A stretch of 64,000 bases of DNA from assembly GCA_028289645.1 (NCBI GenBank), contig JANQOK010000018.1:1-64000 (forward strand). Reading direction: 5' to 3'. Made by a program: the position numbers and the translations under genes. Shown here in pieces: positions 1-64,000 of this stretch (the first letter of the stretch is position 1; each line of letters opens with the position of its first letter). The stretch is from Anderseniella sp. GTDB taxonomy: Bacteria > Pseudomonadota > Alphaproteobacteria > Rhizobiales > Aestuariivirgaceae. The notes under the pieces are model-generated. The model saw only the letters and a list, made by a program, of their open reading frames with translations. It was not told where the DNA came from and did not search any database.

Positions 1-1626
1 GGGAGAGTTGTCGGTGATCACATTGCCGGTGACCGGGCCGAACTGGCCGGCGGCAATGGCATCGGTATCGTCCTCGGCAGTGGGCACATCGTCGATGACT
101 TCGAAACCGACCTCGCCATTGGTGGTTTCACCATCATTTGCCGAAACCACAATGGACACGTTCGTGACGACCACATTGCCGTCGCCCGGCAGGTTCTTGA
201 GAGGACCGAGCAGTTCGGCAGTTACAGCCGCCGTTCCGGTGTTGCCAGCTGGAATGTCGCCGTTCAATGCAATGGAGAGTTCAATGACGGGTATGCCATT
301 GACGGTGCCTATCAGATTGCCGGTACTTGTATCCACTTCCCAGACAATGGTCTCGCTCGGGTCCAGGCCGGACACCTGGATGCCCGACTGAACCGGGCCA
401 AAGCCTATATTGTTGACAGTGCCTGTCCCTGCCGCAATCGTCACTACGGAAGTGTCTGTCTCCTGGGATTCATTTGCCGTCGAGCCAATTCCGTCCAGGT
501 CAGGCTCTTCAACGGAAAGGGCGGCAGGTGAGACGCTTACGATCAGCGGCGGTTCCGTTTCGCCATCAATAATAAAGCCTTCGAACTCCACAGGGTCTGT
601 GAACGAACGGTCGAACGCGGTTGGCGGCAGCAGGTCGGTGAGGTCGAACGGATCTCCGATCTGACCGGGGCCGGTTGCAAAGTTGCCGCCGCTGCTCGGC
701 GTGGCCTGTTCACCGTTTTCCTCGCCTTGTGCGGTTTGCGTATCGGCGGAATTGATGGCTGCGGTCAGCGTATCGGCTGTGATCTCAATGCCTGCGGCAG
801 TCTGCACCGCCGGAACATTCACGGCTCCATCCTTGATGACAATCAAGGAACCATCCGATCCACGCAGAATGAGATCATCACCGGCCACCAACACCGCCGC
901 CATCTGGAAATCTGCCGGCAGGACGACCGGTTGACCTGCTTCTACAGCAACAATCTGCCTGATTGCAGCAGCGTCCAGCCCTCCGGTGTCAGCAGTTGCC
1001 GAACGGTCTGACTGATTGGTTTCCGCCACGGGCTGTTCGGAATCGTTGTCCAGCAAGCGCGTGCGCGCTTCACGAAACTCAGGTGCGACGCGCACCTGAA
1101 CCGACGTGTCCGACGCCGACGGGCTGGAAAGGATGATGGAATAATCTTCCGTCGGTTCAACACGACCATCGTCAAAGCTTTGCAAAGTAAAGCTGAAACC
1201 GCTGTCTTTGGCGTCTGCGTCAATTGTCAGCATCACAGGGCCATTGCCATCGCCGGTCACCGTGAACCCGGCCGGAGCGGCAGCTTTCAGGGCATCTGCA
1301 AATCCGGAAACGAAATCGGCGTTCTCGACAGGGGGAAACGATCCGCTGTTGTCGAACTGCAACTCAATCTGAACCGAGTAGGACTGGCCGGTGTCGGGAG
1401 CCGGGCCATCTGACAATAGTGTGTAGGTCAGGTTGCCGCCTTCGACAACGCTGTCTGTTCCGGTGATCTTCCACTCGACCATCTTTGCGCTTTGCGCATC
1501 GGAAGACGTAGCAGCGGTTGACTGTGCGACCTGATAGGAAGTGGAACCTGAATCATCGTGTGTCGAAGTCGCAGGAGTTTCACCTGTCTCCGCAGTGTTT
1601 GCGGAGCCATCCGTAAAGTCCGTCAT
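1..1626 (-). CDS. Large type I-secreted adhesin, N-terminal part (runs off left edge)
   Basis: The frame is open from an ATG at 1626 down to base 1, so at least 542 residues are visible and the C-terminus is outside. The protein is acidic and rich in Thr, Ser, Asp and Gly, with no cysteine-rich or enzymatic motif. An early Calx-beta-like stretch (PTEDYSIILSSPSASDTSVQ) is followed by a segment of the type GDDLILRGSDGSLIVIKDG, then SSGGNF, which is typical of the N-terminal region of giant alphaproteobacterial repeat adhesins. At the left edge the text FEVIDDVPTAEDDTD ... VTGNVITDNSP matches the linker that opens VCBS-type beta-sandwich repeats. An AGGGA ribosome site lies about 10 nt before the ATG. 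The neighbouring exporter and TolC-like genes, on the same strand, support secretion through a type I system. Total size and the secretion signal cannot be seen. Confidence 0.8.
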   Translation of the reverse strand, partial: MTDFTDGSANTAETGETPATSTHDDSGSTSYQVAQSTAATSSDAQSAKMVEWKITGTDSVVEGGNLTYTLLSDGPAPDTGQSYSVQIELQFDNSGSFPPVENADFVSGFADALKAAAPAGFTVTGDGNGPVMLTIDADAKDSGFSFTLQSFDDGRVEPTEDYSIILSSPSASDTSVQVRVAPEFREARTRLLDNDSEQPVAETNQSDRSATADTGGLDAAAIRQIVAVEAGQPVVLPADFQMAAVLVAGDDLILRGSDGSLIVIKDGAVNVPAVQTAAGIEITADTLTAAINSADTQTAQGEENGEQATPSSGGNFATGPGQIGDPFDLTDLLPPTAFDRSFTDPVEFEGFIIDGETEPPLIVSVSPAALSVEEPDLDGIGSTANESQETDTSVVTIAAGTGTVNNIGFGPVQSGIQVSGLDPSETIVWEVDTSTGNLIGTVNGIPVIELSIALNGDIPAGNTGTAAVTAELLGPLKNLPGDGNVVVTNVSIVVSANDGETTNGEVGFEVIDDVPTAEDDTDAIAAGQFGPVTGNVITDNSP

Positions 1627-2034
1627 TGATCACCGTCCCTGCAACGCATGTCTGTACGCCAGCGTGCAATTTTAGTTTTAGTGTTTACTTTTTGTTAAGC
1701 GGATAATGTTGGTACGGACACCAAAGAGTCCACAGGCGGGACGAAAAAATTGATCCAAAAAATCATATTATGATATATATAATGCGAATTCCTGATAACG
1801 AGATCGGGATTTCTGCAGGTGTTGGTTAAGTAGTATGGAAAACAGAACATATCATTGTATGTCTGCATTGTTGAGTAGCTTAAATGCAGGCACGCCTGAT
1901 TGCCCGGGGATCAAGCGACAGAGTTGCCATGTCCAAGGTCATTGTCCAGGCGCAGAAGATTGTGCGGTTTGAGCTATCCGGGTTGCTGTTCCCATAACCT
2001 GCAAGAGATGAAACACGGCGGGTCTCCTGCACAA
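1627..2034. other. 408-bp intergenic region between exporter and adhesin
   Basis: No credible reading frame. The part at 1750-1800 is unusually AT-rich for this genome. As the adhesin reads leftwards from 1626, this stretch most likely holds its promoter and leader, and the end of the exporter transcript. Confidence 0.5.
1684..1698 (-). promoter_or_regulatory. CtrA-like half-perfect box upstream of the adhesin
   Basis: Read on the minus strand this is TTAA-CAAAAAG-TAAA, one base away from the CtrA consensus TTAA-N7-TTAA, about 60 bp upstream of the adhesin start. It is AT-rich and could occur by chance. The perfect match upstream of the tolC-like gene makes it more credible. Confidence 0.35.
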
Positions 2035-4185
2035 CTATGATGGTACGGTTGCCAGTCTTTCCTTCAGCGCGTTGAGCACTTGTTGTTTCGGTCCGTCAGC
2101 AGCCACTTTTCCGTTCTTTACCACTACCAGACGGTCAATCACTTCAAGCATGCTGTAGCGATGCGTTGACACGATCAGCGTCTGATGGTCGGCAAACGAG
2201 TCTTTCAGATGACCGATAAGGGCGCGTTCGCTTGCCAGGTCCATCGATCCGGACGGCTCATCCAGGAACGCGACCCGGGGCTGTCGAATAAGCAGGCGGG
2301 CTAGACACACTGCCTGGCGCTGCCCGCCGGACAGCAAGGAGCCTCTTTCACCGACATCCATGTCGTAGCCGGATGGATGCTTCATTGCAAAATCATCTAC
2401 ACCAGACAGCCGGGTGGCATTTAGAAACACTTCGTCGGAAACATCTCCGGCGCCAAAAAGGATGTTCGATCTGATGGTGCCGTAAAACAGATCAGCGTCC
2501 TGAGCTACGACGCTGATTGCGCGCCGTACTGTGTGGGGATGATGTTGACGGATGTCGACGCCGTCAATCAGCAGGTGTCCGGCTTCGGCATGGTAAATCC
2601 CGGCCAGAAGACGGCCGATCGTCGTCTTTCCGGATCCGATCTTACCGATAATGCCGACCCGCTCGCCCGGATTGACCGTAAGGCTGAAGTCGTTGAGCGC
2701 GGGGGTAGGGGCATTTGGATAGGTCATCGAGACCCCGCGAAATTCTATTTGCCCCGGGTCGATCTCAGTGTTGACAAATTGCTTGCCTGCAGGGCGCTCG
2801 CTTTCCAGGCGCATCAGGGAATTCAGTGTCGACAGTGCGGCAAACGATTGTTGCGAACGGGCAAGCAGTGACGCGAACTGGCCGAAGGGTGCGACGCTGC
2901 GTCCGGCAAGTATCACCGACGCAATTATCGCGCCCATGGTAATCTGGCCGGCATCGAACAGGTAAGTGCCGAGTAACACGACTCCGACGGTTACCATCTG
3001 TTGCACGGCAACCGTTACATTTGTGATCAGGGCCTGCAGTTTTCTGGTTTGCTCCATTGTCCTGGCTGTCTTGCCGACCAGGCCCTCCCAGACCCGTTGT
3101 AGAACACCCTCGGCTTTGAGGGTCTTGATGGTCTCGAGGCCGGCTATGGACTCTACCAGCAGCGAGTGTCGCTGCGCTGTTTCTTCCTGCGTTTTGCGGG
3201 CCGCCGAGCGCAGCGGAATCTGGATTATCAACCCGAAGATCACCACCAGCGTGGCGCCAATCACCGGCACGGCTGCAATAGGGCCGGCAATCTGGTAGAT
3301 CACGAATACGAACAGGCCAAAAAAGCAAAGGTCAGTAACGGTCGCCAGTGTGCTTGATGTAAAAAAGTCACGTACAGCATCGAACTCGCGCAATTGACTG
3401 GCAAAGCTTCCAGTTGTTGTAGGCCTGTTGCCCAGCTTCAATGCCATGGCGTGTGAGAACAGTCGGGTGGCTAGCAGCACATCGGCGCGGCGACCCGCTG
3501 CATCCGTCAGCCAGTTTCGAATGTTCCGGAACAGAAAATCGAACAGAATTGCCAGGCAGACCCCGGTTGCCAACACCCACAATGTTGAAAGGGATTTGTT
3601 CGGCAGTACCCTGTCATACACGTTCATGATGAACAGCGGAGACGCCAATGCAAGAACGTTGATAAGCGCTGCAGCGAGGACGACCCGCAGATATGAGGGC
3701 CAGAGCTTTGCAATTGCGCCCCAAAACCAATGCCCCGAAATTTCTCTTGATGGCTGTGCTTCGGTCAGGTCGAGCTTCGTCTCTGGCTTGATGAGAATTG
3801 CGTGGCCTGTATATGAGCTGGCAAGACTGCGCAGGCGGATTGTGGTTTCCGAGCCGGTTACAGGGTCATAGACTGCGGCCCGCTTGCCCATTTTCTTGCG
3901 CAGCAGCACACAGGCGCTCTGGTCCTCCAGCAATAAGATGGCGGGCAATGCAATGGGGTGAATCTTTGCCAGCGGGCGTTTGACGATTGCAGCATTGTAC
4001 CCGGCCCGTTTTGCGGCCTCCAGAAAGAGGCCGGGGGTCAATTTGCCGTCTACCAGCGCAATTCCGGCAAGGGCCGCGTCAACCGATACTTTCCGATCAA
4101 ACTTAGCTGAAAGGTACAGCAGCGACTGCAACAATGGGTCTTTGCCGTCAGTCGGCAAATCTGCATCGTTCGCGTGCACATTCAT
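2035..4185 (-). CDS. Type I secretion ABC exporter, LapB-like, with degenerate C39-like domain
   Basis: 716 residues. Order: an N-terminal C39-like domain (about 15-135) without the catalytic Cys of the true peptidases, a six-helix ABC membrane domain (about 160-440), then an ATPase domain. Walker A reads GKIGSGKTT, the signature is LSGGQRQAVCLARLL and Walker B is RVAFLDEPSGSMD. In this family the inactive C39-like domain binds the substrate rather than cutting it, and the substrates are large RTX or repeat adhesins, which fits the adhesin gene immediately downstream. It should sit in the inner membrane and work with a membrane-fusion protein and the TolC-like channel encoded just upstream. 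The gap to tolC is 74 bp. Length is normal for the LapB/HlyB group. Confidence 0.9.
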   Translation of the reverse strand: MNVHANDADLPTDGKDPLLQSLLYLSAKFDRKVSVDAALAGIALVDGKLTPGLFLEAAKRAGYNAAIVKRPLAKIHPIALPAILLLEDQSACVLLRKKMGKRAAVYDPVTGSETTIRLRSLASSYTGHAILIKPETKLDLTEAQPSREISGHWFWGAIAKLWPSYLRVVLAAALINVLALASPLFIMNVYDRVLPNKSLSTLWVLATGVCLAILFDFLFRNIRNWLTDAAGRRADVLLATRLFSHAMALKLGNRPTTTGSFASQLREFDAVRDFFTSSTLATVTDLCFFGLFVFVIYQIAGPIAAVPVIGATLVVIFGLIIQIPLRSAARKTQEETAQRHSLLVESIAGLETIKTLKAEGVLQRVWEGLVGKTARTMEQTRKLQALITNVTVAVQQMVTVGVVLLGTYLFDAGQITMGAIIASVILAGRSVAPFGQFASLLARSQQSFAALSTLNSLMRLESERPAGKQFVNTEIDPGQIEFRGVSMTYPNAPTPALNDFSLTVNPGERVGIIGKIGSGKTTIGRLLAGIYHAEAGHLLIDGVDIRQHHPHTVRRAISVVAQDADLFYGTIRSNILFGAGDVSDEVFLNATRLSGVDDFAMKHPSGYDMDVGERGSLLSGGQRQAVCLARLLIRQPRVAFLDEPSGSMDLASERALIGHLKDSFADHQTLIVSTHRYSMLEVIDRLVVVKNGKVAADGPKQQVLNALKERLATVPS

Positions 4186-4259
4186 CTAGCAGTCATCCAT
4201 GCTGTCACAGCAACCAAATGGCCATGAGCCAGAAACCTGGCAAAAACACAGTCTGGCAG

Positions 4260-5675
4260 TCAGTACAACGGTCCCAGACCTGTACTGGTGCGATCGGGCT
4301 CATGCCGCACATGGGTCTCTGCATCTGGAGTAGGCGGTACTTTCATCAGTTCCCGCGCGTATGCATCGGCAGCCGGGCGGGATTTCAAACCTAGAGTATC
4401 CAATAGCTGACCTGTTGCAGCCAGAATCCTGTACTGGGAGAACTTGACGGCGGTGTCAGCAGTGACAACCGAGCTTTGTGCAGAAAAACGTGTGTTCTGG
4501 GTGTCCAGCACATCAAGCAGCGAGCGCTCTCCGATGTCAAACTGCTGGGTGTAAGAACCCACAAGACGCCCGATGGTGGCTTCCTGCCGGCGCAATTCTC
4601 TAAGCCGACGCTGCTGCTGCCTGTAAGTGTTCCACGACAGTCTGACAGCCTCTTCCACGTCCCGCGAAATCTGGTGCAGCTTCATCCGGCTTTCGTCCAC
4701 GCGGCGCACCTGTTCCTGGATATTCGCCCTGTCGATGCCGCCGTTCAGAATGTTCCAGGACATAACCACATTGCCCTGGACGTCATTGTCCTGGCCGCGA
4801 ATGCCGGAAACATCGTCACCTGCCGAGGCGCGGCCTTCGAGGCTCAATCTAGGCGCAAACCTGGCTTTTGCCTTTCGTACAAGCGCATCGGCTGCGTCAA
4901 TATCGGCCTGAGCGATCCTGATTGAAGGGTTGTTTGTCCGCGCAATTCCAATTGCCAAACTCAGTGATCTCGGCAGTCTCTTTGTCACCCGCGCGGGCTC
5001 GCTTGTCCTGCCGGAAGGACTGCCTACCAGTTTCAGGAACCTTGCTTCTGCCGCGGTGAGATCTTCCTTGGCTTCGGCCAGTCGGGCGCGCGCCGCGAAC
5101 AGCCGCTCCTGAGCCTGATCCTTGTCTGCTGTGCTGACCGACCCGCCACTGGTACCTTCGCCGATCCGCCCCAGCAGACGCTGATGATACGACACGTTTC
5201 TGGATGCAATGTCGACAATCCGCCTAAGCCGACGAATATCCAGATATTCACGTGCTACAGCCAAGGCGATGAATTCAGTGCGCTCATAAACCCGGAACGA
5301 AGCGCCATCTACACGCGCCGCCTGACGTTCAACTTCGGAACGACTCTCGAAACCGTCGAACAGCAACTGCCGCGCAACTATACTGGCATCCCGGCGCAGA
5401 AACAGGTGATCGTCGTCGCCGTTGGCCCTGGTGGTTGCACTGTCCCGCAGTTCGCCGCCAATGCGCGCTTCGATGTCCACTCTCGGTCTGAACAGGCCAC
5501 GTCCCTGTTCCAGTTCGAACTCTATGGCTTCCCTGTTGGCGATGGCTTGACCAATTTCCGGGTTACTGTCCACGGCGATGCTTACGGCTTCCGACAGCGA
5601 CATCGCACTCGCCTGGGTGGTCATAAGGGCTGCGCAGCCTGCCAAGGCCAAAATCAGTTTACGTCTCACAAACAT
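4260..5675 (-). CDS. TolC-family outer-membrane channel of the type I secretion system
   Basis: 471 residues with a signal peptide (MFVRRKLILALAGCAALMTT, cleavage probably after QASA). Two repeats of the outer-membrane efflux protein fold follow, with the usual long heptad-rich helices (for example residues 170-215 and 320-380) and the segment FDIGERSLLDVLDTQN near the end of the second repeat, a hallmark of TolC, LapE and AggA proteins. It should form the trimeric outer-membrane exit duct for the adhesin. It is the first gene of the leftward tolC-ABC-adhesin group, and a CtrA-type box lies 74-88 bp upstream of its ATG. The C-terminal 50 residues are poorly conserved in this family and reveal little. 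Confidence 0.88.
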   Translation of the reverse strand: MFVRRKLILALAGCAALMTTQASAMSLSEAVSIAVDSNPEIGQAIANREAIEFELEQGRGLFRPRVDIEARIGGELRDSATTRANGDDDHLFLRRDASIVARQLLFDGFESRSEVERQAARVDGASFRVYERTEFIALAVAREYLDIRRLRRIVDIASRNVSYHQRLLGRIGEGTSGGSVSTADKDQAQERLFAARARLAEAKEDLTAAEARFLKLVGSPSGRTSEPARVTKRLPRSLSLAIGIARTNNPSIRIAQADIDAADALVRKAKARFAPRLSLEGRASAGDDVSGIRGQDNDVQGNVVMSWNILNGGIDRANIQEQVRRVDESRMKLHQISRDVEEAVRLSWNTYRQQQRRLRELRRQEATIGRLVGSYTQQFDIGERSLLDVLDTQNTRFSAQSSVVTADTAVKFSQYRILAATGQLLDTLGLKSRPAADAYARELMKVPPTPDAETHVRHEPDRTSTGLGPLY

Positions 5676-6035
5676 TGGCCTTCCTCGCCAGACTCATCGG
5701 TCGTCTTGGTCCCATCGCTCAAACGCTACCGATGTGACCATTTTATACTTAACGCACGGTTAATACACATTAGGACGGGTACTGACAATCTTTGCGATCG
5801 TCGCAGCAATGTTTGACAATGTGTGTCGCCGTGCGCGCACTATAGGATTCCGCGCGCATGATGTAAACTAACGTATTGATTTGCAGTTAAAACTCTCAAC
5901 CCGTTCGATTTCAAATGTCCTTGTCCTGACGATATCAGAAGCCTCAGGTTGCCGTTGGAATGAGCAAGCGGGATTGCGAATCCAAAACTGATTTGCGGCA
6001 TGAACTGAAGATTCGCCGCTCAGAACATGAGGTGG
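5676..6035. other. 360-bp intergenic region between RND pump and tolC
   Basis: No plausible gene. It contains the promoter side of tolC with the CtrA-type box at 5749-5763, and further left the 3' end of the RND transcript. I saw no strong terminator hairpin. Confidence 0.5.
5749..5763 (-). promoter_or_regulatory. Perfect TTAA-N7-TTAA (CtrA-type) box
   Basis: The sequence is TTAA-CGCACGG-TTAA, also readable as the inverted repeat TTAAC-N5-GTTAA. It lies upstream of the tolC-like gene, and on the minus strand it is followed two bases later by TATAAA, a possible -10 element. TTAA-N7-TTAA is the known binding consensus of the alphaproteobacterial cell-cycle regulator CtrA, which often controls surface and motility genes. 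Whether it activates or represses here cannot be told. Confidence 0.5.
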
Positions 6036-9000
6036 TCAGTCAATTCGCGCAGCGCCCATGTCATCCAGGATTGTATAAACCGCCGGCACGATGAGCAGCA
6101 CCAGCACCGTGGTGGCCATCAGGCCGAACGCGAGGCTCGTCACCAGAGGCACCAGCACCTGGGCCTGCAGGGAAGTTTCGGTCAGCAACGGCATCAGCCC
6201 GACAACCGTTGTCAGCGACGTCAGCAGGATGGCCCGGAACCGCGCCCCGGCAGCCAGCGGTGCGGCTTCGGCCACGGATTTGGTATCACCGTGATAGTGC
6301 TTGATGAAGTTCACCAGCAGAATTGAGTCATTGACGACAATACCGGCCAGCGCCACGAAACCCAGCATTGACGGCATGGTGAAATCGAGGCCGAGCAGCA
6401 TGTGGCCGCCGATCGCACCGATGAAGGCGAACGGGATTATGATCATGACCACGAACGGTTCAATGTAGCTGCGAAACTGGAACGACAACAGCAGGTAGAC
6501 GCCGATCAGGCCGAGTATGAAACCACTCAGCATGGAGGCCTGGGTTTTTGCGGCGTCGGCATTGGCTCCTTCGAAACTTGAAGAAACGCCGGGATGCCTT
6601 TGTTTCAGTTGCGGCAGGAACTGGCCCCGGGTGTCGGCCAGTATCTCGGTTGAATTTCCGAACCTGCTGTCAAGCTCACCCTGAATGGTGACGGTGCGAC
6701 GTCCGTCCACGCGCCGGATCCGGGAGAAGCCACGGCCGTTTTCCACGTTGGCGACAACACTCAGCGGAATCTGGCTGCCGTCAGCTGCGGTAACGGTGAA
6801 CGTGTCCAGATCAGCCAGTGAATCCGAGCTTGCGGCGTCGAACTTCACGTTGATTTCGTAGCTTTCCGTACCGGATTGTATTTCGTCGACCTTGAAACCG
6901 TAGAAACTGGACCGGATCTGGTCGGCAATAGTCCGCCCGTCCACTCCGAGCGTCGCGGCTCCGTCACGCAGGGTGATACGCAGTTCCGGTTTTCCCGGAC
7001 GCAGGTCATCGGTAACGTTGTAGACGCCTGAATAGCGCCGCAGCCAGTTCGTCATTTCCTTTGCCGCAGCCGACAACTCCGCCAGGTCGCTGCCCATCAG
7101 CCGGATGTCGATGGCCCGTCCGCCGGGACCGAACGTGCCCTCGGTGAAGTTAAGGGTCACCACGTCGGCGATTTCGCCGGTTTCCGTGCGCCACTGCTCG
7201 ATCACATCGGTGATCTGTGAGGTTCTGGTTTCGGAATCCAGCAGGTCGGCGATCACCGTGGCCACGTGCGGGCCAGTCTCGCCGGCGTCCGAATTGAAGC
7301 TGAACCGGTGGGTGATGCTCCGTACCAGTTTCTGGCCGTCGGGCTGTTGTGGGCCGAGCCTGGCGTTGACCGTTTCCAGGGCCGCATCGATACGCGCGAC
7401 CACGGCTTCGGTGCGCTCAAGCGGTGTTCCCTGGGGCATCATGATACGGGCTTCCATGACATTGCCGTCCAGATCTGGAAATGGCGAGAACTTGATCAGC
7501 CCGCCGGCCATGGCGCCCACCGCCAGAAGCAGCACACCGACTGCGGCGCCGAATGTCAGATAGCGCCAGGTGACCGCCACCCTGGCCAGCGGTATGATGA
7601 AGTTGTCGCGGAGCCAGTTCACACCGGCATCGACCGCCTGCTGTGTGCGGCCTTGCTTCGAGCCTGATTTCTCAAGTGCATGATACAAATGGTTGGGCAG
7701 AATGAGAAAAGCCTCGACCAGCGACACGATCAGGACGAACAGCATCACCACGGGGACCACGCGCAGGATCTGGCCGATGTCGCCTTTCAGGAAGGCCAGT
7801 GAGCCGAAAATGCAGGCGGTTGTCGCAAACGATGCGAACACCGACGGCAACACCTGACCGGCGCCGTCTATCGCTGATTGCTGCGGCGAACCGCCGGCTG
7901 AATATTTGCTGGCGATGTTTTCGGCGATCACAATGGCGTCGTCCATCAACAGCCCGATCACGATCAGCAGCCCGACCATGGTCAGCATGTTGATGGAATA
8001 GCCCACAAGCACCATCAGGAAGAATGCACCGGCAAAAGAGACCGGCAGCCCCGCGGTGACCCAGAACGAATAGCGGAATCCGAAAAACAGCCAGAGCACG
8101 AGAAACACCAGCACGAGGCCTTGTCCGGCATTGCGGACCAGCAGGCGAAGCCGGTCTGAAACGATCGATGAAACGTCATTGGTGACAGCCATCTTGACGC
8201 CGGGAGGGGCCTTTTTCCGAGCCTCGTCAAGGAAGCCGTTGACCCGCTCGATCACTGTCAGCGTGTCCTGGTCCGTGGTCTTGGTGATGGACAGGATTGC
8301 GGCGGGTTTGCCATCAAAATCGATACGTTGCTCGTCCAGTTTGAATCTGTCTGTGATGCGTGCGATGTCGCCGAGGCGTATCTGGCCGCCATTGCTGGCC
8401 GACACCACCACAAGATCGCGGAATTCATCCACCTTGCGCCGCTCGCCGGCATAGCGCACCAGGAACTCCCGGTCCGAGGTCTCCAGGTTGCCGGATGGAA
8501 GGTCGATGGATTCCTTCTGCACCGCTCGCGCCACATCCTCGGCGGAAACACCGAGGCTGCGCAGGTTTGGCCGCGACAGTTCGATGCGTATTTCGTGGTC
8601 GGAGAAACCCAGCACCTCGATTTTCGGAATACCGCCCCACAGCTGCATCTGGTCCTTGATGTATTCGGCATAAGCCTTGAGGCTGACCGGATCCTTCGGC
8701 CCGGTAATCGCCACCGATGCAACGAAGTCGGTGCGCCCAAGTTGCGAAACCACCGGCCGTTCGACGTTTTCCGGAAACTCGGTGATGCCGTCGACAGCAT
8801 TGGTCACGTCCGACGTGAAGCGGTCCAGATCAACGGTGTCGGTTTTCTCAACAGTGACCGTTGCAATGCCTTCAAGGGCTTCGCAGATCACTTCGGCCAC
8901 GTTGTTGACGCTGTCTATCGCATCCTCGATGCGCTGACAGACAGCCTGTTCGACCTCTTCCGGCCTGCTGCCCGGCCACACCGCCGTGATCTGCAGTTTG

Positions 9001-9122
9001 CTCGGGGCGATACGCGGAAAGGTCTCACGTTGCAGGGACGGGTAAGAGAAGATGCCGAGCGTGAACAGACCCAGCATAACAAGCATGGCAGCAGTGGGAT
9101 GTCGGACGAAATACCCGATCAT
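6036..9122 (-). CDS. RND-family efflux pump, inner-membrane transporter
   Basis: 1028 residues, the usual length for the AcrB/MexB fold. The start MIGYFVRHPTAAMLVMLGLF is the first membrane helix and is followed by a large periplasmic loop. The fourth helix carries GLLMDDAIVIAENI with the paired Asp residues used for proton relay. A second set of helices and a second periplasmic loop follow from about residue 530. It exports substrates using the proton gradient together with the membrane-fusion protein encoded upstream, whose stop overlaps this start by 4 bp. The substrate cannot be predicted. The fold also covers metal and lipid exporters, but no metal-specific signature is evident. Confidence 0.9.
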   Translation of the reverse strand: MIGYFVRHPTAAMLVMLGLFTLGIFSYPSLQRETFPRIAPSKLQITAVWPGSRPEEVEQAVCQRIEDAIDSVNNVAEVICEALEGIATVTVEKTDTVDLDRFTSDVTNAVDGITEFPENVERPVVSQLGRTDFVASVAITGPKDPVSLKAYAEYIKDQMQLWGGIPKIEVLGFSDHEIRIELSRPNLRSLGVSAEDVARAVQKESIDLPSGNLETSDREFLVRYAGERRKVDEFRDLVVVSASNGGQIRLGDIARITDRFKLDEQRIDFDGKPAAILSITKTTDQDTLTVIERVNGFLDEARKKAPPGVKMAVTNDVSSIVSDRLRLLVRNAGQGLVLVFLVLWLFFGFRYSFWVTAGLPVSFAGAFFLMVLVGYSINMLTMVGLLIVIGLLMDDAIVIAENIASKYSAGGSPQQSAIDGAGQVLPSVFASFATTACIFGSLAFLKGDIGQILRVVPVVMLFVLIVSLVEAFLILPNHLYHALEKSGSKQGRTQQAVDAGVNWLRDNFIIPLARVAVTWRYLTFGAAVGVLLLAVGAMAGGLIKFSPFPDLDGNVMEARIMMPQGTPLERTEAVVARIDAALETVNARLGPQQPDGQKLVRSITHRFSFNSDAGETGPHVATVIADLLDSETRTSQITDVIEQWRTETGEIADVVTLNFTEGTFGPGGRAIDIRLMGSDLAELSAAAKEMTNWLRRYSGVYNVTDDLRPGKPELRITLRDGAATLGVDGRTIADQIRSSFYGFKVDEIQSGTESYEINVKFDAASSDSLADLDTFTVTAADGSQIPLSVVANVENGRGFSRIRRVDGRRTVTIQGELDSRFGNSTEILADTRGQFLPQLKQRHPGVSSSFEGANADAAKTQASMLSGFILGLIGVYLLLSFQFRSYIEPFVVMIIIPFAFIGAIGGHMLLGLDFTMPSMLGFVALAGIVVNDSILLVNFIKHYHGDTKSVAEAAPLAAGARFRAILLTSLTTVVGLMPLLTETSLQAQVLVPLVTSLAFGLMATTVLVLLIVPAVYTILDDMGAARID

Positions 9123-10495
9123 TTGAGGTCGTCCGACAGTTGCCGCCGTAGTTCGGCCTCCAGGTTCTCATCCCTGGTAACACGCAGCAGCATGCCTTCG
9201 ATTGCCGGCAGCAGGTCGGACACGACGATCCTGTCACCGGCCTCAACACCAGATCGGATGACAACATTACCGTCCTGTGTCAGGCCAGTTTCAACGGCTC
9301 TGATGACCAGCCGGTTGTCCTTGTCAGCCAGGTACAGGGTGTCGCCGTGCAGGGCCGATCGCGGAACAACAATCTGGTCTTGCAGCTTGCCGGCCCGGAT
9401 TCTGACTTCGACGAACATGCCCTTGGACAGCGGCGGGCGTTGCCCGGGTCTGGCCGTTTTCCAGGTGTCCTCAGCGGCGACAATAGCGCCGATGGAGCGG
9501 GTTTTCAGGTCAATCGTGTCGGAAACACGCGAGAACCTGGCCGGCCACACGATCTCCGTCTTTCCGGCGTTCAGGTGAATGGTTGCGGAGAATCCCAGCC
9601 GCTTGACCACTTCGCCAATGGTCTCCGGTGTGATGCCGATCGGGGTGTCGTCGCGCGCTGTCGCCCGCGCCAATGCTGAAAACTGCGCCAGTGGCACCTG
9701 TGCTTCAACCTCGGCTGTCTCGATCCCGTCGGCGTTGACAAGCACCGATCCAACCTGCGCGTACTGGGCAATTTCCACCGACACTTCGCTGATGCGGACG
9801 TCGAACGGCAGCACGATGCGGGTGCGCGCCAGGTTCAGTTTCGCCTGGTCCAGTTCGATCTGGTTGAGCTTTTTCTGCTCCACCAGTGCGGCGCGTTGTG
9901 ACGGTATCAGTTTCAGGGTGTTTTCCAGGTCCTGGACCTTCTTGCGCTGCACCAGGGTGTCACGGGTTTCCTGGTCGAGCACAGTCCTGGATGTGGCACC
10001 GCTGCGCACCAGGTCTTGTTTTCTGGTCAGCTCCCGCTCGCTGATGGTCAGCGCCTGGCGTTCGATTTCGAGACTGGCCCGGGTGTTTTCTTCAGTGAGG
10101 TCAAATTCGGTAATCTGGGCGTCTGCCCGGCTAATATTTGCCTCCGCCTGGGCGATGGCCAGTTCATAGTCGCGCGGTGAAATCCGGATAATCTCAGTGC
10201 CGGCGGGCATGATCGCGCCGCGCTGGAGGCGCGGATGCTTATATTCGACCTCACCGGCTGCCTGCACGACAGCCTGCCAGGTTTTTGCCGGCTGGACCGT
10301 ACCGAAACCGCTGACCGACGGCGTCAGGTCGGCACGCTGTGCCTGGATGACGCGGACATTGCGGATTTCTTCCTGTGGCGCGGTTGTCTGTGGTGGCTGG
10401 CGCTGGCCGACAAACCACCAGACCACCAGTGCACCCAGCAAAATCGGGGGCAGTATCAGAAGTTTACGCCACATGGTCCGCGCCTTTTCTTCCAA
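9119..10495 (-). CDS. RND membrane-fusion protein (periplasmic adaptor)
   Basis: 458 residues. A single N-terminal membrane anchor (LLILPPILLGALVVWWFVG) is followed by a split lipoyl-like domain, a long coiled coil (about 115-210, seen as ISRADAQITEFDLTEENTRA and ELTRKQDLVRSG) and beta-barrel and membrane-proximal domains. It should link the RND transporter to an outer-membrane channel. Its stop overlaps the start of the RND gene, so the two are translated together. It belongs to the RND branch rather than the HlyD/LapC branch, so I do not assign it to the type I system further left. No outer-membrane channel is encoded with the pair. Confidence 0.88.
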   Translation of the reverse strand: MEEKARTMWRKLLILPPILLGALVVWWFVGQRQPPQTTAPQEEIRNVRVIQAQRADLTPSVSGFGTVQPAKTWQAVVQAAGEVEYKHPRLQRGAIMPAGTEIIRISPRDYELAIAQAEANISRADAQITEFDLTEENTRASLEIERQALTISERELTRKQDLVRSGATSRTVLDQETRDTLVQRKKVQDLENTLKLIPSQRAALVEQKKLNQIELDQAKLNLARTRIVLPFDVRISEVSVEIAQYAQVGSVLVNADGIETAEVEAQVPLAQFSALARATARDDTPIGITPETIGEVVKRLGFSATIHLNAGKTEIVWPARFSRVSDTIDLKTRSIGAIVAAEDTWKTARPGQRPPLSKGMFVEVRIRAGKLQDQIVVPRSALHGDTLYLADKDNRLVIRAVETGLTQDGNVVIRSGVEAGDRIVVSDLLPAIEGMLLRVTRDENLEAELRRQLSDDLK

Positions 10496-10566
10496 TGTCG
10501 GTAGGACTGCTTAAACGCCGCCATAGTTGCAGGGAAGTAGGAGGTAATCCAGTCTGCAAGTGTCTG

Positions 10567-10590
10567 GAAAATTGTGAAATTGTAATTTTC
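10567..10590. repeat. AT-rich inverted repeat, GAAAATT-N10-AATTTTC
   Basis: A perfect 7-bp inverted repeat between the glycosyltransferase stop (10606) and the adaptor start (10495). It could be an operator for the efflux operon or a weak terminator of the leftward glycosyltransferase transcript; there is no strong U-tract. Confidence 0.3.
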
Positions 10591-10605
10591 TGTGACAATC
10601 GGAAA

Positions 10606-11853
10606 TTACTTTTGTCCGCTTTGCAGCGTGGCACGGATCAGATCTCTCAAATCTTCTACGATCGTCTGTCTGTTGTGATGCGCTCGAACGAACTTCTCCA
10701 AATTGTCAGCTCTTCTTTGCGATTGGCGCCGATCACTCAAACAAGCTACGCAGGCGGCGAGCAACTCACCGGTGTCAGTAGCACACACAAAGGCATGTTT
10801 CTCGCTATCCAGATTCAGGCCTTCAGCGCCTTTGTCAGTGGTGATGACAGCAGTCCCGTATTGTCCGGCTTCGAGAATCTTGATCCTGCTGCCGCTGCCG
10901 AAGCGCAGCGGAACCACGCTGGCAACGGCACGCTGGTAGAGCGGACTGACATGGTCCGGATTTGCCACCAGCTCAATGTTGTGCCCGCTGCATATCTGCC
11001 TGACCTCAGCCCCGGGATTGCTGCCGGCCACGGTCAGACGGGCATCGGGAAACTGCAGTTGCAGGTCAGGCCACACGCCGGTCAGGAACCAATGCAACCC
11101 ATCGATGTTTGGCCGATAACTCAAATTGCCTACAAACAGCAGTTCTTTTGTTGCTGGACCTGGCGTGTGCAAGGGTTCCGGATCAGGCGCGGCGTTGCGT
11201 ACAACCCGGACGTTCTGCAGCCGAAGGCGTTGTTGCAGTCCGTTGGCGACAGTATCGCCGGCACAGGTAAACGCCGCCACATCACGCGCGGCACCGATGA
11301 TCTGGTTATCTGCCACGTCGGCTTCTGCGTCATGCCACTGTCGTTCGGTTCGGTTGTCAGACGCGCTGGCCTGTCGGGCGTAGCTGCGGTGCAGTTCGCC
11401 GTCATCGTCATCGAGATCTGCAATCACTGGTACGTTCGGCAAGGTGGCCTTCAACGGATCGACAAGCGGTAAAAGGTAACTTCGCGAAACTATGATCAGG
11501 TCAGGCTGATACTGTTGCAGGCGGTCTACGGTTTCCTGAGTTACAGGCAGTGACAACATGATCGATGCCGATGGCCTGCCGTACTGCCGCAGCAAGTCCG
11601 GCCTTTGCTCCGGTGGTGCATGGCTGCTGATCAGCCTTAGCTTCGTGTCCGGCCGGTTGAGCCCATCGATCCCGGTGACGCTGGCTCCGGAAATGCCGTG
11701 GTTGCCTACCGGCCCCTGATGATTGCCAATGACCACAATAAGGGCTTCTCCCAGACCCGCCGCGGCATCAGCAAACATGCTGGTGCGCATGGCAAGTCCG
11801 TTGCCGTGCCGCACCGGCAGAATCGGGCAGATGTGAGCTACACGCATGCTCAA
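10606..11853 (-). CDS. Glycosyltransferase, GT4-like (GT-B fold)
   Basis: 415 residues. The N-terminal half (MRVAHICPILPVRHGNGLAM) looks like the acceptor domain of GT-B enzymes. The C-terminal half contains LLFVGNLSYRPNIDGLHWFL, then VSPLYQRAVASVVPLRFGSG and RIKILEAGQYGTAVITT, the usual donor-binding and EX7E-like region of family GT4. It should move a sugar from a nucleotide-sugar to a glycan or peptide-linked acceptor in the cytoplasm. The stop-to-start gap from the mannosyltransferase-like gene upstream is 18 bp, so the two are co-transcribed. Donor and acceptor are unknown. An alternative start at 11847 gives MRVAHI. Confidence 0.75.
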   Translation of the reverse strand: MSMRVAHICPILPVRHGNGLAMRTSMFADAAAGLGEALIVVIGNHQGPVGNHGISGASVTGIDGLNRPDTKLRLISSHAPPEQRPDLLRQYGRPSASIMLSLPVTQETVDRLQQYQPDLIIVSRSYLLPLVDPLKATLPNVPVIADLDDDDGELHRSYARQASASDNRTERQWHDAEADVADNQIIGAARDVAAFTCAGDTVANGLQQRLRLQNVRVVRNAAPDPEPLHTPGPATKELLFVGNLSYRPNIDGLHWFLTGVWPDLQLQFPDARLTVAGSNPGAEVRQICSGHNIELVANPDHVSPLYQRAVASVVPLRFGSGSRIKILEAGQYGTAVITTDKGAEGLNLDSEKHAFVCATDTGELLAACVACLSDRRQSQRRADNLEKFVRAHHNRQTIVEDLRDLIRATLQSGQK

Positions 11854-11871
11854 TCGACAAGACCTGTTGCG

Positions 11872-13392
11872 CTAAGGCCGAACATACAGCCGCTGGTCGC
11901 CAAGTTGTTCAGGCGGAGATCTTTTAGCTGGTGAAGTGCCGTGTGCCCGATCGCCGGCGCTCAAGTCGGATGCGAGCGAACGTAGATTATCCGACAGTGC
12001 CGGTTCTGTGGCGGCATGGGTCTCGGCGACAATCTGAACCTGCTCGGCAATCCCGGGATCGATGCGATGCATCAACGCAATCGCATCAGTGAGTTTTTCC
12101 AGGTACGCGCTGTCATGGTCGCGTGCCAGCAGGCTTGCCCGCACCAGGTCGCCGACAACTCCTGCATTGGACTGCCGGTCCAGCGAGGTGGTTTCGCGGC
12201 TTTCGAGAGGTTCCAGGTAAACCATCTTCGATGGGAATGATGATGTCTCGCCCTGGCAATAGCCGTCCTCGCCGACATTCAGCGTCGCAACCGGTTTGTG
12301 ATGGTCAAAAAACGTCAGGCGGTTTTCTCGTTCGGAGCTGCAGACGCACCAGTTCATCAGGCTGGCACAGCGCCCGGCACCGATCTGATGTCCCGGCAGC
12401 AGTTCAATTGTCTGTGCGCGCTCGGATCCGCGCACATATGTAAAGCGGCGGTTCCGGACGAGGTTGTCTTCAATCTTTCGCGCCGCTAGGTCGCGATTGG
12501 GAGGGATGAAAATCTGGCCGTTCCAGATGCGTTTCAACTCGTTCAGAAAGCCTTCACATTCATCGAAGAGCTTGAAACCGGCTGCATTGACGTTGGCCTC
12601 GTTGAGCGACCACTTGCAGTTGGTCCGATGCTGGAACAAAGGTGTGCCGTCGAAATCTCTCTGGCAGAGAAACCGTTCGCTCTGAAACGGAGAATGCGGC
12701 ACCACCATGCATTCGCTGCCGCCGAGCCGCCATGCCAGCAGAAATGTGTCCTTGTCGCCGTAAACCAGACGGTAGAAAGTCTCGGCCCGCTGGTTCATGG
12801 CAAGCGCGATGTTGATAGCTTTCCAGTGCCTTCTTCTATTGACACACAACTGCCCGCTTTCCCACGAGCGGACCTGCTCGGGCTCCAGGCCGAGCATGGG
12901 CCAGATCGGATTTTCGGCAGCAAGATCAATGATATCTGGCCAGAAGATCGCGCCTGTTTCAAGATATTGTGGACAGTCGAACAATACTTTAGGGTCGGCT
13001 AATGGAACCTGGTCGGCATCCAGCAGAAGAACGTCCTCGAACCCGGAGTTTCTGACAGCATAGGATTTGAGTTGCCAGCCATCGTGAATGGACGCGGCGG
13101 TGCCGCCGCAGATGCTGCTTGCATCGATAACCTTGCATCCCAGTTCATTGAAGATGGCTGCCAGCAGTCCAGGCATTTCCTGCGCCCCCAGATGCCATAT
13201 CTCGATGGGCAGGCGCGATTTGTGAATGTCCCGCAAGACCCGCACCAGCACATAGGCGTTGGTCAACATCACCGGGCCACCGGCACATGTTACGATGCCT
13301 CTGCCCTCGCTTGAGGTTTCCGGATATGGCCCGGCCGAGTTCGCGTCATCAATCAGATCGCGAACCAGGGAACTGTCAGTTTTTGACGGCAC
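11872..13392 (-). CDS. Mannosyltransferase-like protein (MNN1/TTP1-type domain, Mannosyltransf_3)
   Basis: 506 residues. The first 270 resemble the fungal alpha-mannosyltransferase MNN1 family: IVTCAGGPVMLTNAYVLVRV, then IEIWHLGAQE, and a metal-binding DADQ motif at residues 125-128 within VLLLDADQVPLADP, followed by FWPDIIDLA and ESGQLCVNRRRHW. The C-terminal 200 residues have no family I recognise. The domain is known mainly from fungi and appears only sporadically in bacteria. The gene is the first of a two-gene leftward unit with the GT4 gene. The enzyme has no membrane anchor, so it should act in the cytoplasm. The sugar and acceptor are not known. Sugar transfer is well supported; mannose specificity is only a family name. 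Confidence 0.75.
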   Translation of the reverse strand: MPSKTDSSLVRDLIDDANSAGPYPETSSEGRGIVTCAGGPVMLTNAYVLVRVLRDIHKSRLPIEIWHLGAQEMPGLLAAIFNELGCKVIDASSICGGTAASIHDGWQLKSYAVRNSGFEDVLLLDADQVPLADPKVLFDCPQYLETGAIFWPDIIDLAAENPIWPMLGLEPEQVRSWESGQLCVNRRRHWKAINIALAMNQRAETFYRLVYGDKDTFLLAWRLGGSECMVVPHSPFQSERFLCQRDFDGTPLFQHRTNCKWSLNEANVNAAGFKLFDECEGFLNELKRIWNGQIFIPPNRDLAARKIEDNLVRNRRFTYVRGSERAQTIELLPGHQIGAGRCASLMNWCVCSSERENRLTFFDHHKPVATLNVGEDGYCQGETSSFPSKMVYLEPLESRETTSLDRQSNAGVVGDLVRASLLARDHDSAYLEKLTDAIALMHRIDPGIAEQVQIVAETHAATEPALSDNLRSLASDLSAGDRAHGTSPAKRSPPEQLGDQRLYVRP

Positions 13393-13559
13393 GACTACTC
13401 CCGAAATGTTTTCGGCCTTCCAGAACCCGCATATCTTTCAAACTGCAATAGCAATTCCAAAAAGTGAAGGGCTTGTTGTTATAGACCGGAACGCATTGTT
13501 TTTCTGGATACAATACACCAACGTCGGTAATCAGGATAACCATCCGGCGTGCATTCCTT

Positions 13560-13576
13560 GTCACAGGTTTTGTGAC
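13560..13576. promoter_or_regulatory. Inverted repeat GTCACA-N5-TGTGAC in divergent promoter region
   Basis: A perfect 6-bp inverted repeat in the 232-bp region between the divergently read mannosyltransferase-like (13392) and Anp1-like (13625) genes, about 50 bp before the latter. It is a candidate operator shared by both halves of the glycosyltransferase island. Confidence 0.35.
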
Positions 13577-13624
13577 TATGTTGGTGGCAAGTCGGACCAG
13601 TAAGACGAAGTTTGGGATTCACCT

Positions 13625-14374
13625 GTGCAAAATGTGCTGATACTGACACCGGTCAAGAACGCTAAGCAGTATCTGCCCGGATATTTTCAGAAACTCCTTC
13701 AACTTTCCTACAACCGGAAACAGCTGTCTGTTGCGTTGCTCGAGAGCGACAGCACCGACGGCACGTACGACGATTTGCAGAACCTCGCTCGAAAATACCT
13801 CGGCGACTTCCGTTCCCTTCAGGTCTTCAAGAGAGACTATGGCTTCAACATGCCCGCAGCGGTGCCACGCTGGGAGGCCGGGCTGCAACTGGCGCGCCGC
13901 AGCGTTCTGGCCAGGTCCAGAAACCAGCTGTTGTTTCGCGCTCTGTCGGACGAGGACTGGGTGCTGTGGCTGGATGTCGATGTCGTCGACTACCCGGAGG
14001 ATCTCATCGAGCGATTGCTCAGCTATGATCTCGACATCCTGCACCCTGATTGTGTCCAGGAACCAGGAGGAGAGAGTTTCGATCGCAATGCCTGGAAAGA
14101 CAATGGCAGGTTGCATATGCATGACTTGCGGGGAACCGGTGGGCCGGTCCGCATTGACAGTGTCGGTGGAACGGCGTTGCTGGTGAAGGCGGACCTGCAT
14201 CGTGACGGATTGATATTCCCGCCATACAAGTACGGTGTGGAATCTTCCGTGATCCGTCAACAGCATCCTGTGTGGGGGAAGGGAGAGATCGAAACCGAGG
14301 GCTTGGCGGCCATGGCGCGCGACATGGGTGTCCAGTGTTGGGGGTTGCCGGACCTGGAGCTTGTGCATGCCTGA
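13625..14374 (+). CDS. Anp1-type glycosyltransferase (mannan-polymerase-like, GT-A fold)
   Basis: 249 residues from a GTG start. NVLILTPVKNAKQYLPGYFQ opens a GT-A fold, followed by ALLESDSTDGTYDDL (about 38-51) and the metal site LDVDVVDYPEDLIERLL (about 116-132). The pattern resembles the Anp1/Mnn9/Van1 subunits of yeast mannan polymerase (Pfam Anp1), which are also found in some bacteria. In yeast these enzymes extend mannan chains; here the acceptor is unknown. The stop overlaps the start of the next gene by 8 bp, tying it to the dehydrogenase pair. An upstream ATG is absent, so GTG is the likely start. There is no signal peptide or membrane anchor. Confidence 0.72.
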   Translation: MQNVLILTPVKNAKQYLPGYFQKLLQLSYNRKQLSVALLESDSTDGTYDDLQNLARKYLGDFRSLQVFKRDYGFNMPAAVPRWEAGLQLARRSVLARSRNQLLFRALSDEDWVLWLDVDVVDYPEDLIERLLSYDLDILHPDCVQEPGGESFDRNAWKDNGRLHMHDLRGTGGPVRIDSVGGTALLVKADLHRDGLIFPPYKYGVESSVIRQQHPVWGKGEIETEGLAAMARDMGVQCWGLPDLELVHA

Positions 14375-14885
14375 GCCTGCCGACAAGCAATTGGCGGGCC
14401 GCCTCCGGTTGACGCGCCGTAAATTGCTGCTGCTCGCGCCGGTGGCGATCTTGTCAGGTTTTCTGGGTATCAGTACCTGGCGTACGGACAAGACCCTGAC
14501 CGCGTTCGTGGATACGCTACTGCCGGCAGATGAATATGGTCCGGCAGCGTCTGCCACGGGGGCGGTGCAAGTGCTGCAGTCCGCCTTTTCGGGGTCATTG
14601 GCGCGAAACGCGGAGTTGCGCATTTTGGTCCTCTGGCTGGATGTCGCGGCTGGCGGCTCATTTGCCGGTGCTGATCCTGAAACCAGGTTCCAGGTTGTAG
14701 ACCGGCTGGACCAGCGGTCCGAACATACCACAAGCTGGAAGATCTATCGTCGGGCAAGGTCAAGCGTGATGTTGCACTATTTCGGCAGTGCAGAGCGTGT
14801 TCTGGCCATGGGGTTGCCGGGCGCGCCGCAGCCTGACGGATACGATACGCCACATTTGCCATGGACGGGTGCCGGGCGTGACTGA
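14367..14885 (+). CDS. Gluconate 2-dehydrogenase subunit 3-like protein (Tat-type N-terminus)
   Basis: 172 residues. The N-terminus has a twin-arginine-like start (RLTRRKLLLLAPVAILSGFL) followed by TAFVDTLLPADEYGPAASATG, typical of the small gamma subunit of gluconate, glucose and fructose dehydrogenases. In characterised complexes this subunit carries the Tat signal and takes the GMC catalytic subunit across the membrane already folded. The gene overlaps its neighbours on both sides: ATGCCTGA with the glycosyltransferase and GTGACTGA with the GMC gene. The start at 14367 is preferred over an in-frame codon at 14328 because that one lies inside the upstream gene. Confidence 0.78.
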   Translation: MPEPADKQLAGRLRLTRRKLLLLAPVAILSGFLGISTWRTDKTLTAFVDTLLPADEYGPAASATGAVQVLQSAFSGSLARNAELRILVLWLDVAAGGSFAGADPETRFQVVDRLDQRSEHTTSWKIYRRARSSVMLHYFGSAERVLAMGLPGAPQPDGYDTPHLPWTGAGRD

Positions 14886-16554
14886 TCGCGATAAACGGGC
14901 TGCTTTGCCCAGGACAACTGATGTGCTGATCGTTGGCGCCGGAGCAGGGGGGGCGGCCGCGGCCTGGGCACTTGCCAAGCAGGATGTGCAGGTTGTTCTG
15001 GTCGATGCCGGACCTGAGTTTACCGCAGATGAGTACAAAGTCTCCGATGATGACTGGGAACGACAGGGCTTTCCGTACAAGCCCGGATCACGGGGGCGCC
15101 ACGAGATAGCTGCCGGCCAGGAGCTGCTTGATCGCTGGTCCGGGCTGCGCAGCTTCTACGCGCCGCGCCAACGCCGGTCGTCGCGCACCCATCGCGGCAC
15201 GCGCGAATATTCCCATGTCCGCGGCATAGGCGGCACTACCCTTCATTTCACCGGCTGGATTCATCGCCTGCGGCCCGAGGCGTTTGAGATGAACACCCGG
15301 TTTGGTGTCGCCGCAGACTGGCCTGTGAGCTATGCGGAACTGGAACCTTACTACCTGCAGGCTGAGCAGATGATCGGCGTGGCCGGGCCGGCAACGGTCG
15401 CCGGCAGGCCGAGAAGCGGTCCGTTTCCGACCCCCGCCCATCGCCCTTCCATGCTGTCCCAGGTAATAGGTAAGGGGGCTGAGCAGCTGGGTCTGAGTTT
15501 TGTGCCCAATTCGGTTGCAGCACCGTCAGTTGATTACCTGGGACGCCCGGACTGCAACTACTGCGGTTGCTGTCACAAGGGGTGCCCGCGCGGAGACAAG
15601 GGCAGCGCTGAACTGACATTTGTGCGACCTGCACTGGAGACCGGCAATTGTCAGGTGTTCCCAAGGCATACTCTGGTCGAGCTGATGCGCGGCCAGCATG
15701 ACGAACTGACCGGGGCAGTGCTGGTGGATGGCGCGGGGACCAGACATTCGATTGTCGCAAGGCACTATATCCTGGCTTGCGGCGCCGTTGAGACACCACG
15801 GCTGCTGCTGGCCATGGACGGGCTCGGCAATGAATCAGGTCAAGTCGGGCGCAATTTCATGGAAACCCTGAGCAGTGATGTGATCGGCCTTCATCCGGAT
15901 CAAATCGGCAGTCACCGCGGGTATCCCGAAGACAGTGTTTGTTGGGACTATAACAGCCCTGACGCAATCCCGGGCACGCCCGGTGGTGCGTTACTCGTCC
16001 CCCTTGCCGCGTCTGCAGACTATATTGGCCCGGCACGTTATGCCTCTCGGCTGGTCGAGGGGTTTGGCACGAGTTTCAAGCAACAACTGATCGAGACTTT
16101 TGGCAAGGCGGCAGGGGTCGCCTTGATCTGTGAGAACCTGCCAAACCCGAGATCATTTGTTACCTTGTCAAAAGATGCTGTCGACGAGAACGGCATGGCA
16201 ATTGCCCGGATCAACTCCTTCCTGCCGGACATGGAGCTTGAACGTCTCGCGTTTGTCACGGCGAAAGCGGAGGAAATCCTGCTTGCTTCTGGCGTGCCCA
16301 AAGTACTGGAACGTGTCACCACGTACGAGCATTTTGCCAGTTCGCACGTAATGGGGACTTGTCGGATGGGCGCCGATCCTGAGAAGTCCGTCGTTAACGG
16401 CTCACAACGCAGCCACCGTTGGAAGAACCTGTGGATATCCGACACTAGCGTTTTTCCGTCGTCAGGAGCCGGCGAGGGGCCCTCGCTTACTGTTCATGCT
16501 CTGTCACTGCGTATGGCGGATGCAATCGTTGCACAGGTAAACGGAGCTGTTTGA
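14878..16554 (+). CDS. GMC oxidoreductase with Cys cluster, gluconate/glucose dehydrogenase type
   Basis: 558 residues from a GTG that overlaps the stop of the small subunit. The FAD-binding start is VLIVGAGAGGAAAAWALA. Residues 226-236 read CNYCGCCHKGC (Cys 226, 229, 231, 232, 236). Related dehydrogenase large subunits use cysteines at this place to hold a 3Fe-4S cluster that carries electrons to a cytochrome. The C-terminus has SSHVMGTCRMG and GAGEGPSLTVHALSLRMAD. The second catalytic position, usually Asn or His just before Pro, reads Gly here. The enzyme should oxidise a sugar or alcohol, probably in the periplasm through the Tat route. No cytochrome subunit is encoded next to it, so the electron acceptor is unknown. 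Confidence 0.85.
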   Translation: MTDRDKRAALPRTTDVLIVGAGAGGAAAAWALAKQDVQVVLVDAGPEFTADEYKVSDDDWERQGFPYKPGSRGRHEIAAGQELLDRWSGLRSFYAPRQRRSSRTHRGTREYSHVRGIGGTTLHFTGWIHRLRPEAFEMNTRFGVAADWPVSYAELEPYYLQAEQMIGVAGPATVAGRPRSGPFPTPAHRPSMLSQVIGKGAEQLGLSFVPNSVAAPSVDYLGRPDCNYCGCCHKGCPRGDKGSAELTFVRPALETGNCQVFPRHTLVELMRGQHDELTGAVLVDGAGTRHSIVARHYILACGAVETPRLLLAMDGLGNESGQVGRNFMETLSSDVIGLHPDQIGSHRGYPEDSVCWDYNSPDAIPGTPGGALLVPLAASADYIGPARYASRLVEGFGTSFKQQLIETFGKAAGVALICENLPNPRSFVTLSKDAVDENGMAIARINSFLPDMELERLAFVTAKAEEILLASGVPKVLERVTTYEHFASSHVMGTCRMGADPEKSVVNGSQRSHRWKNLWISDTSVFPSSGAGEGPSLTVHALSLRMADAIVAQVNGAV

Positions 16555-16557
16555 ACC

Positions 16558-17706
16558 ATGAGCGGCGCGTCCTTGTTGCAGCCCAACGAGCGGCATGACT
16601 TGCTGGTCAGGCTCCTGCGCTTCGATCCTCACCCGGAACAAATCAGCGCGCTGCGGTTTGAACTGCTCGGCGATATCCGGGCCTTGGAAGCCTTGATGTC
16701 TGCGGCGTCCCGACGCCAGTTGATTTCGGCAGCAATAAGCCGGCTGAAGCTCAATGGCATCCTGCTTCCGAGACCGGCGCGTGAAGACGAGCGAGAAACG
16801 ATTGCCACGCAGATTGGCCACCTTGACGCAGAGCTGTCCCGGCGCCGGGGAGCTTTGACGCAGGCGCTGCAGGACGTTGTTGCCCAGCTCAACAGCGCCG
16901 GTATTGTGCCGTTGATCCTGAAAGGGTCGATGTCACTGGTTTCAGGCGAACCTGACTGGCGCTTCCAGCGCGATATTGATTTTGCCGTCGACCCGGCGCA
17001 GGCCAGCGCGACGGTTGCGGCCCTGACTGCGGCAGGGTTTGTCGAGTGTGCGAATGGCGGCGCGCGTCCGCATCATTTGCGGCCAATGGAAAGGGCCGGT
17101 CTGCCGGCGACCATTGAACCTCACGTCAAGCTGGCCGGCGCGCGGGCCCGGGCCGTCCTGCCGGATCAGATATTGTTGCAGACTGAAACAGTGGAAACCT
17201 GGCGCGGTCTCCAATACCGGCGATTGAGCGATGCCGGATCTGTCCTGCATGGGCTGGCGCATCATCATTTTCAGAACAGGGGATACATCTACGGAACATT
17301 CAGCCTGAAGGGCTTGTTGGAATTTGCATCATCGGTTTCCAGGCTGGACGCGGCAGCCGTCTCGCAGCTTGCCGAGATCACCGGGCCGCGCGCACGGTTG
17401 AGTGCGGGGCTGGATTTGTGGTGCGCTCTTGCTAGACGTGTCCTGAACTTGTCATTGCCGCAAGGCCTGGAGACCGGTGACGTTGCTGAGCGCAATGCTG
17501 AGATCGTTGCACAGCGATATCTGAACGGGCACACGGTGTCGCCGGTTAGGGGGGTGCAGGAGCATCTCAGGCTAACAAGAGATCAATTGTCGAAAGGCGC
17601 TATCGGAAGCGATGTGCTGCAGACGGTTTTGGATGGTTGCCACTCGGCCGTATGGCTGGATTACCAGGATCAAAGATGCAAGGCGTCAGGCATCATCGAA
17701 GTTTGA
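16558..17706 (+). CDS. Family-5 nucleotidyltransferase-like protein (NTP_transf_5)
   Basis: 382 residues. The core VVAQLNSAGIVPLILKGSMS followed by RFQRDIDFAVDP carries the conserved Lys122-Gly-Ser and the metal-binding D139-x-D141 of this superfamily. Homologues often occur beside HPr-kinase-like and PqqD-like genes. In the lasso peptide pseudomycoidin a homologue is reported to add sugar to the phosphate placed on the C-terminal Ser of the peptide. It begins 3 bp after the GMC gene and is probably co-transcribed with it. It converges with the GT2 gene, leaving only 10 bp between the stops. Its substrate here is inferred from neighbours, not seen. Confidence 0.75.
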   Translation: MSGASLLQPNERHDLLVRLLRFDPHPEQISALRFELLGDIRALEALMSAASRRQLISAAISRLKLNGILLPRPAREDERETIATQIGHLDAELSRRRGALTQALQDVVAQLNSAGIVPLILKGSMSLVSGEPDWRFQRDIDFAVDPAQASATVAALTAAGFVECANGGARPHHLRPMERAGLPATIEPHVKLAGARARAVLPDQILLQTETVETWRGLQYRRLSDAGSVLHGLAHHHFQNRGYIYGTFSLKGLLEFASSVSRLDAAAVSQLAEITGPRARLSAGLDLWCALARRVLNLSLPQGLETGDVAERNAEIVAQRYLNGHTVSPVRGVQEHLRLTRDQLSKGAIGSDVLQTVLDGCHSAVWLDYQDQRCKASGIIEV

Positions 17707-17716
17707 AGCCAACCCG

Positions 17717-18814
17717 TCATCCAGATTTGGCGCGGGCTTTGCTGAGTGCCAGTTTCGTCCGGAATTCGAGTGAGTCAGGTGCGAAGCGCATCGCGTTTGC
17801 ATAGCTTTCGCAGGCACCGACATAATTGCCTGCGCGAAACCGGGCGGCACCTAGAAGCCCGTGTACGTCTTCGCCGAAAATTGATTTGGAGTACGCAATG
17901 CGCCGGTCAAAAAAGGTTTCGGGATCGTGCTGGCTGAGCGGTTCCAGCAGGCTGATCGCCTCGTCCAGCCGACCTAGTGCAACCAGGCATCGGGCCTTGC
18001 CCCAATGCAACGCCATATTGTCCTTGAACAACGCCAGCCCGTCGGCGGCTGCTGACATTGCGTCATCCACTTTCTCGGCATCAAGGAACATCGAAACCAG
18101 AACCTGGGCACACATTGATCCTTCGACGCGCTGCTGTTCCGACGCTCCTTTGCGCGCTGCCAGCCGCATACCGATCCTCAGGTGCTCGGCCGCGTCCTCC
18201 TTTCGTGCCACTGCGTCCAGCCTGTAGCCCAGATCATACCGCAAATAGACGCGATCGGGATTTTCCAGGACCGCCTGGAGCAGCAGCGGAATGTTCCTGT
18301 GATGTTTGTGGCGCTGGTTGCCGTCGTAACCCAGGTGGTCGATCGCAATAGCGTATTGCCTTGCGACCTGGCTGTTGTCTGCATCGCAAACTGCCCTAAC
18401 CGAAGGCACAATGGATTCGTGCATCGAGCCTTTGAACCGTATACGAGGGTCGCGGCGGAAGAGGCGCAATTCATCGTAGCAGGTCATATCAGTTCGGGGG
18501 CGGAACTTAACTCTGAGGCCGGTCACATCCGCATCGGGCAAAAGCGAGGCCAACGGCACGTTGCCCGTGCAGCTCAGTCTTTCATCGGCATCAATGTACA
18601 GTACCCAGTCACTGGACGCATTGTCGATGGCGAAATTACGGGCGGTGGAAAAGTTGTCCTGCCATGGCTGATGCAGCAAGTTACAATCGAACTGGCAGGC
18701 AATGTCGAGCGTGCCATCGCTCGACCCGGTGTCCACAATGACAATTTCGTCCACATGGGTCCGCAAACCAGAAAGGCAGCCTTCCAGGAAAGCTGCCTCG
18801 TTCTTGACGATCAT
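17717..18814 (-). CDS. GT2 glycosyltransferase with C-terminal TPR-like region
   Basis: 365 residues. The GT-A core is very clear: MIVKNEAAFLEGCLSGLRTH, then IVIVDTGSSDGTLDIA, QDNFSTARNFAIDNASSDW and the metal site YIDADERL (DADE at about 75-78). From residue 180 onwards the sequence is helical and TPR-like, as in many peptide- and glycan-modifying GT2 proteins. The frame is open for a few codons upstream (LLISTVSAC), which looks like the missing first strand, but it contains no ATG, GTG or TTG before a stop. Either the protein starts at 18814 slightly short, or a non-standard ATT start is used. It lies 30 bp downstream of the 56-codon peptide gene. Confidence 0.8.
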   Translation of the reverse strand: MIVKNEAAFLEGCLSGLRTHVDEIVIVDTGSSDGTLDIACQFDCNLLHQPWQDNFSTARNFAIDNASSDWVLYIDADERLSCTGNVPLASLLPDADVTGLRVKFRPRTDMTCYDELRLFRRDPRIRFKGSMHESIVPSVRAVCDADNSQVARQYAIAIDHLGYDGNQRHKHHRNIPLLLQAVLENPDRVYLRYDLGYRLDAVARKEDAAEHLRIGMRLAARKGASEQQRVEGSMCAQVLVSMFLDAEKVDDAMSAAADGLALFKDNMALHWGKARCLVALGRLDEAISLLEPLSQHDPETFFDRRIAYSKSIFGEDVHGLLGAARFRAGNYVGACESYANAMRFAPDSLEFRTKLALSKARAKSG

Positions 18815-18844
18815 GCACGCAGAGACGGTTGAAATGAGAAGCCG

Positions 18845-19015
18845 CTAACTGTTGCTCGCCATGACCTTGCCAGCCAAAGCTGAACTCATCTTGCCGTCGA
18901 TCGCAAACGTGGCGATCACGGGTGCAGTGAAAGCGGCTGTACGAACCAGGGTGCGGATTGTTTCACGCTTGTTTTCGTCGATGGATTGCACGGATTTTTC
19001 AAATTTCTCAGTCAT
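18845..19015 (-). CDS. 56-residue peptide, candidate modified-peptide precursor ending in Ser
   Basis: ATG at 19015, stop TAG at 18845-18847, with AGGGG about 9 nt before the ATG. The protein starts MTEKFEKSVQSIDENKRETI, a charged helical leader-like part, then has a hydrophobic stretch TAAFTAPVIATFAIDGKM and ends SSALAGKVMASNS. It contains no Cys or Trp. It sits between the HPr-kinase-like gene (41 bp away) and the GT2 gene, all on the same strand with the PqqD-like gene, in the place where a precursor would be expected. The C-terminal Ser is notable because lasso-peptide kinases related to HPr kinase phosphorylate exactly that residue. Alternatives are a small exported or membrane peptide. 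Function is not known. Confidence 0.6.
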   Translation of the reverse strand: MTEKFEKSVQSIDENKRETIRTLVRTAAFTAPVIATFAIDGKMSSALAGKVMASNS

Positions 19016-19056
19016 ACCAAACCCCTAGCTTTTACTGCCTGACAGCAGGAGACTTA

Positions 19057-19890
19057 TCATGATCTTGAAAGTTGACGCAAGTGCCATATTGCAGTTTTCA
19101 GGCATCCCAACCGCATTTCCAGGCATTTGGCTGCCCGTGTCAGATTGTGCAGGCGTGCCAGGGCGGCAGGCTTTCCCGTCTTCGGCAGAAACACAGATCT
19201 GGTAAGCCTTTCAAACGCCTGATTCGGTGATAGCGGTCTGGTTGCTGTCAGCCCACCGTGGTTTGGTGTGAGAAATAGAAGTACGTCAGCCGGGCCCTGT
19301 TTGATTGTCCAGCTTGTTTCCGGCGTCTGTGGCGTAACCGAGTAGATCGGATTCCCGTCCCAGTCGATAATGGCCGGGCACGTGCGGATATGCTCTTCAA
19401 GTTCCGGGACATGAGCAAGCGAACCTTGCTTTATGCGCAACGTACGCGGGCGCGCCAGGACATCGGTCTGCCCAATGACCACATGCTCGTCCCCTTCCAC
19501 CGTGAAGCCTTCGGCAAGGCATCTCAGACTCAGGGTCGTTTTGCCGGATCCCTTGTCTGCCATGATCAGGAATCTGCAATCGTCGACCACTATGCTGGCC
19601 GCATGAGCGATAGGTGCCCCGGACGTTTCAGCCAACATAGTGTCCTTGAGGATTTGATGTCCCCGATTGAGCATGTGCTCACATGTGCCAGGCAATCCGT
19701 CATGCGGAGGTGCGAAGTCATAGTAGCCGTCAGCGAGTATCGCCGACTCTATGTCGATCGAACCGACCGCCTGATTGGGCATGTTCGGGGCTGCAGCAAG
19801 GAAAGCGAGGCGCTCGGCGAGCATGCCATCGGCGCAATGAAAATGGACAATACTGGTGATGGATCGTGTTGTGACTACTTTGCCCGGCAA
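19057..19890 (-). CDS. HPr kinase-like protein
   Basis: About 277 residues from a TTG start that overlaps the PqqD-like gene by 16 bp; the first ATG is at residue 23. The P-loop is ADKGSGKTT (about 111-119), followed by FTVEGDEHVVIG (about 129-140), matching the layout of the HprK C-terminal kinase domain, with APIAHA just before the P-loop strand. The HPr-binding N-terminal domain of true HPr kinases is absent. Members of this short family beside PqqD-like genes include the kinases that phosphorylate the C-terminal Ser of lasso peptide precursors (PadeK, ThcoK). A substrate in the adjacent 56-residue peptide is therefore plausible but inferred. Confidence 0.72.
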   Translation of the reverse strand: MPGKVVTTRSITSIVHFHCADGMLAERLAFLAAAPNMPNQAVGSIDIESAILADGYYDFAPPHDGLPGTCEHMLNRGHQILKDTMLAETSGAPIAHAASIVVDDCRFLIMADKGSGKTTLSLRCLAEGFTVEGDEHVVIGQTDVLARPRTLRIKQGSLAHVPELEEHIRTCPAIIDWDGNPIYSVTPQTPETSWTIKQGPADVLLFLTPNHGGLTATRPLSPNQAFERLTRSVFLPKTGKPAALARLHNLTRAAKCLEMRLGCLKTAIWHLRQLSRS

Positions 19891-20150
19891 ACTAGCCCTG
19901 CCTTTTCCAGGTCGGCAAAGAAACCGTCAAGTTCGACCTCCTGGTCGAGATCGTAAGCCTCGCGGACGAAGGCCTGGACCTCGCTGACGGGCATCTTGCC
20001 ATCACATACCGTGTAGATGACGGCGGCTGTCGGGTTCAGGTAATGAACTTTTTCACCTTGCTCATCATAGATGACAAAGCCATCCGGTACTTGGGTCACT
20101 TCCAACTCTCCTGTGACTTGAAAGACTTCGGTCCCGGTGAGTTTCGACAT
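19875..20150 (-). CDS. PqqD-like peptide-recognition (RRE) protein
   Basis: 91 residues from ATG 20150, preceded by a good AGGGG site; an upstream in-frame start at 20177 has no better signal. The core VHYLNPTAAVIYTVCDGKMP followed by VSEVQAFVREAYDL and ELDGFFADLEKAGLV is the classic PqqD winged-helix fold that binds leader peptides in PQQ, mycofactocin, lasso and related systems. It overlaps the HPr-kinase-like gene and heads the leftward unit PqqD-kinase-peptide-GT2. No radical SAM enzyme, lasso cyclase or transglutaminase-like protease lies nearby, so it is not part of a standard PQQ, mycofactocin or lasso cluster. Confidence 0.82.
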   Translation of the reverse strand: MSKLTGTEVFQVTGELEVTQVPDGFVIYDEQGEKVHYLNPTAAVIYTVCDGKMPVSEVQAFVREAYDLDQEVELDGFFADLEKAGLVCRAK

Positions 20151-20214
20151 TGCCCCTGCCTTTTTCGCTGATATCACTTTACGGCATATTGCCTAGCGCC
20201 AAACCGGCTGGGTT

Positions 20215-20229
20215 TGCAACCGTGTTGCA
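20215..20229. promoter_or_regulatory. Palindrome TGCAAC-CGT-GTTGCA in divergent promoter region
   Basis: A perfect 6-bp inverted repeat with a 3-bp spacer, placed midway in the 137-bp gap between the divergent PqqD-like and AhpD-like genes. It is a candidate operator governing both. Confidence 0.4.
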
Positions 20230-20287
20230 TGACCGATAATTCAAAGGCGCTTGCCGGAACCTGACACACAATTCGCGAGGGACCCAG

Positions 20288-20896
20288 ATGGCCTGGATCA
20301 AAACTGTTGCCTATGACGACGCAGAGGGAAAGTTGAAAGTCTTGTATGACCGGGTCAAGGGCCCGGGCAACAACGTCGACAACATCATGATGATGCACTC
20401 GCTCAGGCCGCACACGATGGAAGGCCATATGGCGATCTACAAGTATGTACTGCATCATGCTGGCAACACTGTTCCCAAGTGGTTTCTTGAGACACTCGGG
20501 GTCTGGGTCAGTTCGCTCAACGAGTGCCAATACTGCGTGGAGCATCATTTCTGCGGCTTGCAGCGGCTGCTGGACGACGATGACAGGGCAACCGCGATTC
20601 GCGCTGCCATCGAAGCGAGGGCCATCCACGAAGCACCACTGGACGACAGGCAAAAGCTGGCCATGGAGTATGCCCGGCAATTGACTGACGAGCCCGCTGC
20701 CATCGACAAACGCATCGTCGAGCAGCTGCGTTCGGCCGGTTACACAGACGGTGAAATCCTGGAGATAAACCAGGTCTCAGCCTACTTCAGCTATGCCAAT
20801 CGCACCGTTCTCGGTCTCGGGTGTTCGACTGACGGCGACATCCTGGGGCTTTCCCCCGGCAACTCCGACGATCCGGATGACTGGAGCCACGCCTGA
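20288..20896 (+). CDS. AhpD-like / carboxymuconolactone decarboxylase family peroxidase-related protein
   Basis: 202 residues. The redox site is SSLNECQYCVEHH, a CxxC with the downstream His seen in AhpD-like proteins. Flanking helices match the peroxidase-related branch of the family, which is about 180-200 residues long. Such enzymes reduce peroxides or act as thiol relays. It is divergent from the PqqD-kinase-peptide unit, and its position may mean protection against peroxide from the GMC enzyme, although it could equally be unrelated. The start ATG is preceded by GAGGGA. Confidence 0.8.
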   Translation: MAWIKTVAYDDAEGKLKVLYDRVKGPGNNVDNIMMMHSLRPHTMEGHMAIYKYVLHHAGNTVPKWFLETLGVWVSSLNECQYCVEHHFCGLQRLLDDDDRATAIRAAIEARAIHEAPLDDRQKLAMEYARQLTDEPAAIDKRIVEQLRSAGYTDGEILEINQVSAYFSYANRTVLGLGCSTDGDILGLSPGNSDDPDDWSHA

Positions 20897-20925
20897 TCCG
20901 GCTGTGCAACATAGGTTTGCGTCAA

Positions 20926-20953
20926 TTGACTTCTGGCGCGGGCGCCGCATTAT
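20926..20953 (+). promoter_or_regulatory. Possible sigma-70 promoter for the macroglobulin operon
   Basis: TTGACT at 20926-20931 and CATTAT at 20948-20953 are separated by 16 bp, 43 bp before the ATG of the alpha-2-macroglobulin gene. The match is fair rather than strong. Confidence 0.35.
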
Positions 20954-20996
20954 GGTCACGTAGACGGGGCGATCGTTGTTGGACGGAGAATGGACC

Positions 20997-23900
20997 ATGA
21001 GGTCGAGTTCCCAGAACGCGCTTGCGTTCGCCCTGTTGCTGCTCACATTGATTTTCCTGCCGGCACAAGCCGCGGCCGCTGAGCGAACCATCGTCACATC
21101 GCCTGATCTGGACTATTTCGGATTTGACCTGAGCACACAGAGCGACGTCTCGCTCGACCAGTGCAAGGCATTATGCCTTGAAGATCAGCAGTGCCGTGCG
21201 TTCACCTACACCAGCAAGCAGAAATGGTGCTTCCTGAAATCCGACCACGGGATTGCGAAACCGTTCGCTGGAGCCGTTGCCGGGCGGGTCGTGCAAACGT
21301 CTTCGCAGCGAGAGCTTGGTGCACCGCCGCCGCTGGCATTCCTCCCTGAACACGTGACAGCAGAAGTGCGCCAGACGCGAAAGGAGATCGGTGCACCTGA
21401 TCCAGGCGAGGCGCGTGGGTTCGTCGCGCTCAGGCAAGCCGGTGACTCCGGGCTCAGCTCTGGCGAGGTGCGCACTGCGCGCGATGCCTATCTGGGTGCG
21501 CTGAGGCTTGATGCGGATGACGCTGCCTTGTGGATCGGCTTTGCCAGGGCATCGCTTCGGGTCATTCCCGGTCCGGGTGAGAACAACTACCGGCTCAAGC
21601 AGACCGCTTCGTCGGCCGCTCAGATCGCCTATCGCAGGAGCACGACCGCTGACGTTAGGGCAGAGGCACTGGCGGTGCTGGCCAATGCTCTCGACAAGCG
21701 CAGCCTGTTCCGTCCGGCGCTGGAAGCCTACAAGGCCAGTCTTGCGCTGGTGTCGTCGGCAGAGGTGCGCGCGGCGTACAAGGAACTGCGCGAACGTCAG
21801 GGCTTTCGGGTGGTCGGCCATTCGGTGGACAGCGATGCGGCGACCCCGCGCATCTGTGTGCAGTTTTCCGAAAGCCTGGTGCGTTCCGGAACAGATTATG
21901 CGCAGTTCGTAACGGTGAATGGCGCTGCCGCCAAATCACTGGAAGCCAGGGACAAGCAGGCCTGCGTTGAATGGCTGTCACACGGGCAGACCTACAGAAT
22001 TGGATTGCGTCAGGGCCTGCCGTCCTCGGTGGGCGAAGTGCTGGAGCAACCGGTGACCCTGAATGTCTACGTGCGCGACCGTGCGCCTTCAGTGCGTTTT
22101 ACCGGCGACCGATTTGTTCTGCCCCGCACGACCCGGCGCGGCATACCGCTGATCTCCGTCAACACCGACAGTGCCCGGCTTGAGGCCTACCGTATCGGCG
22201 ACAGGGCGCTGGCGCGGCTGCTGTCCGGCAGTTCGTTCCTGCGCCAGCTGAAAGGCTATGAGATAGACAATATCAGGCAGGAACTAGGAACACCCGTCTG
22301 GCAGGGCAGTATCGACATTGCCAGCAAACGCAACCAGGAAGTGACGACTAGTTTTCCAGTCGATCAGGCCATTCCCGACAGAAAGCCTGGTATCTATATC
22401 CTGACCGCCATGCCGAAGGGCGGCCAGGCCGACAACTGGCAGGCCCGTGCCACGCAGTGGTTTGTCATTTCGGATATCGGCGTGACCAGTTTCACCGGCG
22501 ACGACGGCCTCAACGTGTTTGTGCGCAGCCTGGCGTCGGCAAAGCCACTGGCAAAGGCGGATGTGCAGCTGCTTGCCCGCAACAATGAGGTGCTCGGCTC
22601 CGCCGTCAGCGATGAAAACGGGCGTGCAAGTTTTGCTGCCGGCCTGGTCCGCGGCAAGGATGCAATGGCGCCGGCCGCCATTCTGGTGCGCCGGGGCAGC
22701 AGTGATTTCGTATTGCTCGATCTGACCCAGGCCGGGTTCGACTTTGCCGACCGCGGGGTGGCGGGCCGGGCATCACCTGTGGCAGTTGACGTGTTCTCCT
22801 GGACAGAGCGCGGCATCTACCGGCCCGGAGAGACCGTCCATGCATCTGCACTTGTAAGGGATGTGTCGGCCCATGCTCTCGGCGGGTTGCCGCTTACATT
22901 CGTCTTCCGCCGTCCCGATGGTGTTGAAGACCGGCGCATAGTCTCCGCTGAAGACCGGCTCGGTGGCCACGTGGTGGACTACGAGCTTCAGGACAATGCC
23001 ATGCGCGGCACCTGGTCGGTACGCATGCACACCGACATCAAGGCCGACCCAGTGGCCGAAATGCGCTTCCTGGTCGAGGATTTCGTGCCTGACCGGCTTG
23101 AGTTCGACCTGACTGCCTCGCCGTCGGAAATCGCCGTCACGCAGCCGGCGACTGTGGCAATCGACGGCCGGTACCTGTACGGGGCGCCGGCGGCGGGCCT
23201 CGGGGTTGAAGGCAGTGTCAGGATAAAGACCACACGCCAGTGGGATGCCTTTCCGGGTTATCTGTTCGGTCTGGCGGAGGAACAGATACAGACGGTGACG
23301 CGCACGCTTGACGCGGTTCCCGATCTTGATGCTGTCGGCAAGGCTCAGGTTCCTGTGGTTCTAACGGGAGCGCCGGCTACTACACAATTGCTGGCTGCCA
23401 GCGTCGTCATGCGCGTGCGCGAGCCGGGTGGCAGGGCTGTTGAAAAGGATGTCGATCTGAAGGTCAGGCCTGAGCGCATGGTGATCGGCATCAGGCCGGA
23501 TGCAGGCGAGGCACAGGTTGCTGAGAACTCGACCGCCGGATTCCGGGTCATTGCTGTTGAACCGGATGGCGGCAAGGCTCAGGTCAACGGTCTGAAATGG
23601 CGCCTTATCCGAATTGAACGCAACTACCAGTGGTACCGGACAGGTGACAGGTGGAGCTATGAAGCCATTGACCTGACCAAGCAGGTTGTGGACGGACAGG
23701 TTGATGCGCCGGCCGAAGGCGAGGCCAGGATATCGGTTCCCGTCTCATGGGGCCGGTACAGGCTGGAAGTGACCGACCCCCGCACCGGAGGTGCCGCCGC
23801 GAGCGTGGACTTCAACGCGGGATGGGTTGTCACTGCCGCCTCGCTTGATGCCCCGGACGGTTTGGAAATGGCTCTGGACAAGGCGGCCTATGCGGCAGGG

Positions 23901-26471
23901 GACACGGCGCGGCTGACCATTTCGGCACGTCATGCTGGCGAAGTTCTGGTCACAATCGGTACCAACACGCTGTCAGATGTCAGGACAGTCAGCGTCGACG
24001 CCGGCGATACGGTGGTCGAGTTTCCTGTCGGCATGGACTGGGGCGCCGGTGCCTATGTGACGGCCACCCTGTATCGCCGCGGTGACACGGAGGACAGCCG
24101 GCTTCCGTCACGTGCCATTGGCGTGAAATGGCTGCAGGTGGACCCCGAACCGCGCAAGATCGACCTGGCACTGGACGCGCCGGACAAGGTCGCAGCAAGG
24201 AGCCGGCTTGAGGTTCCGATGACGCTCACGGGTCTGGCCGACGGTGAACAGGCTTTCGTGACGGTCGCGGCCGTTGACGTCGGAATTTTGAATCTGACCC
24301 GCTATGAGGCGCCTGATCCGGCCGGCTGGTATTTCGGCCAGCGCAGGATTGGCCTGGAAATCCGCGATATCTACGGTCGCCTGATTGACGGTTCGCTCGG
24401 CGTTCAGGGACAGATCAGGAGCGGCGGCGATGCTGCTGGGTTGTCGTCCGACGGCAGCCCGCCGACACAGAAGCTGCTGGCGCTGTTCTCAGGTCCGGTG
24501 GAAGTCGGCCCCGACGGCAAGGCAGCGGTGAGTTTTGACCTGCCGCAGTTCAACGGGACGGTCCGGCTGATGGCGGTGGCCTGGTCGAAGCATCAGGTGG
24601 GCAGTGCCTCGCGCGACGTCATCGTTCGCGATCCGATCGTGTTGCTGGCGTCTGCGCCAAAGGTCATGGCTCCCGGCGATACATCACGCTTACGGTTGGA
24701 CATCGCCAATACCGATGGTCCGGCCGGGGATTATGTGGTCGAGATCATCGCGGATGACGGATTGTCCGCGGAGCAGGGGCTGCTGCCCAATATCGTGACA
24801 CTCTCGGAAGGCGGGAAGGCGTCCTTGTCGGTGCCTGTTTCTGCAACTGGCGTCGGGTCGGGCCAGGTGAATGTACGCCTGACCCACGAGAGCGGCATTG
24901 ATCTTGCCCAGACGCTTTATGTGCCGGTCCGGCCCGCTGCGCTGCCGGTTGCCCGGCGGCAGGAGATGACCCTTGCTGCGAACGGCGGGACGATTGCGCT
25001 GGATGAGAAATTGCTCGCCGGCAGCCAGCCTGACGGCGCATTGGTGACGGTCGATGTATCGAGAACGCGCGGCTTCAACACCGCATCGGTTCTGGCATCC
25101 CTCGACCGCTATCCCTATGGCTGCACCGAGCAGACCACCAGCCGGGCGCTGCCGCTGCTGTATCTGAGTGATCTGCCGGGGGATCCCAAAGCTGACGATG
25201 CCGGCGATGTCAGGACCCGGGTCCAGAAGGCAATCTATCGCGTGCTGGCCAACCAGTCGTCGTCCGGCAGCTTCGGCCTTTGGAACCCTGGCTATGGTGA
25301 CCTTTGGCTCGACGCCTATGTCACCGATTTTCTGACACGGGCCCGGGAAAAGGGTTTCAAGGTTCGCGAAAAGGCCATGCTGGCGGCGCTGGAGAACCTG
25401 CAGAACGTCCTGTCCTATGATCAGAACGTCAAGGATCGCGGCGGCGGTATTGCCTATGCGCTTTATGTGCTGGCCCGCAATCGCCGCGCCTCGGCCGGAG
25501 ACCTGCGCTATTACGCCGACACCAAGCTGGACGAGTTCAGGAGCCCCATGGCCCGGGCGCAGCTAGGCGCGGCACTGGCGCTTTATGGCGATGCCAACCG
25601 GTCGGGAACAGCGTTCCAGTCGGCTTTTGCCCAGGCACGCCAGGACAAGGGCGATCTGTCGCGCTCGGATTACGGGTCCAGCCTGCGCGATGCATCGGCC
25701 ATGCTGGCGCTGGCATCGGAGACACAGCCGCTGCCGCAATCAATCCCGGCGATGGTTGACCTAGTTTCGGCAAAGGCGGCACGTGACCGCTACTCCACCA
25801 CGCAGGAAAATGTCTGGATGCTGCTTGCCGCGCGCGGCGTAAAACAGGCCGACGCCACGATGAAGCTGGCCATTGGCGGGGCTGATCATGCCGGCGGTTA
25901 CTCCGGCACGACGTCTGGCGAAGACCTTGCCATCATGCCGCTGGAAATTGTAAATCGCGGCGAAAACCAGGTGCTGGCGACCGTCAATGTGCTTGCAGCA
26001 CCGCTGGATCCGTTGCCCGCCGGCGGCAAGGGTTTCACCATTGAGCGCAAGTACTACACGCTCGATGGCGTTGAAACCGACGTCAGCCAGGTCAACCAGA
26101 ACGATCGCTTCGTTGTGGTGCTCAGCATTGTGCAGCAGAACAACTGGCCGTCACGTATCGTCGTCAGTGACCTGCTGCCCGGCGGCTTTGAGATCGACAG
26201 TCCCAAACTGGTGGGCAGTGCCGATCTCAAGTCTTTTGAATGGCTGGGCAATGTCAGCGCGGCGCACAGCGAGTTTCGTGCCGATCGCTTCGTCGCAGCC
26301 TTCGATGTGCGCAAGGGCGGTAATCGCGAGTTCACAGCAGCCTACGTGGTGCGTGCGGTTTCACCGGGCAAGTTCGTTCAGCCCGCCGCTTTGGTCGAAG
26401 ACATGTACCGCCCCCAGTTTACCGCCCGCACGGCGCAGGGTCGGCTTGACGTCAGTCCGGTTCAGCCATGA
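20997..26471 (+). CDS. Bacterial alpha-2-macroglobulin with N-terminal PAN domain
   Basis: 1824 residues from ATG 20997 (GGAG ribosome site); a TTG 21 bp upstream is less likely. A signal peptide (NALAFALLLLTLIFLPAQA) is followed by a PAN/apple domain at about 35-90 (DQCKALCLEDQQCRAFTY), then macroglobulin beta domains, and the thioester motif GCTEQ (Cys1376 and Gln1379) in RYPYGCTEQTTSRALPL. In the family this Cys-Gln thioester traps attacking proteases covalently in the periplasm. Both residues are kept, so it should be an active trap. The stop overlaps the start of pbpC by 4 bp, the same pairing as yfhM-pbpC of enterobacteria, where the two are thought to guard and repair the cell wall. 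There is no lipobox, unlike many relatives, so it may be soluble. Confidence 0.92.
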   Translation: MRSSSQNALAFALLLLTLIFLPAQAAAAERTIVTSPDLDYFGFDLSTQSDVSLDQCKALCLEDQQCRAFTYTSKQKWCFLKSDHGIAKPFAGAVAGRVVQTSSQRELGAPPPLAFLPEHVTAEVRQTRKEIGAPDPGEARGFVALRQAGDSGLSSGEVRTARDAYLGALRLDADDAALWIGFARASLRVIPGPGENNYRLKQTASSAAQIAYRRSTTADVRAEALAVLANALDKRSLFRPALEAYKASLALVSSAEVRAAYKELRERQGFRVVGHSVDSDAATPRICVQFSESLVRSGTDYAQFVTVNGAAAKSLEARDKQACVEWLSHGQTYRIGLRQGLPSSVGEVLEQPVTLNVYVRDRAPSVRFTGDRFVLPRTTRRGIPLISVNTDSARLEAYRIGDRALARLLSGSSFLRQLKGYEIDNIRQELGTPVWQGSIDIASKRNQEVTTSFPVDQAIPDRKPGIYILTAMPKGGQADNWQARATQWFVISDIGVTSFTGDDGLNVFVRSLASAKPLAKADVQLLARNNEVLGSAVSDENGRASFAAGLVRGKDAMAPAAILVRRGSSDFVLLDLTQAGFDFADRGVAGRASPVAVDVFSWTERGIYRPGETVHASALVRDVSAHALGGLPLTFVFRRPDGVEDRRIVSAEDRLGGHVVDYELQDNAMRGTWSVRMHTDIKADPVAEMRFLVEDFVPDRLEFDLTASPSEIAVTQPATVAIDGRYLYGAPAAGLGVEGSVRIKTTRQWDAFPGYLFGLAEEQIQTVTRTLDAVPDLDAVGKAQVPVVLTGAPATTQLLAASVVMRVREPGGRAVEKDVDLKVRPERMVIGIRPDAGEAQVAENSTAGFRVIAVEPDGGKAQVNGLKWRLIRIERNYQWYRTGDRWSYEAIDLTKQVVDGQVDAPAEGEARISVPVSWGRYRLEVTDPRTGGAAASVDFNAGWVVTAASLDAPDGLEMALDKAAYAAGDTARLTISARHAGEVLVTIGTNTLSDVRTVSVDAGDTVVEFPVGMDWGAGAYVTATLYRRGDTEDSRLPSRAIGVKWLQVDPEPRKIDLALDAPDKVAARSRLEVPMTLTGLADGEQAFVTVAAVDVGILNLTRYEAPDPAGWYFGQRRIGLEIRDIYGRLIDGSLGVQGQIRSGGDAAGLSSDGSPPTQKLLALFSGPVEVGPDGKAAVSFDLPQFNGTVRLMAVAWSKHQVGSASRDVIVRDPIVLLASAPKVMAPGDTSRLRLDIANTDGPAGDYVVEIIADDGLSAEQGLLPNIVTLSEGGKASLSVPVSATGVGSGQVNVRLTHESGIDLAQTLYVPVRPAALPVARRQEMTLAANGGTIALDEKLLAGSQPDGALVTVDVSRTRGFNTASVLASLDRYPYGCTEQTTSRALPLLYLSDLPGDPKADDAGDVRTRVQKAIYRVLANQSSSGSFGLWNPGYGDLWLDAYVTDFLTRAREKGFKVREKAMLAALENLQNVLSYDQNVKDRGGGIAYALYVLARNRRASAGDLRYYADTKLDEFRSPMARAQLGAALALYGDANRSGTAFQSAFAQARQDKGDLSRSDYGSSLRDASAMLALASETQPLPQSIPAMVDLVSAKAARDRYSTTQENVWMLLAARGVKQADATMKLAIGGADHAGGYSGTTSGEDLAIMPLEIVNRGENQVLATVNVLAAPLDPLPAGGKGFTIERKYYTLDGVETDVSQVNQNDRFVVVLSIVQQNNWPSRIVVSDLLPGGFEIDSPKLVGSADLKSFEWLGNVSAAHSEFRADRFVAAFDVRKGGNREFTAAYVVRAVSPGKFVQPAALVEDMYRPQFTARTAQGRLDVSPVQP

Positions 26472-28549
26472 GGTGTAAACCGGTCATTGCCGCGCTGGCC
26501 GCCGCCGTCGTCCTGGCGCTGGCGGCGCTGCCCGGCCTGTCGGCATTGGATCAGGCCTATCCACCGCCGCTGCCACAAGGCTCGGCACAATCTGTTGAGG
26601 TCGTGGACAGAAACGGCGATCTGCTGCGAGCGTTTGCTGCCCCCGATGGACGCTGGCGGCTGCCGGTGCACCTGGACGAGGTTGATCCGGAATTTGTGCG
26701 CATGCTGGTCGCCTACGAGGACCGGCGTTTCTGGCAACATCGTGGAGTGGACCCTCTAGCCATGATCCGCGCCGCCTGGCAGGTGCTGCATCACGGACGG
26801 ATCGTATCCGGCGCATCGACTATCACCATGCAACTGGCGCGGTTGCTGGAGCCGCGGCCTGAACGGTCATTGGCCGCCAAGTTGCGCCAGATGGCCAGAG
26901 CACTGCAGATTGAACGCCGGCTGAGTAAACAGCAGATCCTGGAACTCTACCTGACCTATGCACCCTATGGCGGCAATATCGAGGGGGTGAGGGCTGCCTC
27001 GCTGGCGTGGTTCGGCAAGGAACCGAAGTCACTCGATCTGGCCCAGGGCGCGTTGCTCGTCGCCTTGCCGCAATCGCCAGAGCGGCGCCGACCGGACCGT
27101 TACCGCCAGCGGGCGAAGGCAGCCCGCGACCAGGTGTTGGCGCGCATGGCCGAAGGCGGCTTCATTGCCGCCGGCGAGGTGGCACGGGCTGCCGCTGTTC
27201 CCGTCAATGCACGGCGCCTGGCGTTGCCTGCATTTGCACCGCATCTGGCACAACAGGCGCGCCGCCTGCGGCCTCATGTGCAGCGTCATCAGGTGACGTT
27301 GTCCCGACCGATACAGCAGGCGCTGGAACAGTTGGCGTCAGAAACCGCACGACAGCTGGGACCTGGCCTGTCGGTCGCCATCATGCTTGCAGATGCCCAT
27401 ACCGGCGACGTATTGGCAGAAATCGGTTCCGCAGGCTTGCTAGAGGAACGGCGTGCTGGCTGGATTGACATGACGCGCGTGCCGCGATCGCCGGGGTCTG
27501 CCCTTAAGCCCTTCATTTATGCGTTGGCACTTGAGGACGGGCTGGTGTTGCCGGAAACCTTGATTGAAGACCGTCCCGCCAGTTTTGATGGTTACCGGCC
27601 GCGAAACTTCGATCTGACCTACCAGGGTGATGTGAGTGTGCGCCAGGCACTGCAACTGTCGCTCAATGTGCCGGCCGTCAGGTTGCTGCAGGCAACGGTG
27701 CCGTCCCGGCTGCTGGGCCGCTTGCACAGGGCAGGGGTTGTGCCGGAGCTGCCGCAGAACAAGGCGCCGGGCCTGGCAATTGGTCTGGGCGGCGTGGGGG
27801 TTTCCCTGAAAGACCTTGTGCAGGCATATACCGTGTTCGCCAACCGGGGACGACCGGCAACACTTGGGGACGGTGTAACAGCCAAGCCGCTTGTCACTGG
27901 CGGACGGTCCATGTTCCCGGCTGTGGCCGCCTGGCACGTGGCAGATATTCTGTCAGGCGTTGCGCCTCCGCGCGGTACGGCGCGACTGCCGATCGCCTAC
28001 AAGACCGGCACCAGTTATGGCAATCGCGATGCCTGGTCCATCGGGTTTGACGGGCGTTATGTGCTGGGCGTGTGGGTTGGGCGGGCCGATGGCGCCCCGG
28101 TTCCCGACCTCAGCGGGATCACCGTCGCCGCACCGGTCCTGTTCGACGGCTTTGCGCGGTCCGGCCTGAAGCTCGAACCGCTGCCGCCGGCGCCTGCCGG
28201 TGCAGTGCATATAGCAGCGGCGGATCTGCCGGCAGCGCTCAGGCGGTTTACCGCGCCTGACGCCGGTCTGCCGCAGGTCGGTCCGCAAGAAGCGGCATTG
28301 CACATTGTGTATCCGCCGGACGGCGCGCATGTCGATCTGGGTCTGGCCTCGGGCAGGGTTGTGCAACCGCTGATGCTGAAACTTCAGGGTGGCCGCGCCC
28401 CGTTTCGCGTGCTGGCCAACGGCGTGCCGGTCGGCGAGCCGTTGCGGTCGCGCAGCGGCTTATGGGACGCAGGCGGTGTCGGATTTTCTCGCTTGTCCGT
28501 GATCGACGCCCGCGGCCGGTCCGCCAGCATCAACGTGTATCTGGAGTAG
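26468..28549 (+). CDS. pbpC: Penicillin-binding protein 1C
   Basis: 693 residues. An N-terminal membrane anchor (IAALAAAVVLALAALPGLSA) is followed by a glycosyltransferase-51 domain with EDRRFWQHRGVDPLAM and GASTITMQLARL. The transpeptidase domain has the active site S344-x-x-K347 (SALK), an SLN motif and K512-T-G. The C-terminal domain (about 610-690) is the BiPBP_C beta domain specific to PBP1C. It should polymerise and possibly cross-link peptidoglycan at the inner membrane. Translational coupling to the alpha-2-macroglobulin gene follows the known partnership. All key motifs are intact. Confidence 0.94.
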   Translation: MRCKPVIAALAAAVVLALAALPGLSALDQAYPPPLPQGSAQSVEVVDRNGDLLRAFAAPDGRWRLPVHLDEVDPEFVRMLVAYEDRRFWQHRGVDPLAMIRAAWQVLHHGRIVSGASTITMQLARLLEPRPERSLAAKLRQMARALQIERRLSKQQILELYLTYAPYGGNIEGVRAASLAWFGKEPKSLDLAQGALLVALPQSPERRRPDRYRQRAKAARDQVLARMAEGGFIAAGEVARAAAVPVNARRLALPAFAPHLAQQARRLRPHVQRHQVTLSRPIQQALEQLASETARQLGPGLSVAIMLADAHTGDVLAEIGSAGLLEERRAGWIDMTRVPRSPGSALKPFIYALALEDGLVLPETLIEDRPASFDGYRPRNFDLTYQGDVSVRQALQLSLNVPAVRLLQATVPSRLLGRLHRAGVVPELPQNKAPGLAIGLGGVGVSLKDLVQAYTVFANRGRPATLGDGVTAKPLVTGGRSMFPAVAAWHVADILSGVAPPRGTARLPIAYKTGTSYGNRDAWSIGFDGRYVLGVWVGRADGAPVPDLSGITVAAPVLFDGFARSGLKLEPLPPAPAGAVHIAAADLPAALRRFTAPDAGLPQVGPQEAALHIVYPPDGAHVDLGLASGRVVQPLMLKLQGGRAPFRVLANGVPVGEPLRSRSGLWDAGGVGFSRLSVIDARGRSASINVYLE

Positions 28550-28590
28550 GCGACAACAAGTCAGTCTGTAAGCAAGAGGAGGAACTGATC

Positions 28591-29025
28591 ATGCCAACTG
28601 AAGTACTCTACAGCACCCAGGCCCGTGCCACTGGCGGGCGGGACGGAACCGCCAGCACCCTGGATGGCGCGTTCAAAGTGACGTTGTCCACGCCGAAGGA
28701 ACTAGGTGGAGACGGTAAAGACGGCAACAATCCCGAGCAAATGTTCGCTGCCGGATATGCAGCATGCTTTCTCGGCGCGATGAAGTTTGTGGCCGGCCAC
28801 TCGGAAGACCTCAAGATGAATATCCCTGATGACACCAGCGTCACGTCCACCGTCGGTATCGGACCCCGCTCGGAAGGCGGCTTCGGCCTGGATGTGAAGC
28901 TGGAAGTGTCGTTGCCGGGCATTGACAGGACAATGGCCGAAAAGCTGGTGGAGGAAGCCCACCAGGTCTGCCCATACTCCAATGCGACCAGAGGTGCGTT
29001 GGATATCAACCCAGTGGTTGTTTAG
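28591..29025 (+). CDS. ohr: Organic hydroperoxide resistance protein (Ohr/OsmC family)
   Basis: 144 residues, starting MPTEVLYSTQARATGGRDG after a strong AAGAGGAGG site. The two catalytic cysteines are at 59 (GYAACFLGAM) and 127 (HQVCPYSNATR), in the positions typical of Ohr rather than OsmC. It reduces organic hydroperoxides using lipoylated proteins as electron donors. No OhrR regulator lies next to it. It follows pbpC by 41 bp and may have its own promoter. Confidence 0.92.
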   Translation: MPTEVLYSTQARATGGRDGTASTLDGAFKVTLSTPKELGGDGKDGNNPEQMFAAGYAACFLGAMKFVAGHSEDLKMNIPDDTSVTSTVGIGPRSEGGFGLDVKLEVSLPGIDRTMAEKLVEEAHQVCPYSNATRGALDINPVVV

Positions 29026-29052
29026 AGCACTAGGTTGAAACTCACATTTCAA

Positions 29053-29125
29053 TGTCATCCTCGGGCTTGTCCCGGGGATCCATGCCCCGTTGCTGTGGAC
29101 CCTCGGGACAAGCCCGAGCGTGACA
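29053..29125. repeat. Palindromic intergenic repeat, likely bidirectional terminator
   Basis: The left arm TGTCATCCTCGGGCTTGTCC and the right arm ending GGACAAGCCCGAGCGTGACA are near-complementary over about 28 bp around a short GC-rich centre. The form CGGGCTTGnCCCGGG...TCCA recalls the dispersed palindromic repeats common in alphaproteobacterial genomes. It lies between the convergent ohr and acyl-CoA ligase genes and can fold as a hairpin on either strand. Only one copy is in this window. Confidence 0.6.
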
Positions 29126-29171
29126 AAGTCGACATAGGTGAAGCTTCCAGGGGTATACCTGGCGGCAAGCT

Positions 29172-30782
29172 TCAGTCGTCACGCAAGCGGAAGCGCTGTA
29201 TTTTGCCGGACTCATTGCGTGGCAACTGGTCTACAAACCGCACCGCGCGCGGGTACTTGTAGGGTGCGATGGTAGTCTTGACGTGGTCCTGCAAGTCGCT
29301 GGCCAACGCCGGTCTGGCTTGCTCGGCCACCGGCGTTACCACATATGCCACCACGATCTGCCCGCGTTCATCCGACGCTTCGCCCACAACCGCACATTCA
29401 CGGACATCCGGATGCAGCAGCAGGGCATTTTCCACTTCCACACCGGAGATGTTGTAGCCGGATGAAATGATCATGTCGTCCTGGCGGCTGTGATAGGCAA
29501 GATAGCCGTCTTCGCTCAACGAGCAGGCGTCGCCGGTTATGTTCCAGCCATCGCGCACATACACTTTCTGGCGCTCGTCATCCAGGTAGCGGCATCCGGT
29601 TGGCCCGCGCACCGCCAGTTGTCCGATCTGGTTGGCCGGCAGCCTGCGCCCGGCAGCATCGACAACGGCGATCTCAAAGCCTGGAATTGCCGGCCCGATG
29701 AAGCCCGGGCGTACATCGTCACCTGCAGATCCGGCAAACGCATGCAGCATCTCCGTTGAGCCCAGCACTTCTGCCAGCTCCTTGCCGGTCGCGGCCGCCC
29801 AAGCCTGCCTCACCGGCAGCGGCAATGCCTCGCCGGAAGAAACCGCCAGGCGCAGCGTGTTCAGCGACTGGCCCGCTTTCAGTTTTACCATCTGCTGAAA
29901 GAACGTTGGCACGGTGAAGCACACGGTCGCGCCATAGGCCTCGATGGCATCGAGCAACTGTTCCGGCGAATAGCGTGCATTGAGCACACTGCAGGCGCCC
30001 GCATGAAGCGGAAACACCAACAGTCCGCCAAGGCCAAACGTGAACGCCATTGGCGCGGTGCCGATGAAAACATCGTCCCTTGAAGGTGCGATGATGTGGC
30101 GGCACATGGTCTCGCAGATGGCGATGACATCGCGATGGAAGTGAACCGTGGCCTTGGGCCTGCCGGTCGTTCCGGACGTGAATGCGATCAGCGATATGTC
30201 ATCCGGCAGGGTGGTGCAGGTTTGTTCGTGCGGCGAAGTGGCGGCCATGAACTCGAACAGTTCACCGTGGCCGGCTTCGAAGCTGATGACAGGTACATCC
30301 TTGCCGGACAATCCGTTCGCACGCGCCAGGTCCGGCAGCAGGCTGGCCTCGCAGACAGCGAGCGCGGGACGCGACATCTCGATGATCACCTGCAGCTCGC
30401 TGTCACGCAGCAGCGACATGGTGGTGACTGCCACTGCGCCGATTTTTTGCACGGCCAGCCACACCAGCGCGACCTCGGGGGAATTGCCGCCACGGATCAG
30501 CACGCGATTGCCGGGTTTGATGCCATAGTCACCGACCATCACTTTGGCTGCGCGGCAGACATGATCGTTCAACTCCTGATATGTCCAGGTCCGCTCGCCG
30601 CTTCTGAAGGCCGGCCTGCCGCCATGACCGTCTGCAATATGCCGGTCGAGCAGCAGTGATACGCAATTGAGACTGTCCGGATCGGACACGCCCGCCAACG
30701 GCACTATCTGCGGCCACTGTTCTGCCGGCGGCAACCGGTCATGGACAAACCGGTCTTTCTGCGGGCTCACCGGCGGCGTCAT
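29172..30782 (-). CDS. Aryl-CoA ligase (2-aminobenzoate-CoA ligase-like), second copy
   Basis: 536 residues. The AMP-binding core is LIAFTSGTTGRPKATVHFH, with GPTGCRYLDDERQKVYVRDG, the hinge region DDMIISSGYNISGVEVENAL and the C-terminal catalytic Lys in PRNESGKIQRFRLRDD. It is clearly paralogous to the ligase at 32664-34283 through most of its length. It should activate an aromatic acid to its CoA ester with ATP. It is the last gene of the leftward operon and overlaps the flavin oxidoreductase gene by 4 bp. Two ligases in one operon suggest either two related substrates or a ring-derived acid activated later. The exact acid is inference. Confidence 0.82.
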   Translation of the reverse strand: MTPPVSPQKDRFVHDRLPPAEQWPQIVPLAGVSDPDSLNCVSLLLDRHIADGHGGRPAFRSGERTWTYQELNDHVCRAAKVMVGDYGIKPGNRVLIRGGNSPEVALVWLAVQKIGAVAVTTMSLLRDSELQVIIEMSRPALAVCEASLLPDLARANGLSGKDVPVISFEAGHGELFEFMAATSPHEQTCTTLPDDISLIAFTSGTTGRPKATVHFHRDVIAICETMCRHIIAPSRDDVFIGTAPMAFTFGLGGLLVFPLHAGACSVLNARYSPEQLLDAIEAYGATVCFTVPTFFQQMVKLKAGQSLNTLRLAVSSGEALPLPVRQAWAAATGKELAEVLGSTEMLHAFAGSAGDDVRPGFIGPAIPGFEIAVVDAAGRRLPANQIGQLAVRGPTGCRYLDDERQKVYVRDGWNITGDACSLSEDGYLAYHSRQDDMIISSGYNISGVEVENALLLHPDVRECAVVGEASDERGQIVVAYVVTPVAEQARPALASDLQDHVKTTIAPYKYPRAVRFVDQLPRNESGKIQRFRLRDD

Positions 30783-32233
30783 TCAGGTGTCCAGTCCGGC
30801 GCTGTCAGGCGGCGTTTGCCGTCCAAGGACTTGCGCACGCCCGGGTCATCCAGTTGCACCCTGTCCCAGAGCTTGCAGGTGACCTGCTTGTGGTTCTGGT
30901 CGAGTCCTTCGCAGTAGTTGGTATACTCACACAGCCTGATGTCACTGCCGTGGCCGGTTTCAAGTTTTCTAAACCAGTCCGGGTCGGCAAGCGTCTGCCG
31001 GGCCGCACCGATAATGTCGGCAGTGCCGTCATTCAGGGCGGCTTCAGCCGTGTCAAAACTGTGGATGCCGCCGGCGGCCACCACCGGCGTGTCGAAGCCT
31101 GCTTCGCGGACCGCTTCGCGAATGGCCCTGGTCGCCGCAAGGTTGCGGCCGAACGGGCCTTTCTCGTCGGAGATGTATTGCGGCATGCATTCATAACCGC
31201 TCGGCCCGGTGTAAGGGTAGGCGGCAGCGCCAACCTTGGGTTGCTTTGCGTCGTCGAATTTGCCGCCGCGCGACAAAGACAGGAAGTCCATGCCGGCGCG
31301 GGCGAAGGTTGTTGCGAAGTGGCAGACATCCTCAATCGTGCTGCCGCCGTCAATTGCTTCCGATGCCAGGAACCTGGAGCCGACTATGAAATCCTCCGGC
31401 ACCGCCTTGCGCACCGCTTGATAGACCTCAAGCGGAAGCCGCACCCGTGCCTGTGCTGTGCCGCCATAACCGTCATCACGCCGGTTGGTGGCCGACAGGA
31501 ACGACGCCATGGTGTAGGCATGGGCATAATGCAGCTCAACACCGTCAAATCCGGCTCTGGCGGCGCGGCTGGCCGCTTCGGCAAACAGGTCCGGCAGAAC
31601 CCGGGGCAGCTCCCTGATGTGGTCAAGGTGCATGTCATTCACCTGTTCGCGGTAGCCCTTGGTCAGTGCCTCGAACTCGCGCGCATCCAGAACCTGTTCC
31701 AGGTCGCTGTCATCCCTGGCGATCATGGCCTGGCGTACATCCGCCTCGTCGGCATCGGGCATGTCGAGCGCCCGGCGATGCGCATCCGTAATGGTGAGAA
31801 ATCGCTCAAGGAACTTGACCCGGTCGGGCCGCCGCTTGATCGCCAGGAAGTCGATCAGTTGAATGAACAGCTTTGTGGTGCCGCCGCTTTGCGTGCGTAC
31901 CACCTCGACCAGTTGTTCCAGCCCGTCCAGAAACCGGTCATGTCCAATGCGCAGCAACGGCCCTGACGGCACGTCCCTGATCCCTGTCGCCTCGACCACA
32001 ATGGCGGCAGGTCGGCCCTTGGCAAACCGTCCATACCAGTCCAGCACCTCGGGCGTCACATGGCCGCTTTCGGTAGCCCGCCACGGCACCATCGCCGGCA
32101 CCCAGGTTCGGTTGCGCAGCGCAAGCCGGCCTGACTGCAGGGGTGAAAACAGAATAGCTGATGCGCGTTCTGCGGCATCCGGCAAATGGCCGGGATCTGG
32201 GGTCCATCTTATCTTCTCAGGTGGTTTCCACAT
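30779..32233 (-). CDS. Old yellow enzyme-family NADH:flavin oxidoreductase
   Basis: 484 residues with a TIM-barrel FMN fold. Recognisable parts are LFSPLQSGRLALRNRTWVPA, AASRAARAGFDGVELHYAHA followed by YTMASFLSATNRRDDGYGG, and VVAAGGIHSFDTAEAALNDG near the C-terminus. There is a Cys-bearing tail (LCEYTNYCEGLDQ, then VTCKLW) but no full 4Fe-4S set as in 2,4-dienoyl-CoA reductases, and no C-terminal Rossmann domain. It probably reduces an enone or dienoyl intermediate. It lies between the RidA-like gene (15 bp) and the second ligase (4-bp overlap). The aminobenzoyl-CoA monooxygenase/reductase in the same operon already has such a domain, so this would be a second ring-reduction activity. Confidence 0.8.
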   Translation of the reverse strand: MWKPPEKIRWTPDPGHLPDAAERASAILFSPLQSGRLALRNRTWVPAMVPWRATESGHVTPEVLDWYGRFAKGRPAAIVVEATGIRDVPSGPLLRIGHDRFLDGLEQLVEVVRTQSGGTTKLFIQLIDFLAIKRRPDRVKFLERFLTITDAHRRALDMPDADEADVRQAMIARDDSDLEQVLDAREFEALTKGYREQVNDMHLDHIRELPRVLPDLFAEAASRAARAGFDGVELHYAHAYTMASFLSATNRRDDGYGGTAQARVRLPLEVYQAVRKAVPEDFIVGSRFLASEAIDGGSTIEDVCHFATTFARAGMDFLSLSRGGKFDDAKQPKVGAAAYPYTGPSGYECMPQYISDEKGPFGRNLAATRAIREAVREAGFDTPVVAAGGIHSFDTAEAALNDGTADIIGAARQTLADPDWFRKLETGHGSDIRLCEYTNYCEGLDQNHKQVTCKLWDRVQLDDPGVRKSLDGKRRLTAPDWTPE

Positions 32234-32248
32234 GATGTTCCGAACCGT

Positions 32249-32659
32249 CTATGTTGGCGACTGATCGGCAGGCGGCACGACGGCCGTTGCCTCGATTTCC
32301 ACCAGTGCATCGTCTTCGACCAGTGCCACCACCTGAACCACTGCCATGGCAGGAAAATGCCGCCCGATCACCTCTTTGTAGGCGGTTCCGAGTTCGCGCT
32401 GACTGGCCAGGTAGGCCTGTTTGTCGGTGACATACCAGGTCAGGCGCACGATATGCTCTGGCCTAGCATCGGCTTCTGCCAGCACGGCGACAATGTTGCG
32501 CAAAGTCTGTTTAGCCTGGCCGGCAAAATCCCTGTGTTCAAACACCTCATCCGCGTTCCAGCCGATCATGCCCCCGGTGAACACCATGCGCCCTTCGGCC
32601 GCCACGCCGTTGGCGTAGCCTCTCGGTTGCTTCCAACCCTCAGGTTGCAGAAATTCCAT
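32249..32659 (-). CDS. RidA-like (YjgF/UK114) protein lacking the usual Arg
   Basis: 136 residues with the trimeric RidA fold: GRMVFTGGMIGWNADEVFEH, NIVAVLAEADARPEHIVRLT and LVEDDALVEIEATAV. In active imine deaminases the segment reads P-A-R before V-x-V; here it is PAMAVVQVVAL, so the key Arg is Met. RidA-type genes commonly accompany 2-aminobenzoyl-CoA operons, where removal of the amino group from an enamine is needed. Without the Arg the protein may use another mechanism or a different role. It is 4 bp from the ligase upstream of it. Confidence 0.82.
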   Translation of the reverse strand: MEFLQPEGWKQPRGYANGVAAEGRMVFTGGMIGWNADEVFEHRDFAGQAKQTLRNIVAVLAEADARPEHIVRLTWYVTDKQAYLASQRELGTAYKEVIGRHFPAMAVVQVVALVEDDALVEIEATAVVPPADQSPT

Positions 32660-32663
32660 GATG

Positions 32664-34283
32664 TTAGTCCTCCCTCAGCCGGAAGCGTTGGATCTTGCCG
32701 GTCTGTGTCTTGGGCAATGTGCTGGTGAACACCACCGAGCGCGGATATTTGAACGGCGCGATGGTCTGCTTCACATGGTCCTGCAGGCGTTTGATGCAGT
32801 CGGCATCTGCGTTGATGCCCTCCACCAGCACCACATGCGCCTGCACAATCTGGCCGCGATCCTCATCCGCGACGCCGATGACGGCGCATTCGACGACCTC
32901 GGCGTGAGACAGAAGCGCTGCCTCCACTTCCGGGCCGGCAATGTTGTAGCCCGACGATATGATCATGTCGTCGCTGCGCGCAGCGAAATGGAACACGCCC
33001 GCCTCATCCTGGATGAAACTGTCACCGGTCAGGTTCCAGCCATCGCGCACATAGTTGGCCTGCCGGTCATCGTTCAGGTAACGGCACCCGGTCGGGCCCT
33101 TGACGGCCAGCTTGCCGATCGTGCCGCGTGGCACCTCTTTCATGTCTTCGTCGACTACCATGGCCTGGTAGCCTGTGACCGGTGTGCCGGTCTGGGCGGG
33201 CGCGGCTGACCCAAAACGATTTGAGATGAAAATATGCAGAAGCTCGGTCGATCCTATGCCGTCGAGCATTTCCTTGCCGGTTTTCTCCTTCCATTCCTCG
33301 AACACGGGGCCGGGCAGGGTCTCTCCGGCAGAAACCGCGACCCGCAGCGACGACAGGTCAGCGCCTTCGTCCATGGCCCGCATCATGGCGCGGTAGGCGG
33401 TCGGCGCGGTGAAGCATATGGTCGCCTTGTAGGTCTCGATGATCTCGATCATGTTGGGCGGTGACGCGGTTTCCAGCAGGGTTGCGGTTGCGCCAAAGCG
33501 CAGCGGGAACACGGCCAGCCCGCCAAGGCCAAAGGTGAAGGCCAGCGGCGGCGAGCCGACGAAAACGTCATCCGGTGTCACGCCGAGAACCTCTTTGGCA
33601 TAGCCATCTGCAATGACCATCAGGTCGCGATGGAAATGCATGGTCGCCTTCGGCTCGCCAGTGGTGCCGGATGTAAAACCGAGCAGGGCGACATCGTCCC
33701 GGCTGGTCTGCACGGCATCGAAGGCGACCGGCTTGTCGAGACCGGCCCGGTCCAGTTCCGCATCATGGTTGGCGGTTCCGTCAAAACCGATCACCTTTTC
33801 AAGTGACGGTGACGTCTTCGCGCACGCCACGATCTCGTCCATCATGCGGGTGTCGCACAAGGCAAGACTGACCTCGGCCTTTTCGACAATCTTCGACAGT
33901 TCGCCGGCGCGCAGCATCGGCATGGTGTTGACCACCACGGCGCCGGCCTTGGTTGCCGCCAGCCAGCACGCCACCATGGCCGGATTGTTGGCCGACCGGA
34001 TCAGCACCCGGTTGCCCGCCTCGACGCCGTAATCCTCCACCAGCGCATGGGCCAGTCGGTTGGTCCAGTCGGACAGTTCCTTGTAGGTGCGCCGGCGGCC
34101 ATTGCCGATCAGGGCCACGTGGTCGCCAAATCCTTGTTCGACCATCCTGTCTGTCAACTCCACCGCCGCATTGAGGTGTTCCGGATAGTCGAACCCGTCA
34201 AGCAGGAACTCCGGCCACTGCTCTGCTGGCGGCAGGTTGTCCCGGCTGAACGTATCTGCATGAGCGCTTGGTAACAGGTCCAT
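32664..34283 (-). CDS. 2-aminobenzoate-CoA ligase
   Basis: 539 residues from ATG 34283, chosen because AGGAGG lies just before it and the next upstream start would run into the acyl-CoA dehydrogenase. Motifs: LLGFTSGTTGEPKATMHFHR, GSTELLHIF, GPTGCRYLNDDRQANYVRDG, DDMIISSGYNIAGPEVEAAL and the C-terminal Lys in PKTQTGKIQRFRLRED. This pattern is that of the benzoate/2-aminobenzoate-CoA ligase branch. It should form the aryl-CoA from ATP and CoA as the entry reaction of the pathway, consistent with the aminobenzoyl-CoA monooxygenase/reductase at the head of the operon. 2-Aminobenzoate is the most likely substrate, though salicylate cannot be excluded. Confidence 0.85.
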   Translation of the reverse strand: MDLLPSAHADTFSRDNLPPAEQWPEFLLDGFDYPEHLNAAVELTDRMVEQGFGDHVALIGNGRRRTYKELSDWTNRLAHALVEDYGVEAGNRVLIRSANNPAMVACWLAATKAGAVVVNTMPMLRAGELSKIVEKAEVSLALCDTRMMDEIVACAKTSPSLEKVIGFDGTANHDAELDRAGLDKPVAFDAVQTSRDDVALLGFTSGTTGEPKATMHFHRDLMVIADGYAKEVLGVTPDDVFVGSPPLAFTFGLGGLAVFPLRFGATATLLETASPPNMIEIIETYKATICFTAPTAYRAMMRAMDEGADLSSLRVAVSAGETLPGPVFEEWKEKTGKEMLDGIGSTELLHIFISNRFGSAAPAQTGTPVTGYQAMVVDEDMKEVPRGTIGKLAVKGPTGCRYLNDDRQANYVRDGWNLTGDSFIQDEAGVFHFAARSDDMIISSGYNIAGPEVEAALLSHAEVVECAVIGVADEDRGQIVQAHVVLVEGINADADCIKRLQDHVKQTIAPFKYPRSVVFTSTLPKTQTGKIQRFRLRED

Positions 34284-34287
34284 CTGT

Positions 34288-35438
34288 CTAACCTCCTGCC
34301 AGCATCTGGCGTGCAATGACCACTTTCTGCACGTCAGATGCGCCTTCATAGATGCGCAGGGCCCGGATCTCCCGGTACAGGCTCTCCACGATGTGGCCGC
34401 TGCGCACGCCGTCGCCGCCGTGCAACTGCACGGCGCGGTCGATCACCGCCTGGGCGGTATCGGTTGCATGCAGTTTCGCCATTGCCGCCTCGCGGGTTAC
34501 CCGGGCCGCACCGGTGTCCTTGGTCCACGCCGCGCGGTACACCAGCAGCGCGCTGGCATCCACGTCCAGCGCCATGTCGGCCACGTGGCCCTGGACCATC
34601 TGCAGTTCAGCCATTGGCGCGCCGAACAGTTCTCGTTCGCGCACCCGGGCCAGGGTCTCGTCAAGCGCGCGCCGCGCAAATCCGAGAGCGGCAGCTCCGA
34701 CGGTTGAGCGGAACACATCGAGCACCGACATGGCGATCTTGAAACCTTGTCCAGGTTCACCGATCACTGCATCGGCACTGACGCGGACATCGTCAAACTC
34801 CAGCCGCGCCAGCGGGTGAGGGGCAATGACTTCCAGGCGCTCGGCGATGTTCACACCGTCCGTATAGGCAGGTACCAGGAAGCATGACAGGCCCTTTGCC
34901 CCCGGCGCTTCGCCGGTGCGGGCAAACACACAGTAGAAATCGGCGATACCGCCATTGGAAATCCAGGTTTTTTCACCATTGAGCACGAAGTGATTGCCGT
35001 CCCGCGTCGCCGTCATGTCCATGGCTGCCACATCTGAACCGGAGCGGGGTTCACTCAATGCAAATGCAGACAGGGCGGTTCCGGCCCGCGTCTGGCGCAG
35101 CCAGTTCTGCTGCTCCACTGTGCCGAACAATGAGATCGCACCGGTGCCGAGGCCCTGCATGGCGAATGAAAAATCCGCCAGGCCATCATGACGGGCCAGC
35201 GTTTCGCGGATCAGGCACAGGCTGCGCACGTCCAGCACACCGGGCGCGTCAGGGTCGATGGCGGAGTGCGTCAGCCAGCCATCCTGCCCGAGCTTTGCCA
35301 CCAGCGCCTTGCAGGCCGCATCGACATCCGAATGGTCTGCCGGCAGGTTGGCCTGGCACCAGCAATCCAGCGAGGCAGCCAGTTCACGATGCCTGTCTTC
35401 GAAAAACGGCCAATTGAGGAAGCTTGCATCCGGCATGG

Positions 35439-35442
<4 letters not shown>
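34288..35442 (-). CDS. Acyl-CoA dehydrogenase
   Basis: 384 residues, full length for the family. Landmarks: [20 protein letters not shown] (flavin and substrate contact), [37 protein letters not shown] and, near the end, [20 protein letters not shown] with the catalytic Glu in [12 protein letters not shown]. It should introduce a double bond into a CoA thioester made after ring cleavage or ring reduction. Its start overlaps the enoyl-CoA hydratase stop by 4 bp, and its stop lies 4 bp before the ligase start. Confidence 0.92.
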
Positions 35443-36247
<805 letters not shown>

Positions 36248-36251
<4 letters not shown>

Positions 36252-36721
36252 GTCTGCTCTCCCAGAGACTGGTTGAGGCGGTCCATGCTGGCCATCATCG
36301 CCTCGGCCTCGTCCGTTGACAGTTCGCCGAGCAGGTCGTCGACCCAGCTTTCGTGCACGCTGGCCATATGGCTGAAATCATCGCGGCCCTTGTTGGTCAG
36401 CCGCACCACCATGGCGCGCCGGTCGCCCTTCACCGGCACGCGCACCACGTAGCCGTCGAGCACCAGGCGGTCGACGATACCGGTGACATTGCCGTTGGAG
36501 ACCTTGAGGACCGAGGACAGGGCGCTCATCCGTAAACCGCGTTCGTGATGGTACAGCGCGGCCATCACGTCAAACCTCGGCAAAGTAGTGTTGAATTCAG
36601 CCCGCAGTTTTTCGCGTATCACGGCTTCCATGTGCCGCTGCAGTTTCAACAGCCGCAGCCAGAACCGCAATCGCTGTTTTGATGCCGGGCGCTGTTCCGG
36701 TTTCTTCAGAGGTGTTGTCAT
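36248..36721 (-). CDS. MarR-family transcriptional regulator
   Basis: 157 residues with the winged-helix core [20 protein letters not shown], then [20 protein letters not shown] and the wing [20 protein letters not shown]. MarR proteins inside aromatic-acid operons usually bind the aryl-CoA as inducer. It is co-translated with its neighbours by 4-bp overlaps. Its likely targets are the palindromes at 39845-39861 and 39872-39895 upstream of the first gene. Confidence 0.9.
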
Positions 36722-37485
36722 CCTGTGATCCCTTCCGGCATGGCAATCGCTTCACCATTGCGCGACGATGCCCCGTCGGCGCACAGCTGCACCACCACGT
36801 CCGCGATTTCGCCAGGCTGCACGAATCTGCCGGTTGGAGATCCGTGCAGCAGACTGGCTGCCGCCTTATCGCGGCTCATGCCGGTTTTTTCGACAATATT
36901 GTCCAGAGTCCTGTCCAGCATTGGCGTCTCGGTATAGCCCGGGCAGACAGCATTGACGGTAATGCCCTTGGGGCCGAGTTCTGCGGCCAGGGACCGAGTC
37001 AGTCCGACCACACCATGCTTGGCCGCGCAATATGAACTGACATAGGCGCTGCCACGCAGACCGGCCACCGAAGCGATGGCGATCATGCGGCCCCGACCTG
37101 CGGCCAGCATCGGTTCAAGCCCGCATTTGAAGGTGTTGAACACACCGGTCAGATTGACATCGATGGTGTGCTGCCATTGCTGAAGCGTCAGCCGGCTGAA
37201 CGGCTGGCTTTCTGCAATGCCGGCATTGGCAACCACGATGGTGGCCGGCCCGCGCTCTTCCGCGGCCATGGAAAAAGCGGCGTGCAAGGCGTCGGCATCG
37301 GTCACGTCGGCAATGGCCCAGCCCATATTGGCGTGCCCGGTGGCGGTGGTTTGCAACGGCGCCTCGCGACGCCCGGTGATGGTAACGGCGGCACCGGCTT
37401 CCGACAGCGCAACAGCAATGGCGGCGCCCACACCCGTGCCGCCCCCTGTCACCAGCGCATGCTGTCCGTCAAGGTTAACTTGCAT
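36718..37485 (-). CDS. Short-chain dehydrogenase/reductase
   Basis: 255 residues from ATG 37485 (a GTG directly before it is possible). The NAD site is ALVTGGGTGVGAAIAVALSE, with NAG in VVANAGIAES and the catalytic Tyr-x-x-x-Lys in SSYCAAKHGVVGLT. In the aminobenzoyl-CoA pathway a 3-hydroxyacyl-CoA dehydrogenase step is expected, and this enzyme could perform it. It directly follows the monooxygenase/reductase gene and overlaps the MarR gene. Confidence 0.9.
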   Translation of the reverse strand: MQVNLDGQHALVTGGGTGVGAAIAVALSEAGAAVTITGRREAPLQTTATGHANMGWAIADVTDADALHAAFSMAAEERGPATIVVANAGIAESQPFSRLTLQQWQHTIDVNLTGVFNTFKCGLEPMLAAGRGRMIAIASVAGLRGSAYVSSYCAAKHGVVGLTRSLAAELGPKGITVNAVCPGYTETPMLDRTLDNIVEKTGMSRDKAAASLLHGSPTGRFVQPGEIADVVVQLCADGASSRNGEAIAMPEGITG

Positions 37486-37487
37486 CA

Positions 37488-39782
37488 CTACACCTTCATT
37501 GTCTGTTGTTCGGACCGCTCTGCCAGCCGATAGGCTTGCTCGCGACCGGCCAGATAGGGATCAGGCCATTGTGCCTGCGTGTCGCCCAGTGCAACCGCGG
37601 CGCGCAGTGTCCAGTACGGATCAGCCAGATGCGGCCGTGCCAGGCAGACCAGGTCGGCGCGGCCGGCCATCAGGATCGAGTTGACGTGGTCAGGCTCGTA
37701 GATGTTGCCGACCGCCATGGTGGCAATACCGGCTTCATTGCGGATGCGGTCGGAGAAAGGTGTCTGGAACATGCGGCCGTAAACCGGTTGGGCGTTTGCC
37801 GATGTCTGCCCGGCGGACACATCACAGATGTCGACCCCGGCGGCCTTCAGCATGCGGGCGATGTCCACGGCATCTTCCGGGGTAATGCCGTCATCGTCCA
37901 TCCAGTCATTGGCGGAAATCCGAACCGATATCGGCTTGTCGTCGGGCCACGCGTCCCGTATGGCCGCAAACACCTCAAGCGGGTAGCGCATGCGGTTTTC
38001 AAGGCTGCCGCCATATTCATCGGTGCGGCGATTGGTCAGCGGCGTGATGAATGACGACAGCAGGTAGCCGTGCGCACAGTGCAGTTCAACCATATCGAAT
38101 CCGGCGCGGTCGGCCATCTGCGCCGACGCCACGAACTGATCGCGCACCAGGTCCATGTCGGTGTGGTCCATTGGCTTGGGCAGCTGGTTGCGCGGTGACC
38201 AGGCAAGTTCGGATGCCGCCAGCAAGGGCCAGTTGCCGTCCGCCAGCGGCGCATCCATTTCCTCCCACCCGACCTGCGTCGAGCCCTTGGCGCCGGAATG
38301 GCCCAACTGGCAGCACACCTTGGCCTGGGTTTCAGAATGGATGAAGTCCACCAGCCGGCGCCAGGCGGCCTCATGCTCCGGCGTGTACATGCCGGTGCAG
38401 CCCGGCGTGATCCGTCCCTGCGCACTGACGCAGGTCATTTCCGTAAAAACCAGTCCGGCACCGCCCTTGGCGCGTTCGCCGTAATGCACCAGGTGCCAGT
38501 CTGTCGGACAACCGTCCACGGCCTTGTACTGCGCCATCGGCGAGACCACGACACGGTTTGCCAGCTTCATGCCGCGCACGGAGTAGGGGGCAAACATCGG
38601 CGTCCGGACCGGTTCACCGTCAGGCACGCCGGCCTGCGTCTGGAACCAGTGTTCGGCCTGCTGCATCCATTCCGGGTCGCGCAAGCGCAAGTTCTCATGA
38701 CTGATGCGCTGCGACCTGGTCATCAGCGAGTAGTTGAACTGCACCGGGTCCAGGTTGAAATAGCGCTCGATGTCCTCAAACCATTCCAGGGAGTTGCGTG
38801 CTGCCGACTGCAGCCGCAAAACCTCCAGCCGGCGCGTGTCTTCATACTTCTCGAATGCTGCCTGCATCGACGGTTCCGAATGCAGGTAGTCGGCAAGCGC
38901 GATGGCGCTTTCTAGCGCCAGCTTGGTGCCGGATCCGATCGAGAAATGGGCGCTCGCCGCAGCATCGCCCATCAGCACCAGGTTGTCATGGCTCCAGCAT
39001 TCGCACAGCACGCGGGGAAACCGGATCCAGGCCGAACCGCGTATGTGCCCGGCATTGGTCATCAGCGAATGCCCGCCGAGATAATCCTTGAAGATCGCCT
39101 CGCAGGTCGCAATGGATTCCTGTTGGCTCATGTGCTCGAAGCCGAAGCGCTGATAGGTGTCGTCGGAGCATTCGATGATGAAGGTCGCCGTGTCGGGGTC
39201 AAACTGGTATGCGTGCACCCAGATCCAGCCGTGTTCGGTCTCCTCGAATATGAAGGTGAAGGCGTCGTCAAATTTCTGATGCGTTCCCAGCCAGATATAG
39301 TGGCATTTGCGCACGTCGATGTCGGGCTTGAACACGTCCTCGAATCGGGTCCGGGCAATCGAGTTGACGCCGTCCGGCGCCACCACGAGATCGTGTGAGC
39401 GCATCAGTTCGTCGATATCCTTGACCTCGGTTTCATAGCGCAGGTCGACGCCCACGTCGCGGGCGCGCGCCTGCAGGATCTGCAGCAGCCGCTTGCGGCC
39501 GATACCGCAGAAGCCATGGCCGGTCGACACCTGCGTCGTGCCTTTGAAATGGACCGCAATATCGTCCCAGTAGGCAAAATGCTCACGGATGGACGCAGCA
39601 CTTGTAGCGTCGTTGGTTGCCAGATTGTCCAGGGTTTCATCCGAAAGCACCACGCCCCACCCAAACGTGTCATCGGCCCGGTTGCGCTCGTAAACAACCA
39701 CGTCGTGGCCAGGATCGCGCAGTTTCATTGAAATGGCGAAGTACAATCCCGCCGGTCCGCCGCCGATGCATGCAGCTTTCAT
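37488..39782 (-). CDS. 2-aminobenzoyl-CoA monooxygenase/reductase (fused flavoenzyme)
   Basis: 764 residues from ATG 39782, preceded by AGGAGG; the 54-bp upstream extension lacks family features. The N-terminal half (about 1-390) is a FAD hydroxylase: [20 protein letters not shown] and [20 protein letters not shown]. The C-terminal half (about 400-760) is an old yellow enzyme barrel: [40 protein letters not shown], then [14 protein letters not shown]. This fusion is the signature of ACMR, which adds oxygen to and then reduces the ring of 2-aminobenzoyl-CoA; related proteins are annotated as salicylyl-CoA 5-hydroxylase/oxidoreductase. It is the first gene of the nine-gene operon. Substrate choice between aminobenzoyl- and salicylyl-CoA is not settled by sequence alone. 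Confidence 0.9.
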
Positions 39783-39844
39783 CCGATCCAACCTCCTGCC
39801 AGCAACAAAGCTGTGTAAGACGCCGCAATCATGCATCAGGTGAA

Positions 39845-39861
39845 TTTACTTTAAAAGTAAA
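39845..39861. promoter_or_regulatory. 17-bp palindrome, probable MarR operator
   Basis: TTTACTTT-A-AAAGTAAA is perfectly symmetric, 63 bp upstream of the monooxygenase/reductase start and within the operon promoter region. Its size and symmetry suit a MarR dimer, and a marR gene is in the operon. Confidence 0.6.
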
Positions 39862-39871
39862 ATATTCATAC

Positions 39872-39895
39872 ATGAAGCATATCTAGATTCTTCAT
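39872..39895. promoter_or_regulatory. Second imperfect palindrome upstream of the aminobenzoyl-CoA operon
   Basis: The outer arms ATGAAG and CTTCAT pair around a 12-bp centre; 9 of 12 half-site positions match. It lies next to the perfect palindrome and may be a second operator or a promoter element. Confidence 0.35.
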
Positions 39896-39996
39896 TTAGG
39901 TTTTTAATCGGTGTAACAGCGGCTTATATGGATGATTTAACGTAAAAACAGCTGCAGCAGCTGGTTTCGTGATCGGGCCACGGCGTAAGCAAGTGC

Positions 39997-41523
39997 CTAG
40001 ATATTCTTCTCCCGGTCGTGCCAGTAGGGCTCGCGCAGGATGTTCTTCTGGATCTTGCCGATCGGCGTTTTCGGGAATTCTTTCACGAACTTGACCAGGC
40101 GCGGCCGCTTGAACTGGGCCAACCGGTCAGCGCAATGGGCAACCAGGTCCTGCTCGGACAACGCGGCTCCATCTTTCAGGCAGACATATGCTGCAGGTAC
40201 TTCGCCCCATTTGTCGTGCGGGATGCCGAAAACCGCACATTCGGCAACCGCCTCATGGGCGTAGATGGCGTTTTCGATCTCTTTTGGATAGATGTTCTCG
40301 CCACCGGAAATGATCATGTCCTTGGACCGGTCGACCAGTGTGATGAACCCGTCCTCGTCGATGGTGCCGACATCATCGGTGTGCGCCCAGCCGTGCCGCC
40401 AGAAGGCAGCCGTCTGCTCCGGCTCGCCATAGTACTCCAGCATTACATTGTCGCCGCGCGAGACGATTTCGCCGATTTCGCCGACAGCAACCGGATGCCC
40501 GTCCTGATCGATCACTGCCACATCCACATTATAGGCTTGCCGGCCCACGGAACCGAGTTTTTCCGGCAGATACCAGTGCCGCAGTGAGGTAAGCACACCC
40601 ATTTCCGACTGGCCGTAGATCTGGGTCATCTTCACATCCGGCAACACCTCCAGCATCTTATGCTGCACCCAGTCCGGCATTGGTGCTCCGGCAAATGACA
40701 GCTTGTGCCAGCTCGCAAACTTCGCGGCATCGAACTCAGCGTCGCTGACTACCATCGCCACCTGTGTCGGCACCATGAAGGCAGCGGTCATGCCGGCCTT
40801 TTGCGCCATGTCCGCAAAATCACCAGTGTCCCATTTGCTTAGGAATGTGGTGGTTGCACCTGCCAGAACAGCCGGCTGGAACATAATGTTGAGCGCCGCG
40901 ACGTGGAACATCGGCGTCACGATGCCGACCACGTCGCGCTCGTCTATTGCCTCTTCCACCATCACCGTATGAGCCGTGACCGCCCGGTTGCGATGGCTGA
41001 CCAGCACACCCTTTGGACGGCCCGTCGTGCCGCCGGTGTAGGTCATGCAGAACGGATCATCTTCATCAATATCGATAGCAGGGGCGTCGGCCGGCGAGGA
41101 CGCGCAAAAGGCCGTGAACTCATCGCCGTCGTCCCCTGCAATGCGGACCGTTTCGCGCAGCTTGGGCAACCGGTCCCTTACGGCCTCAACCTTGTCGCCG
41201 AACAGATCTTCGAAGAACAGCAGTTCGATGTCCGCCTTGTCCAGCACATAGGCCAACTCATCCGGCGCATAGAGCACCGAAACGTTGACCAGGACCGCGC
41301 CTGATCGCGCCACACCGAAGAAGCTGATGCCGTATTCGGTTCGGTTGCGGCTGATAATGCCGACCTTCGCGCCCTTGCCGATGCCGTGGGCAATCAGTGC
41401 GTTGGCCAGCCGGTTGGCCGCCTCGTCCAGCGCCTGATAGCTCAGCGAGTTTCCTTCCCAGACGATGGCGGGTTTTTGAGGAAACCTCTCGGCAGATCGC
41501 CGCAACATGTCGCCAGTGAGCAT
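39997..41523 (-). CDS. AMP-dependent acyl-CoA synthetase
   Basis: 508 residues from ATG 41523 (MLTGDMLRRSAERFPQKPAI), which matches where relatives begin; an open frame upstream to 41610 looks non-coding. Motifs: DPFCMTYTGGTTGRPKGVLV, QIYGQSEMGVLTSL, then GWAHTDDVGTIDEDGFITLV and the hinge RSKDMIISGGENIYPKEIEN, with the C-terminal Lys in TPIGKIQKNILREP. It activates a carboxylic acid, probably fatty or aryl, to its CoA ester. It is read in the same direction as the aminobenzoyl-CoA operon but is separated from it by a promoter region, so it is a separate unit. Confidence 0.88.
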   Translation of the reverse strand: MLTGDMLRRSAERFPQKPAIVWEGNSLSYQALDEAANRLANALIAHGIGKGAKVGIISRNRTEYGISFFGVARSGAVLVNVSVLYAPDELAYVLDKADIELLFFEDLFGDKVEAVRDRLPKLRETVRIAGDDGDEFTAFCASSPADAPAIDIDEDDPFCMTYTGGTTGRPKGVLVSHRNRAVTAHTVMVEEAIDERDVVGIVTPMFHVAALNIMFQPAVLAGATTTFLSKWDTGDFADMAQKAGMTAAFMVPTQVAMVVSDAEFDAAKFASWHKLSFAGAPMPDWVQHKMLEVLPDVKMTQIYGQSEMGVLTSLRHWYLPEKLGSVGRQAYNVDVAVIDQDGHPVAVGEIGEIVSRGDNVMLEYYGEPEQTAAFWRHGWAHTDDVGTIDEDGFITLVDRSKDMIISGGENIYPKEIENAIYAHEAVAECAVFGIPHDKWGEVPAAYVCLKDGAALSEQDLVAHCADRLAQFKRPRLVKFVKEFPKTPIGKIQKNILREPYWHDREKNI

Positions 41524-41858
41524 GGCCGTCTTCTCCCGTGTCGCATCCTGACTGCCGGTGACGATGTCAGGATTTCGGACAACTCTCCGGCAAAAGTCAT
41601 CACGCTGCAAACATGTTTTCCAATTCCCAGGTGATCCGATCGCCGGGATGCGTCTCTGCGTGTCGGGTTGCCTGCAACATCATTCAGCAGAAACTGGCAT
41701 AAGCCAACAAACCGGTATCGCGCCAGCCGAAGCCGGCGCAATTGCGCGGCCGGAGTTTTCCCGCATGGTGCCAAACGCCGTCGAGACAAGGTAAAGCCTG
41801 TTCAGGTGCGCGTCCCGTACCATCCAGAAGCTCTATTGTGTCTGATCAAGGATTTGGC
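41524..41858. other. 335-bp intergenic region between acyl-CoA synthetase and epimerase
   Basis: No convincing gene. It includes a 12-bp perfect palindrome GCGCAATTGCGC at 41737-41748 flanked by CCG and GGCCGG, which could form part of a terminator for the leftward epimerase transcript. Promoter signals for the synthetase are not obvious. Confidence 0.4.
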
Positions 41859-42833
41859 TCAGCGACTGCCGCTCAGTTCAGGTAACAGTGACTCAAAGTA
41901 ATCGATGGTCCAGCCGAGGCCTTTTTCCAATTGGATTTCCGGTACCCAATCAAGCTCGTGCTTGGCAAGGCTGATATCCGGTTGGCGTTGTTTGGGGTCA
42001 TCCTGTGGCAGGTCCAGGTACACAATGTCGGAACTGGACGAGGTCATATCGACTACTTTCTCAGCCAGTTGCCGGATGGTGAACTCGTTTGGATTGCCGA
42101 GGTTGATTGGGCCCGTCGTATCCGATCCGGTCGCCATCAGCCGCAGGATTCCTTCCACCAGATCATCCACATAGCAGAATGAGCGGGTTTGCGATCCGTC
42201 GCCGAACAGTGTGATCGGCTCACCTTTGAGCGCCTGCATGATGAAGTTTGACACAACGCGGCCGTCCGCCGGGTGCATGCGCGGTCCATAGGTGTTGAAT
42301 ATGCGCGCTACCTTGATCTCAAGATTGTGCTGACGGTGATAGTCGAAGAACAGGGTCTCGGCACAGCGTTTCCCTTCGTCGTAACACGAGCGCTGCCCGA
42401 TCGGGTTGACATTGCCCCAGTACCCTTCCGGTTGCGGGTGCACTGAAGGATCGCCATAAACTTCACTGGTCGACGCCTGGAACACCTTGCATCCCAGGCG
42501 CTTTGCCAGGCCAAGCACGTTGATCGCGCCGTGTACCGATGTCTTGGTGGTTTGCACTGGATCATGCTGGTAGTGAACCGGGGATGCGGGGCAGGCTAAA
42601 TTGTATATCTCGTCCACCTCCACATAGAGCGGAAATGTGATGTCGTGGCGCATGAACTCAAAACGCGGGTGATTGTGGAACTGATCGATATTGCGTTTGG
42701 TGCCGGTAAACAGGTTATCGGCGCATAACACGTCATGTCCTTGCTCGAGCAGCCTGTCAATCAGGTGCGAGCCGATAAATCCGGCACCTCCGGTCACCAG
42801 GATCCGTTTCCGGCTGTCGTAGAGTCTCGCCAT
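41859..42833 (-). CDS. UDP-glucuronate decarboxylase (UDP-xylose synthase) family
   Basis: 324 residues of an extended short-chain dehydrogenase fold. [20 protein letters not shown] binds NAD, followed by the family-specific [36 protein letters not shown] and the catalytic Tyr-x-x-x-Lys in [37 protein letters not shown] closely follows UXS enzymes. It should convert UDP-glucuronate to UDP-xylose in the cytoplasm, supplying pentose for surface glycans. It stands alone between two long intergenic regions; the glycosyltransferase island lies 22 kb away. Confidence 0.9.
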
Positions 42834-42918
42834 CGATTGTCGCCTTTGCCTGCAAAACTATTTCTTGTTTGCCCGTTCTACACTCGCGGCTGCAGGTTGG
42901 GTAGGTGTATTGGCCCGG

Positions 42919-42964
42919 ATGCTGTCGCCTTGGGCATCGGCCCGGACTGTCAAGGCGGCAGCAT
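42919..42964. other. Long stem-loop of unknown function
   Basis: ATGCTGTCGCCTT (42919-42931) pairs with AAGGCGGCAGCAT (42952-42964) over 13 bp with a single G-U pair if read from the plus strand. The 20-nt loop contains a further GGGC-ATCG-GCCC hairpin. It lies in the 440-bp gap upstream of the epimerase gene, where no protein is encoded. Plus-strand RNA would fold better than minus-strand RNA. Confidence 0.5.
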
Positions 42965-43030
42965 GGAGGCTGCATCCGTCCGCCGCATTTGGAAGCGTCC
43001 GAGGGCATTTCTTGCGTCAATGCGAAGATA

Positions 43031-43067
43031 TGCCGGCCGGTGGCCCAGGTGCCGGCACGTGCCTTTT
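43031..43067 (+). terminator. Possible rightward terminator hairpin with T-tract
   Basis: TGCCGGC (43031-43037) pairs with GCCGGCA (43051-43057) across a 13-nt loop, and TTTTT follows at 43063-43067 on the plus strand. No plus-strand gene ends here. If real it would end an unannotated plus-strand RNA that includes the stem-loop at 42919. Confidence 0.35.
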
Positions 43068-43273
43068 TCGTACCCGGAAACATGAGAAACGATGAAATTG
43101 GCTGAGGGTTACCTGATGGCGGCAAGAAGATAGGGCCTCCTGCCAAGGAAGTATCAGTTTTGAGACAGCCATTGCTGCATGTTGCAACGATAAATGGCGC
43201 AACCTGGAATGCTGCGGGCTGGTCAGGGACCGACACTGCCTTTGGCCCCGGGCTGTTGTCCTGGCACCCAGTG

Positions 43274-44254
43274 TTAATCGGCCGCAACGTTCTCGGCTAT
43301 CATCGATATCATTTCAAACATGATCGAACCTGCCGCCAGTGAGGTGATGTTGTTGCGATGATCTTTTGTCGGCATCAGACAAACGACATCGCCGCCGATG
43401 ATGTTCATGCCGCGAACCGAGCGCACAAGCTCGATGGCTTCATCCATGCTGAAACCTCCTTCTCCCGGCTCCAGATTTGCCACCCCCGGAGCGACGGTCA
43501 CATCCAGGCAGTCGAGATCGAAGGTGATGTAGACCGGCTTTCCGTCGAGCGTCTTTCTGATCTGGTGAACAACATCCGCTGCGCCGCGCTCGCGGTATTC
43601 AACCATGGTGACGACGTTGTAGCCATACTCATACGAAGGCTCCAGCCAATCCAGGGTTCGCGCATGGCCGCGTAAGCCGATCTGCATAGAGTTTTTTGGG
43701 TCGACCAATCCGTCGTCGGCCAGGTAGGCGCCCCAGTGGGCGGCGGATTTTTTGGCTCCAAGGAAGTGATCAACCTTGGTGAAGACATCTGTGTGGGCAT
43801 CAAGATGAAGGAAACAAACCGGCTCGCCGCCGGCCAGCTTACCCTTGCCGAGCGCCTGCACAATACCACCGGTGATGGAATGATCGCCGCCGATGGACAC
43901 CGGTCTGGCGCCGGCTTGGTCGACCTCCCTGTAATACTCGGTTATGCGCTCGATACAGTCTTCGTTGTCATTGGCGCGCGGGAAGGGGACATCGCCGAGA
44001 TCTCTTATTCTGGCGCTGTTCCACGGGTCAACCTGGAAACGGGAATGGACACGCCTCTGCACGGCAGACATGTTGCGGACCGATCGCGGTCCCAGGTGCT
44101 GGTCTCTTTCCGTCGTGCCGTTGCCCGTGGAATGGGGGACCCCGACTAGCGCAATGTCGGCTTCCGCCGCCTTGCCTACTTCGCATCGAAACAGTGTCGG
44201 AACTCCCCACCAGTAGAGGTTTTCCATCACTGCTTCATCATGTTCACGCGACAT
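43274..44254 (-). CDS. Ureohydrolase (agmatinase/guanidino-acid hydrolase family)
   Basis: 326 residues. The metal-binding motifs are complete: ISIGGDHSITGG-like GGDHS, HLDAHTDVF and FDLDCLDVTVAPGVANLEPG. The family removes urea from guanidino compounds (agmatine, guanidinobutyrate, guanidinopropionate and others) using two manganese or nickel ions. Arginase-specific features are absent. It is the last gene of the leftward unit with a betaine-type transporter and a dimethylargininase-like enzyme, so the substrate is probably an imported guanidino acid or its breakdown product rather than agmatine made in the cell. The exact substrate is not predictable. Confidence 0.85.
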   Translation of the reverse strand: MSREHDEAVMENLYWWGVPTLFRCEVGKAAEADIALVGVPHSTGNGTTERDQHLGPRSVRNMSAVQRRVHSRFQVDPWNSARIRDLGDVPFPRANDNEDCIERITEYYREVDQAGARPVSIGGDHSITGGIVQALGKGKLAGGEPVCFLHLDAHTDVFTKVDHFLGAKKSAAHWGAYLADDGLVDPKNSMQIGLRGHARTLDWLEPSYEYGYNVVTMVEYRERGAADVVHQIRKTLDGKPVYITFDLDCLDVTVAPGVANLEPGEGGFSMDEAIELVRSVRGMNIIGGDVVCLMPTKDHRNNITSLAAGSIMFEMISMIAENVAAD

Positions 44255-44324
44255 TCGCTGCCCCAGGTCTGATCAATCCGGACAAACACACGGGCCGGTC
44301 CGATGTCGTTGAAACCGGGCCGGA

Positions 44325-44343
44325 CTGCCGGTTACCCCGGCAG
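44325..44343 (-). terminator. GC-rich hairpin after the permease gene
   Basis: CTGCCGG and CCGGCAG pair across 5 nt, 10 nt past the permease stop on the minus strand. No T-run follows, so it may slow or process transcription before the ureohydrolase gene rather than fully terminate it. Confidence 0.35.
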
Positions 44344-44353
44344 CCGGTCAGGT

Positions 44354-45928
44354 TCATGCACGGCCAGCGCTTCTGCGATACATGCCCTGTGCAATCCGGT
44401 CGATGACCATTGCACAGAACAGGATAGCCAGACCGCCCAGCAATCCTTGCCCTTTCGCGGCATATTGCAGAGCCTCAAGAATGAGGGCCCCCAAGCCTTC
44501 AGCGCCGATCAGCGACGCAATCACGACCATCGACAGCGACATCAGGATCGTCTGGTTGATCCCGGTCATGATTGAAGGCATGGCCAGAGGAATTTCCACA
44601 TTGCGGAGCAGTTGCCACTTTGAGCAACCGAACGCAACTGCAGCTTCCTTTGTAGCTTCCGGCACACCGCGCATGCCCAGGGCGGTCAATCTAATGACCG
44701 GCGGCATCGCAAAGATGATTGTCGCCAGAACGCCCGGCGGCTTGCCGGTGCCGAAGAAGGCGATAATCGGTATCAGGTAGACGAACGCCGGCATGGTCTG
44801 CATGAAATCCAGCACCGGTTCCGCAAAGGCGTATGCCCGTTTCGACTTGCCGAACCAGATCCCCAACGGAATGCCGAAAAACACGCACAGGAATGCGCCG
44901 GCACCAATCAGGGCGACCGTGATCATCGAAATCTCCCACAGGCCCATGAACGCCAGGTACAGCAGGGATGCGGCCGAAAATATCGCCACCCGTATGCCCG
45001 CAAGCCTGAAGGCCATGACGGTGATCACAACCATCACGACAGGCCAGGGGGTTTCAATCAGGATAACCTCCAGGCCGTCCAGCACCGCCTTGATGCCGGC
45101 CGTGATACCGTCGAAGACGTTGCCGAAGTTGCTTGCCAGCCAGTCAAACCCCTGGTCTCCCAGAGTGGCCAAATTGGCAAAATACTCCTTCTTGATGGGA
45201 AACTCGGTAATCGGAATGCTGCCGCCCAAAAGCCCGCCGGTCATCGCGTTGAGTTTGGCATCCGGGTCAGCGACGGTAAACCGGAACAAGGTCAGCGGCC
45301 AGATGGCGATCATCAGCAAGGCGCCGAACACCACGTTGTTTGTGCTGGTGCCGGACTGGGTGGTGGTGGGGTTTGCACGCCATTTCAGATACTGCTTCTC
45401 ATAGGCAATATTGGCATAAAATCCCTCGACCAGTTTGACGAGCACCAGCAGCACCAGGCCGGTAATAAGGATGGTGGTACCCTCGGTGGCCGCTTCGGCT
45501 GCCTGTTCCTTGGCAGTTTCGGCGACTTTCTTCAGGTTGTCGGCGATTTTCTGTTTGGCTTCCGCGTCTACTGCGTCACCGGCTGCCAGCGCTTCCGCGG
45601 CTTGCTGTTCGCGTCTCGCGATATTGGTCAGCAGGCGCTCATAGCGGGCCAGCTGATCAGCGCCAAGCTCGCCCCATAAACCACGCCCCAACTGCACCAG
45701 TACGAACAGTTCCAGCACCAGGAACGACCAGAAGAAACCCCAGGCTCCCCGCAAAGCGCCCCACAATGGACCGAACAGAGCGGCCATCGGGTTCCACGAC
45801 CACGGAAAGCCGGTGGTGCCCTGTATTTTCTCGAATTCCTTCGTGTAGTAGGCTTCGTTTTCCTTGGCAAACTCGCCAATGGAGGCATCCAGCTTGCTGG
45901 CACCCAGTTCAAGGCCTGTATCAGTCAT
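44354..45928 (-). CDS. Glycine betaine/proline-type ABC transporter permease, extended
   Basis: 524 residues, longer than the usual 280-400. The C-terminal part is a classic OpuAB/ProW permease: FGIPLGIWFGKSKRAYAFAE, MQTMPAFVYLIPIIAFFGTG and the EAA loop GVPEATKEAAVAFGCSKWQL. The first 280 residues hold extra membrane helices (about 65-85 and 150-170), a charged helical region (RREQQAAEALAAGDAVDAEA) and a further segment seen in some alphaproteobacterial relatives. It overlaps the ATPase gene by 4 bp. It should import a quaternary amine or similar zwitterion. Confidence 0.88.
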   Translation of the reverse strand: MTDTGLELGASKLDASIGEFAKENEAYYTKEFEKIQGTTGFPWSWNPMAALFGPLWGALRGAWGFFWSFLVLELFVLVQLGRGLWGELGADQLARYERLLTNIARREQQAAEALAAGDAVDAEAKQKIADNLKKVAETAKEQAAEAATEGTTILITGLVLLVLVKLVEGFYANIAYEKQYLKWRANPTTTQSGTSTNNVVFGALLMIAIWPLTLFRFTVADPDAKLNAMTGGLLGGSIPITEFPIKKEYFANLATLGDQGFDWLASNFGNVFDGITAGIKAVLDGLEVILIETPWPVVMVVITVMAFRLAGIRVAIFSAASLLYLAFMGLWEISMITVALIGAGAFLCVFFGIPLGIWFGKSKRAYAFAEPVLDFMQTMPAFVYLIPIIAFFGTGKPPGVLATIIFAMPPVIRLTALGMRGVPEATKEAAVAFGCSKWQLLRNVEIPLAMPSIMTGINQTILMSLSMVVIASLIGAEGLGALILEALQYAAKGQGLLGGLAILFCAMVIDRIAQGMYRRSAGRA

Positions 45929-46974
45929 GCTTTGCCTCCCTGAATGCCTTTAAGCAAGGTGGTCTTGTTGATCACCCCGACGTCTTTTCCGTCGTCATTC
46001 TGGATGACAATCGGGTTGTCGGTGGTTGTGGCGATGTCGATCAGTTCATCCAGGTTGGTGCCGTGATGCGCGCGCGGACTTGCTTTCAGATCCTGTCCCT
46101 TTGCCGGCTTGTAGCTGGATATGTCTTCCATGATGGAATGTGCAAATACCAGTTTGAGCTTGGAAATGCCTTCGACGAAATCCTTGACGTAGTCATCGGC
46201 AGGTTTGGTTACGATGTCTTCCGGGGTGCCGATCTGAACGATACGTCCATCCTTCATGATCGCGATCCGGTCACCAATGCGGATTGCCTCATCAAGATCA
46301 TGGGTAATGAAAACAGTCGTCTTCTGCAGTTCCGCAGAAAGCGCCATGAACTGATCCTGCAACTGCCGCCGGATCAGCGGATCAAGCGCCGAAAACGGTT
46401 CGTCCATCAACAGCACTTCCGGATCAGATGCAAGCGCCCTGGCCAGCCCCACGCGCTGCTGCATACCGCCTGACAGTTCGCGCGGAAACCGGTCTTCATA
46501 GCCATCCAGGTTCACCAGGCTGAGGCAGCGCTGCGAGGTTTCCCAGCGTTTCGACTTGGGTTCGCCGCGAACCTGCAGCGGAAACGCCACGTTGTCGCGC
46601 ACGGTCCGATGGGGCAACAGGGCCATGTGCTGGAACACCATGCCGATGTGCATGGCACGCATCTCCCGCAGCTCTTCGCCCGCGAGGTTGACCATGTCCT
46701 TGCCGAGAACCGTAATCTTGCCGGAAGTCGGAGCGATCAGCTGATTGAGATGGCGAACCATGGTTGATTTGCCGGAGCCGGACAGCCCCATGACGCAAAA
46801 AATCTCGCCACGCTTCACTTCAAATGAACAGTCTGCAATCCCCACGACTGCCCCGAATTCGGACAGCACCTCCGCTTTCGACAGCCCCCGGTCCTTAATC
46901 GCCGCTAATGCCTCTTCGGCTTGGTCGCCGAAAATCTTCCAGACATTTTCGAGCACAATTGTATTGTCATTCAA
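45925..46974 (-). CDS. Glycine betaine/proline-type ABC transporter ATPase
   Basis: 349 residues. Walker A is MGLSGSGKSTMVRHLNQL, signature RELSGGMQQRVGLARALAS, Walker B VLLMDEPFSALDPLIRRQLQ and the H-loop FITHDLDEAIRIGD. The N-terminal extension before the P-loop and the C-terminal CBS-like region (about 290-345) are typical of OpuAA/ProV. It powers the permease encoded just downstream. It follows the binding-protein gene after a strong intercistronic hairpin. Confidence 0.93.
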   Translation of the reverse strand: MNDNTIVLENVWKIFGDQAEEALAAIKDRGLSKAEVLSEFGAVVGIADCSFEVKRGEIFCVMGLSGSGKSTMVRHLNQLIAPTSGKITVLGKDMVNLAGEELREMRAMHIGMVFQHMALLPHRTVRDNVAFPLQVRGEPKSKRWETSQRCLSLVNLDGYEDRFPRELSGGMQQRVGLARALASDPEVLLMDEPFSALDPLIRRQLQDQFMALSAELQKTTVFITHDLDEAIRIGDRIAIMKDGRIVQIGTPEDIVTKPADDYVKDFVEGISKLKLVFAHSIMEDISSYKPAKGQDLKASPRAHHGTNLDELIDIATTTDNPIVIQNDDGKDVGVINKTTLLKGIQGGKA

Positions 46975-47028
46975 AACGCCCCTCCCGTACCGCCAATTTT
47001 TTGCGGTTTATCTATTATGGGTAAGTCC

Positions 47029-47058
47029 AGGCGGGAGGATGATACAGAGCTCCCGCCT
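47029..47058 (-). repeat. Intercistronic stem-loop after the binding-protein gene
   Basis: AGGCGGGAG (47029-47037) pairs perfectly with CTCCCGCCT (47050-47058) over 9 bp, 22 nt downstream of the binding-protein stop. No T-tract follows. Such hairpins between binding-protein and ATPase genes protect the upstream mRNA and raise the level of the binding protein. Confidence 0.6.
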
Positions 47059-47079
47059 AGGCTTGCATTGTGTGGAAAG

Positions 47080-48036
47080 CTACTTCAGCCAGCTGTCAAC
47101 GAGGCTGCCGTTCTTGGAGACCCATTCCTTGGCGAACTCAGCCGGGTCCTTTTTCTCAACCACGAGCGCGAAGGTCATTTTCGACACCGCTTCGGTATCA
47201 AGCTTGACCTGCGACAGCAGCTTGGCGACTTCCGGGTTGCTCTTTTCGAGGCTTGTCGCGTAGTGGATTTTCAGCTTCGCGGTGTTCCACGCAACCGGCG
47301 CTGAGGAGTTTTCCAGCCACTGCGGATCATCTGTGGGCTGCTTGACGTTCCATTTTGCCTCGTCATATGCAGGCTCTTTCAGGATGACCAGCTCGTGCAG
47401 GGCGAACATGTGGTGAGGCGTATAGCAGAAGAACACGATGTTCTTCTTCTGCGCCACGGCGTTGTCCACTTCTGCCAAGGCAAGGGTTTCATCCATTTCC
47501 TTGAGCTGCATGGTTTCTGAATAGCCATAGGACTTGGCGCGGATTTTCTCGACATTGGTGGATGCCCAGCCGGCAGCACCAATCCAGATTTCACCCTTGC
47601 CGTCACCATCGGAGTCGAAATTCTTCGCCATGTCCGGATTGGACAGCTCGGAAAGCTCCTTGATGCCGGTGCGCTCTGCGGTTGACTTGGTCACGCACAT
47701 GGCCTGGTCGCCGTTAACGCCATTGGGGTTCTGGCGTACAGTACCCTTTTCCTTGACGAATTTGGTTTCCAGGTTGGCCTGGTTTGGCAACCAGACTTCC
47801 GGGTGCACATGCATGGCGCCGGAGTCCATTGCTTCAAACACAACCGGGTTGGTGCCGTTCTGCAGTTCCACTTCCACGCCGAGATTGTCCTCCATAACAA
47901 CCTTTAGCACATGTGCGGTAACCCGAACGGATGGCCAGTTAGGCACGCCGATTACGACGTCCGCGGCCTGGGCCGCCGGGCCCAGTCCCATCACTGCTGT
48001 TAGCGCCGCAGCTGCGGCAGTTTTTTTGAGTTTCAT
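47080..48036 (-). CDS. Glycine betaine/proline-type substrate-binding protein
   Basis: 318 residues with a signal peptide (MKLKKTAAAAALTAVMGLG, cleavage after AAQA). The mature protein starts ADVVIGVPNWPSVRVTAHVL and is an OpuAC/ProX-type solute-binding fold. MHVHPEVWLPNQ and IWIGAAGWASTNVEKIRAKS contain Trp residues that could form the aromatic cage used for quaternary ammonium groups. The protein should be periplasmic and decide the transporter's substrate. Substrate could be glycine betaine, a longer betaine, or a methylated arginine, given the neighbouring enzymes. Confidence 0.9.
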   Translation of the reverse strand: MKLKKTAAAAALTAVMGLGPAAQAADVVIGVPNWPSVRVTAHVLKVVMEDNLGVEVELQNGTNPVVFEAMDSGAMHVHPEVWLPNQANLETKFVKEKGTVRQNPNGVNGDQAMCVTKSTAERTGIKELSELSNPDMAKNFDSDGDGKGEIWIGAAGWASTNVEKIRAKSYGYSETMQLKEMDETLALAEVDNAVAQKKNIVFFCYTPHHMFALHELVILKEPAYDEAKWNVKQPTDDPQWLENSSAPVAWNTAKLKIHYATSLEKSNPEVAKLLSQVKLDTEAVSKMTFALVVEKKDPAEFAKEWVSKNGSLVDSWLK

Positions 48037-48143
48037 GGTTTCCTCCCTTACTCAAAGTTCACTATCAAACAATTTTGCCCATCAAGCCAGCCTTTGTACC
48101 GGATCGATCGAATAATGTGCAGTGCCAGATAAATGAAAGTCGT

Positions 48144-48189
48144 GTGGCGCGATGATGGCCGAAGCCGATAGCCGGCACGATTGCGCCAC
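48144..48189 (-). repeat. Inverted repeat between amidinohydrolase-like and binding-protein genes
   Basis: GTGGCGC (48144-48150) pairs with GCGCCAC (48183-48189), with GGC-GCC pairs inside the loop. It begins 6 nt after the stop of the dimethylargininase-like gene and could be an attenuator or processing site before the binding-protein gene. Confidence 0.35.
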
Positions 48190-48194
48190 CGCAA

Positions 48195-49085
48195 TCATAC
48201 ATCTTCTCTGCACAATGCCTGGGCCAGGCAGTGCACGCCGCCGCCGCCTAGTGTGAACATGGACATGTCCGGTTCGTGTACTTCGAACCCAAGTGCCCGC
48301 ATCTTGCCGTTGAGTTCATCAGCGCCTTTCATGGAGAGCACTTTCCCATTGCCGAGGGCGACAAGGTTTACGCCGAGGTTCTTTGCTTCGCGATATGGCA
48401 CATCGACAAAATCAAAGCCCCAGTCGCGCAATTGCTGGACGACCCAGGGTTCCAGAGCGTCAATGCATGCAACCAGGAGCTTTTCGGCGAGCGGCACCAC
48501 CAGTCCGTCCATGTGAACGAACTCCCGGCTGATCGGTGCGGTTACCGCTTCCCATCCTTGCGCGCGGACAAACCCTGCGACCTGTTCAGAACCTGCCTGT
48601 TCCGAACGCTCGCCGCAGTAACCGATCAAGACCTTGCCGGGCTCCAGAATGACAAAGTCGCCACCTTCAAAATGGCCCGCGGTGGCATAGTTCCAGATCG
48701 GGATATCGTTGGCCTGATAAAACTTGATGACACTCACATAGTCGGCGCGTCTGCACTTCAACTGCATATGGCAGATCAGGGCGCCCCATGGGGTCATTGC
48801 CGAGCTGTCCCGGGCAAAAAAGTTGCGGTGCAGCGCCTCGTCTGCCTCCAGGTAATGACAGTTTACGCCGGCATCCTCATAGATACGCACCATTTCTGCA
48901 TGCTGCGCCATGGCCAGCTGGAGATCAAAGCTCACCCCGGTCTTGTGGGCATTGGCCAGCGTACGTCCGATCAACGGACCGGCATCAACCCACCGGTAAA
49001 ACTCCGGCTTGCCCAGCAACACGTCATGAAGCGGAGCGTAGTCGTTGTTGATGCCCCAGTTCGTGTGCGTGCGCTGCTTGTTCAT
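48195..49085 (-). CDS. Dimethylargininase/amidinotransferase family protein
   Basis: 296 residues of the pentein fold. Catalytic parts are GHFEGGDFVILEPGK, the His in SREFVHMDGLVVPLAEK and the C-terminal Cys in FTLGGGGVHCLAQAL. The layout matches N-dimethylarginine dimethylaminohydrolase and amidinotransferases, which attack a guanidinium carbon through the Cys. It is the first gene of the leftward transporter operon and is divergent from the LysR regulator. With the ureohydrolase at the other end it suggests processing of a guanidino compound. Hydrolysis of methylated arginine, or transfer of an amidino group, are both possible. Confidence 0.82.
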   Translation of the reverse strand: MNKQRTHTNWGINNDYAPLHDVLLGKPEFYRWVDAGPLIGRTLANAHKTGVSFDLQLAMAQHAEMVRIYEDAGVNCHYLEADEALHRNFFARDSSAMTPWGALICHMQLKCRRADYVSVIKFYQANDIPIWNYATAGHFEGGDFVILEPGKVLIGYCGERSEQAGSEQVAGFVRAQGWEAVTAPISREFVHMDGLVVPLAEKLLVACIDALEPWVVQQLRDWGFDFVDVPYREAKNLGVNLVALGNGKVLSMKGADELNGKMRALGFEVHEPDMSMFTLGGGGVHCLAQALCREDV

Positions 49086-49130
49086 TCCAAAACCTCAAAA
49101 TCTAGATAGATGGATGGATATGAACATTAA

Positions 49131-49145
49131 TCGTCCGATATACGA
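49131..49145. promoter_or_regulatory. TCGT-N7-ACGA inverted repeat, possible LysR binding site
   Basis: It lies in the 114-bp AT-rich divergent gap between the dimethylargininase-like gene and the LysR gene, where LysR regulators normally bind. The arms are short, so the assignment is weak. Confidence 0.3.
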
Positions 49146-49199
49146 ATTGAATGATATAATTCTGATCTTTAGTTGTATGAGTTTACAAGGAACATGTGA

Positions 49200-50120
49200 A
49201 TGCTGCCGCCCCGCTTGTCGAAGGTCGACATCCATCTTCTGTATGTGTTCGTTGCCGTCGCTGAAGCACGAAGCTTCTCTGCCGCGCAGGCGGTGCTGAA
49301 CACGTCGCCGTCCACCATCAGCCGGCAGGTGTCTGATCTGGAAAAACGGCTTGGCGCAACTTTATGCCAGCGTGGAAGAGGCGGTTTCCAGCTTACGGAT
49401 TATGGACACCGGGTGCTGGAGGCAGCCGAGAAGCTTTTCCATTCGCTTGAGCAGTTCAGGGAGTCGGTGGCCGGACGGAAAAAAGCGCTTACCGGTGTCT
49501 TGTCCATCGGCGTCATCGACAACTGGATTTCCAACGCGAAGGCGCCAATTGTCAACGCCCTTTCAATGTTTCACAAACAGGCGCCCGAGGTTGAGATAGA
49601 CATCCATTCCATGGCTCCCAACGGCATCGAATATGGCCTTCTTGAAGGCAGTATTGATGTCGGAATCGGGGTCTTTCACCAACCCAAGAAAGGGCTTGTT
49701 TATCAGCATGTTTCGAGGGAATACATGGATCTGTTCTGCGGCAGTACGCATCCTTTGTACTCGGCGCAGGATGACGATCTCACGACTGTGCTGCTGGAGG
49801 AGGCGAACCTGGTCAGGCGCGCCTACCTGAACGAGAAGAATGTGGCTCCGATCACGTCAAACCTGAAATCGTCAAGTCAGGCCCACCAGATGGAGGGTGT
49901 GGCCATGCTGATACTGACCGGACACTTCGTTGGTTATCTGCCCGAGTCATATGCCTTGCCCTGGGTGCAGGACGGGAAAATGAAGAGCGTCGCTGCAAGG
50001 AGATACAGCCTTCCTTCCGAGATAAAGCTGGTTACCAGGAGGGGAAAGTTCCAGTCGGAAGTCTCGGAACTGTTCATCAGGATTCTTGAACAGGAGTCGA
50101 AGGCTGCGGCCCCGGCCTGA
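49200..50120 (+). CDS. LysR-family transcriptional regulator
   Basis: 306 residues. The N-terminal winged helix reads LLYVFVAVAEARSFSAAQAV, then LNTSPSTISRQVSDLEKRLG, followed by a substrate-binding domain from about residue 90. It is divergent from the transporter operon and reads towards the MttB-family gene, so it probably controls both in response to the imported compound. AAGGAAC precedes the ATG. Confidence 0.92.
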   Translation: MLPPRLSKVDIHLLYVFVAVAEARSFSAAQAVLNTSPSTISRQVSDLEKRLGATLCQRGRGGFQLTDYGHRVLEAAEKLFHSLEQFRESVAGRKKALTGVLSIGVIDNWISNAKAPIVNALSMFHKQAPEVEIDIHSMAPNGIEYGLLEGSIDVGIGVFHQPKKGLVYQHVSREYMDLFCGSTHPLYSAQDDDLTTVLLEEANLVRRAYLNEKNVAPITSNLKSSSQAHQMEGVAMLILTGHFVGYLPESYALPWVQDGKMKSVAARRYSLPSEIKLVTRRGKFQSEVSELFIRILEQESKAAAPA

Positions 50121-50201
50121 CAAATTTTCTGATGGTCAAAACACGCAATTGAGCAGATAGTTGCGTGCGCGATCCTGAAAACACTTTCCCGGAGGTTTGT
50201 C

Positions 50202-51755
50202 ATGAGTGTTACCACGCCACGCAGAACCCGGGCAGGCGGGCGCGCAGCCCGGGTGGCATCGCGCCGGAATCCCGGTGACGAGGTGCCGAACGCGGCGCCA
50301 AGCGGTCTGCCGGGCGGCCAGTACAGGCCCCTTACTGACGGCCAGTGCCGTCAGATTATCGATGCCGCGTTCACCCTGCTGGCCACGGTCGGTATTGGCG
50401 ACGTGCCTGATCTGATCAAACGGCTGGCGGTTGAGCGCGGATGCCGGATCGACGCCCATGGACGGCTGTTGTACACGCGCGGTTTCATTGAAGACATTAT
50501 TGCGGCCACGCCCAAATCATTGACTCTGTACGGACAGGATCCGCGCCACGATTTCGAGGTCAAGAAGCAGCATGTCCGCTATGGAACCGGCGGCGCTGCC
50601 GTGCAGACGCTTGACCTGGATGATGGCACTTATCGCCCCTCGACCTTGCGTGACCTTTACGACTTTGCCCGCCTGGCCGACCAGCTGGACAACATCTGCT
50701 GGTTCACGCGCTGCTGCGTGGCCACCGACGTAACGGACATCTTCGAGCTGGATGTCAATACCGCCTATGCCATCGCCAGCGGCACCACAAAGCCCATCGG
50801 CAACAGCTTCAGCTTCGGTAGCCATGTGGATGCCTGTATCGAGATGTTCGATATGATCCTGGGCGAGCCTGGAGCGTTTGCCGGGCGTCCGTTCTGCAAG
50901 GCACATATATCTCCGATCGTCTCGCCGATGCGCTATGGTGCGGATGCTGTGGAAGTGGCCGAAGCGGCATTGCGCCACAACATGCCGGTGAACACCATCA
51001 TTGCGGCCCAGTCCGGTGCCACGGCCCCGGCGCCTCTCGCAGGTATGCTGGCACAGTCTTTCGCAGAAACCCTGGCCGCCCTGGCGCTGATTGACCTATT
51101 GAAACCCAGCCATCCGGTGATCTTCTCAAACTGGCCGTTTGTCGTTGATCTGCGCACCGGCGCATTTGCGGGCGGCAGCGCCGAGATGGCCATATTGAAT
51201 GCCGGCTCGGCGCAGTTGAGCAACGCCCTGGGACTGATCTCAGGCGTTGCCGCGTCGATGACCGATTCCAAACTGCCGGATGCCCAGGCCGGATACGAGA
51301 AGGGTTTGACAACCCTGGCTGCAGGACTTGCCGGCGGCAATCTGATTTACGAATCCGCCGGTATGTTCGGGAGTTTGCTCGGAGCGTCCTTTGAAGGCTT
51401 TGTCATCGACAACGACATCCTCGGTTCGGTGCAGCGCATCATTCGCGGTGTTGAGGTCAATAGCGACACACTGGATCTGGACGCGATTGAACAGACCATT
51501 CGCGGCGCCGGACATTTTCTCGGAGGCGACCAGACATTGGCGGCCATGCAGCGCGACTATTTCTATCCGCCGCTCAGCGACCGGGCCAGCCCGGACGCAT
51601 GGTCTGAAGCTGGCAGGACGGATATGCAGACGCGGGCTCGCGAGCGCGCCCGATCGCTGCTTGGCGAACATTATCCGTCACACATCAGCCGCGCCGTCGA
51701 TGAGCAAATCCGGTCCCGCTTCAAGATACACCTTCCTGCAGGGCTGATGCAGTAG
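50202..51755 (+). CDS. MttB-superfamily trimethylamine/betaine methyltransferase (no pyrrolysine)
   Basis: 517 residues with no internal stop, so it lacks the UAG-encoded pyrrolysine of true trimethylamine methyltransferase. Family landmarks: LPGGQYRPLTDGQCRQIIDA, VRYGTGGAAVQTLDL, GAFAGGSAEMAILNAGSAQL and FEGFVIDNDILGSVQRIIRG. Non-pyrrolysine members move a methyl group from quaternary amines such as glycine betaine, proline betaine or carnitine to a corrinoid protein. The first 35 residues are basic and probably unstructured. No corrinoid protein or activator is encoded in the window. Position next to LysR and the betaine-type transporter supports a methylated amine substrate. Confidence 0.87.
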   Translation: MSVTTPRRTRAGGRAARVASRRNPGDEVPNAAPSGLPGGQYRPLTDGQCRQIIDAAFTLLATVGIGDVPDLIKRLAVERGCRIDAHGRLLYTRGFIEDIIAATPKSLTLYGQDPRHDFEVKKQHVRYGTGGAAVQTLDLDDGTYRPSTLRDLYDFARLADQLDNICWFTRCCVATDVTDIFELDVNTAYAIASGTTKPIGNSFSFGSHVDACIEMFDMILGEPGAFAGRPFCKAHISPIVSPMRYGADAVEVAEAALRHNMPVNTIIAAQSGATAPAPLAGMLAQSFAETLAALALIDLLKPSHPVIFSNWPFVVDLRTGAFAGGSAEMAILNAGSAQLSNALGLISGVAASMTDSKLPDAQAGYEKGLTTLAAGLAGGNLIYESAGMFGSLLGASFEGFVIDNDILGSVQRIIRGVEVNSDTLDLDAIEQTIRGAGHFLGGDQTLAAMQRDYFYPPLSDRASPDAWSEAGRTDMQTRARERARSLLGEHYPSHISRAVDEQIRSRFKIHLPAGLMQ

Positions 51756-51767
51756 GTGAACGAAGTG

Positions 51768-51807
51768 GTTTGCCAAGGTTAAGGATTGATCTCTGTTGTT
51801 GGCAAAC
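51768..51807 (+). terminator. Inverted repeat after the MttB-family gene
   Basis: GTTTGCCAA (51768-51776) pairs perfectly with TTGGCAAAC (51799-51807), 13 nt after the stop, across a 22-nt loop. It may end the transcript, although no T-run follows. Confidence 0.4.
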
Positions 51808-51916
51808 ACTGCGAGGCAGAAAACATGTGACGTGCAGTATTCCAGACGCATTGCAAGCCAATGTTTACCGGGAGTGCGTATATTGAGTTTTTTTTGAATT
51901 GCAGACACGGCACAAG

Positions 51917-52351
51917 ATGCATAACCACCACTTCAGGAAAATTCTGGACAGTGTTCTGTCCGGAAAACGCAACGATGTTCAGGCGGCGGCAAGCCACAAT
52001 CGCGCCGTGAACCGGCTTCTGGCCGCGTCCGCTACTACTGTCGAGTTGCAAAATCAGGGAGTCTCAAGGTTCTCAGCGAATGGCCGGTATCTGCTGAACA
52101 CTGCAGAGTTGACTGAAGAAGCCTGTCGCCGTGGCCCCGGGCCAGCAGCAAATGCAGGCATGACCTTGCAACAGTTGAAACAGGCACTGAGGACTAGGCC
52201 GGCGCGCGCAGAGCTCAATCGCCTTCGTCGCAGGTTTGCCCTTGCGAACCATCCCGATCTTGCCTGCGGCAAACGCCGGGAACTCCTGTCTGCCAGGCTG
52301 TCAATTGCGAACAGCCTGATAGACGACGCCCTTAAGAACACTCGCGGTTAG
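51917..52351 (+). CDS. Degenerate J-domain-like protein
   Basis: 144 residues from ATG 51917; a TTG start at 51899 is possible. The C-terminal 55 residues, MTLQQLKQALRTRPARAELN and RLRRRFALANHPDLACGKRR, look like a J-domain with the His-Pro-Asp motif that stimulates DnaK. The motif sits in the usual loop between two helices. The N-terminal half (KILDSVLSGKRNDVQAAASH) is unknown. The gene lies alone before the diguanylate cyclase and the flagellar operon. A role as a DnaK co-chaperone is plausible but weakly supported. Confidence 0.6.
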   Translation: MHNHHFRKILDSVLSGKRNDVQAAASHNRAVNRLLAASATTVELQNQGVSRFSANGRYLLNTAELTEEACRRGPGPAANAGMTLQQLKQALRTRPARAELNRLRRRFALANHPDLACGKRRELLSARLSIANSLIDDALKNTRG

Positions 52352-52435
52352 CCTCCGGCAGTCTGACTGTCAGTGCCCGTACACAGCCAATGGTAAGCTT
52401 CGGTCAAGCACCGTCAGTTATCGCCACTGTCGGGG

Positions 52436-52461
52436 AGTCTCATTCATCACCGGATGAGACT
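52436..52461 (+). promoter_or_regulatory. Stem-loop in the leader of the diguanylate cyclase gene
   Basis: AGTCTCAT pairs with ATGAGACT over 8 bp, ending 25 nt before the ATG. It could be an operator or an RNA structure affecting translation. Confidence 0.4.
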
Positions 52462-52486
52462 GTAGGGGAACCGTATCTTTGGCGAG

Positions 52487-53584
52487 ATGAATTGCATGGC
52501 TCCAGCAGCGGATGATCTAAACACCTCAGTGACCAACAGCAACGCTGACAGCGTCCTGAAAACTCTCAAGCAACTGGGCCTGGCTCCATTGCCTCGCAAC
52601 TACGAGTTTCTCTATGACCTGTACAAGGATGCTTCGCCGGAGACGTTGCAGCAGGTCATCGCAAAACTCGGTCATCACCCTCCCCAGGAGAGTTTCGACC
52701 GCCTGATTGAGAGCCATGCAGATGTTACCGCCACCGGCAAGGCGCGCGCAAAGCAGCGCGAGAGTTCTGCAACCCTGGCACGGGTCTCGGTCGACCTCGC
52801 GGTGCTGCTTAAGGACGAAATCGACCGGCTGCAGGGTTTCAACGACGAAATTGATGCGCAAGGCAAAAAACTGGCATCACAGGCCTACGAGCAGACGGTG
52901 TTGTTCGAGCTGTCCAAGAACATTGCCGACACAATTTCAAACAACATCATCCAGGGTGAGGTTGTGCTGAAGAAGCTGCACGAAACCAATGCCGAGCTGG
53001 AGCGTGTTCGCGGTGAACTCACAACGTTCAAGCGCCTGTCTCACGTCGATGCGCTGACAGACCTGAACAACCGCCGGTACTTTGACGATGTCCTGGGGCG
53101 CCTTTACTCTTTGGAAGGGATCGAAGATACGGCTCTGCTGCTTCTGGACCTCGACTACTTCAAGGACATCAACGACACCTTCGGACACCAGACCGGTGAC
53201 AACGTACTGAGAAAAGTTGGCGAACTGTTAAAAGGCCATGTGCGGGACACGGACCTGGTGGCCCGCACGGGCGGCGAAGAATTCGGCATTGTCCTGTTTG
53301 GCATGACAAGGGCACGTATTATCGAGATCGCCGAGCGATTGCGGCATGTCATTGCCGCCGCCAGGGTTCAGACTGATCAAGCAGGTGCACCGCTGACGAT
53401 AACGACGTCAATTGGCGTTTGCATAATGGCCGATGCCAAGACCCATGAGCAGCTGTACCAGTTTGCAGATGAGGCACTCTACATGTCCAAGCAGAATGGC
53501 CGCAATCGGGTGACTGTGTACGGTCAGGATCCACATGAGAGTGCGTTGCGCAAGCAGCGGCTGAGGATATATCAGGAGTTCTAG
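52487..53584 (+). CDS. Diguanylate cyclase (GGDEF protein)
   Basis: 365 residues. The first 190 are mostly helical with a coiled coil (about 100-190) and no membrane segment. The GGDEF domain follows: LTDLNNRRYFDDVLGRLYSL, LLLLDLDYFKDINDTFGH and the active site GGEEF at 262-266, with the inhibitory RxxD site at 253-256 correctly spaced five residues earlier. It should make cyclic di-GMP in the cytoplasm, with feedback inhibition. Its place directly before the flagellar operon suggests a role in the switch between swimming and adhesion. An alternative start is nine bases downstream. Confidence 0.93.
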   Translation: MNCMAPAADDLNTSVTNSNADSVLKTLKQLGLAPLPRNYEFLYDLYKDASPETLQQVIAKLGHHPPQESFDRLIESHADVTATGKARAKQRESSATLARVSVDLAVLLKDEIDRLQGFNDEIDAQGKKLASQAYEQTVLFELSKNIADTISNNIIQGEVVLKKLHETNAELERVRGELTTFKRLSHVDALTDLNNRRYFDDVLGRLYSLEGIEDTALLLLDLDYFKDINDTFGHQTGDNVLRKVGELLKGHVRDTDLVARTGGEEFGIVLFGMTRARIIEIAERLRHVIAAARVQTDQAGAPLTITTSIGVCIMADAKTHEQLYQFADEALYMSKQNGRNRVTVYGQDPHESALRKQRLRIYQEF

Positions 53585-53594
53585 GGGCGGTCGC

Positions 53595-53822
53595 CTAAAG
53601 TGCCAGAACCGGTGCTGCGGCGATGCATGCAATCATCCCGCCGAGCACGACGCCGATGGCCAGTCCGACGAACAGGCCATTTGGTCCGTGGAAGTTCGCC
53701 GCATCGCCTGTTTCCAGCAACTCTTCGATTGCTGCCCTGAGCTCCATCGGGCTAAGCGTGTCGATGCATTTCTGTCGCCAGTAGATTTTCACGTTTCTCT
53801 GTTCCGGTTTGAAGCGGCGCTT
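53595..53822 (-). CDS. Small single-pass membrane protein, unknown
   Basis: 75 residues from ATG 53822 ([20 protein letters not shown]), with in-frame codons 24 bp further up. A charged N-terminal part ([20 protein letters not shown]) is followed by a C-terminal membrane helix, [20 protein letters not shown]. It converges with the diguanylate cyclase gene (10 bp) and is divergent from motA. No known family is recognised. The hydrophobic tail and negative loop make it look like a real protein rather than a shadow. Confidence 0.5.
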
Positions 53823-53932
53823 CATTGATCGACTGCTGCTCAGCAAGTTTCGTGCCAGCCGCCCGAATCGGTTTGGCCAGTCTCACGCAAGCTGGCGCCG
53901 CTATCTTCCTGACCAGAGGAGGAATTTCCGGA

Positions 53933-54820
53933 ATGACTATCGCAATCGGATTGTTGGTAACCCTGGGCTGCCTGCTGGGTGGTTTTGCCGCCATGGGTGG
54001 TCATATCATGGTGATTTGGCAGCCGTGGGAATACGTGATCATCTGCGGTTCTGCGCTAGGGACGTTCATCGTCGCCAATCCAATCGCCACGATTAAGGAC
54101 ACCGGCAAAGCCTGCATGGAGGTGATCAAGGGGGCGGGGCCCAAGGAGCGGGATTACCTGGACCTGCTTTCCGTCCTGAACGCCCTGATGCGGGCGCTGC
54201 GGCAGTTGCCCGCAAACAAGGTTGAAGAGCATATCGACGATCCTGAATCATCTGACCTGTTTGCTCCTTATCCCAAGCTGCTTGCCAACAAGAACCTTGT
54301 CACTTTCATTTGCGACTACTGCCGGCTGATTATCATCGGCAATGCGCGCACCCATGAAATCGAGGCCTTGATGGATGAGGAAATTCAAACCATCAATTAC
54401 GAGAAGCTGAAGCCCTATAATTCCATGGTGACGATGTCGGAAGGCCTGCCGGCCCTGGGCATTGTGGCGGCCGTTCTGGGTGTGATCAAAGCCATGGGCG
54501 CATTGGACCAGTCGCCGGAGTTGCTCGGCAAGCTTATCGGTGCGGCGCTGGTGGGGACGTTTGCCGGCATCTTCTTTTCCTATGCGGTCGTCAGCCCGAT
54601 TGCCAACAACATCAAGATGATCCGTGGCAAGCAGTTGCGCTTGTACATTCTGGTCAAGCAATCGCTGTTGGCGTTCATGAACGGGGCCATGCCGCAAGTC
54701 GCAATCGAGCACGGCCGCAAGACCATTCCGTCTTACCAGCGCCCGTCCATTGAACTGGTTGAGCAGGAAACGGCTGCGGGCGGCCCGGGCCCCGGAGCGG
54801 CTGTTGCTGAGGCCGCGTAA
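53933..54820 (+). CDS. motA: Flagellar motor stator protein MotA
   Basis: 295 residues from ATG 53933 after AGAGGAGGA; an upstream in-frame start at 53825 adds non-family sequence. [20 protein letters not shown] begins the first helix, and the later helices include [20 protein letters not shown] and [20 protein letters not shown]. The cytoplasmic loop carries charged residues that contact FliG. With MotB (not in the window) it forms the proton channel that drives rotation. It heads the flagellar operon and overlaps fliM by 1 bp. Confidence 0.95.
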
Positions 54821-55722
54821 TGAGTGTGTCGCAAACCCGGGAGCCGGAAGGACGGCCTGGTTCACTTTCAGTACTGCTGCGCAACGTATCTGAAGCTCAG
54901 GACATAATTACAAACTTCGGCGAGGCCGTCGTGCGGTCCTGCAAGCCGCTGAAATCCAGCCTCGAGAACCTGTTCCCGGACGTTGAGAAACTGATCGTGG
55001 GCAAAGTGGAGCCGGCTGCGGTTGCCGATTTTCGAGCCAGCCACGGCGAAGCTTCGCAAATCTATGCGATGCGCGGCCTGGAGGATCAGCAGGCCTGCCT
55101 GATTGCGATATCCGGCAAGGCGCTGGTTGCATTTTCGAATTGTGCTTTTGGTGCCTCGCGCCCGGCTATTGAAGGTGACGGTGAAGTGGTTCCCGGCAAG
55201 GCAGAGCAGGCCATAGGAAAGTGTATTGCAGAAATCCTTCTGGCGGAGCTGATGCTGCATTTTGACGGCGCTTTGGCCAAGCGAGCGCCGCAAGTTTCGC
55301 AAGCCACTGCTGACTATCTCGACAGTCCCGAAGTAAAGGACCTGGATGGTGTCCGGGTCACGTTTGACCTGAGGTTGGCCAATGGCACGGGGGGTGTGGA
55401 TATTTTTGTTTCAGAAACCTGCTGTCGGAAACCCGACACGGCGCCTGCCGGCGCTGCCAGGCAGTCAGGTCTGCTTGCCTTGCAACGTGAGGTGCAGCGC
55501 ACCGGCGTGAAGCTGGAAGTCCTGTTGCAGGAGCAGGAAATGACTCTCGGCGACATTGCCGGGCTGGAGCTGGGGCAGGTGCACGAACTGGACTTTTGTC
55601 TGGGGCAGAAGGTGCAGGTCCAGGTTGAGGGGGTGAAATTGTTCAACGGATTGCTGAACCAGGCAGCGGACCATTATGTCCTGAAGGTTGCCGAGTTCCT
55701 GAAAACTGAAGCGGTGTACTGA
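54820..55722 (+). CDS. fliM: Flagellar motor switch protein FliM
   Basis: 300 residues. The C-terminal SpoA domain reads LEVLLQEQEMTLGDIAGLEL, then ELDFCLGQKVQVQVEGVKLF, and the middle domain is CheC-like. Similarity to enterobacterial FliM is low, as is usual for rhizobial forms, which are shorter at the N-terminus. It is part of the C-ring, between FliG and FliN. Position motA-fliM-fliN-fliG supports the call. Confidence 0.85.
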   Translation: MSVSQTREPEGRPGSLSVLLRNVSEAQDIITNFGEAVVRSCKPLKSSLENLFPDVEKLIVGKVEPAAVADFRASHGEASQIYAMRGLEDQQACLIAISGKALVAFSNCAFGASRPAIEGDGEVVPGKAEQAIGKCIAEILLAELMLHFDGALAKRAPQVSQATADYLDSPEVKDLDGVRVTFDLRLANGTGGVDIFVSETCCRKPDTAPAGAARQSGLLALQREVQRTGVKLEVLLQEQEMTLGDIAGLELGQVHELDFCLGQKVQVQVEGVKLFNGLLNQAADHYVLKVAEFLKTEAVY

Positions 55723-55723
55723 A

Positions 55724-56359
55724 TTGTCCGTACTATACCTTGGAATAGTTATCTCGATCACGGCAGCATTAATGGTGCTGTTTGCGATATTCATCGTGTG
55801 CTGGATGTTGAGCCTGAACAAGGCGCAGCGCCAGATTGTCAAGCTCGGCCAGTCAAACCGCCAGGTCATAGAGGAATTTGATCGCAAGCTTGTCGAGCTT
55901 GCAACTCACTATGACGCTCAACCCAAGGTTCTGAATGACAGCATAGGTTATCTGCGCAGCGTGGCAGACGACATGCGATGGCAGGTGACCAACAAGGATA
56001 TATCCCTGGCAGACCAGCTCGATACGCTGACCCGGCAGTGCCACAACCTGTCGCATCAGCAGGTTGAAGTGACCAGATGCATTGCAAACCTCAGCAGCAC
56101 AATTCTCACCAGTGGTTCGCGTGAGGGGCGTCTTTTGGACCCGGCACTGCCGAACCGTACCTCAGCATACAATTCCGGGCTGCCATCGACCGAACAGTCC
56201 CGTACCCAGGAGTTTCATCACCCTGGTCCGCGGCCAGCGCCGGCCAAAGCCTTGCAGGCAGCCCCGGCCCCGCAAGCACGGACGGAGCGGCATTTTGAGA
56301 CGCATCCCAGTCGTAAGGTTGTAACGCTTGGTGACCATCTCGCACGCCAAGCAAACTAG
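55724..56359 (+). CDS. Unknown membrane-anchored coiled-coil protein of the flagellar operon
   Basis: 211 residues from a TTG start one base after fliM. One N-terminal membrane helix (YLGIVISITAALMVLFAIFI) is followed by a coiled-coil-like region (about 32-125, e.g. QIVKLGQSNRQVIEEFDRKL) and a Pro/Ala-rich tail ending VVTLGDHLARQAN. No family is recognised. Its tight position between fliM and fliN suggests a motor-associated role; rhizobial operons often have small unnamed genes here. The start codon is uncertain. Confidence 0.65.
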   Translation: MSVLYLGIVISITAALMVLFAIFIVCWMLSLNKAQRQIVKLGQSNRQVIEEFDRKLVELATHYDAQPKVLNDSIGYLRSVADDMRWQVTNKDISLADQLDTLTRQCHNLSHQQVEVTRCIANLSSTILTSGSREGRLLDPALPNRTSAYNSGLPSTEQSRTQEFHHPGPRPAPAKALQAAPAPQARTERHFETHPSRKVVTLGDHLARQAN

Positions 56360-56391
56360 CACCGGTCGAAAAGACAAAGGTAAAACCGCAG

Positions 56392-56733
56392 ATGACCACA
56401 GAAACCCCAACTGAATCTGGAAGTGAAAATCGTTCCGACATCGAATCTGCTCTGGCGGCCAAGACTGCTGACGACAGTTCAGGTCACTCCAGGATCATGC
56501 AGATCCCGGTCCAGGTCCAGGTAGTGCTGGGCAATATGCGAATGTCGGTTGAAGAGTTGATGAAGCTGACCCCGGGCAAAGAGGTCGACATGAACGCGCA
56601 ACTGGACGATCTGGTTGAGTTGGTGGCAAACGGCCGGGTTATGGCACGTGGAGAAATTGTGGTCGTAGATCAGCAGACTTCCAGACTCGGAATGCTGGTC
56701 ACCGAACTGACCGACGGCTCAGGCTTGGACTAA
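56392..56733 (+). CDS. fliN: Flagellar motor switch protein FliN
   Basis: 113 residues. After a 35-residue polar stretch comes the SpoA domain: IMQIPVQVQVVLGNMRMSVE, then ELMKLTPGKEVDMNAQLDDL and ELVANGRVMARGEIVVVDQQ. It forms the base of the C-ring where CheY acts. Length is normal. The gap to the previous gene is 32 bp. Confidence 0.95.
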   Translation: MTTETPTESGSENRSDIESALAAKTADDSSGHSRIMQIPVQVQVVLGNMRMSVEELMKLTPGKEVDMNAQLDDLVELVANGRVMARGEIVVVDQQTSRLGMLVTELTDGSGLD

Positions 56734-56760
56734 ACCTATTAGCTGGATCAATCACAGACC

Positions 56761-57780
56761 ATGACCGGGACGAAGCCGAATTTGGAGGGCGGTGTAAAGG
56801 CAGCCCTGATGCTGTTGTGCATCGGCAAGCCTGTTGCTGCGAAGCTGATAGGCAAGCTCAGTTTTGAGGAGGTGAGGGCGGTTGTCGCAAGCGCAAGTCT
56901 GCTCAACAACGTTTCCCGCGCCGAAATAGACGCAATGATAGACAGCTTCAGTGAGTTGTACGGGCAGGGGGTCAAGTTTCTCGGCACGGAGCAGGAAGTC
57001 ATGACATTGCTTTCAGAAGTGATACCTGAGGAGATGGCGGCGAAGCTGGAGGCTGACGGCGCGCTGCCTCCGGCTGTCGACGTCTCTGAGGAGGTGGAGC
57101 AATCGGTGTGGGACCAGGTGAAGTCCGTAAACACCTCCCGCATCGTTGACTTGCTGGACAACGAACAGGTCCAGACATCGGCGGCGATACTGGACGCCAT
57201 GGACCGCGAACAGGCTTCCGGCGTGATTTCCCTGCTGAACCGGAAGCATCGAAGTGAGATCTTGCGCCGGATGCTGATTTTGCAGCCGTTGACGCCAATG
57301 GCGATGGAGCTGCTGAAAGGAATTGCAAGAACCGAGCTGCTGAGCGATGACGGCAGCGCCGGAAAGGTGCTTAAGCGTAAGGAAGTTGCCGGCATCATCA
57401 ATGCGATGAGCGGCGATGACGCCAAGTCCGTCATCGAGGAATTGAATTCTGCCGAGCCCGAAGAGGCTGTCGAATTGAGCAAGTTCCTGTTCAGCTTCGC
57501 TGACATCGAGAAGCTCGATGAAGACAATCGTTCGGTTCTTCTCGGTACAGTGGATGCCGAGATGCTGACCAATGCACTGCACGGCAGTCCGGCAGAGTTC
57601 CAGCAATTGTTGCTGTCGTCATTGTCGGCCCGCACGCGCCGAATGATCGAAGGCGAGCTGCAGTCAGCAGCGCCTAAGGACGATGCTGTTGCTGCGGCGC
57701 AACGCGAGATCGCAAAGACTGCCCTCGCGCTTGCGGCTGATGGAACAATTTCACTTCCGGTGCGGGAGCAGGTGGCTTGA
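56761..57780 (+). CDS. fliG: Flagellar motor switch protein FliG
   Basis: 339 residues with the three FliG armadillo-like domains. The C-terminal torque domain includes FSFADIEKLDEDNRSVLLGT and LLSSLSARTRRMIEGELQ, with charged residues facing MotA. The N-terminal domain, which binds FliF, starts GGVKAALMLLCIGKPVAAKL. Full length. A long open frame on the opposite strand is a shadow of this gene. Confidence 0.93.
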   Translation: MTGTKPNLEGGVKAALMLLCIGKPVAAKLIGKLSFEEVRAVVASASLLNNVSRAEIDAMIDSFSELYGQGVKFLGTEQEVMTLLSEVIPEEMAAKLEADGALPPAVDVSEEVEQSVWDQVKSVNTSRIVDLLDNEQVQTSAAILDAMDREQASGVISLLNRKHRSEILRRMLILQPLTPMAMELLKGIARTELLSDDGSAGKVLKRKEVAGIINAMSGDDAKSVIEELNSAEPEEAVELSKFLFSFADIEKLDEDNRSVLLGTVDAEMLTNALHGSPAEFQQLLLSSLSARTRRMIEGELQSAAPKDDAVAAAQREIAKTALALAADGTISLPVREQVA

Positions 57781-57798
57781 TGCCCCATTTGAGGCGAA

Positions 57799-58881
57799 AT
57801 GTCTGAGCGGCCCGACGAAGACAGCAAGACCGAAGATGCCACGGAAAAGAAGCAGCGTGATGCGATTGAGAAGGGCAACACGCCGCAATCCAGGGAGATG
57901 GCGACCCTTGCATCATTGTTGGGCGCAACCTGTATCCTTTTGTTCATGGCCACCCAAAGCACCTATGGGCTCACCGGCAATCTCAAGCACGCATTCGTCC
58001 ACATCGATGTCATCAAGCTTTCGAACTCTGCCGATGCGATCAACATAATGGTTCACTTTGTCGGCAAGGCGGGTGAACTCATGCTGCCGCCGCTGTTGCT
58101 GCTTTCGCTGGCGGGAATTGCCGCAAGCATGGCACAAAATCCCATAGCAATCATTTTGGAGCGCGTGCGCCCCCAGGCATCTCGGATTTCCATTTCGCAG
58201 GGCTGGAAGCGCATTTTCGGCAAGGCTGGCCTTGTTGAACTCTTCAAGGCTGTTGCGAAGATCGCCGTCGTCATCTCTGTGTGCGCCTTTGTCCTCAAGA
58301 TGGAAACCGGCAGAATTGTAAACAGCATGTTGTTGCCGGCCGGTTCCATTCCCGGCCTGGTGCTTGAATTGTGTGCCAAGCTTTTCGTCGGCGTCATGCT
58401 GGCTTCGCTGGTCATTGTGATGGCGGATTTTGCATGGTCGCGCCACAAGTGGCGGTTCGACCTGCGCATGACCAAGCAGGAAGTCAAGGATGAGATCAAG
58501 CAGGCCGACGGCGATCCGATCGTGAAAGCCCGGTTGCGCTCGCTCCAACGTGACCGAAAACGACATCGCATGATGGCAGACGTACCTACGGCCACCGTAA
58601 TAGTTGCCAACCCAACGCACTATTCGGTGGCGGTGCGATATCAGGCCGGTGTCGATATTGCACCGGTTGTGGTTGCCAAGGGCAAAGACCTGATCGCATT
58701 GAAAATCAGGGAGATCGGCAAGGAAAACGGCGTCCCGGTCGTGGAGAGCAAAAGCCTTGCAAGAGCTCTGTACACTGCTGTAGAGGTGTCACAAATGATA
58801 CCTGCGGAATTCTATCACGCAGTGGCTGAGCTGCTTCATTTTGTTTATGGACTTGAGAGTAGGCAGGAAAATGAGCGGTAG
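57799..58881 (+). CDS. flhB: Flagellar export protein FlhB
   Basis: 360 residues. The start SERPDEDSKTEDATEKKQRD and the four membrane helices are typical. The cytoplasmic domain contains the self-cleaving site N271-P272-T273-H274 in VIVANPTHYSVAVRYQ, which changes export specificity from rod and hook proteins to filament proteins. The last 11 bases overlap the next gene. Confidence 0.96.
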   Translation: MSERPDEDSKTEDATEKKQRDAIEKGNTPQSREMATLASLLGATCILLFMATQSTYGLTGNLKHAFVHIDVIKLSNSADAINIMVHFVGKAGELMLPPLLLLSLAGIAASMAQNPIAIILERVRPQASRISISQGWKRIFGKAGLVELFKAVAKIAVVISVCAFVLKMETGRIVNSMLLPAGSIPGLVLELCAKLFVGVMLASLVIVMADFAWSRHKWRFDLRMTKQEVKDEIKQADGDPIVKARLRSLQRDRKRHRMMADVPTATVIVANPTHYSVAVRYQAGVDIAPVVVAKGKDLIALKIREIGKENGVPVVESKSLARALYTAVEVSQMIPAEFYHAVAELLHFVYGLESRQENER

Positions 58882-59344
58882 TATCAGCTTTGAGATCATG
58901 GAAACAGCAAGACGGCATGACCCGATGAGTGAGTTGCTAGGCACGAGAGAGACTCTGATATCAGATGCTATTCGCGACTTCGTTGCTGAATTGGGACTGG
59001 TCGATCCTGCGGACCTGATCGCCTATATTCGACTGGAGCGATATGCAAACCTCAATGATGTGATTGACTCATCTCTGGAGATGCACTTCAAGCCTGGTTC
59101 ATTCAAGTTTGGCTATGGCGCTGAGTGCCATGTGGACTGGGCCGCTGACATGAAAATCAGCCTGGACATGGAGTTTTGCCATCAGGCGGTGAACGCACAG
59201 TTTCGTCTGCTGCTTGACGGCAAGGACGGCAGTGTCGAACTCGACCAGATCGTGTTCACCGATAACACAGACGACGTCCCGACAAATACAGATGCCTTGA
59301 AAAAAGCATTGCAGGAAAGCCGCTTGAACCAGGTTTCGGCCTGA
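58871..59344 (+). CDS. Unknown conserved-position protein of the flagellar operon
   Basis: 157 residues from ATG 58871, chosen because it overlaps the flhB stop as is common for coupled genes; an open frame 30 bp upstream lies inside flhB. The sequence (LISDAIRDFVAELGLVDPAD, later FGYGAECHVDWAADMKISLD) is acidic, without signal or membrane segments. I recognise no family. The position between flhB and flgB suggests a cytoplasmic role in export or assembly, but no specific function can be given. Confidence 0.7.
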   Translation: MSGSISFEIMETARRHDPMSELLGTRETLISDAIRDFVAELGLVDPADLIAYIRLERYANLNDVIDSSLEMHFKPGSFKFGYGAECHVDWAADMKISLDMEFCHQAVNAQFRLLLDGKDGSVELDQIVFTDNTDDVPTNTDALKKALQESRLNQVSA

Positions 59345-59353
59345 AACCACCCG

Positions 59354-59365
59354 CACGCCGGCGTG
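59354..59365. repeat. Perfect 12-bp palindrome CACGCCGGCGTG before flgB
   Basis: It lies in the 110-bp gap between the unknown gene and flgB. It may be an operator, or the core of a hairpin, at the boundary between the switch/export genes and the rod genes. Confidence 0.3.
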
Positions 59366-59454
59366 GTTCCGGCGGCGATTGCTGCGGCCAGTCACCAGCT
59401 TCGGACAAGTTAGTTTCTATAGCCTCGTGATCAGTGCAATTGAGGCGATGGATC

Positions 59455-59835
59455 ATGAGCGAAATCTACCTGCTGAGTCTGGCTGCGCAACAGCGCGACT
59501 GGCTTTCTACGCGACAGGCGGCGATAGCGATGAATGTGGCCAATGCCGCGACACCGGGTTATCGAAGCGCCGATGTGCAGTCTTTCGATGCCGTCATGAA
59601 ACAGCTGCCGGTGTCCATGGCGGCTACCGACCAAAATCACATATCCAGCCGTGGTGGGGTATCGCCCAATTCATCTTTCTCCAAGCAGGCCTCCTGGGAG
59701 ATATCTCACTCCGGAAACTCCGTTTCACTTGAACAGGAGATGCTGAAAGCCGGCCAGGTGAACCGTGCGTTTTCAATGAACGTCAACATGACACGAGCAT
59801 TCCACGACATGCTCCTGTCCGGGCTGAGGAGTTAG
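59455..59835 (+). CDS. flgB: Flagellar basal-body rod protein FlgB
   Basis: 126 residues from ATG 59455; a GTG 21 bp upstream is possible. LLSLAAQQRDWLSTRQAAIA and MNVANAATPGYRSADVQSFD carry the rod-protein signature ANAxTPGY. The C-terminal helix runs to MTRAFHDMLLSGLRS. It is a proximal rod subunit, exported by the flagellar secretion system. It is followed by flgC after 4 bp. Confidence 0.93.
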   Translation: MSEIYLLSLAAQQRDWLSTRQAAIAMNVANAATPGYRSADVQSFDAVMKQLPVSMAATDQNHISSRGGVSPNSSFSKQASWEISHSGNSVSLEQEMLKAGQVNRAFSMNVNMTRAFHDMLLSGLRS

Positions 59836-59839
59836 GTCG

Positions 59840-60256
59840 ATGATTGATCCTCTTGGCGCATCCCTCATCGCAGCATCGTCGGGCCTGGAAACGCAGTCGC
59901 AGCGCATGCGCATAATCTCACAGAACCTGGCCAACGCGAACTCTACCGGCAAGACGCCAGGCGCAGATCCCTACGCCCGAAAGACTGTAACGTTTGCGGA
60001 AGTTGTCGATGTCGAGACCGGAACCCGCCAGGCGAAAGTGTCCAAGTTTGGTGTGGACCCAAGTCCGTTCCGTGTCGAGTTTCGGCCAGACCACCCGGCA
60101 GCAGATCAAAAGGGTTATGTGAAATTTTCCAATGTCAACCCGATCGTCGAGATTGCCGACATGCAGGATACCGCCAGGATTTATGAGGCCGATCTGCAGG
60201 TCATCAAGCAGACAAAGCAGATGTTCTCAATGCTTGCCGATCTGATCAGGAGATAA
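59840..60256 (+). CDS. flgC: Flagellar basal-body rod protein FlgC
   Basis: 138 residues. LIAASSGLETQSQRMRIISQ and NLANANSTGKTPGADPYARK match the FlgC signature, and the C-terminus has DTARIYEADLQVIKQTKQMF. It is a proximal rod subunit. It lies between flgB and fliE with very short spacing. Confidence 0.95.
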   Translation: MIDPLGASLIAASSGLETQSQRMRIISQNLANANSTGKTPGADPYARKTVTFAEVVDVETGTRQAKVSKFGVDPSPFRVEFRPDHPAADQKGYVKFSNVNPIVEIADMQDTARIYEADLQVIKQTKQMFSMLADLIRR

Positions 60257-60260
60257 GCAG

Positions 60261-60569
60261 ATGATATCGTCCATTAGCCCGCTGCAGCCGTCCGCCGTTT
60301 CCGAGGCGGCGCAGAACACCTTGTCGCCGGGAAGCACGGCCGGTGCTCCGGAAGTGGATTTCGCAAAGCTGATGTCGTCCATGGCGACGTCTACAGTGTC
60401 GGCTCTGCGCGAAAGCGAAGCTGCAGCCATCGGTGCCATGAACGGGCAGGCATCTGCTCAAGACGCCATAACGAAGATCATGGAGGCCGAACGCAAGCTG
60501 CAGCAGGCGGTGGCTGTTCGCGACAAGGTGATCTCGACTTACACCGAACTCACACGAATGCAGATTTGA
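60261..60569 (+). CDS. fliE: Flagellar hook-basal body protein FliE
   Basis: 102 residues. The helical C-terminus DAITKIMEAERKLQQAVAVR, DKVISTYTELTRMQI is the conserved FliE region that joins the MS-ring to the rod. Short, as expected. Confidence 0.93.
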   Translation: MISSISPLQPSAVSEAAQNTLSPGSTAGAPEVDFAKLMSSMATSTVSALRESEAAAIGAMNGQASAQDAITKIMEAERKLQQAVAVRDKVISTYTELTRMQI

Positions 60570-60579
60570 GGTTGCGCCA

Positions 60580-61371
60580 ATGTTGAAAGCTCTTGCCATT
60601 GCGGCGACTGGAATGAACGCCCAGCAGACCAATCTGGAAGTGATCTCCAACAATGTCGCGAACATAAACACGACCGGTTTCAAAAGATCCCGGGCTGAAT
60701 TCACTGATCTGCTCTACCAGAATGAACGCACAGCCGGAATTGCCGGGACTACCGGGCTTTCCGTTGTGCCTGAAGGGGCTTATGTCGGGCTTGGTGTAAA
60801 GACGGCCGCGGTTCGGAATCTGCATCAGCAGGGTGGTCTTGCCAGCACTTCAAACAAGCTGGACCTGGCGATTACCGGTCGAGGTTGGTTCCAGATATCG
60901 GGTGCGGATGGTGAAACCCTCTATACCCGCGCCGGTGCCTTTAACCGCAATGCAGATGGTCAGCTGGTGACGATCGACGGCCTGCTCCTGCAGCCCGGCT
61001 TCACGGTTCCACCGGAAACCCTCGAGGTTCATATCAACAACACCGGTGAAGTCTTTGCGCAGCTTGCGGGTCAGGCTGAAATGCAGAGTCTGGGCCAGAT
61101 TGCGCTGGCCAGTTTTGCCAATGATGCCGGCCTCGAGGCGGTTGGAGACAATCTGTTTCGTGCCAACGAGTCCTCCGGACAGGCAGCAACCGGTGTGCCG
61201 GGAAGCTCCGGTCTTGGCACCATTCGGCAGGGCTATCTTGAAAACTCGAACGTAGATGCCGTTAAGGAGATAACCGAGATGATAGCGGCGCAACGCGCTT
61301 ACGAGATGAACTCCAAGGTTATTCAGGCGGCCGACGAGATGTCCGCCACAATCACGCAGGGACTCCGCTAG
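60580..61371 (+). CDS. flgG: Flagellar distal rod protein FlgG
   Basis: 263 residues. MLKALAIAATGMNAQQTNLE and VISNNVANINTTGFKRSRAE open the rod/hook fold, and VDAVKEITEMIAAQRAYEMN, with SKVIQAADEM, is the C-terminal signature. Length is that of FlgG rather than FlgF. It forms the distal rod. Confidence 0.96.
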   Translation: MLKALAIAATGMNAQQTNLEVISNNVANINTTGFKRSRAEFTDLLYQNERTAGIAGTTGLSVVPEGAYVGLGVKTAAVRNLHQQGGLASTSNKLDLAITGRGWFQISGADGETLYTRAGAFNRNADGQLVTIDGLLLQPGFTVPPETLEVHINNTGEVFAQLAGQAEMQSLGQIALASFANDAGLEAVGDNLFRANESSGQAATGVPGSSGLGTIRQGYLENSNVDAVKEITEMIAAQRAYEMNSKVIQAADEMSATITQGLR

Positions 61372-61378
61372 GAACATC

Positions 61379-61849
61379 ATGATGCGATGGGGTCTGAATT
61401 TTGTTGGCCGGTTAGCCTGTTTGTCGGTCCTGGTGTCAGGCTATGGACCGCTGGCCCGGGCTGCTGATCAGATGGTTGTCCCGTCAGTCACCCTCTATCC
61501 CGGGGACAAGATCAGCACCGAACAGATTCTGGTAAAGCGCAGACCTGCCTATCTGAACTCGGTACAACGTCTCGTTCAACGCGCGGATCAGATGGTCGGC
61601 AAAACGCCGGTCCGGGTGTTGCCGGCTGGCAAACCGGTGCTGACTTCCTTTCTGGCCCTGCCGAAACTGGTCAAACCCGGAACGACCATCAGAACCTATT
61701 TTCAATCCGGCGGCATCACCATCCTGGGGGTTGCCCAGTCTCTTCAGGCCGGCTCTTACGGAGACCTTGTTCAGGCCAGGAACCTGGGCAGCGGGGTGGT
61801 CATAACGGGTTATGTGCAACACGATGGTTCGCTGCGGGTTATGCCATGA
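61379..61849 (+). CDS. flgA: Flagella basal-body P-ring formation protein FlgA
   Basis: 156 residues with a signal peptide (FVGRLACLSVLVSGYGPLAR). The SAF domain reads VTLYPGDKISTEQILVKRRP and the C-terminal beta domain TYFQSGGITILGVAQSLQAG. It is the periplasmic chaperone for the FlgI P-ring, encoded next with a 4-bp overlap. Confidence 0.9.
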   Translation: MMRWGLNFVGRLACLSVLVSGYGPLARAADQMVVPSVTLYPGDKISTEQILVKRRPAYLNSVQRLVQRADQMVGKTPVRVLPAGKPVLTSFLALPKLVKPGTTIRTYFQSGGITILGVAQSLQAGSYGDLVQARNLGSGVVITGYVQHDGSLRVMP

Positions 61850-62976
61850 AGTGGCTTTGTGTTGTTGTTGGGCTGGTCGCGGCGGTGTTCAGTTTTGCGC
61901 CTGCAATGGCCGGAAAAATGGTGCAGTCGGGTCCCACCGTGCGGATCAAGGACATCACCACCATAAGCAGTGTCAGGGATCTGCAGCTGGTTGGCTATGG
62001 CCTGGTCATCGGCTTGAATGGCACAGGCGACAGCGCCCGCAGTTCACCGTTTACGACACAGTCCATCAAATCGATGCTGGACAGGCTTGGCGTCAATGTT
62101 CCGGCAGGCGCCCTGCAGGCAAAGAATGTTGCCGCTGTCGTTGTCACCGCAAACCTGCCGTCAAATGCTGCGGTTGGGTCGAGGATAGACGTCACCACAT
62201 CTTCCCTGGGCGATGCCAAGTCGCTTGAGGGCGGTATGCTGGTCATGACGCCTTTGACCGCCAATGACGGGCAGGTTTACTCGGTGGCGCAGGGCCCGGT
62301 CAGCGTTGGCGGTTTCGCTGCTGAAGGCGAAAGTGAGACGCTGACCAACGGAGTGCCGACCACAGGTCGAATTCCCAATGGCGCCAATGTCGAGCGCGCC
62401 CTGCCGGACCAGATCAACCGGTCTGACTTCATCGCCCTGGAATTGAACAATCCGGACTTTTCCCTGTCGGTGCAGATTACCGATCTCATCAACCAGCACT
62501 CGAAGAAGCGCTACAACTTTGCCGCCGCCAGGGAGAAAGATGCTCGGACCGTTCTGCTGAAGAAGCCGGGCAACATTTCCGTAACCCGGTTCCTGGCTGA
62601 GATCGGAGGCCTGTCCGTCGTGCCGGACGACCCTGCCGTTGTGGTCATCGACGAACGGACGGGTACCATCGTCATTGGCCAGAGCGTCCGCATTTCCACT
62701 GTCGCGGTGACGCATGGAAGTTTGACTGTGCGAGTGACTGAGACCCCGGCGGTGTCGCAGCCCGAACCGTTTTCTGACGGCAGGACGGTCAAGACAAGCG
62801 AGACCTCGATCTTTGATGAGCAACCGCCGGGGCAGATGGAGATACTGGGCGGTGCCAATCTTCAAAGCCTGGTTCAGGGGTTGAACCAGATGGGCCTGAA
62901 ACCAAAGGGCATCATTGCCATTCTGCAGGCAATCAAGTCTGCCGGCGCGCTTCATTCAGAGTTGATCATACAATGA
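61846..62976 (+). CDS. flgI: Flagellar P-ring protein FlgI
   Basis: 376 residues with a signal peptide (VVVGLVAAVFSFAPAMA). RIKDITTISSVRDLQLVGYG and LVIGLNGTGDSARSSPFTTQ are strongly conserved, and the C-terminus MGLKPKGIIAILQAIKSAGA is typical. It forms the ring in the peptidoglycan layer. Four-base overlaps with flgA and motE. Confidence 0.97.
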   Translation: MKWLCVVVGLVAAVFSFAPAMAGKMVQSGPTVRIKDITTISSVRDLQLVGYGLVIGLNGTGDSARSSPFTTQSIKSMLDRLGVNVPAGALQAKNVAAVVVTANLPSNAAVGSRIDVTTSSLGDAKSLEGGMLVMTPLTANDGQVYSVAQGPVSVGGFAAEGESETLTNGVPTTGRIPNGANVERALPDQINRSDFIALELNNPDFSLSVQITDLINQHSKKRYNFAAAREKDARTVLLKKPGNISVTRFLAEIGGLSVVPDDPAVVVIDERTGTIVIGQSVRISTVAVTHGSLTVRVTETPAVSQPEPFSDGRTVKTSETSIFDEQPPGQMEILGGANLQSLVQGLNQMGLKPKGIIAILQAIKSAGALHSELIIQ

Positions 62977-63527
62977 CACATATCAGGATAACCACGTTCG
63001 CATTCATGTTGGCGGCAATGCTGGCAAGCTCCCAGGTGGCCCGGGCGCAAGAGGCCGGCATTGACCACAAGGCCGACCTACTGCTGATCACAGGATCGGT
63101 ATCGACACCCGGCATGCCCGAGACGGCGATCGACTATTGCGAGAGCTTTCGCGATGTTGCCTCTGAGGCCCGTTTTGGGTGGCAGGCCTCCAGGCTTGAG
63201 GAGCTTCAGACCGAGGTTGCCAACGCAACTGACAAACTGGAAAGCGAGCGGCAGCGGCTGCAGCGGTGGGTGGACCGCAGAGACCGGTTCATAAACCGCG
63301 CCAATGAACAACTGATTGCGATCTATCAAAAGATGAAGCCGGATGTGGCCGCGGGGCACATCAGTGAACTGGAGGATGAGACTGCAGCCGCATTGCTTCT
63401 CAAGTTACAGCCGCGAGTGACCAGCCTGATCTTCAATGAGATGACCGCTGCACGAGCTGCGCGGCTTGTTTCATTGATCAGCGGCGCATCAAAGTACGCC
63501 TCTGTTGGCGCAAAGAACACCAAATGA
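62973..63527 (+). CDS. motE: Periplasmic motor chaperone MotE
   Basis: 184 residues with a signal peptide (ITTFAFMLAAMLASSQVARA). A coiled coil (about 73-110, LEELQTEVANATDKLESERQ) is followed by a small helical domain resembling the MgtE N-terminal fold (MKPDVAAGHISELEDETAAA). MotE of rhizobia is needed for folding of the periplasmic motor protein MotC. The position between flgI and flgH is exactly that of rhizobial flagellar loci, which supports both the call and the taxonomic guess. Confidence 0.88.
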   Translation: MTHIRITTFAFMLAAMLASSQVARAQEAGIDHKADLLLITGSVSTPGMPETAIDYCESFRDVASEARFGWQASRLEELQTEVANATDKLESERQRLQRWVDRRDRFINRANEQLIAIYQKMKPDVAAGHISELEDETAAALLLKLQPRVTSLIFNEMTAARAARLVSLISGASKYASVGAKNTK

Positions 63528-64000
63528 AATCGAACGTCATGCCGGCAGCAATACTGCTGCTTCTTGCTGGCTGCAGCAACACGCTGGAGGATCTGACACA
63601 GCCGCCGAACCTGCAACCCGTAGGTGCCGGCATGGTTAGTCCGCCCATGGCGAAAGCGGTGAATTTTGCGCCCAGAGCCAAGACAGAGCAGGTTGTTCCC
63701 ACATGGCAGGGCCATTCCGCAGACCTGTTCAGGGACCGCAGGGCGAAGACGGCAGGCGACGTCTTGACCGTTGCCATCTCGATTGATGACCGTGCATCGC
63801 TGAACAGCAATATTGACAGATCGCGGAAATCCAATATCGGGAGCGGTTTTGACCTGGCGCTTGACTGGCTGGGGCTTGCCCACTCGGGCAATGCCGAGCT
63901 GGATGCCAATACCGACTCCTCGGCGACCGGCAACGGCTCGGTCTCCCGCTCTGAACGCATAGAACTGTCCGTGGCCGCGATAGTGACCGGCGTGCTCCCG
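63524..64000 (+). CDS. flgH: Flagellar L-ring protein FlgH, N-terminal part (runs off right edge)
   Basis: 159 residues are visible from ATG 63524, which overlaps the motE stop. The lipoprotein signal ends LLLLAGCSN with lipobox Cys. DLFRDRRAKTAGDVLTVAIS and ASLNSNIDRSRKSNIGSG follow the FlgH pattern. It forms the outer-membrane ring. The C-terminal part is outside the window. Confidence 0.93.
   Translation, partial: MKSNVMPAAILLLLAGCSNTLEDLTQPPNLQPVGAGMVSPPMAKAVNFAPRAKTEQVVPTWQGHSADLFRDRRAKTAGDVLTVAISIDDRASLNSNIDRSRKSNIGSGFDLALDWLGLAHSGNAELDANTDSSATGNGSVSRSERIELSVAAIVTGVLP

Follow-up and report, generated by a model that had tools for sequence, protein, structure and literature searches.

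A conserved precursor-like peptide beside PqqD-, HprK-, GT2- and NTP_transf_5-type genes in Hyphomicrobiales: a candidate RiPP-like locus for a linear phospho-glycopeptide

The window, a 64,000-nucleotide stretch of an Anderseniella contig, carries on its minus strand genes for a PqqD-like protein, an HprK-like kinase, a 56-residue peptide and a GT2 glycosyltransferase, facing a family-5 nucleotidyltransferase gene. This unit had been named from the letters alone (the sequence-only reading), and every gene was found in its place, with further glycosyltransferase genes alongside:

10606..11853, minus strand: GT4-type glycosyltransferase (PF13692, E 1.5e-19)
11872..13392, minus strand: Mannosyl_trans3 glycosyltransferase (PF11051, E 2.2e-29)
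13625..14374, plus strand: Anp1-type glycosyltransferase (PF03452, E 1.6e-47)
14328-14885, plus strand: gluconate-2-dehydrogenase subunit-3-like (gluconate_2-dh3-like) partner of the GMC oxidoreductase (PF13618); a neighbour, not core
14788-16554, plus strand: GMC oxidoreductase (PF05199, PF00732); a neighbour, not core
16558-17706, plus strand, converging: NTP_transf_5, family-5 nucleotidyltransferase (PF14907, 50.5 bits against a cut-off of 31.2; KG[SA]...RDxD signature)
17717..18829, minus strand: GT2-TPR glycosyltransferase (PF00535 and, C-terminally, TPR; ORF 17717-18814)
18845-19015, minus strand: 56-aa precursor peptide, MTEKFEKSVQSIDENKRETIRTLVRTAAFTAPVIATFAIDGKMSSALAGKVMASNS, with AGGGG upstream
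18848..18871, minus strand: variable tail GKVMASNS, candidate modified core, with Ser and Asn
18872..18880, minus strand: A-L-A (residues 46-48), resembling a signal peptidase I site, at a distance of 14-15 residues from the Pro
18914..18931, minus strand: leader motif FTAPVI (residues 29-34), of the form [FY]xxPx[VI], candidate RRE-binding site
19057-19890, minus strand: HprK-like kinase, TTG start (TIGR04352, E 5.7e-10, 38.8 bits; P-loop ADKGSGKTTL; GDE motif)
19875-20177, minus strand: ORF of the PqqD-like protein, probable ATG at 20150 (PF05402, 34.6 bits against a cut-off of 23.4)

The PqqD-like and kinase frames overlap by 16 nt. In relatives of the GT2-TPR protein the aligned domain starts upstream of the ATG at 18814, and the window has no ATG, GTG or TTG from the peptide stop to that position; the real start is therefore perhaps an ATT. 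Fusion of peptide and GT2 by stop read-through was considered, the two frames matching in the window, but was not adopted because the genes lie in different frames in another genome (G001).

The 56-codon peptide is a genuine gene, beyond chance. It matched no Pfam or NCBIfam family up to E 1, and homologues at the same position in two congeners were 68% and 44% identical to it. Compared with the nearer congener, dN was 0.29 and dS 2.69, a value near saturation that leaves the ratio rough; dN reached 1.6 in the eight-codon tail and 0.19 over residues 1-48, the leader evolving at a dN/dS of about 0.1 and the tail freely. Altogether, 20 such peptides were collected from 11 loci in the window genus, Phreatobacter, Bradyrhizobium, Devosia and further relatives, with one to seven copies per locus lying between HprK (or PqqD) and GT2-TPR. 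Where copies stand in tandem (seven in L028, three in L029, two in L036), the leaders are alike and the C-termini differ. The motif [FY]xxPx[VI] was present in all 20 peptides and A-x-A in 19, with A-x-S in L032, and the spacing from Pro to this site was 14-15 residues throughout (for L029b, AQA at +15 was assigned by eye, the automatic scan having given an earlier AIS). An Asn was present in every tail and a Ser or Thr in 18, while none of the peptides contained Cys. The C-terminal Ser proposed in the sequence-only reading was not conserved (4/20), the constant residue being instead the tail Asn. In the manner of RiPPs in general, the leader of these short precursors is conserved and the core variable, and they are encoded beside a leader-binding-type protein. 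As a separate observation, in Bradyrhizobium LY.8 the leader of this family is fused to a Peptidase_S74 domain.

The association of a short precursor-like peptide with PqqD, HprK, GT2 and NTP_transf_5 was conserved over related loci. When the peptide was the query, all four loci recovered held PqqD, HprK and GT2-TPR; when the kinase was the query, the peptide was found in six of seven other cluster-type loci (L014, L015, L028, L029, L031 and L032). It was absent from the seventh, L030, which has the kinase, GT4 and Mannosyl_trans3. PqqD and GT2-TPR occurred in 11/11 peptide loci and HprK in 10/11; NTP_transf_5 was found in 8/10 assessable loci, and RRE, HprK-like kinase and NTP transferase jointly in 8/10, the window included. 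The several glycosyltransferases noticed earlier proved to belong to a recurring set (Anp1 in 10/11 loci, Mannosyl_trans3 in 9/11, GT4 in 9/11), and a GT10 fucosyltransferase was present in three loci; L015 had no Anp1, Mannosyl_trans3 or GT4 within 19 kb. The L080 locus of genome G181, reached via the Anp1 search, has no NTP_transf_5 in its 20 kb, and its genome no cluster-type kinase; its tail lacks Ser and Thr, so that both absences are expected if the two enzymes act on these residues. The case for covariation of kinase and tail comes from a single genus (G084, G181), within which L032 of G084 retains the kinase though its tail is also devoid of Ser/Thr.

The system is rare, since peptide searches across the class (385 genomes) and the phylum (398 genomes) returned only the window and a false match in G581 (2/385 and 1/398). 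The G581 match (E 3e-4) was rejected because the frame resembles an ArsR-type regulator by eye, and a match in G029 (E 0.05) was taken as chance. On plasmids the peptide was not found, and the kinase gave one weak match, in Leisingera. Anp1 was rejected as a marker of the system: among 297 genomes of the order, only 6 of its 15 matches lay in peptide loci (G000, G084, G099, G112, G181 and G191), those in G025, G034, G167, G234, G271, G287 and G307 lacked PqqD, HprK and peptide, and the two G227 loci had none of these (L078) or PqqD only (L079).

Radical SAM and lasso cyclase genes were looked for by Pfam scans of selected neighbours. No macrolactam synthetase (Asn-synthase-like) was present among the Pfam-scanned proteins, no MsbA-like transporter among the selected neighbours so scanned, and no dedicated peptidase or exporter among the scanned neighbours. 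Searches with PF13471 and TIGR02228 covered eight genomes with the locus, all but those of L035-L037. The lasso-B2-type, transglutaminase-like gene (PF13471, Transglut_core3) occurred in four of the eight, each time on a contig other than that of the locus, in agreement with its reported absence from the locus. SpI-type peptidase (TIGR02228) reached the cut-off in none; matches below it, in G001 and G112, were likewise on other contigs.

By profile, the best solved chain for the PqqD-like protein was TfuB1 (6jx3, E 4.6e-5), which we take to be a lasso RiPP recognition element (RRE); the match is weak, unrelated chains in the same list scoring E 0.006-0.01. We read the protein as a discrete RRE. 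The HprK-related protein, which we read as a peptide kinase, gave no match in the Pfam profile search and scored far under the 200-bit TIGR04352 cut-off; neither it nor NTP_transf_5 matched a solved chain in the profile search of PDB chains. GT2-TPR was nearest to GmaR (22ao, E 2.2e-33) and SunS (7msp, E 2.6e-28), and matched the SunS-family NCBIfam profile at E 3.6e-19. The Anp1 type corresponds to the fungal Mnn9/Van1 family and Mannosyl_trans3 to the fungal Mnn1/Mnn2 family, both of them familiar chiefly from the mannan of yeast.

Among known systems, the family of linear polyphosphorylated peptides (LPP) of Bacillota comes nearest (Popov et al., Nat Commun 2026, PMC13381572); its RRE, kinase and nucleotidyltransferase logic is the same, its precursor and peptidase are different. 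As described there, LPP clusters combine a precursor of the form YxxPxVLxHQxIxFETxxS with an SpI-type peptidase, LppS, and an MsbA-like exporter, and are located in polysaccharide loci; the motif to which the recognition proteins of lasso peptides and of LPP bind is given as [Y/W]xxPx[LVIFA], which the [FY]xxPx[VI] of our peptides resembles. Both systems have a discrete RRE, an HprK-like kinase, an NTP transferase, a short precursor with conserved N-terminus, variable C-terminus and aromatic-xxP leader motif, and a polysaccharide neighbourhood; LPP has no macrolactam cyclase in its core, and none was seen here among the Pfam-scanned proteins. By contrast, the loci reported here are from Hyphomicrobiales, their leaders read [FY]xxPx[VI]...A-x-A with HQxIxFETxxS absent from all 20 peptides, GT2-TPR is constant and accompanied by mannan-type transferases, one locus lacks the kinase, and no SpI peptidase passed the cut-off in the eight genomes searched. 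The earlier proposal of a pathway of a new type is weakened, because a linear, HprK-phosphorylated, nucleotidyltransferase-associated family had been published from Bacillota in May 2026; the loci here have a peptide family and enzymes of their own. In paeninodin and pseudomycoidin, an HprK homologue phosphorylates Ser and a nucleotidyltransferase places a hexose on the phosphorylated peptide, with S. yanoikuyae named in the review as a Proteobacterial example (PMC8498205). The kinase and nucleotidyltransferase beside a short peptide are shared with these systems, whereas the lasso machinery required there, and its C-terminal Ser, differ from what the loci here display.

What the locus shares with the glycocin enzyme SunS and with GmaR is a GT2 domain of the type that modifies a peptide or protein directly; GmaR, which glycosylates flagellin, likewise has a TPR domain (PMC9638930). 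However, the NCBIfam name of SunS makes it an S-glycosyltransferase and our peptides are free of Cys, and the window enzyme scores 68.9 bits against the 350-bit SunS cut-off. A link between RREs and GT2-type (PF00535) glycosyltransferases as potential RiPP genes had already been drawn with RRE-Finder (PMC7470986) and the 2025 follow-up to it (PMC12710340); the two domains are fused there and separate here, and the passages on these fusions mention no kinase, nucleotidyltransferase or peptide of this family. In mycofactocin, as in the window, genes for a PqqD-like protein, a glycosyltransferase and a GMC enzyme lie close together. However, the window GMC scores 65.1 bits against the 387-bit MftG cut-off, and the GMC/subunit-3-like pair was found by tblastn in only 2/11 peptide loci (the window and L014); the analogy was therefore dropped.

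The HPr-rel-A system (TIGR04352/TIGR04353) resembles the locus in its kinase, PqqD-family protein and adjoining NTP_transf_5-type gene. Among 150 genomes from across the phylum, 36 gave a match to it, 34 of these above its cut-off, and in most loci examined an upstream leader-bearing protein stands beside PqqD and kinase. It differs in that this putative precursor has 163-233 aa and the pattern RRRxLLKG...P...GAALA, that the window kinase falls short of the TIGR04352 cut-off and the window PqqD scores 24.7 bits against the 35 bits of PqqD_rel_X (TIGR04353), and that, over eight stretches, the GT2-TPR profile matched just once and weakly (1e-4). We make no claim that its leader and this peptide family descend from a common ancestor (hhalign probability 24%, P 8e-4). 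In the open-licence literature, no paper was found with the term HPr-rel-A or HprK-related kinase, and none naming an HPr-rel-A substrate.

We consider it fairly probable, judging from the sequences, that the locus encodes a RiPP-like, RRE-guided pathway to a linear phospho-glycopeptide. Directly seen are the genes present, their conservation and neighbourhood, and the motifs with their spacing; the reading is based on the constrained leader and free tail, the tandem copies, the fixed motif spacing, the recurring gene set with its mannan-type transferases, and the nearest relatives of PqqD (TfuB1) and GT2-TPR (GmaR/SunS). Every chemical step, modified residue, sugar and export route is proposed as follows. 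The RRE would grip the leader via [FY]xxPx[VI] and present the short tail, whose Ser or Thr the kinase would phosphorylate; GT2-TPR would add the first sugar; NTP_transf_5 would put on a sugar or nucleotidyl group, probably at the phosphate as in pseudomycoidin; Anp1-, Mannosyl_trans3- and GT4-type enzymes would extend the glycan; and the leader would be cut off at A-x-A, most simply by host signal peptidase I in export. Against this pathway, the hydrophobic [FY]xxP stretch could be a signal-peptide h-region, and the low kinase score, the lack of solved-chain matches for kinase and NTP_transf_5, the weak TfuB1 match, the lack of a dedicated peptidase or exporter among the scanned neighbours, the gene content of L015 and L030, the covariation coming from a single genus and the retained L032 kinase also count. 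The earlier interpretation as a whole is partly supported.

The peptide may instead be a small exported anchor or primer of a surface mannan-like polysaccharide, on which GT2-TPR starts the chain, other transferases lengthen it and kinase and NTP_transf_5 add a phosphate-linked cap, the product being a structural glycoprotein and no diffusible natural product. This is rather unlikely: the accompanying Anp1, Mannosyl_trans3, GT4 and (in three loci) GT10 enzymes, the signal-like leader with A-x-A, the Peptidase_S74 fusion and the precedent of GmaR acting on flagellin (PMC9638930) all fit it, but a discrete RRE and fixed leader-to-cleavage spacing are RiPP traits, and several short precursors with varied C-termini would be unusual for an anchor. 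An improbable alternative makes the locus a Proteobacterial LPP branch, with the same pathway, a linear polyphosphorylated peptide and accessory glycosyltransferases. The joint RRE, kinase and nucleotidyltransferase, the YxxP-like motif, the locus without a lasso B2 gene and the shared polysaccharide setting (PMC13381572) point that way; the lack of HQxIxFETxxS in all 20 peptides and of an SpI peptidase over the cut-off in the eight genomes searched, the restriction of LPP to Bacillota by its authors (PMC13381572), and a GT2-TPR more constant (11/11) than the kinase (10/11) argue against it. Least probable, and very much so, is that the peptide, as a small protein of the membrane or periplasm, regulates polysaccharide synthesis and is itself switched through phosphorylation by the HprK-type kinase, with the transferases as its targets and not its modifiers. 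HprK proteins are classically regulatory kinases and the peptide sits within a glycosyltransferase locus; yet this account leaves PqqD, the leader/tail contrast, the tandem copies and the kinase-less locus unexplained.

Beyond the phospho-glycopeptide pathway itself, we tentatively raise, at somewhat less than even chances, a separate glyco-RiPP class in which the RRE presents an [FY]xxP/A-x-A leader and SunS/GmaR-type and fungal-mannan-type enzymes assemble an oligosaccharide on the very small peptide, kinase and nucleotidyltransferase being dispensable. It might form one branch of a wider rule, by which PqqD, HprK and NTP_transf_5 modify exported proteins with A-x-A leaders, including the HPr-rel-A putative precursor; this leader-bearing protein would be a specific candidate for the substrate of HPr-rel-A. 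On the phospho-glycopeptide reading, linear RiPPs associated with kinase and nucleotidyltransferase, described from Bacillota, would occur in Hyphomicrobiales as well and have their own precursor family there, and the pairing of a leader-binding-type protein with yeast-mannan-type glycosyltransferases would give a route to programmable bacterial glycopeptides.

The genes named in the sequence-only reading are all present in the window, which lies on contig C20 of a 4.8-Mb genome (G000):

19875-20150, minus strand, PqqD-like protein, a putative discrete RRE (Pfam cut-off passed)
19057-19890, minus strand, HprK-like kinase (weak HprK_rel_A match, 38.8 bits against a cut-off of 200)
18845-19015, minus strand, 56-codon peptide
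17717 to about 18829, minus strand, GT2-TPR, a GT2 glycosyltransferase with C-terminal TPR (GT2 above Pfam cut-off)
16558-17706, plus strand, NTP_transf_5 protein, NTP5 (Pfam cut-off passed)

The kinase retains its P-loop and GDE motif. GT2 homology starts 5' of the sole ATG (18814-18847), with ATG, GTG and TTG absent back to the peptide stop, and GT2-TPR perhaps starts at a candidate ATT. The window also encodes Anp1 (Pfam E 1.6e-47) and Mannosyl_trans3 (Pfam E 2.2e-29) proteins, families with roles in fungi.

The 56-codon peptide is a genuine gene. Compared with its G001 homolog, dN was 0.29 and dS 2.69; dN was low in residues 1-48 (0.19) and high in the 8-codon tail (1.6), the pattern expected of a leader followed by a core. 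Comparison of 20 peptides revealed [FY]xxPx[VI] in every one, with A-x-A (A-x-S in L032) starting 14-15 residues past the Pro, likewise in 20/20; the site in L029b was read by eye because the script halted at an earlier match. The tail contained Asn in all 20 and Ser or Thr in 18, Ser was C-terminal in four, and Cys was absent throughout. In the window peptide the motif includes Phe29 and Pro32, and the tail holds Ser54, Asn55 and Ser56. Several loci carry multiple peptide copies (seven in L028, three in L029, two in L036), and in L035 (Bradyrhizobium LY.8; 9995-10435) the leader is joined to a domain of the Peptidase_S74 type (chaperone of endosialidase; PF13884, E 1.1e-7). Discrete lasso RREs bind [Y/W]xxPx[LVIFA], and leaders of the linear polyphosphorylated peptides (LPP) of Bacillota contain YxxP, according to Popov et al. 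(PMC13381572). The [FY]xxPx[VI] motif, with its Phe variant, resembles the RRE-bound motif and is a candidate binding site.

Kinase and peptide occurred together in G000, G001 and G004 among 60 genomes searched, the window's own included; isolated matches in this set were one further weak kinase-type match in G004 and one in G011, and a peptide match in G029, apart from the kinase-peptide loci, was at chance level (E 0.05). A kinase-profile search of an order-wide sample of 397 genomes returned nine matches in six genomes, eight of them in peptide-bearing clusters; the ninth (L030, G112) is accompanied by GT4 and Mannosyl_trans3 only, the G112 cluster being located elsewhere, at L031. Scanning 84,980 species, one genome each, with a single peptide pattern gave 35 stretches, of which four were confirmed: Phreatobacter LE19-251.1J, whose locus is by its content that of G191, Bradyrhizobium LY.8, B. 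diazoefficiens SZCCT0138 and Devosia RYN_484. These four are an undercount, since the pattern misses the peptides of L015, L031, L032 and L080, the last of which (G181) was found via Anp1.

Eleven distinct peptide loci were compared (window, L014, L015, L028, L029/L034, L031, L032, L080, L035, L036 and L037), using the window and stretches of 10-20 kb; L030 and L079 were left out because they have no peptide. In L079 (9434-10644, G227), perhaps a decayed locus, PqqD adjoins Anp1 and the rest of the set is missing. Peptide presence in 11/11 reflects how the loci were chosen; in the unbiased subsets, six of the seven loci located through the kinase, not counting the window, contained the peptide, and all four loci located through the peptide contained PqqD, kinase and GT2-TPR. 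PqqD and GT2-TPR were present in all 11 loci (the L037 GT2-TPR copy being interrupted by the contig end), HprK in ten (missing in L080), Anp1 in ten (missing in L015), Mannosyl_trans3 in nine (missing in L015 and L080) and GT4 in nine (missing in L015 and L031). NTP5 was found in 8/10, with none in the L032 and L080 stretches; the L037 contig stops short of its position. The core order is PqqD-HprK-peptide-GT2-TPR, into which L028 and L029 insert a second HprK, Mannosyl_trans3 and GT4 between PqqD and the peptide-side HprK. This second HprK, beside PqqD, has a degenerate P-loop (GDQRCGRTTL, L028 10757-11560; TGSPGDRSTL, L034 5341-6138), and the copy adjoining the peptides an intact one. A GT10 fucosyltransferase occurs in L014, L029 and L031, and the GMC pair in the window and L014 only.

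Searches against solved structures placed the PqqD profile closest to TfuB1, a lasso RRE (6jx3, E 4.6e-5), followed by unrelated chains (0.006-0.01) and a PqqD-family entry (0.013). The GT2-TPR profile was closest to GmaR (2.2e-33) and SunS (2.6e-28). GmaR transfers N-acetylglucosamine to flagellin, and its TPR domain is proposed to aid recognition of this protein (PMC9638930). Neither the kinase profile nor that of NTP5 had a match among solved chains; the NTP5 signature KG[SA]...RDxD is retained in 8/8 alignment rows.

In working logic, the locus appears similar to the LPP and phosphorylated lasso systems. In eight genomes with the locus, no SpI peptidase (the archaeal-type signal peptidase of LPP clusters) scored above cut-off and no lasso B2 leader peptidase gene lay on the contig of the locus, and the remainder of the LPP precursor motif was found in none of the 20 peptides; with these two tested LPP features and the lasso B2 feature lacking, the locus is a variant outside LPP, not a member. 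RRE-Finder (PMC7470986) and its 2025 successor (PMC12710340) already mention RRE-glycosyltransferase fusions. Open-licence PMC articles yielded no literature on this gene set outside Bacillota, which does not prove absence.

Related genes were observed at other loci. In the window's genome, L017 (contig C1, 5632-7712) contains HprK-like, PqqD (above cut-off) and lasso-B2-like genes together with an ORF of 62-70 aa that carries WLRPSL, and no cyclase was seen among the ORFs listed next to them; in L019 (contig C8, 6446-8562), PqqD and a 336-aa protein that matches the HprK profile weakly adjoin a 260-aa Gly/Arg-repeat protein with leader DRREALARLGLTGLSLLVAPSLMTISEGHA. In G004, L016 (contig C54, 413-3643) has HprK-like, 564-aa (NTP_transf_5-like by eye) and PqqD-like proteins in one run.

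The NCBIfam HPr-rel-A system (HprK_rel_A kinase, TIGR04352, with PqqD_rel_X, TIGR04353) was also surveyed: of 150 genomes sampled across the phylum, 36 had a match to its kinase, 34 of them above cut-off. Among the best 25 of these 36 matches, an RRRxLLKG...P...GAALA leader profile hit a frame of 163-233 aa close to the kinase in 21 loci (E <1e-16) and nothing in L054, L067, L068 and L072. Five further stretches gave a match in L092, a weak one in L093 (1.8e-6) and none in L089 (L054's genome), L091 and L094. As the profile was built from 19 of these loci, the independent matches are L056, L060, L074 and L093. PqqD_rel_X above cut-off was the frame between leader-bearing protein and kinase in 10/10 loci chosen from the 21, and an NTP5-profile match lay beside the kinase in 8/8 larger stretches; in L066, leader-bearing protein and kinase are on opposite strands. 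None of the seven leader-bearing proteins scanned could be credibly assigned to a Pfam or NCBIfam family. These proteins, observed in most of the HPr-rel-A loci L053-L077 and in L092, may be HPr-rel-A substrates.

The peptide locus itself is best read as encoding an RRE-guided phospho-glycopeptide pathway. Paeninodin and pseudomycoidin (PMC8498205) and LPP (PMC13381572) suggest by analogy that kinase and NTP5 would act on Ser/Thr of the tail. In LPP itself, deletion of the NTase caused no detectable change (PMC13381572). In L080, kinase, NTP5 and tail Ser/Thr are all missing, a joint loss consistent with kinase and NTP5 acting on these residues; the only kinase-profile match in the G181 genome is a distant one, to a 676-aa frame of a different contig (E 9.6e-11). 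However, L032, of the same genus, retains the kinase with a tail devoid of Ser/Thr, which counters this link, so that the L080 loss is at best one event. Because GT2-TPR and tail Asn are constant and kinase and NTP5 are not, our guess is that glycosylation is the core step of the pathway, with Asn as a possible acceptor.
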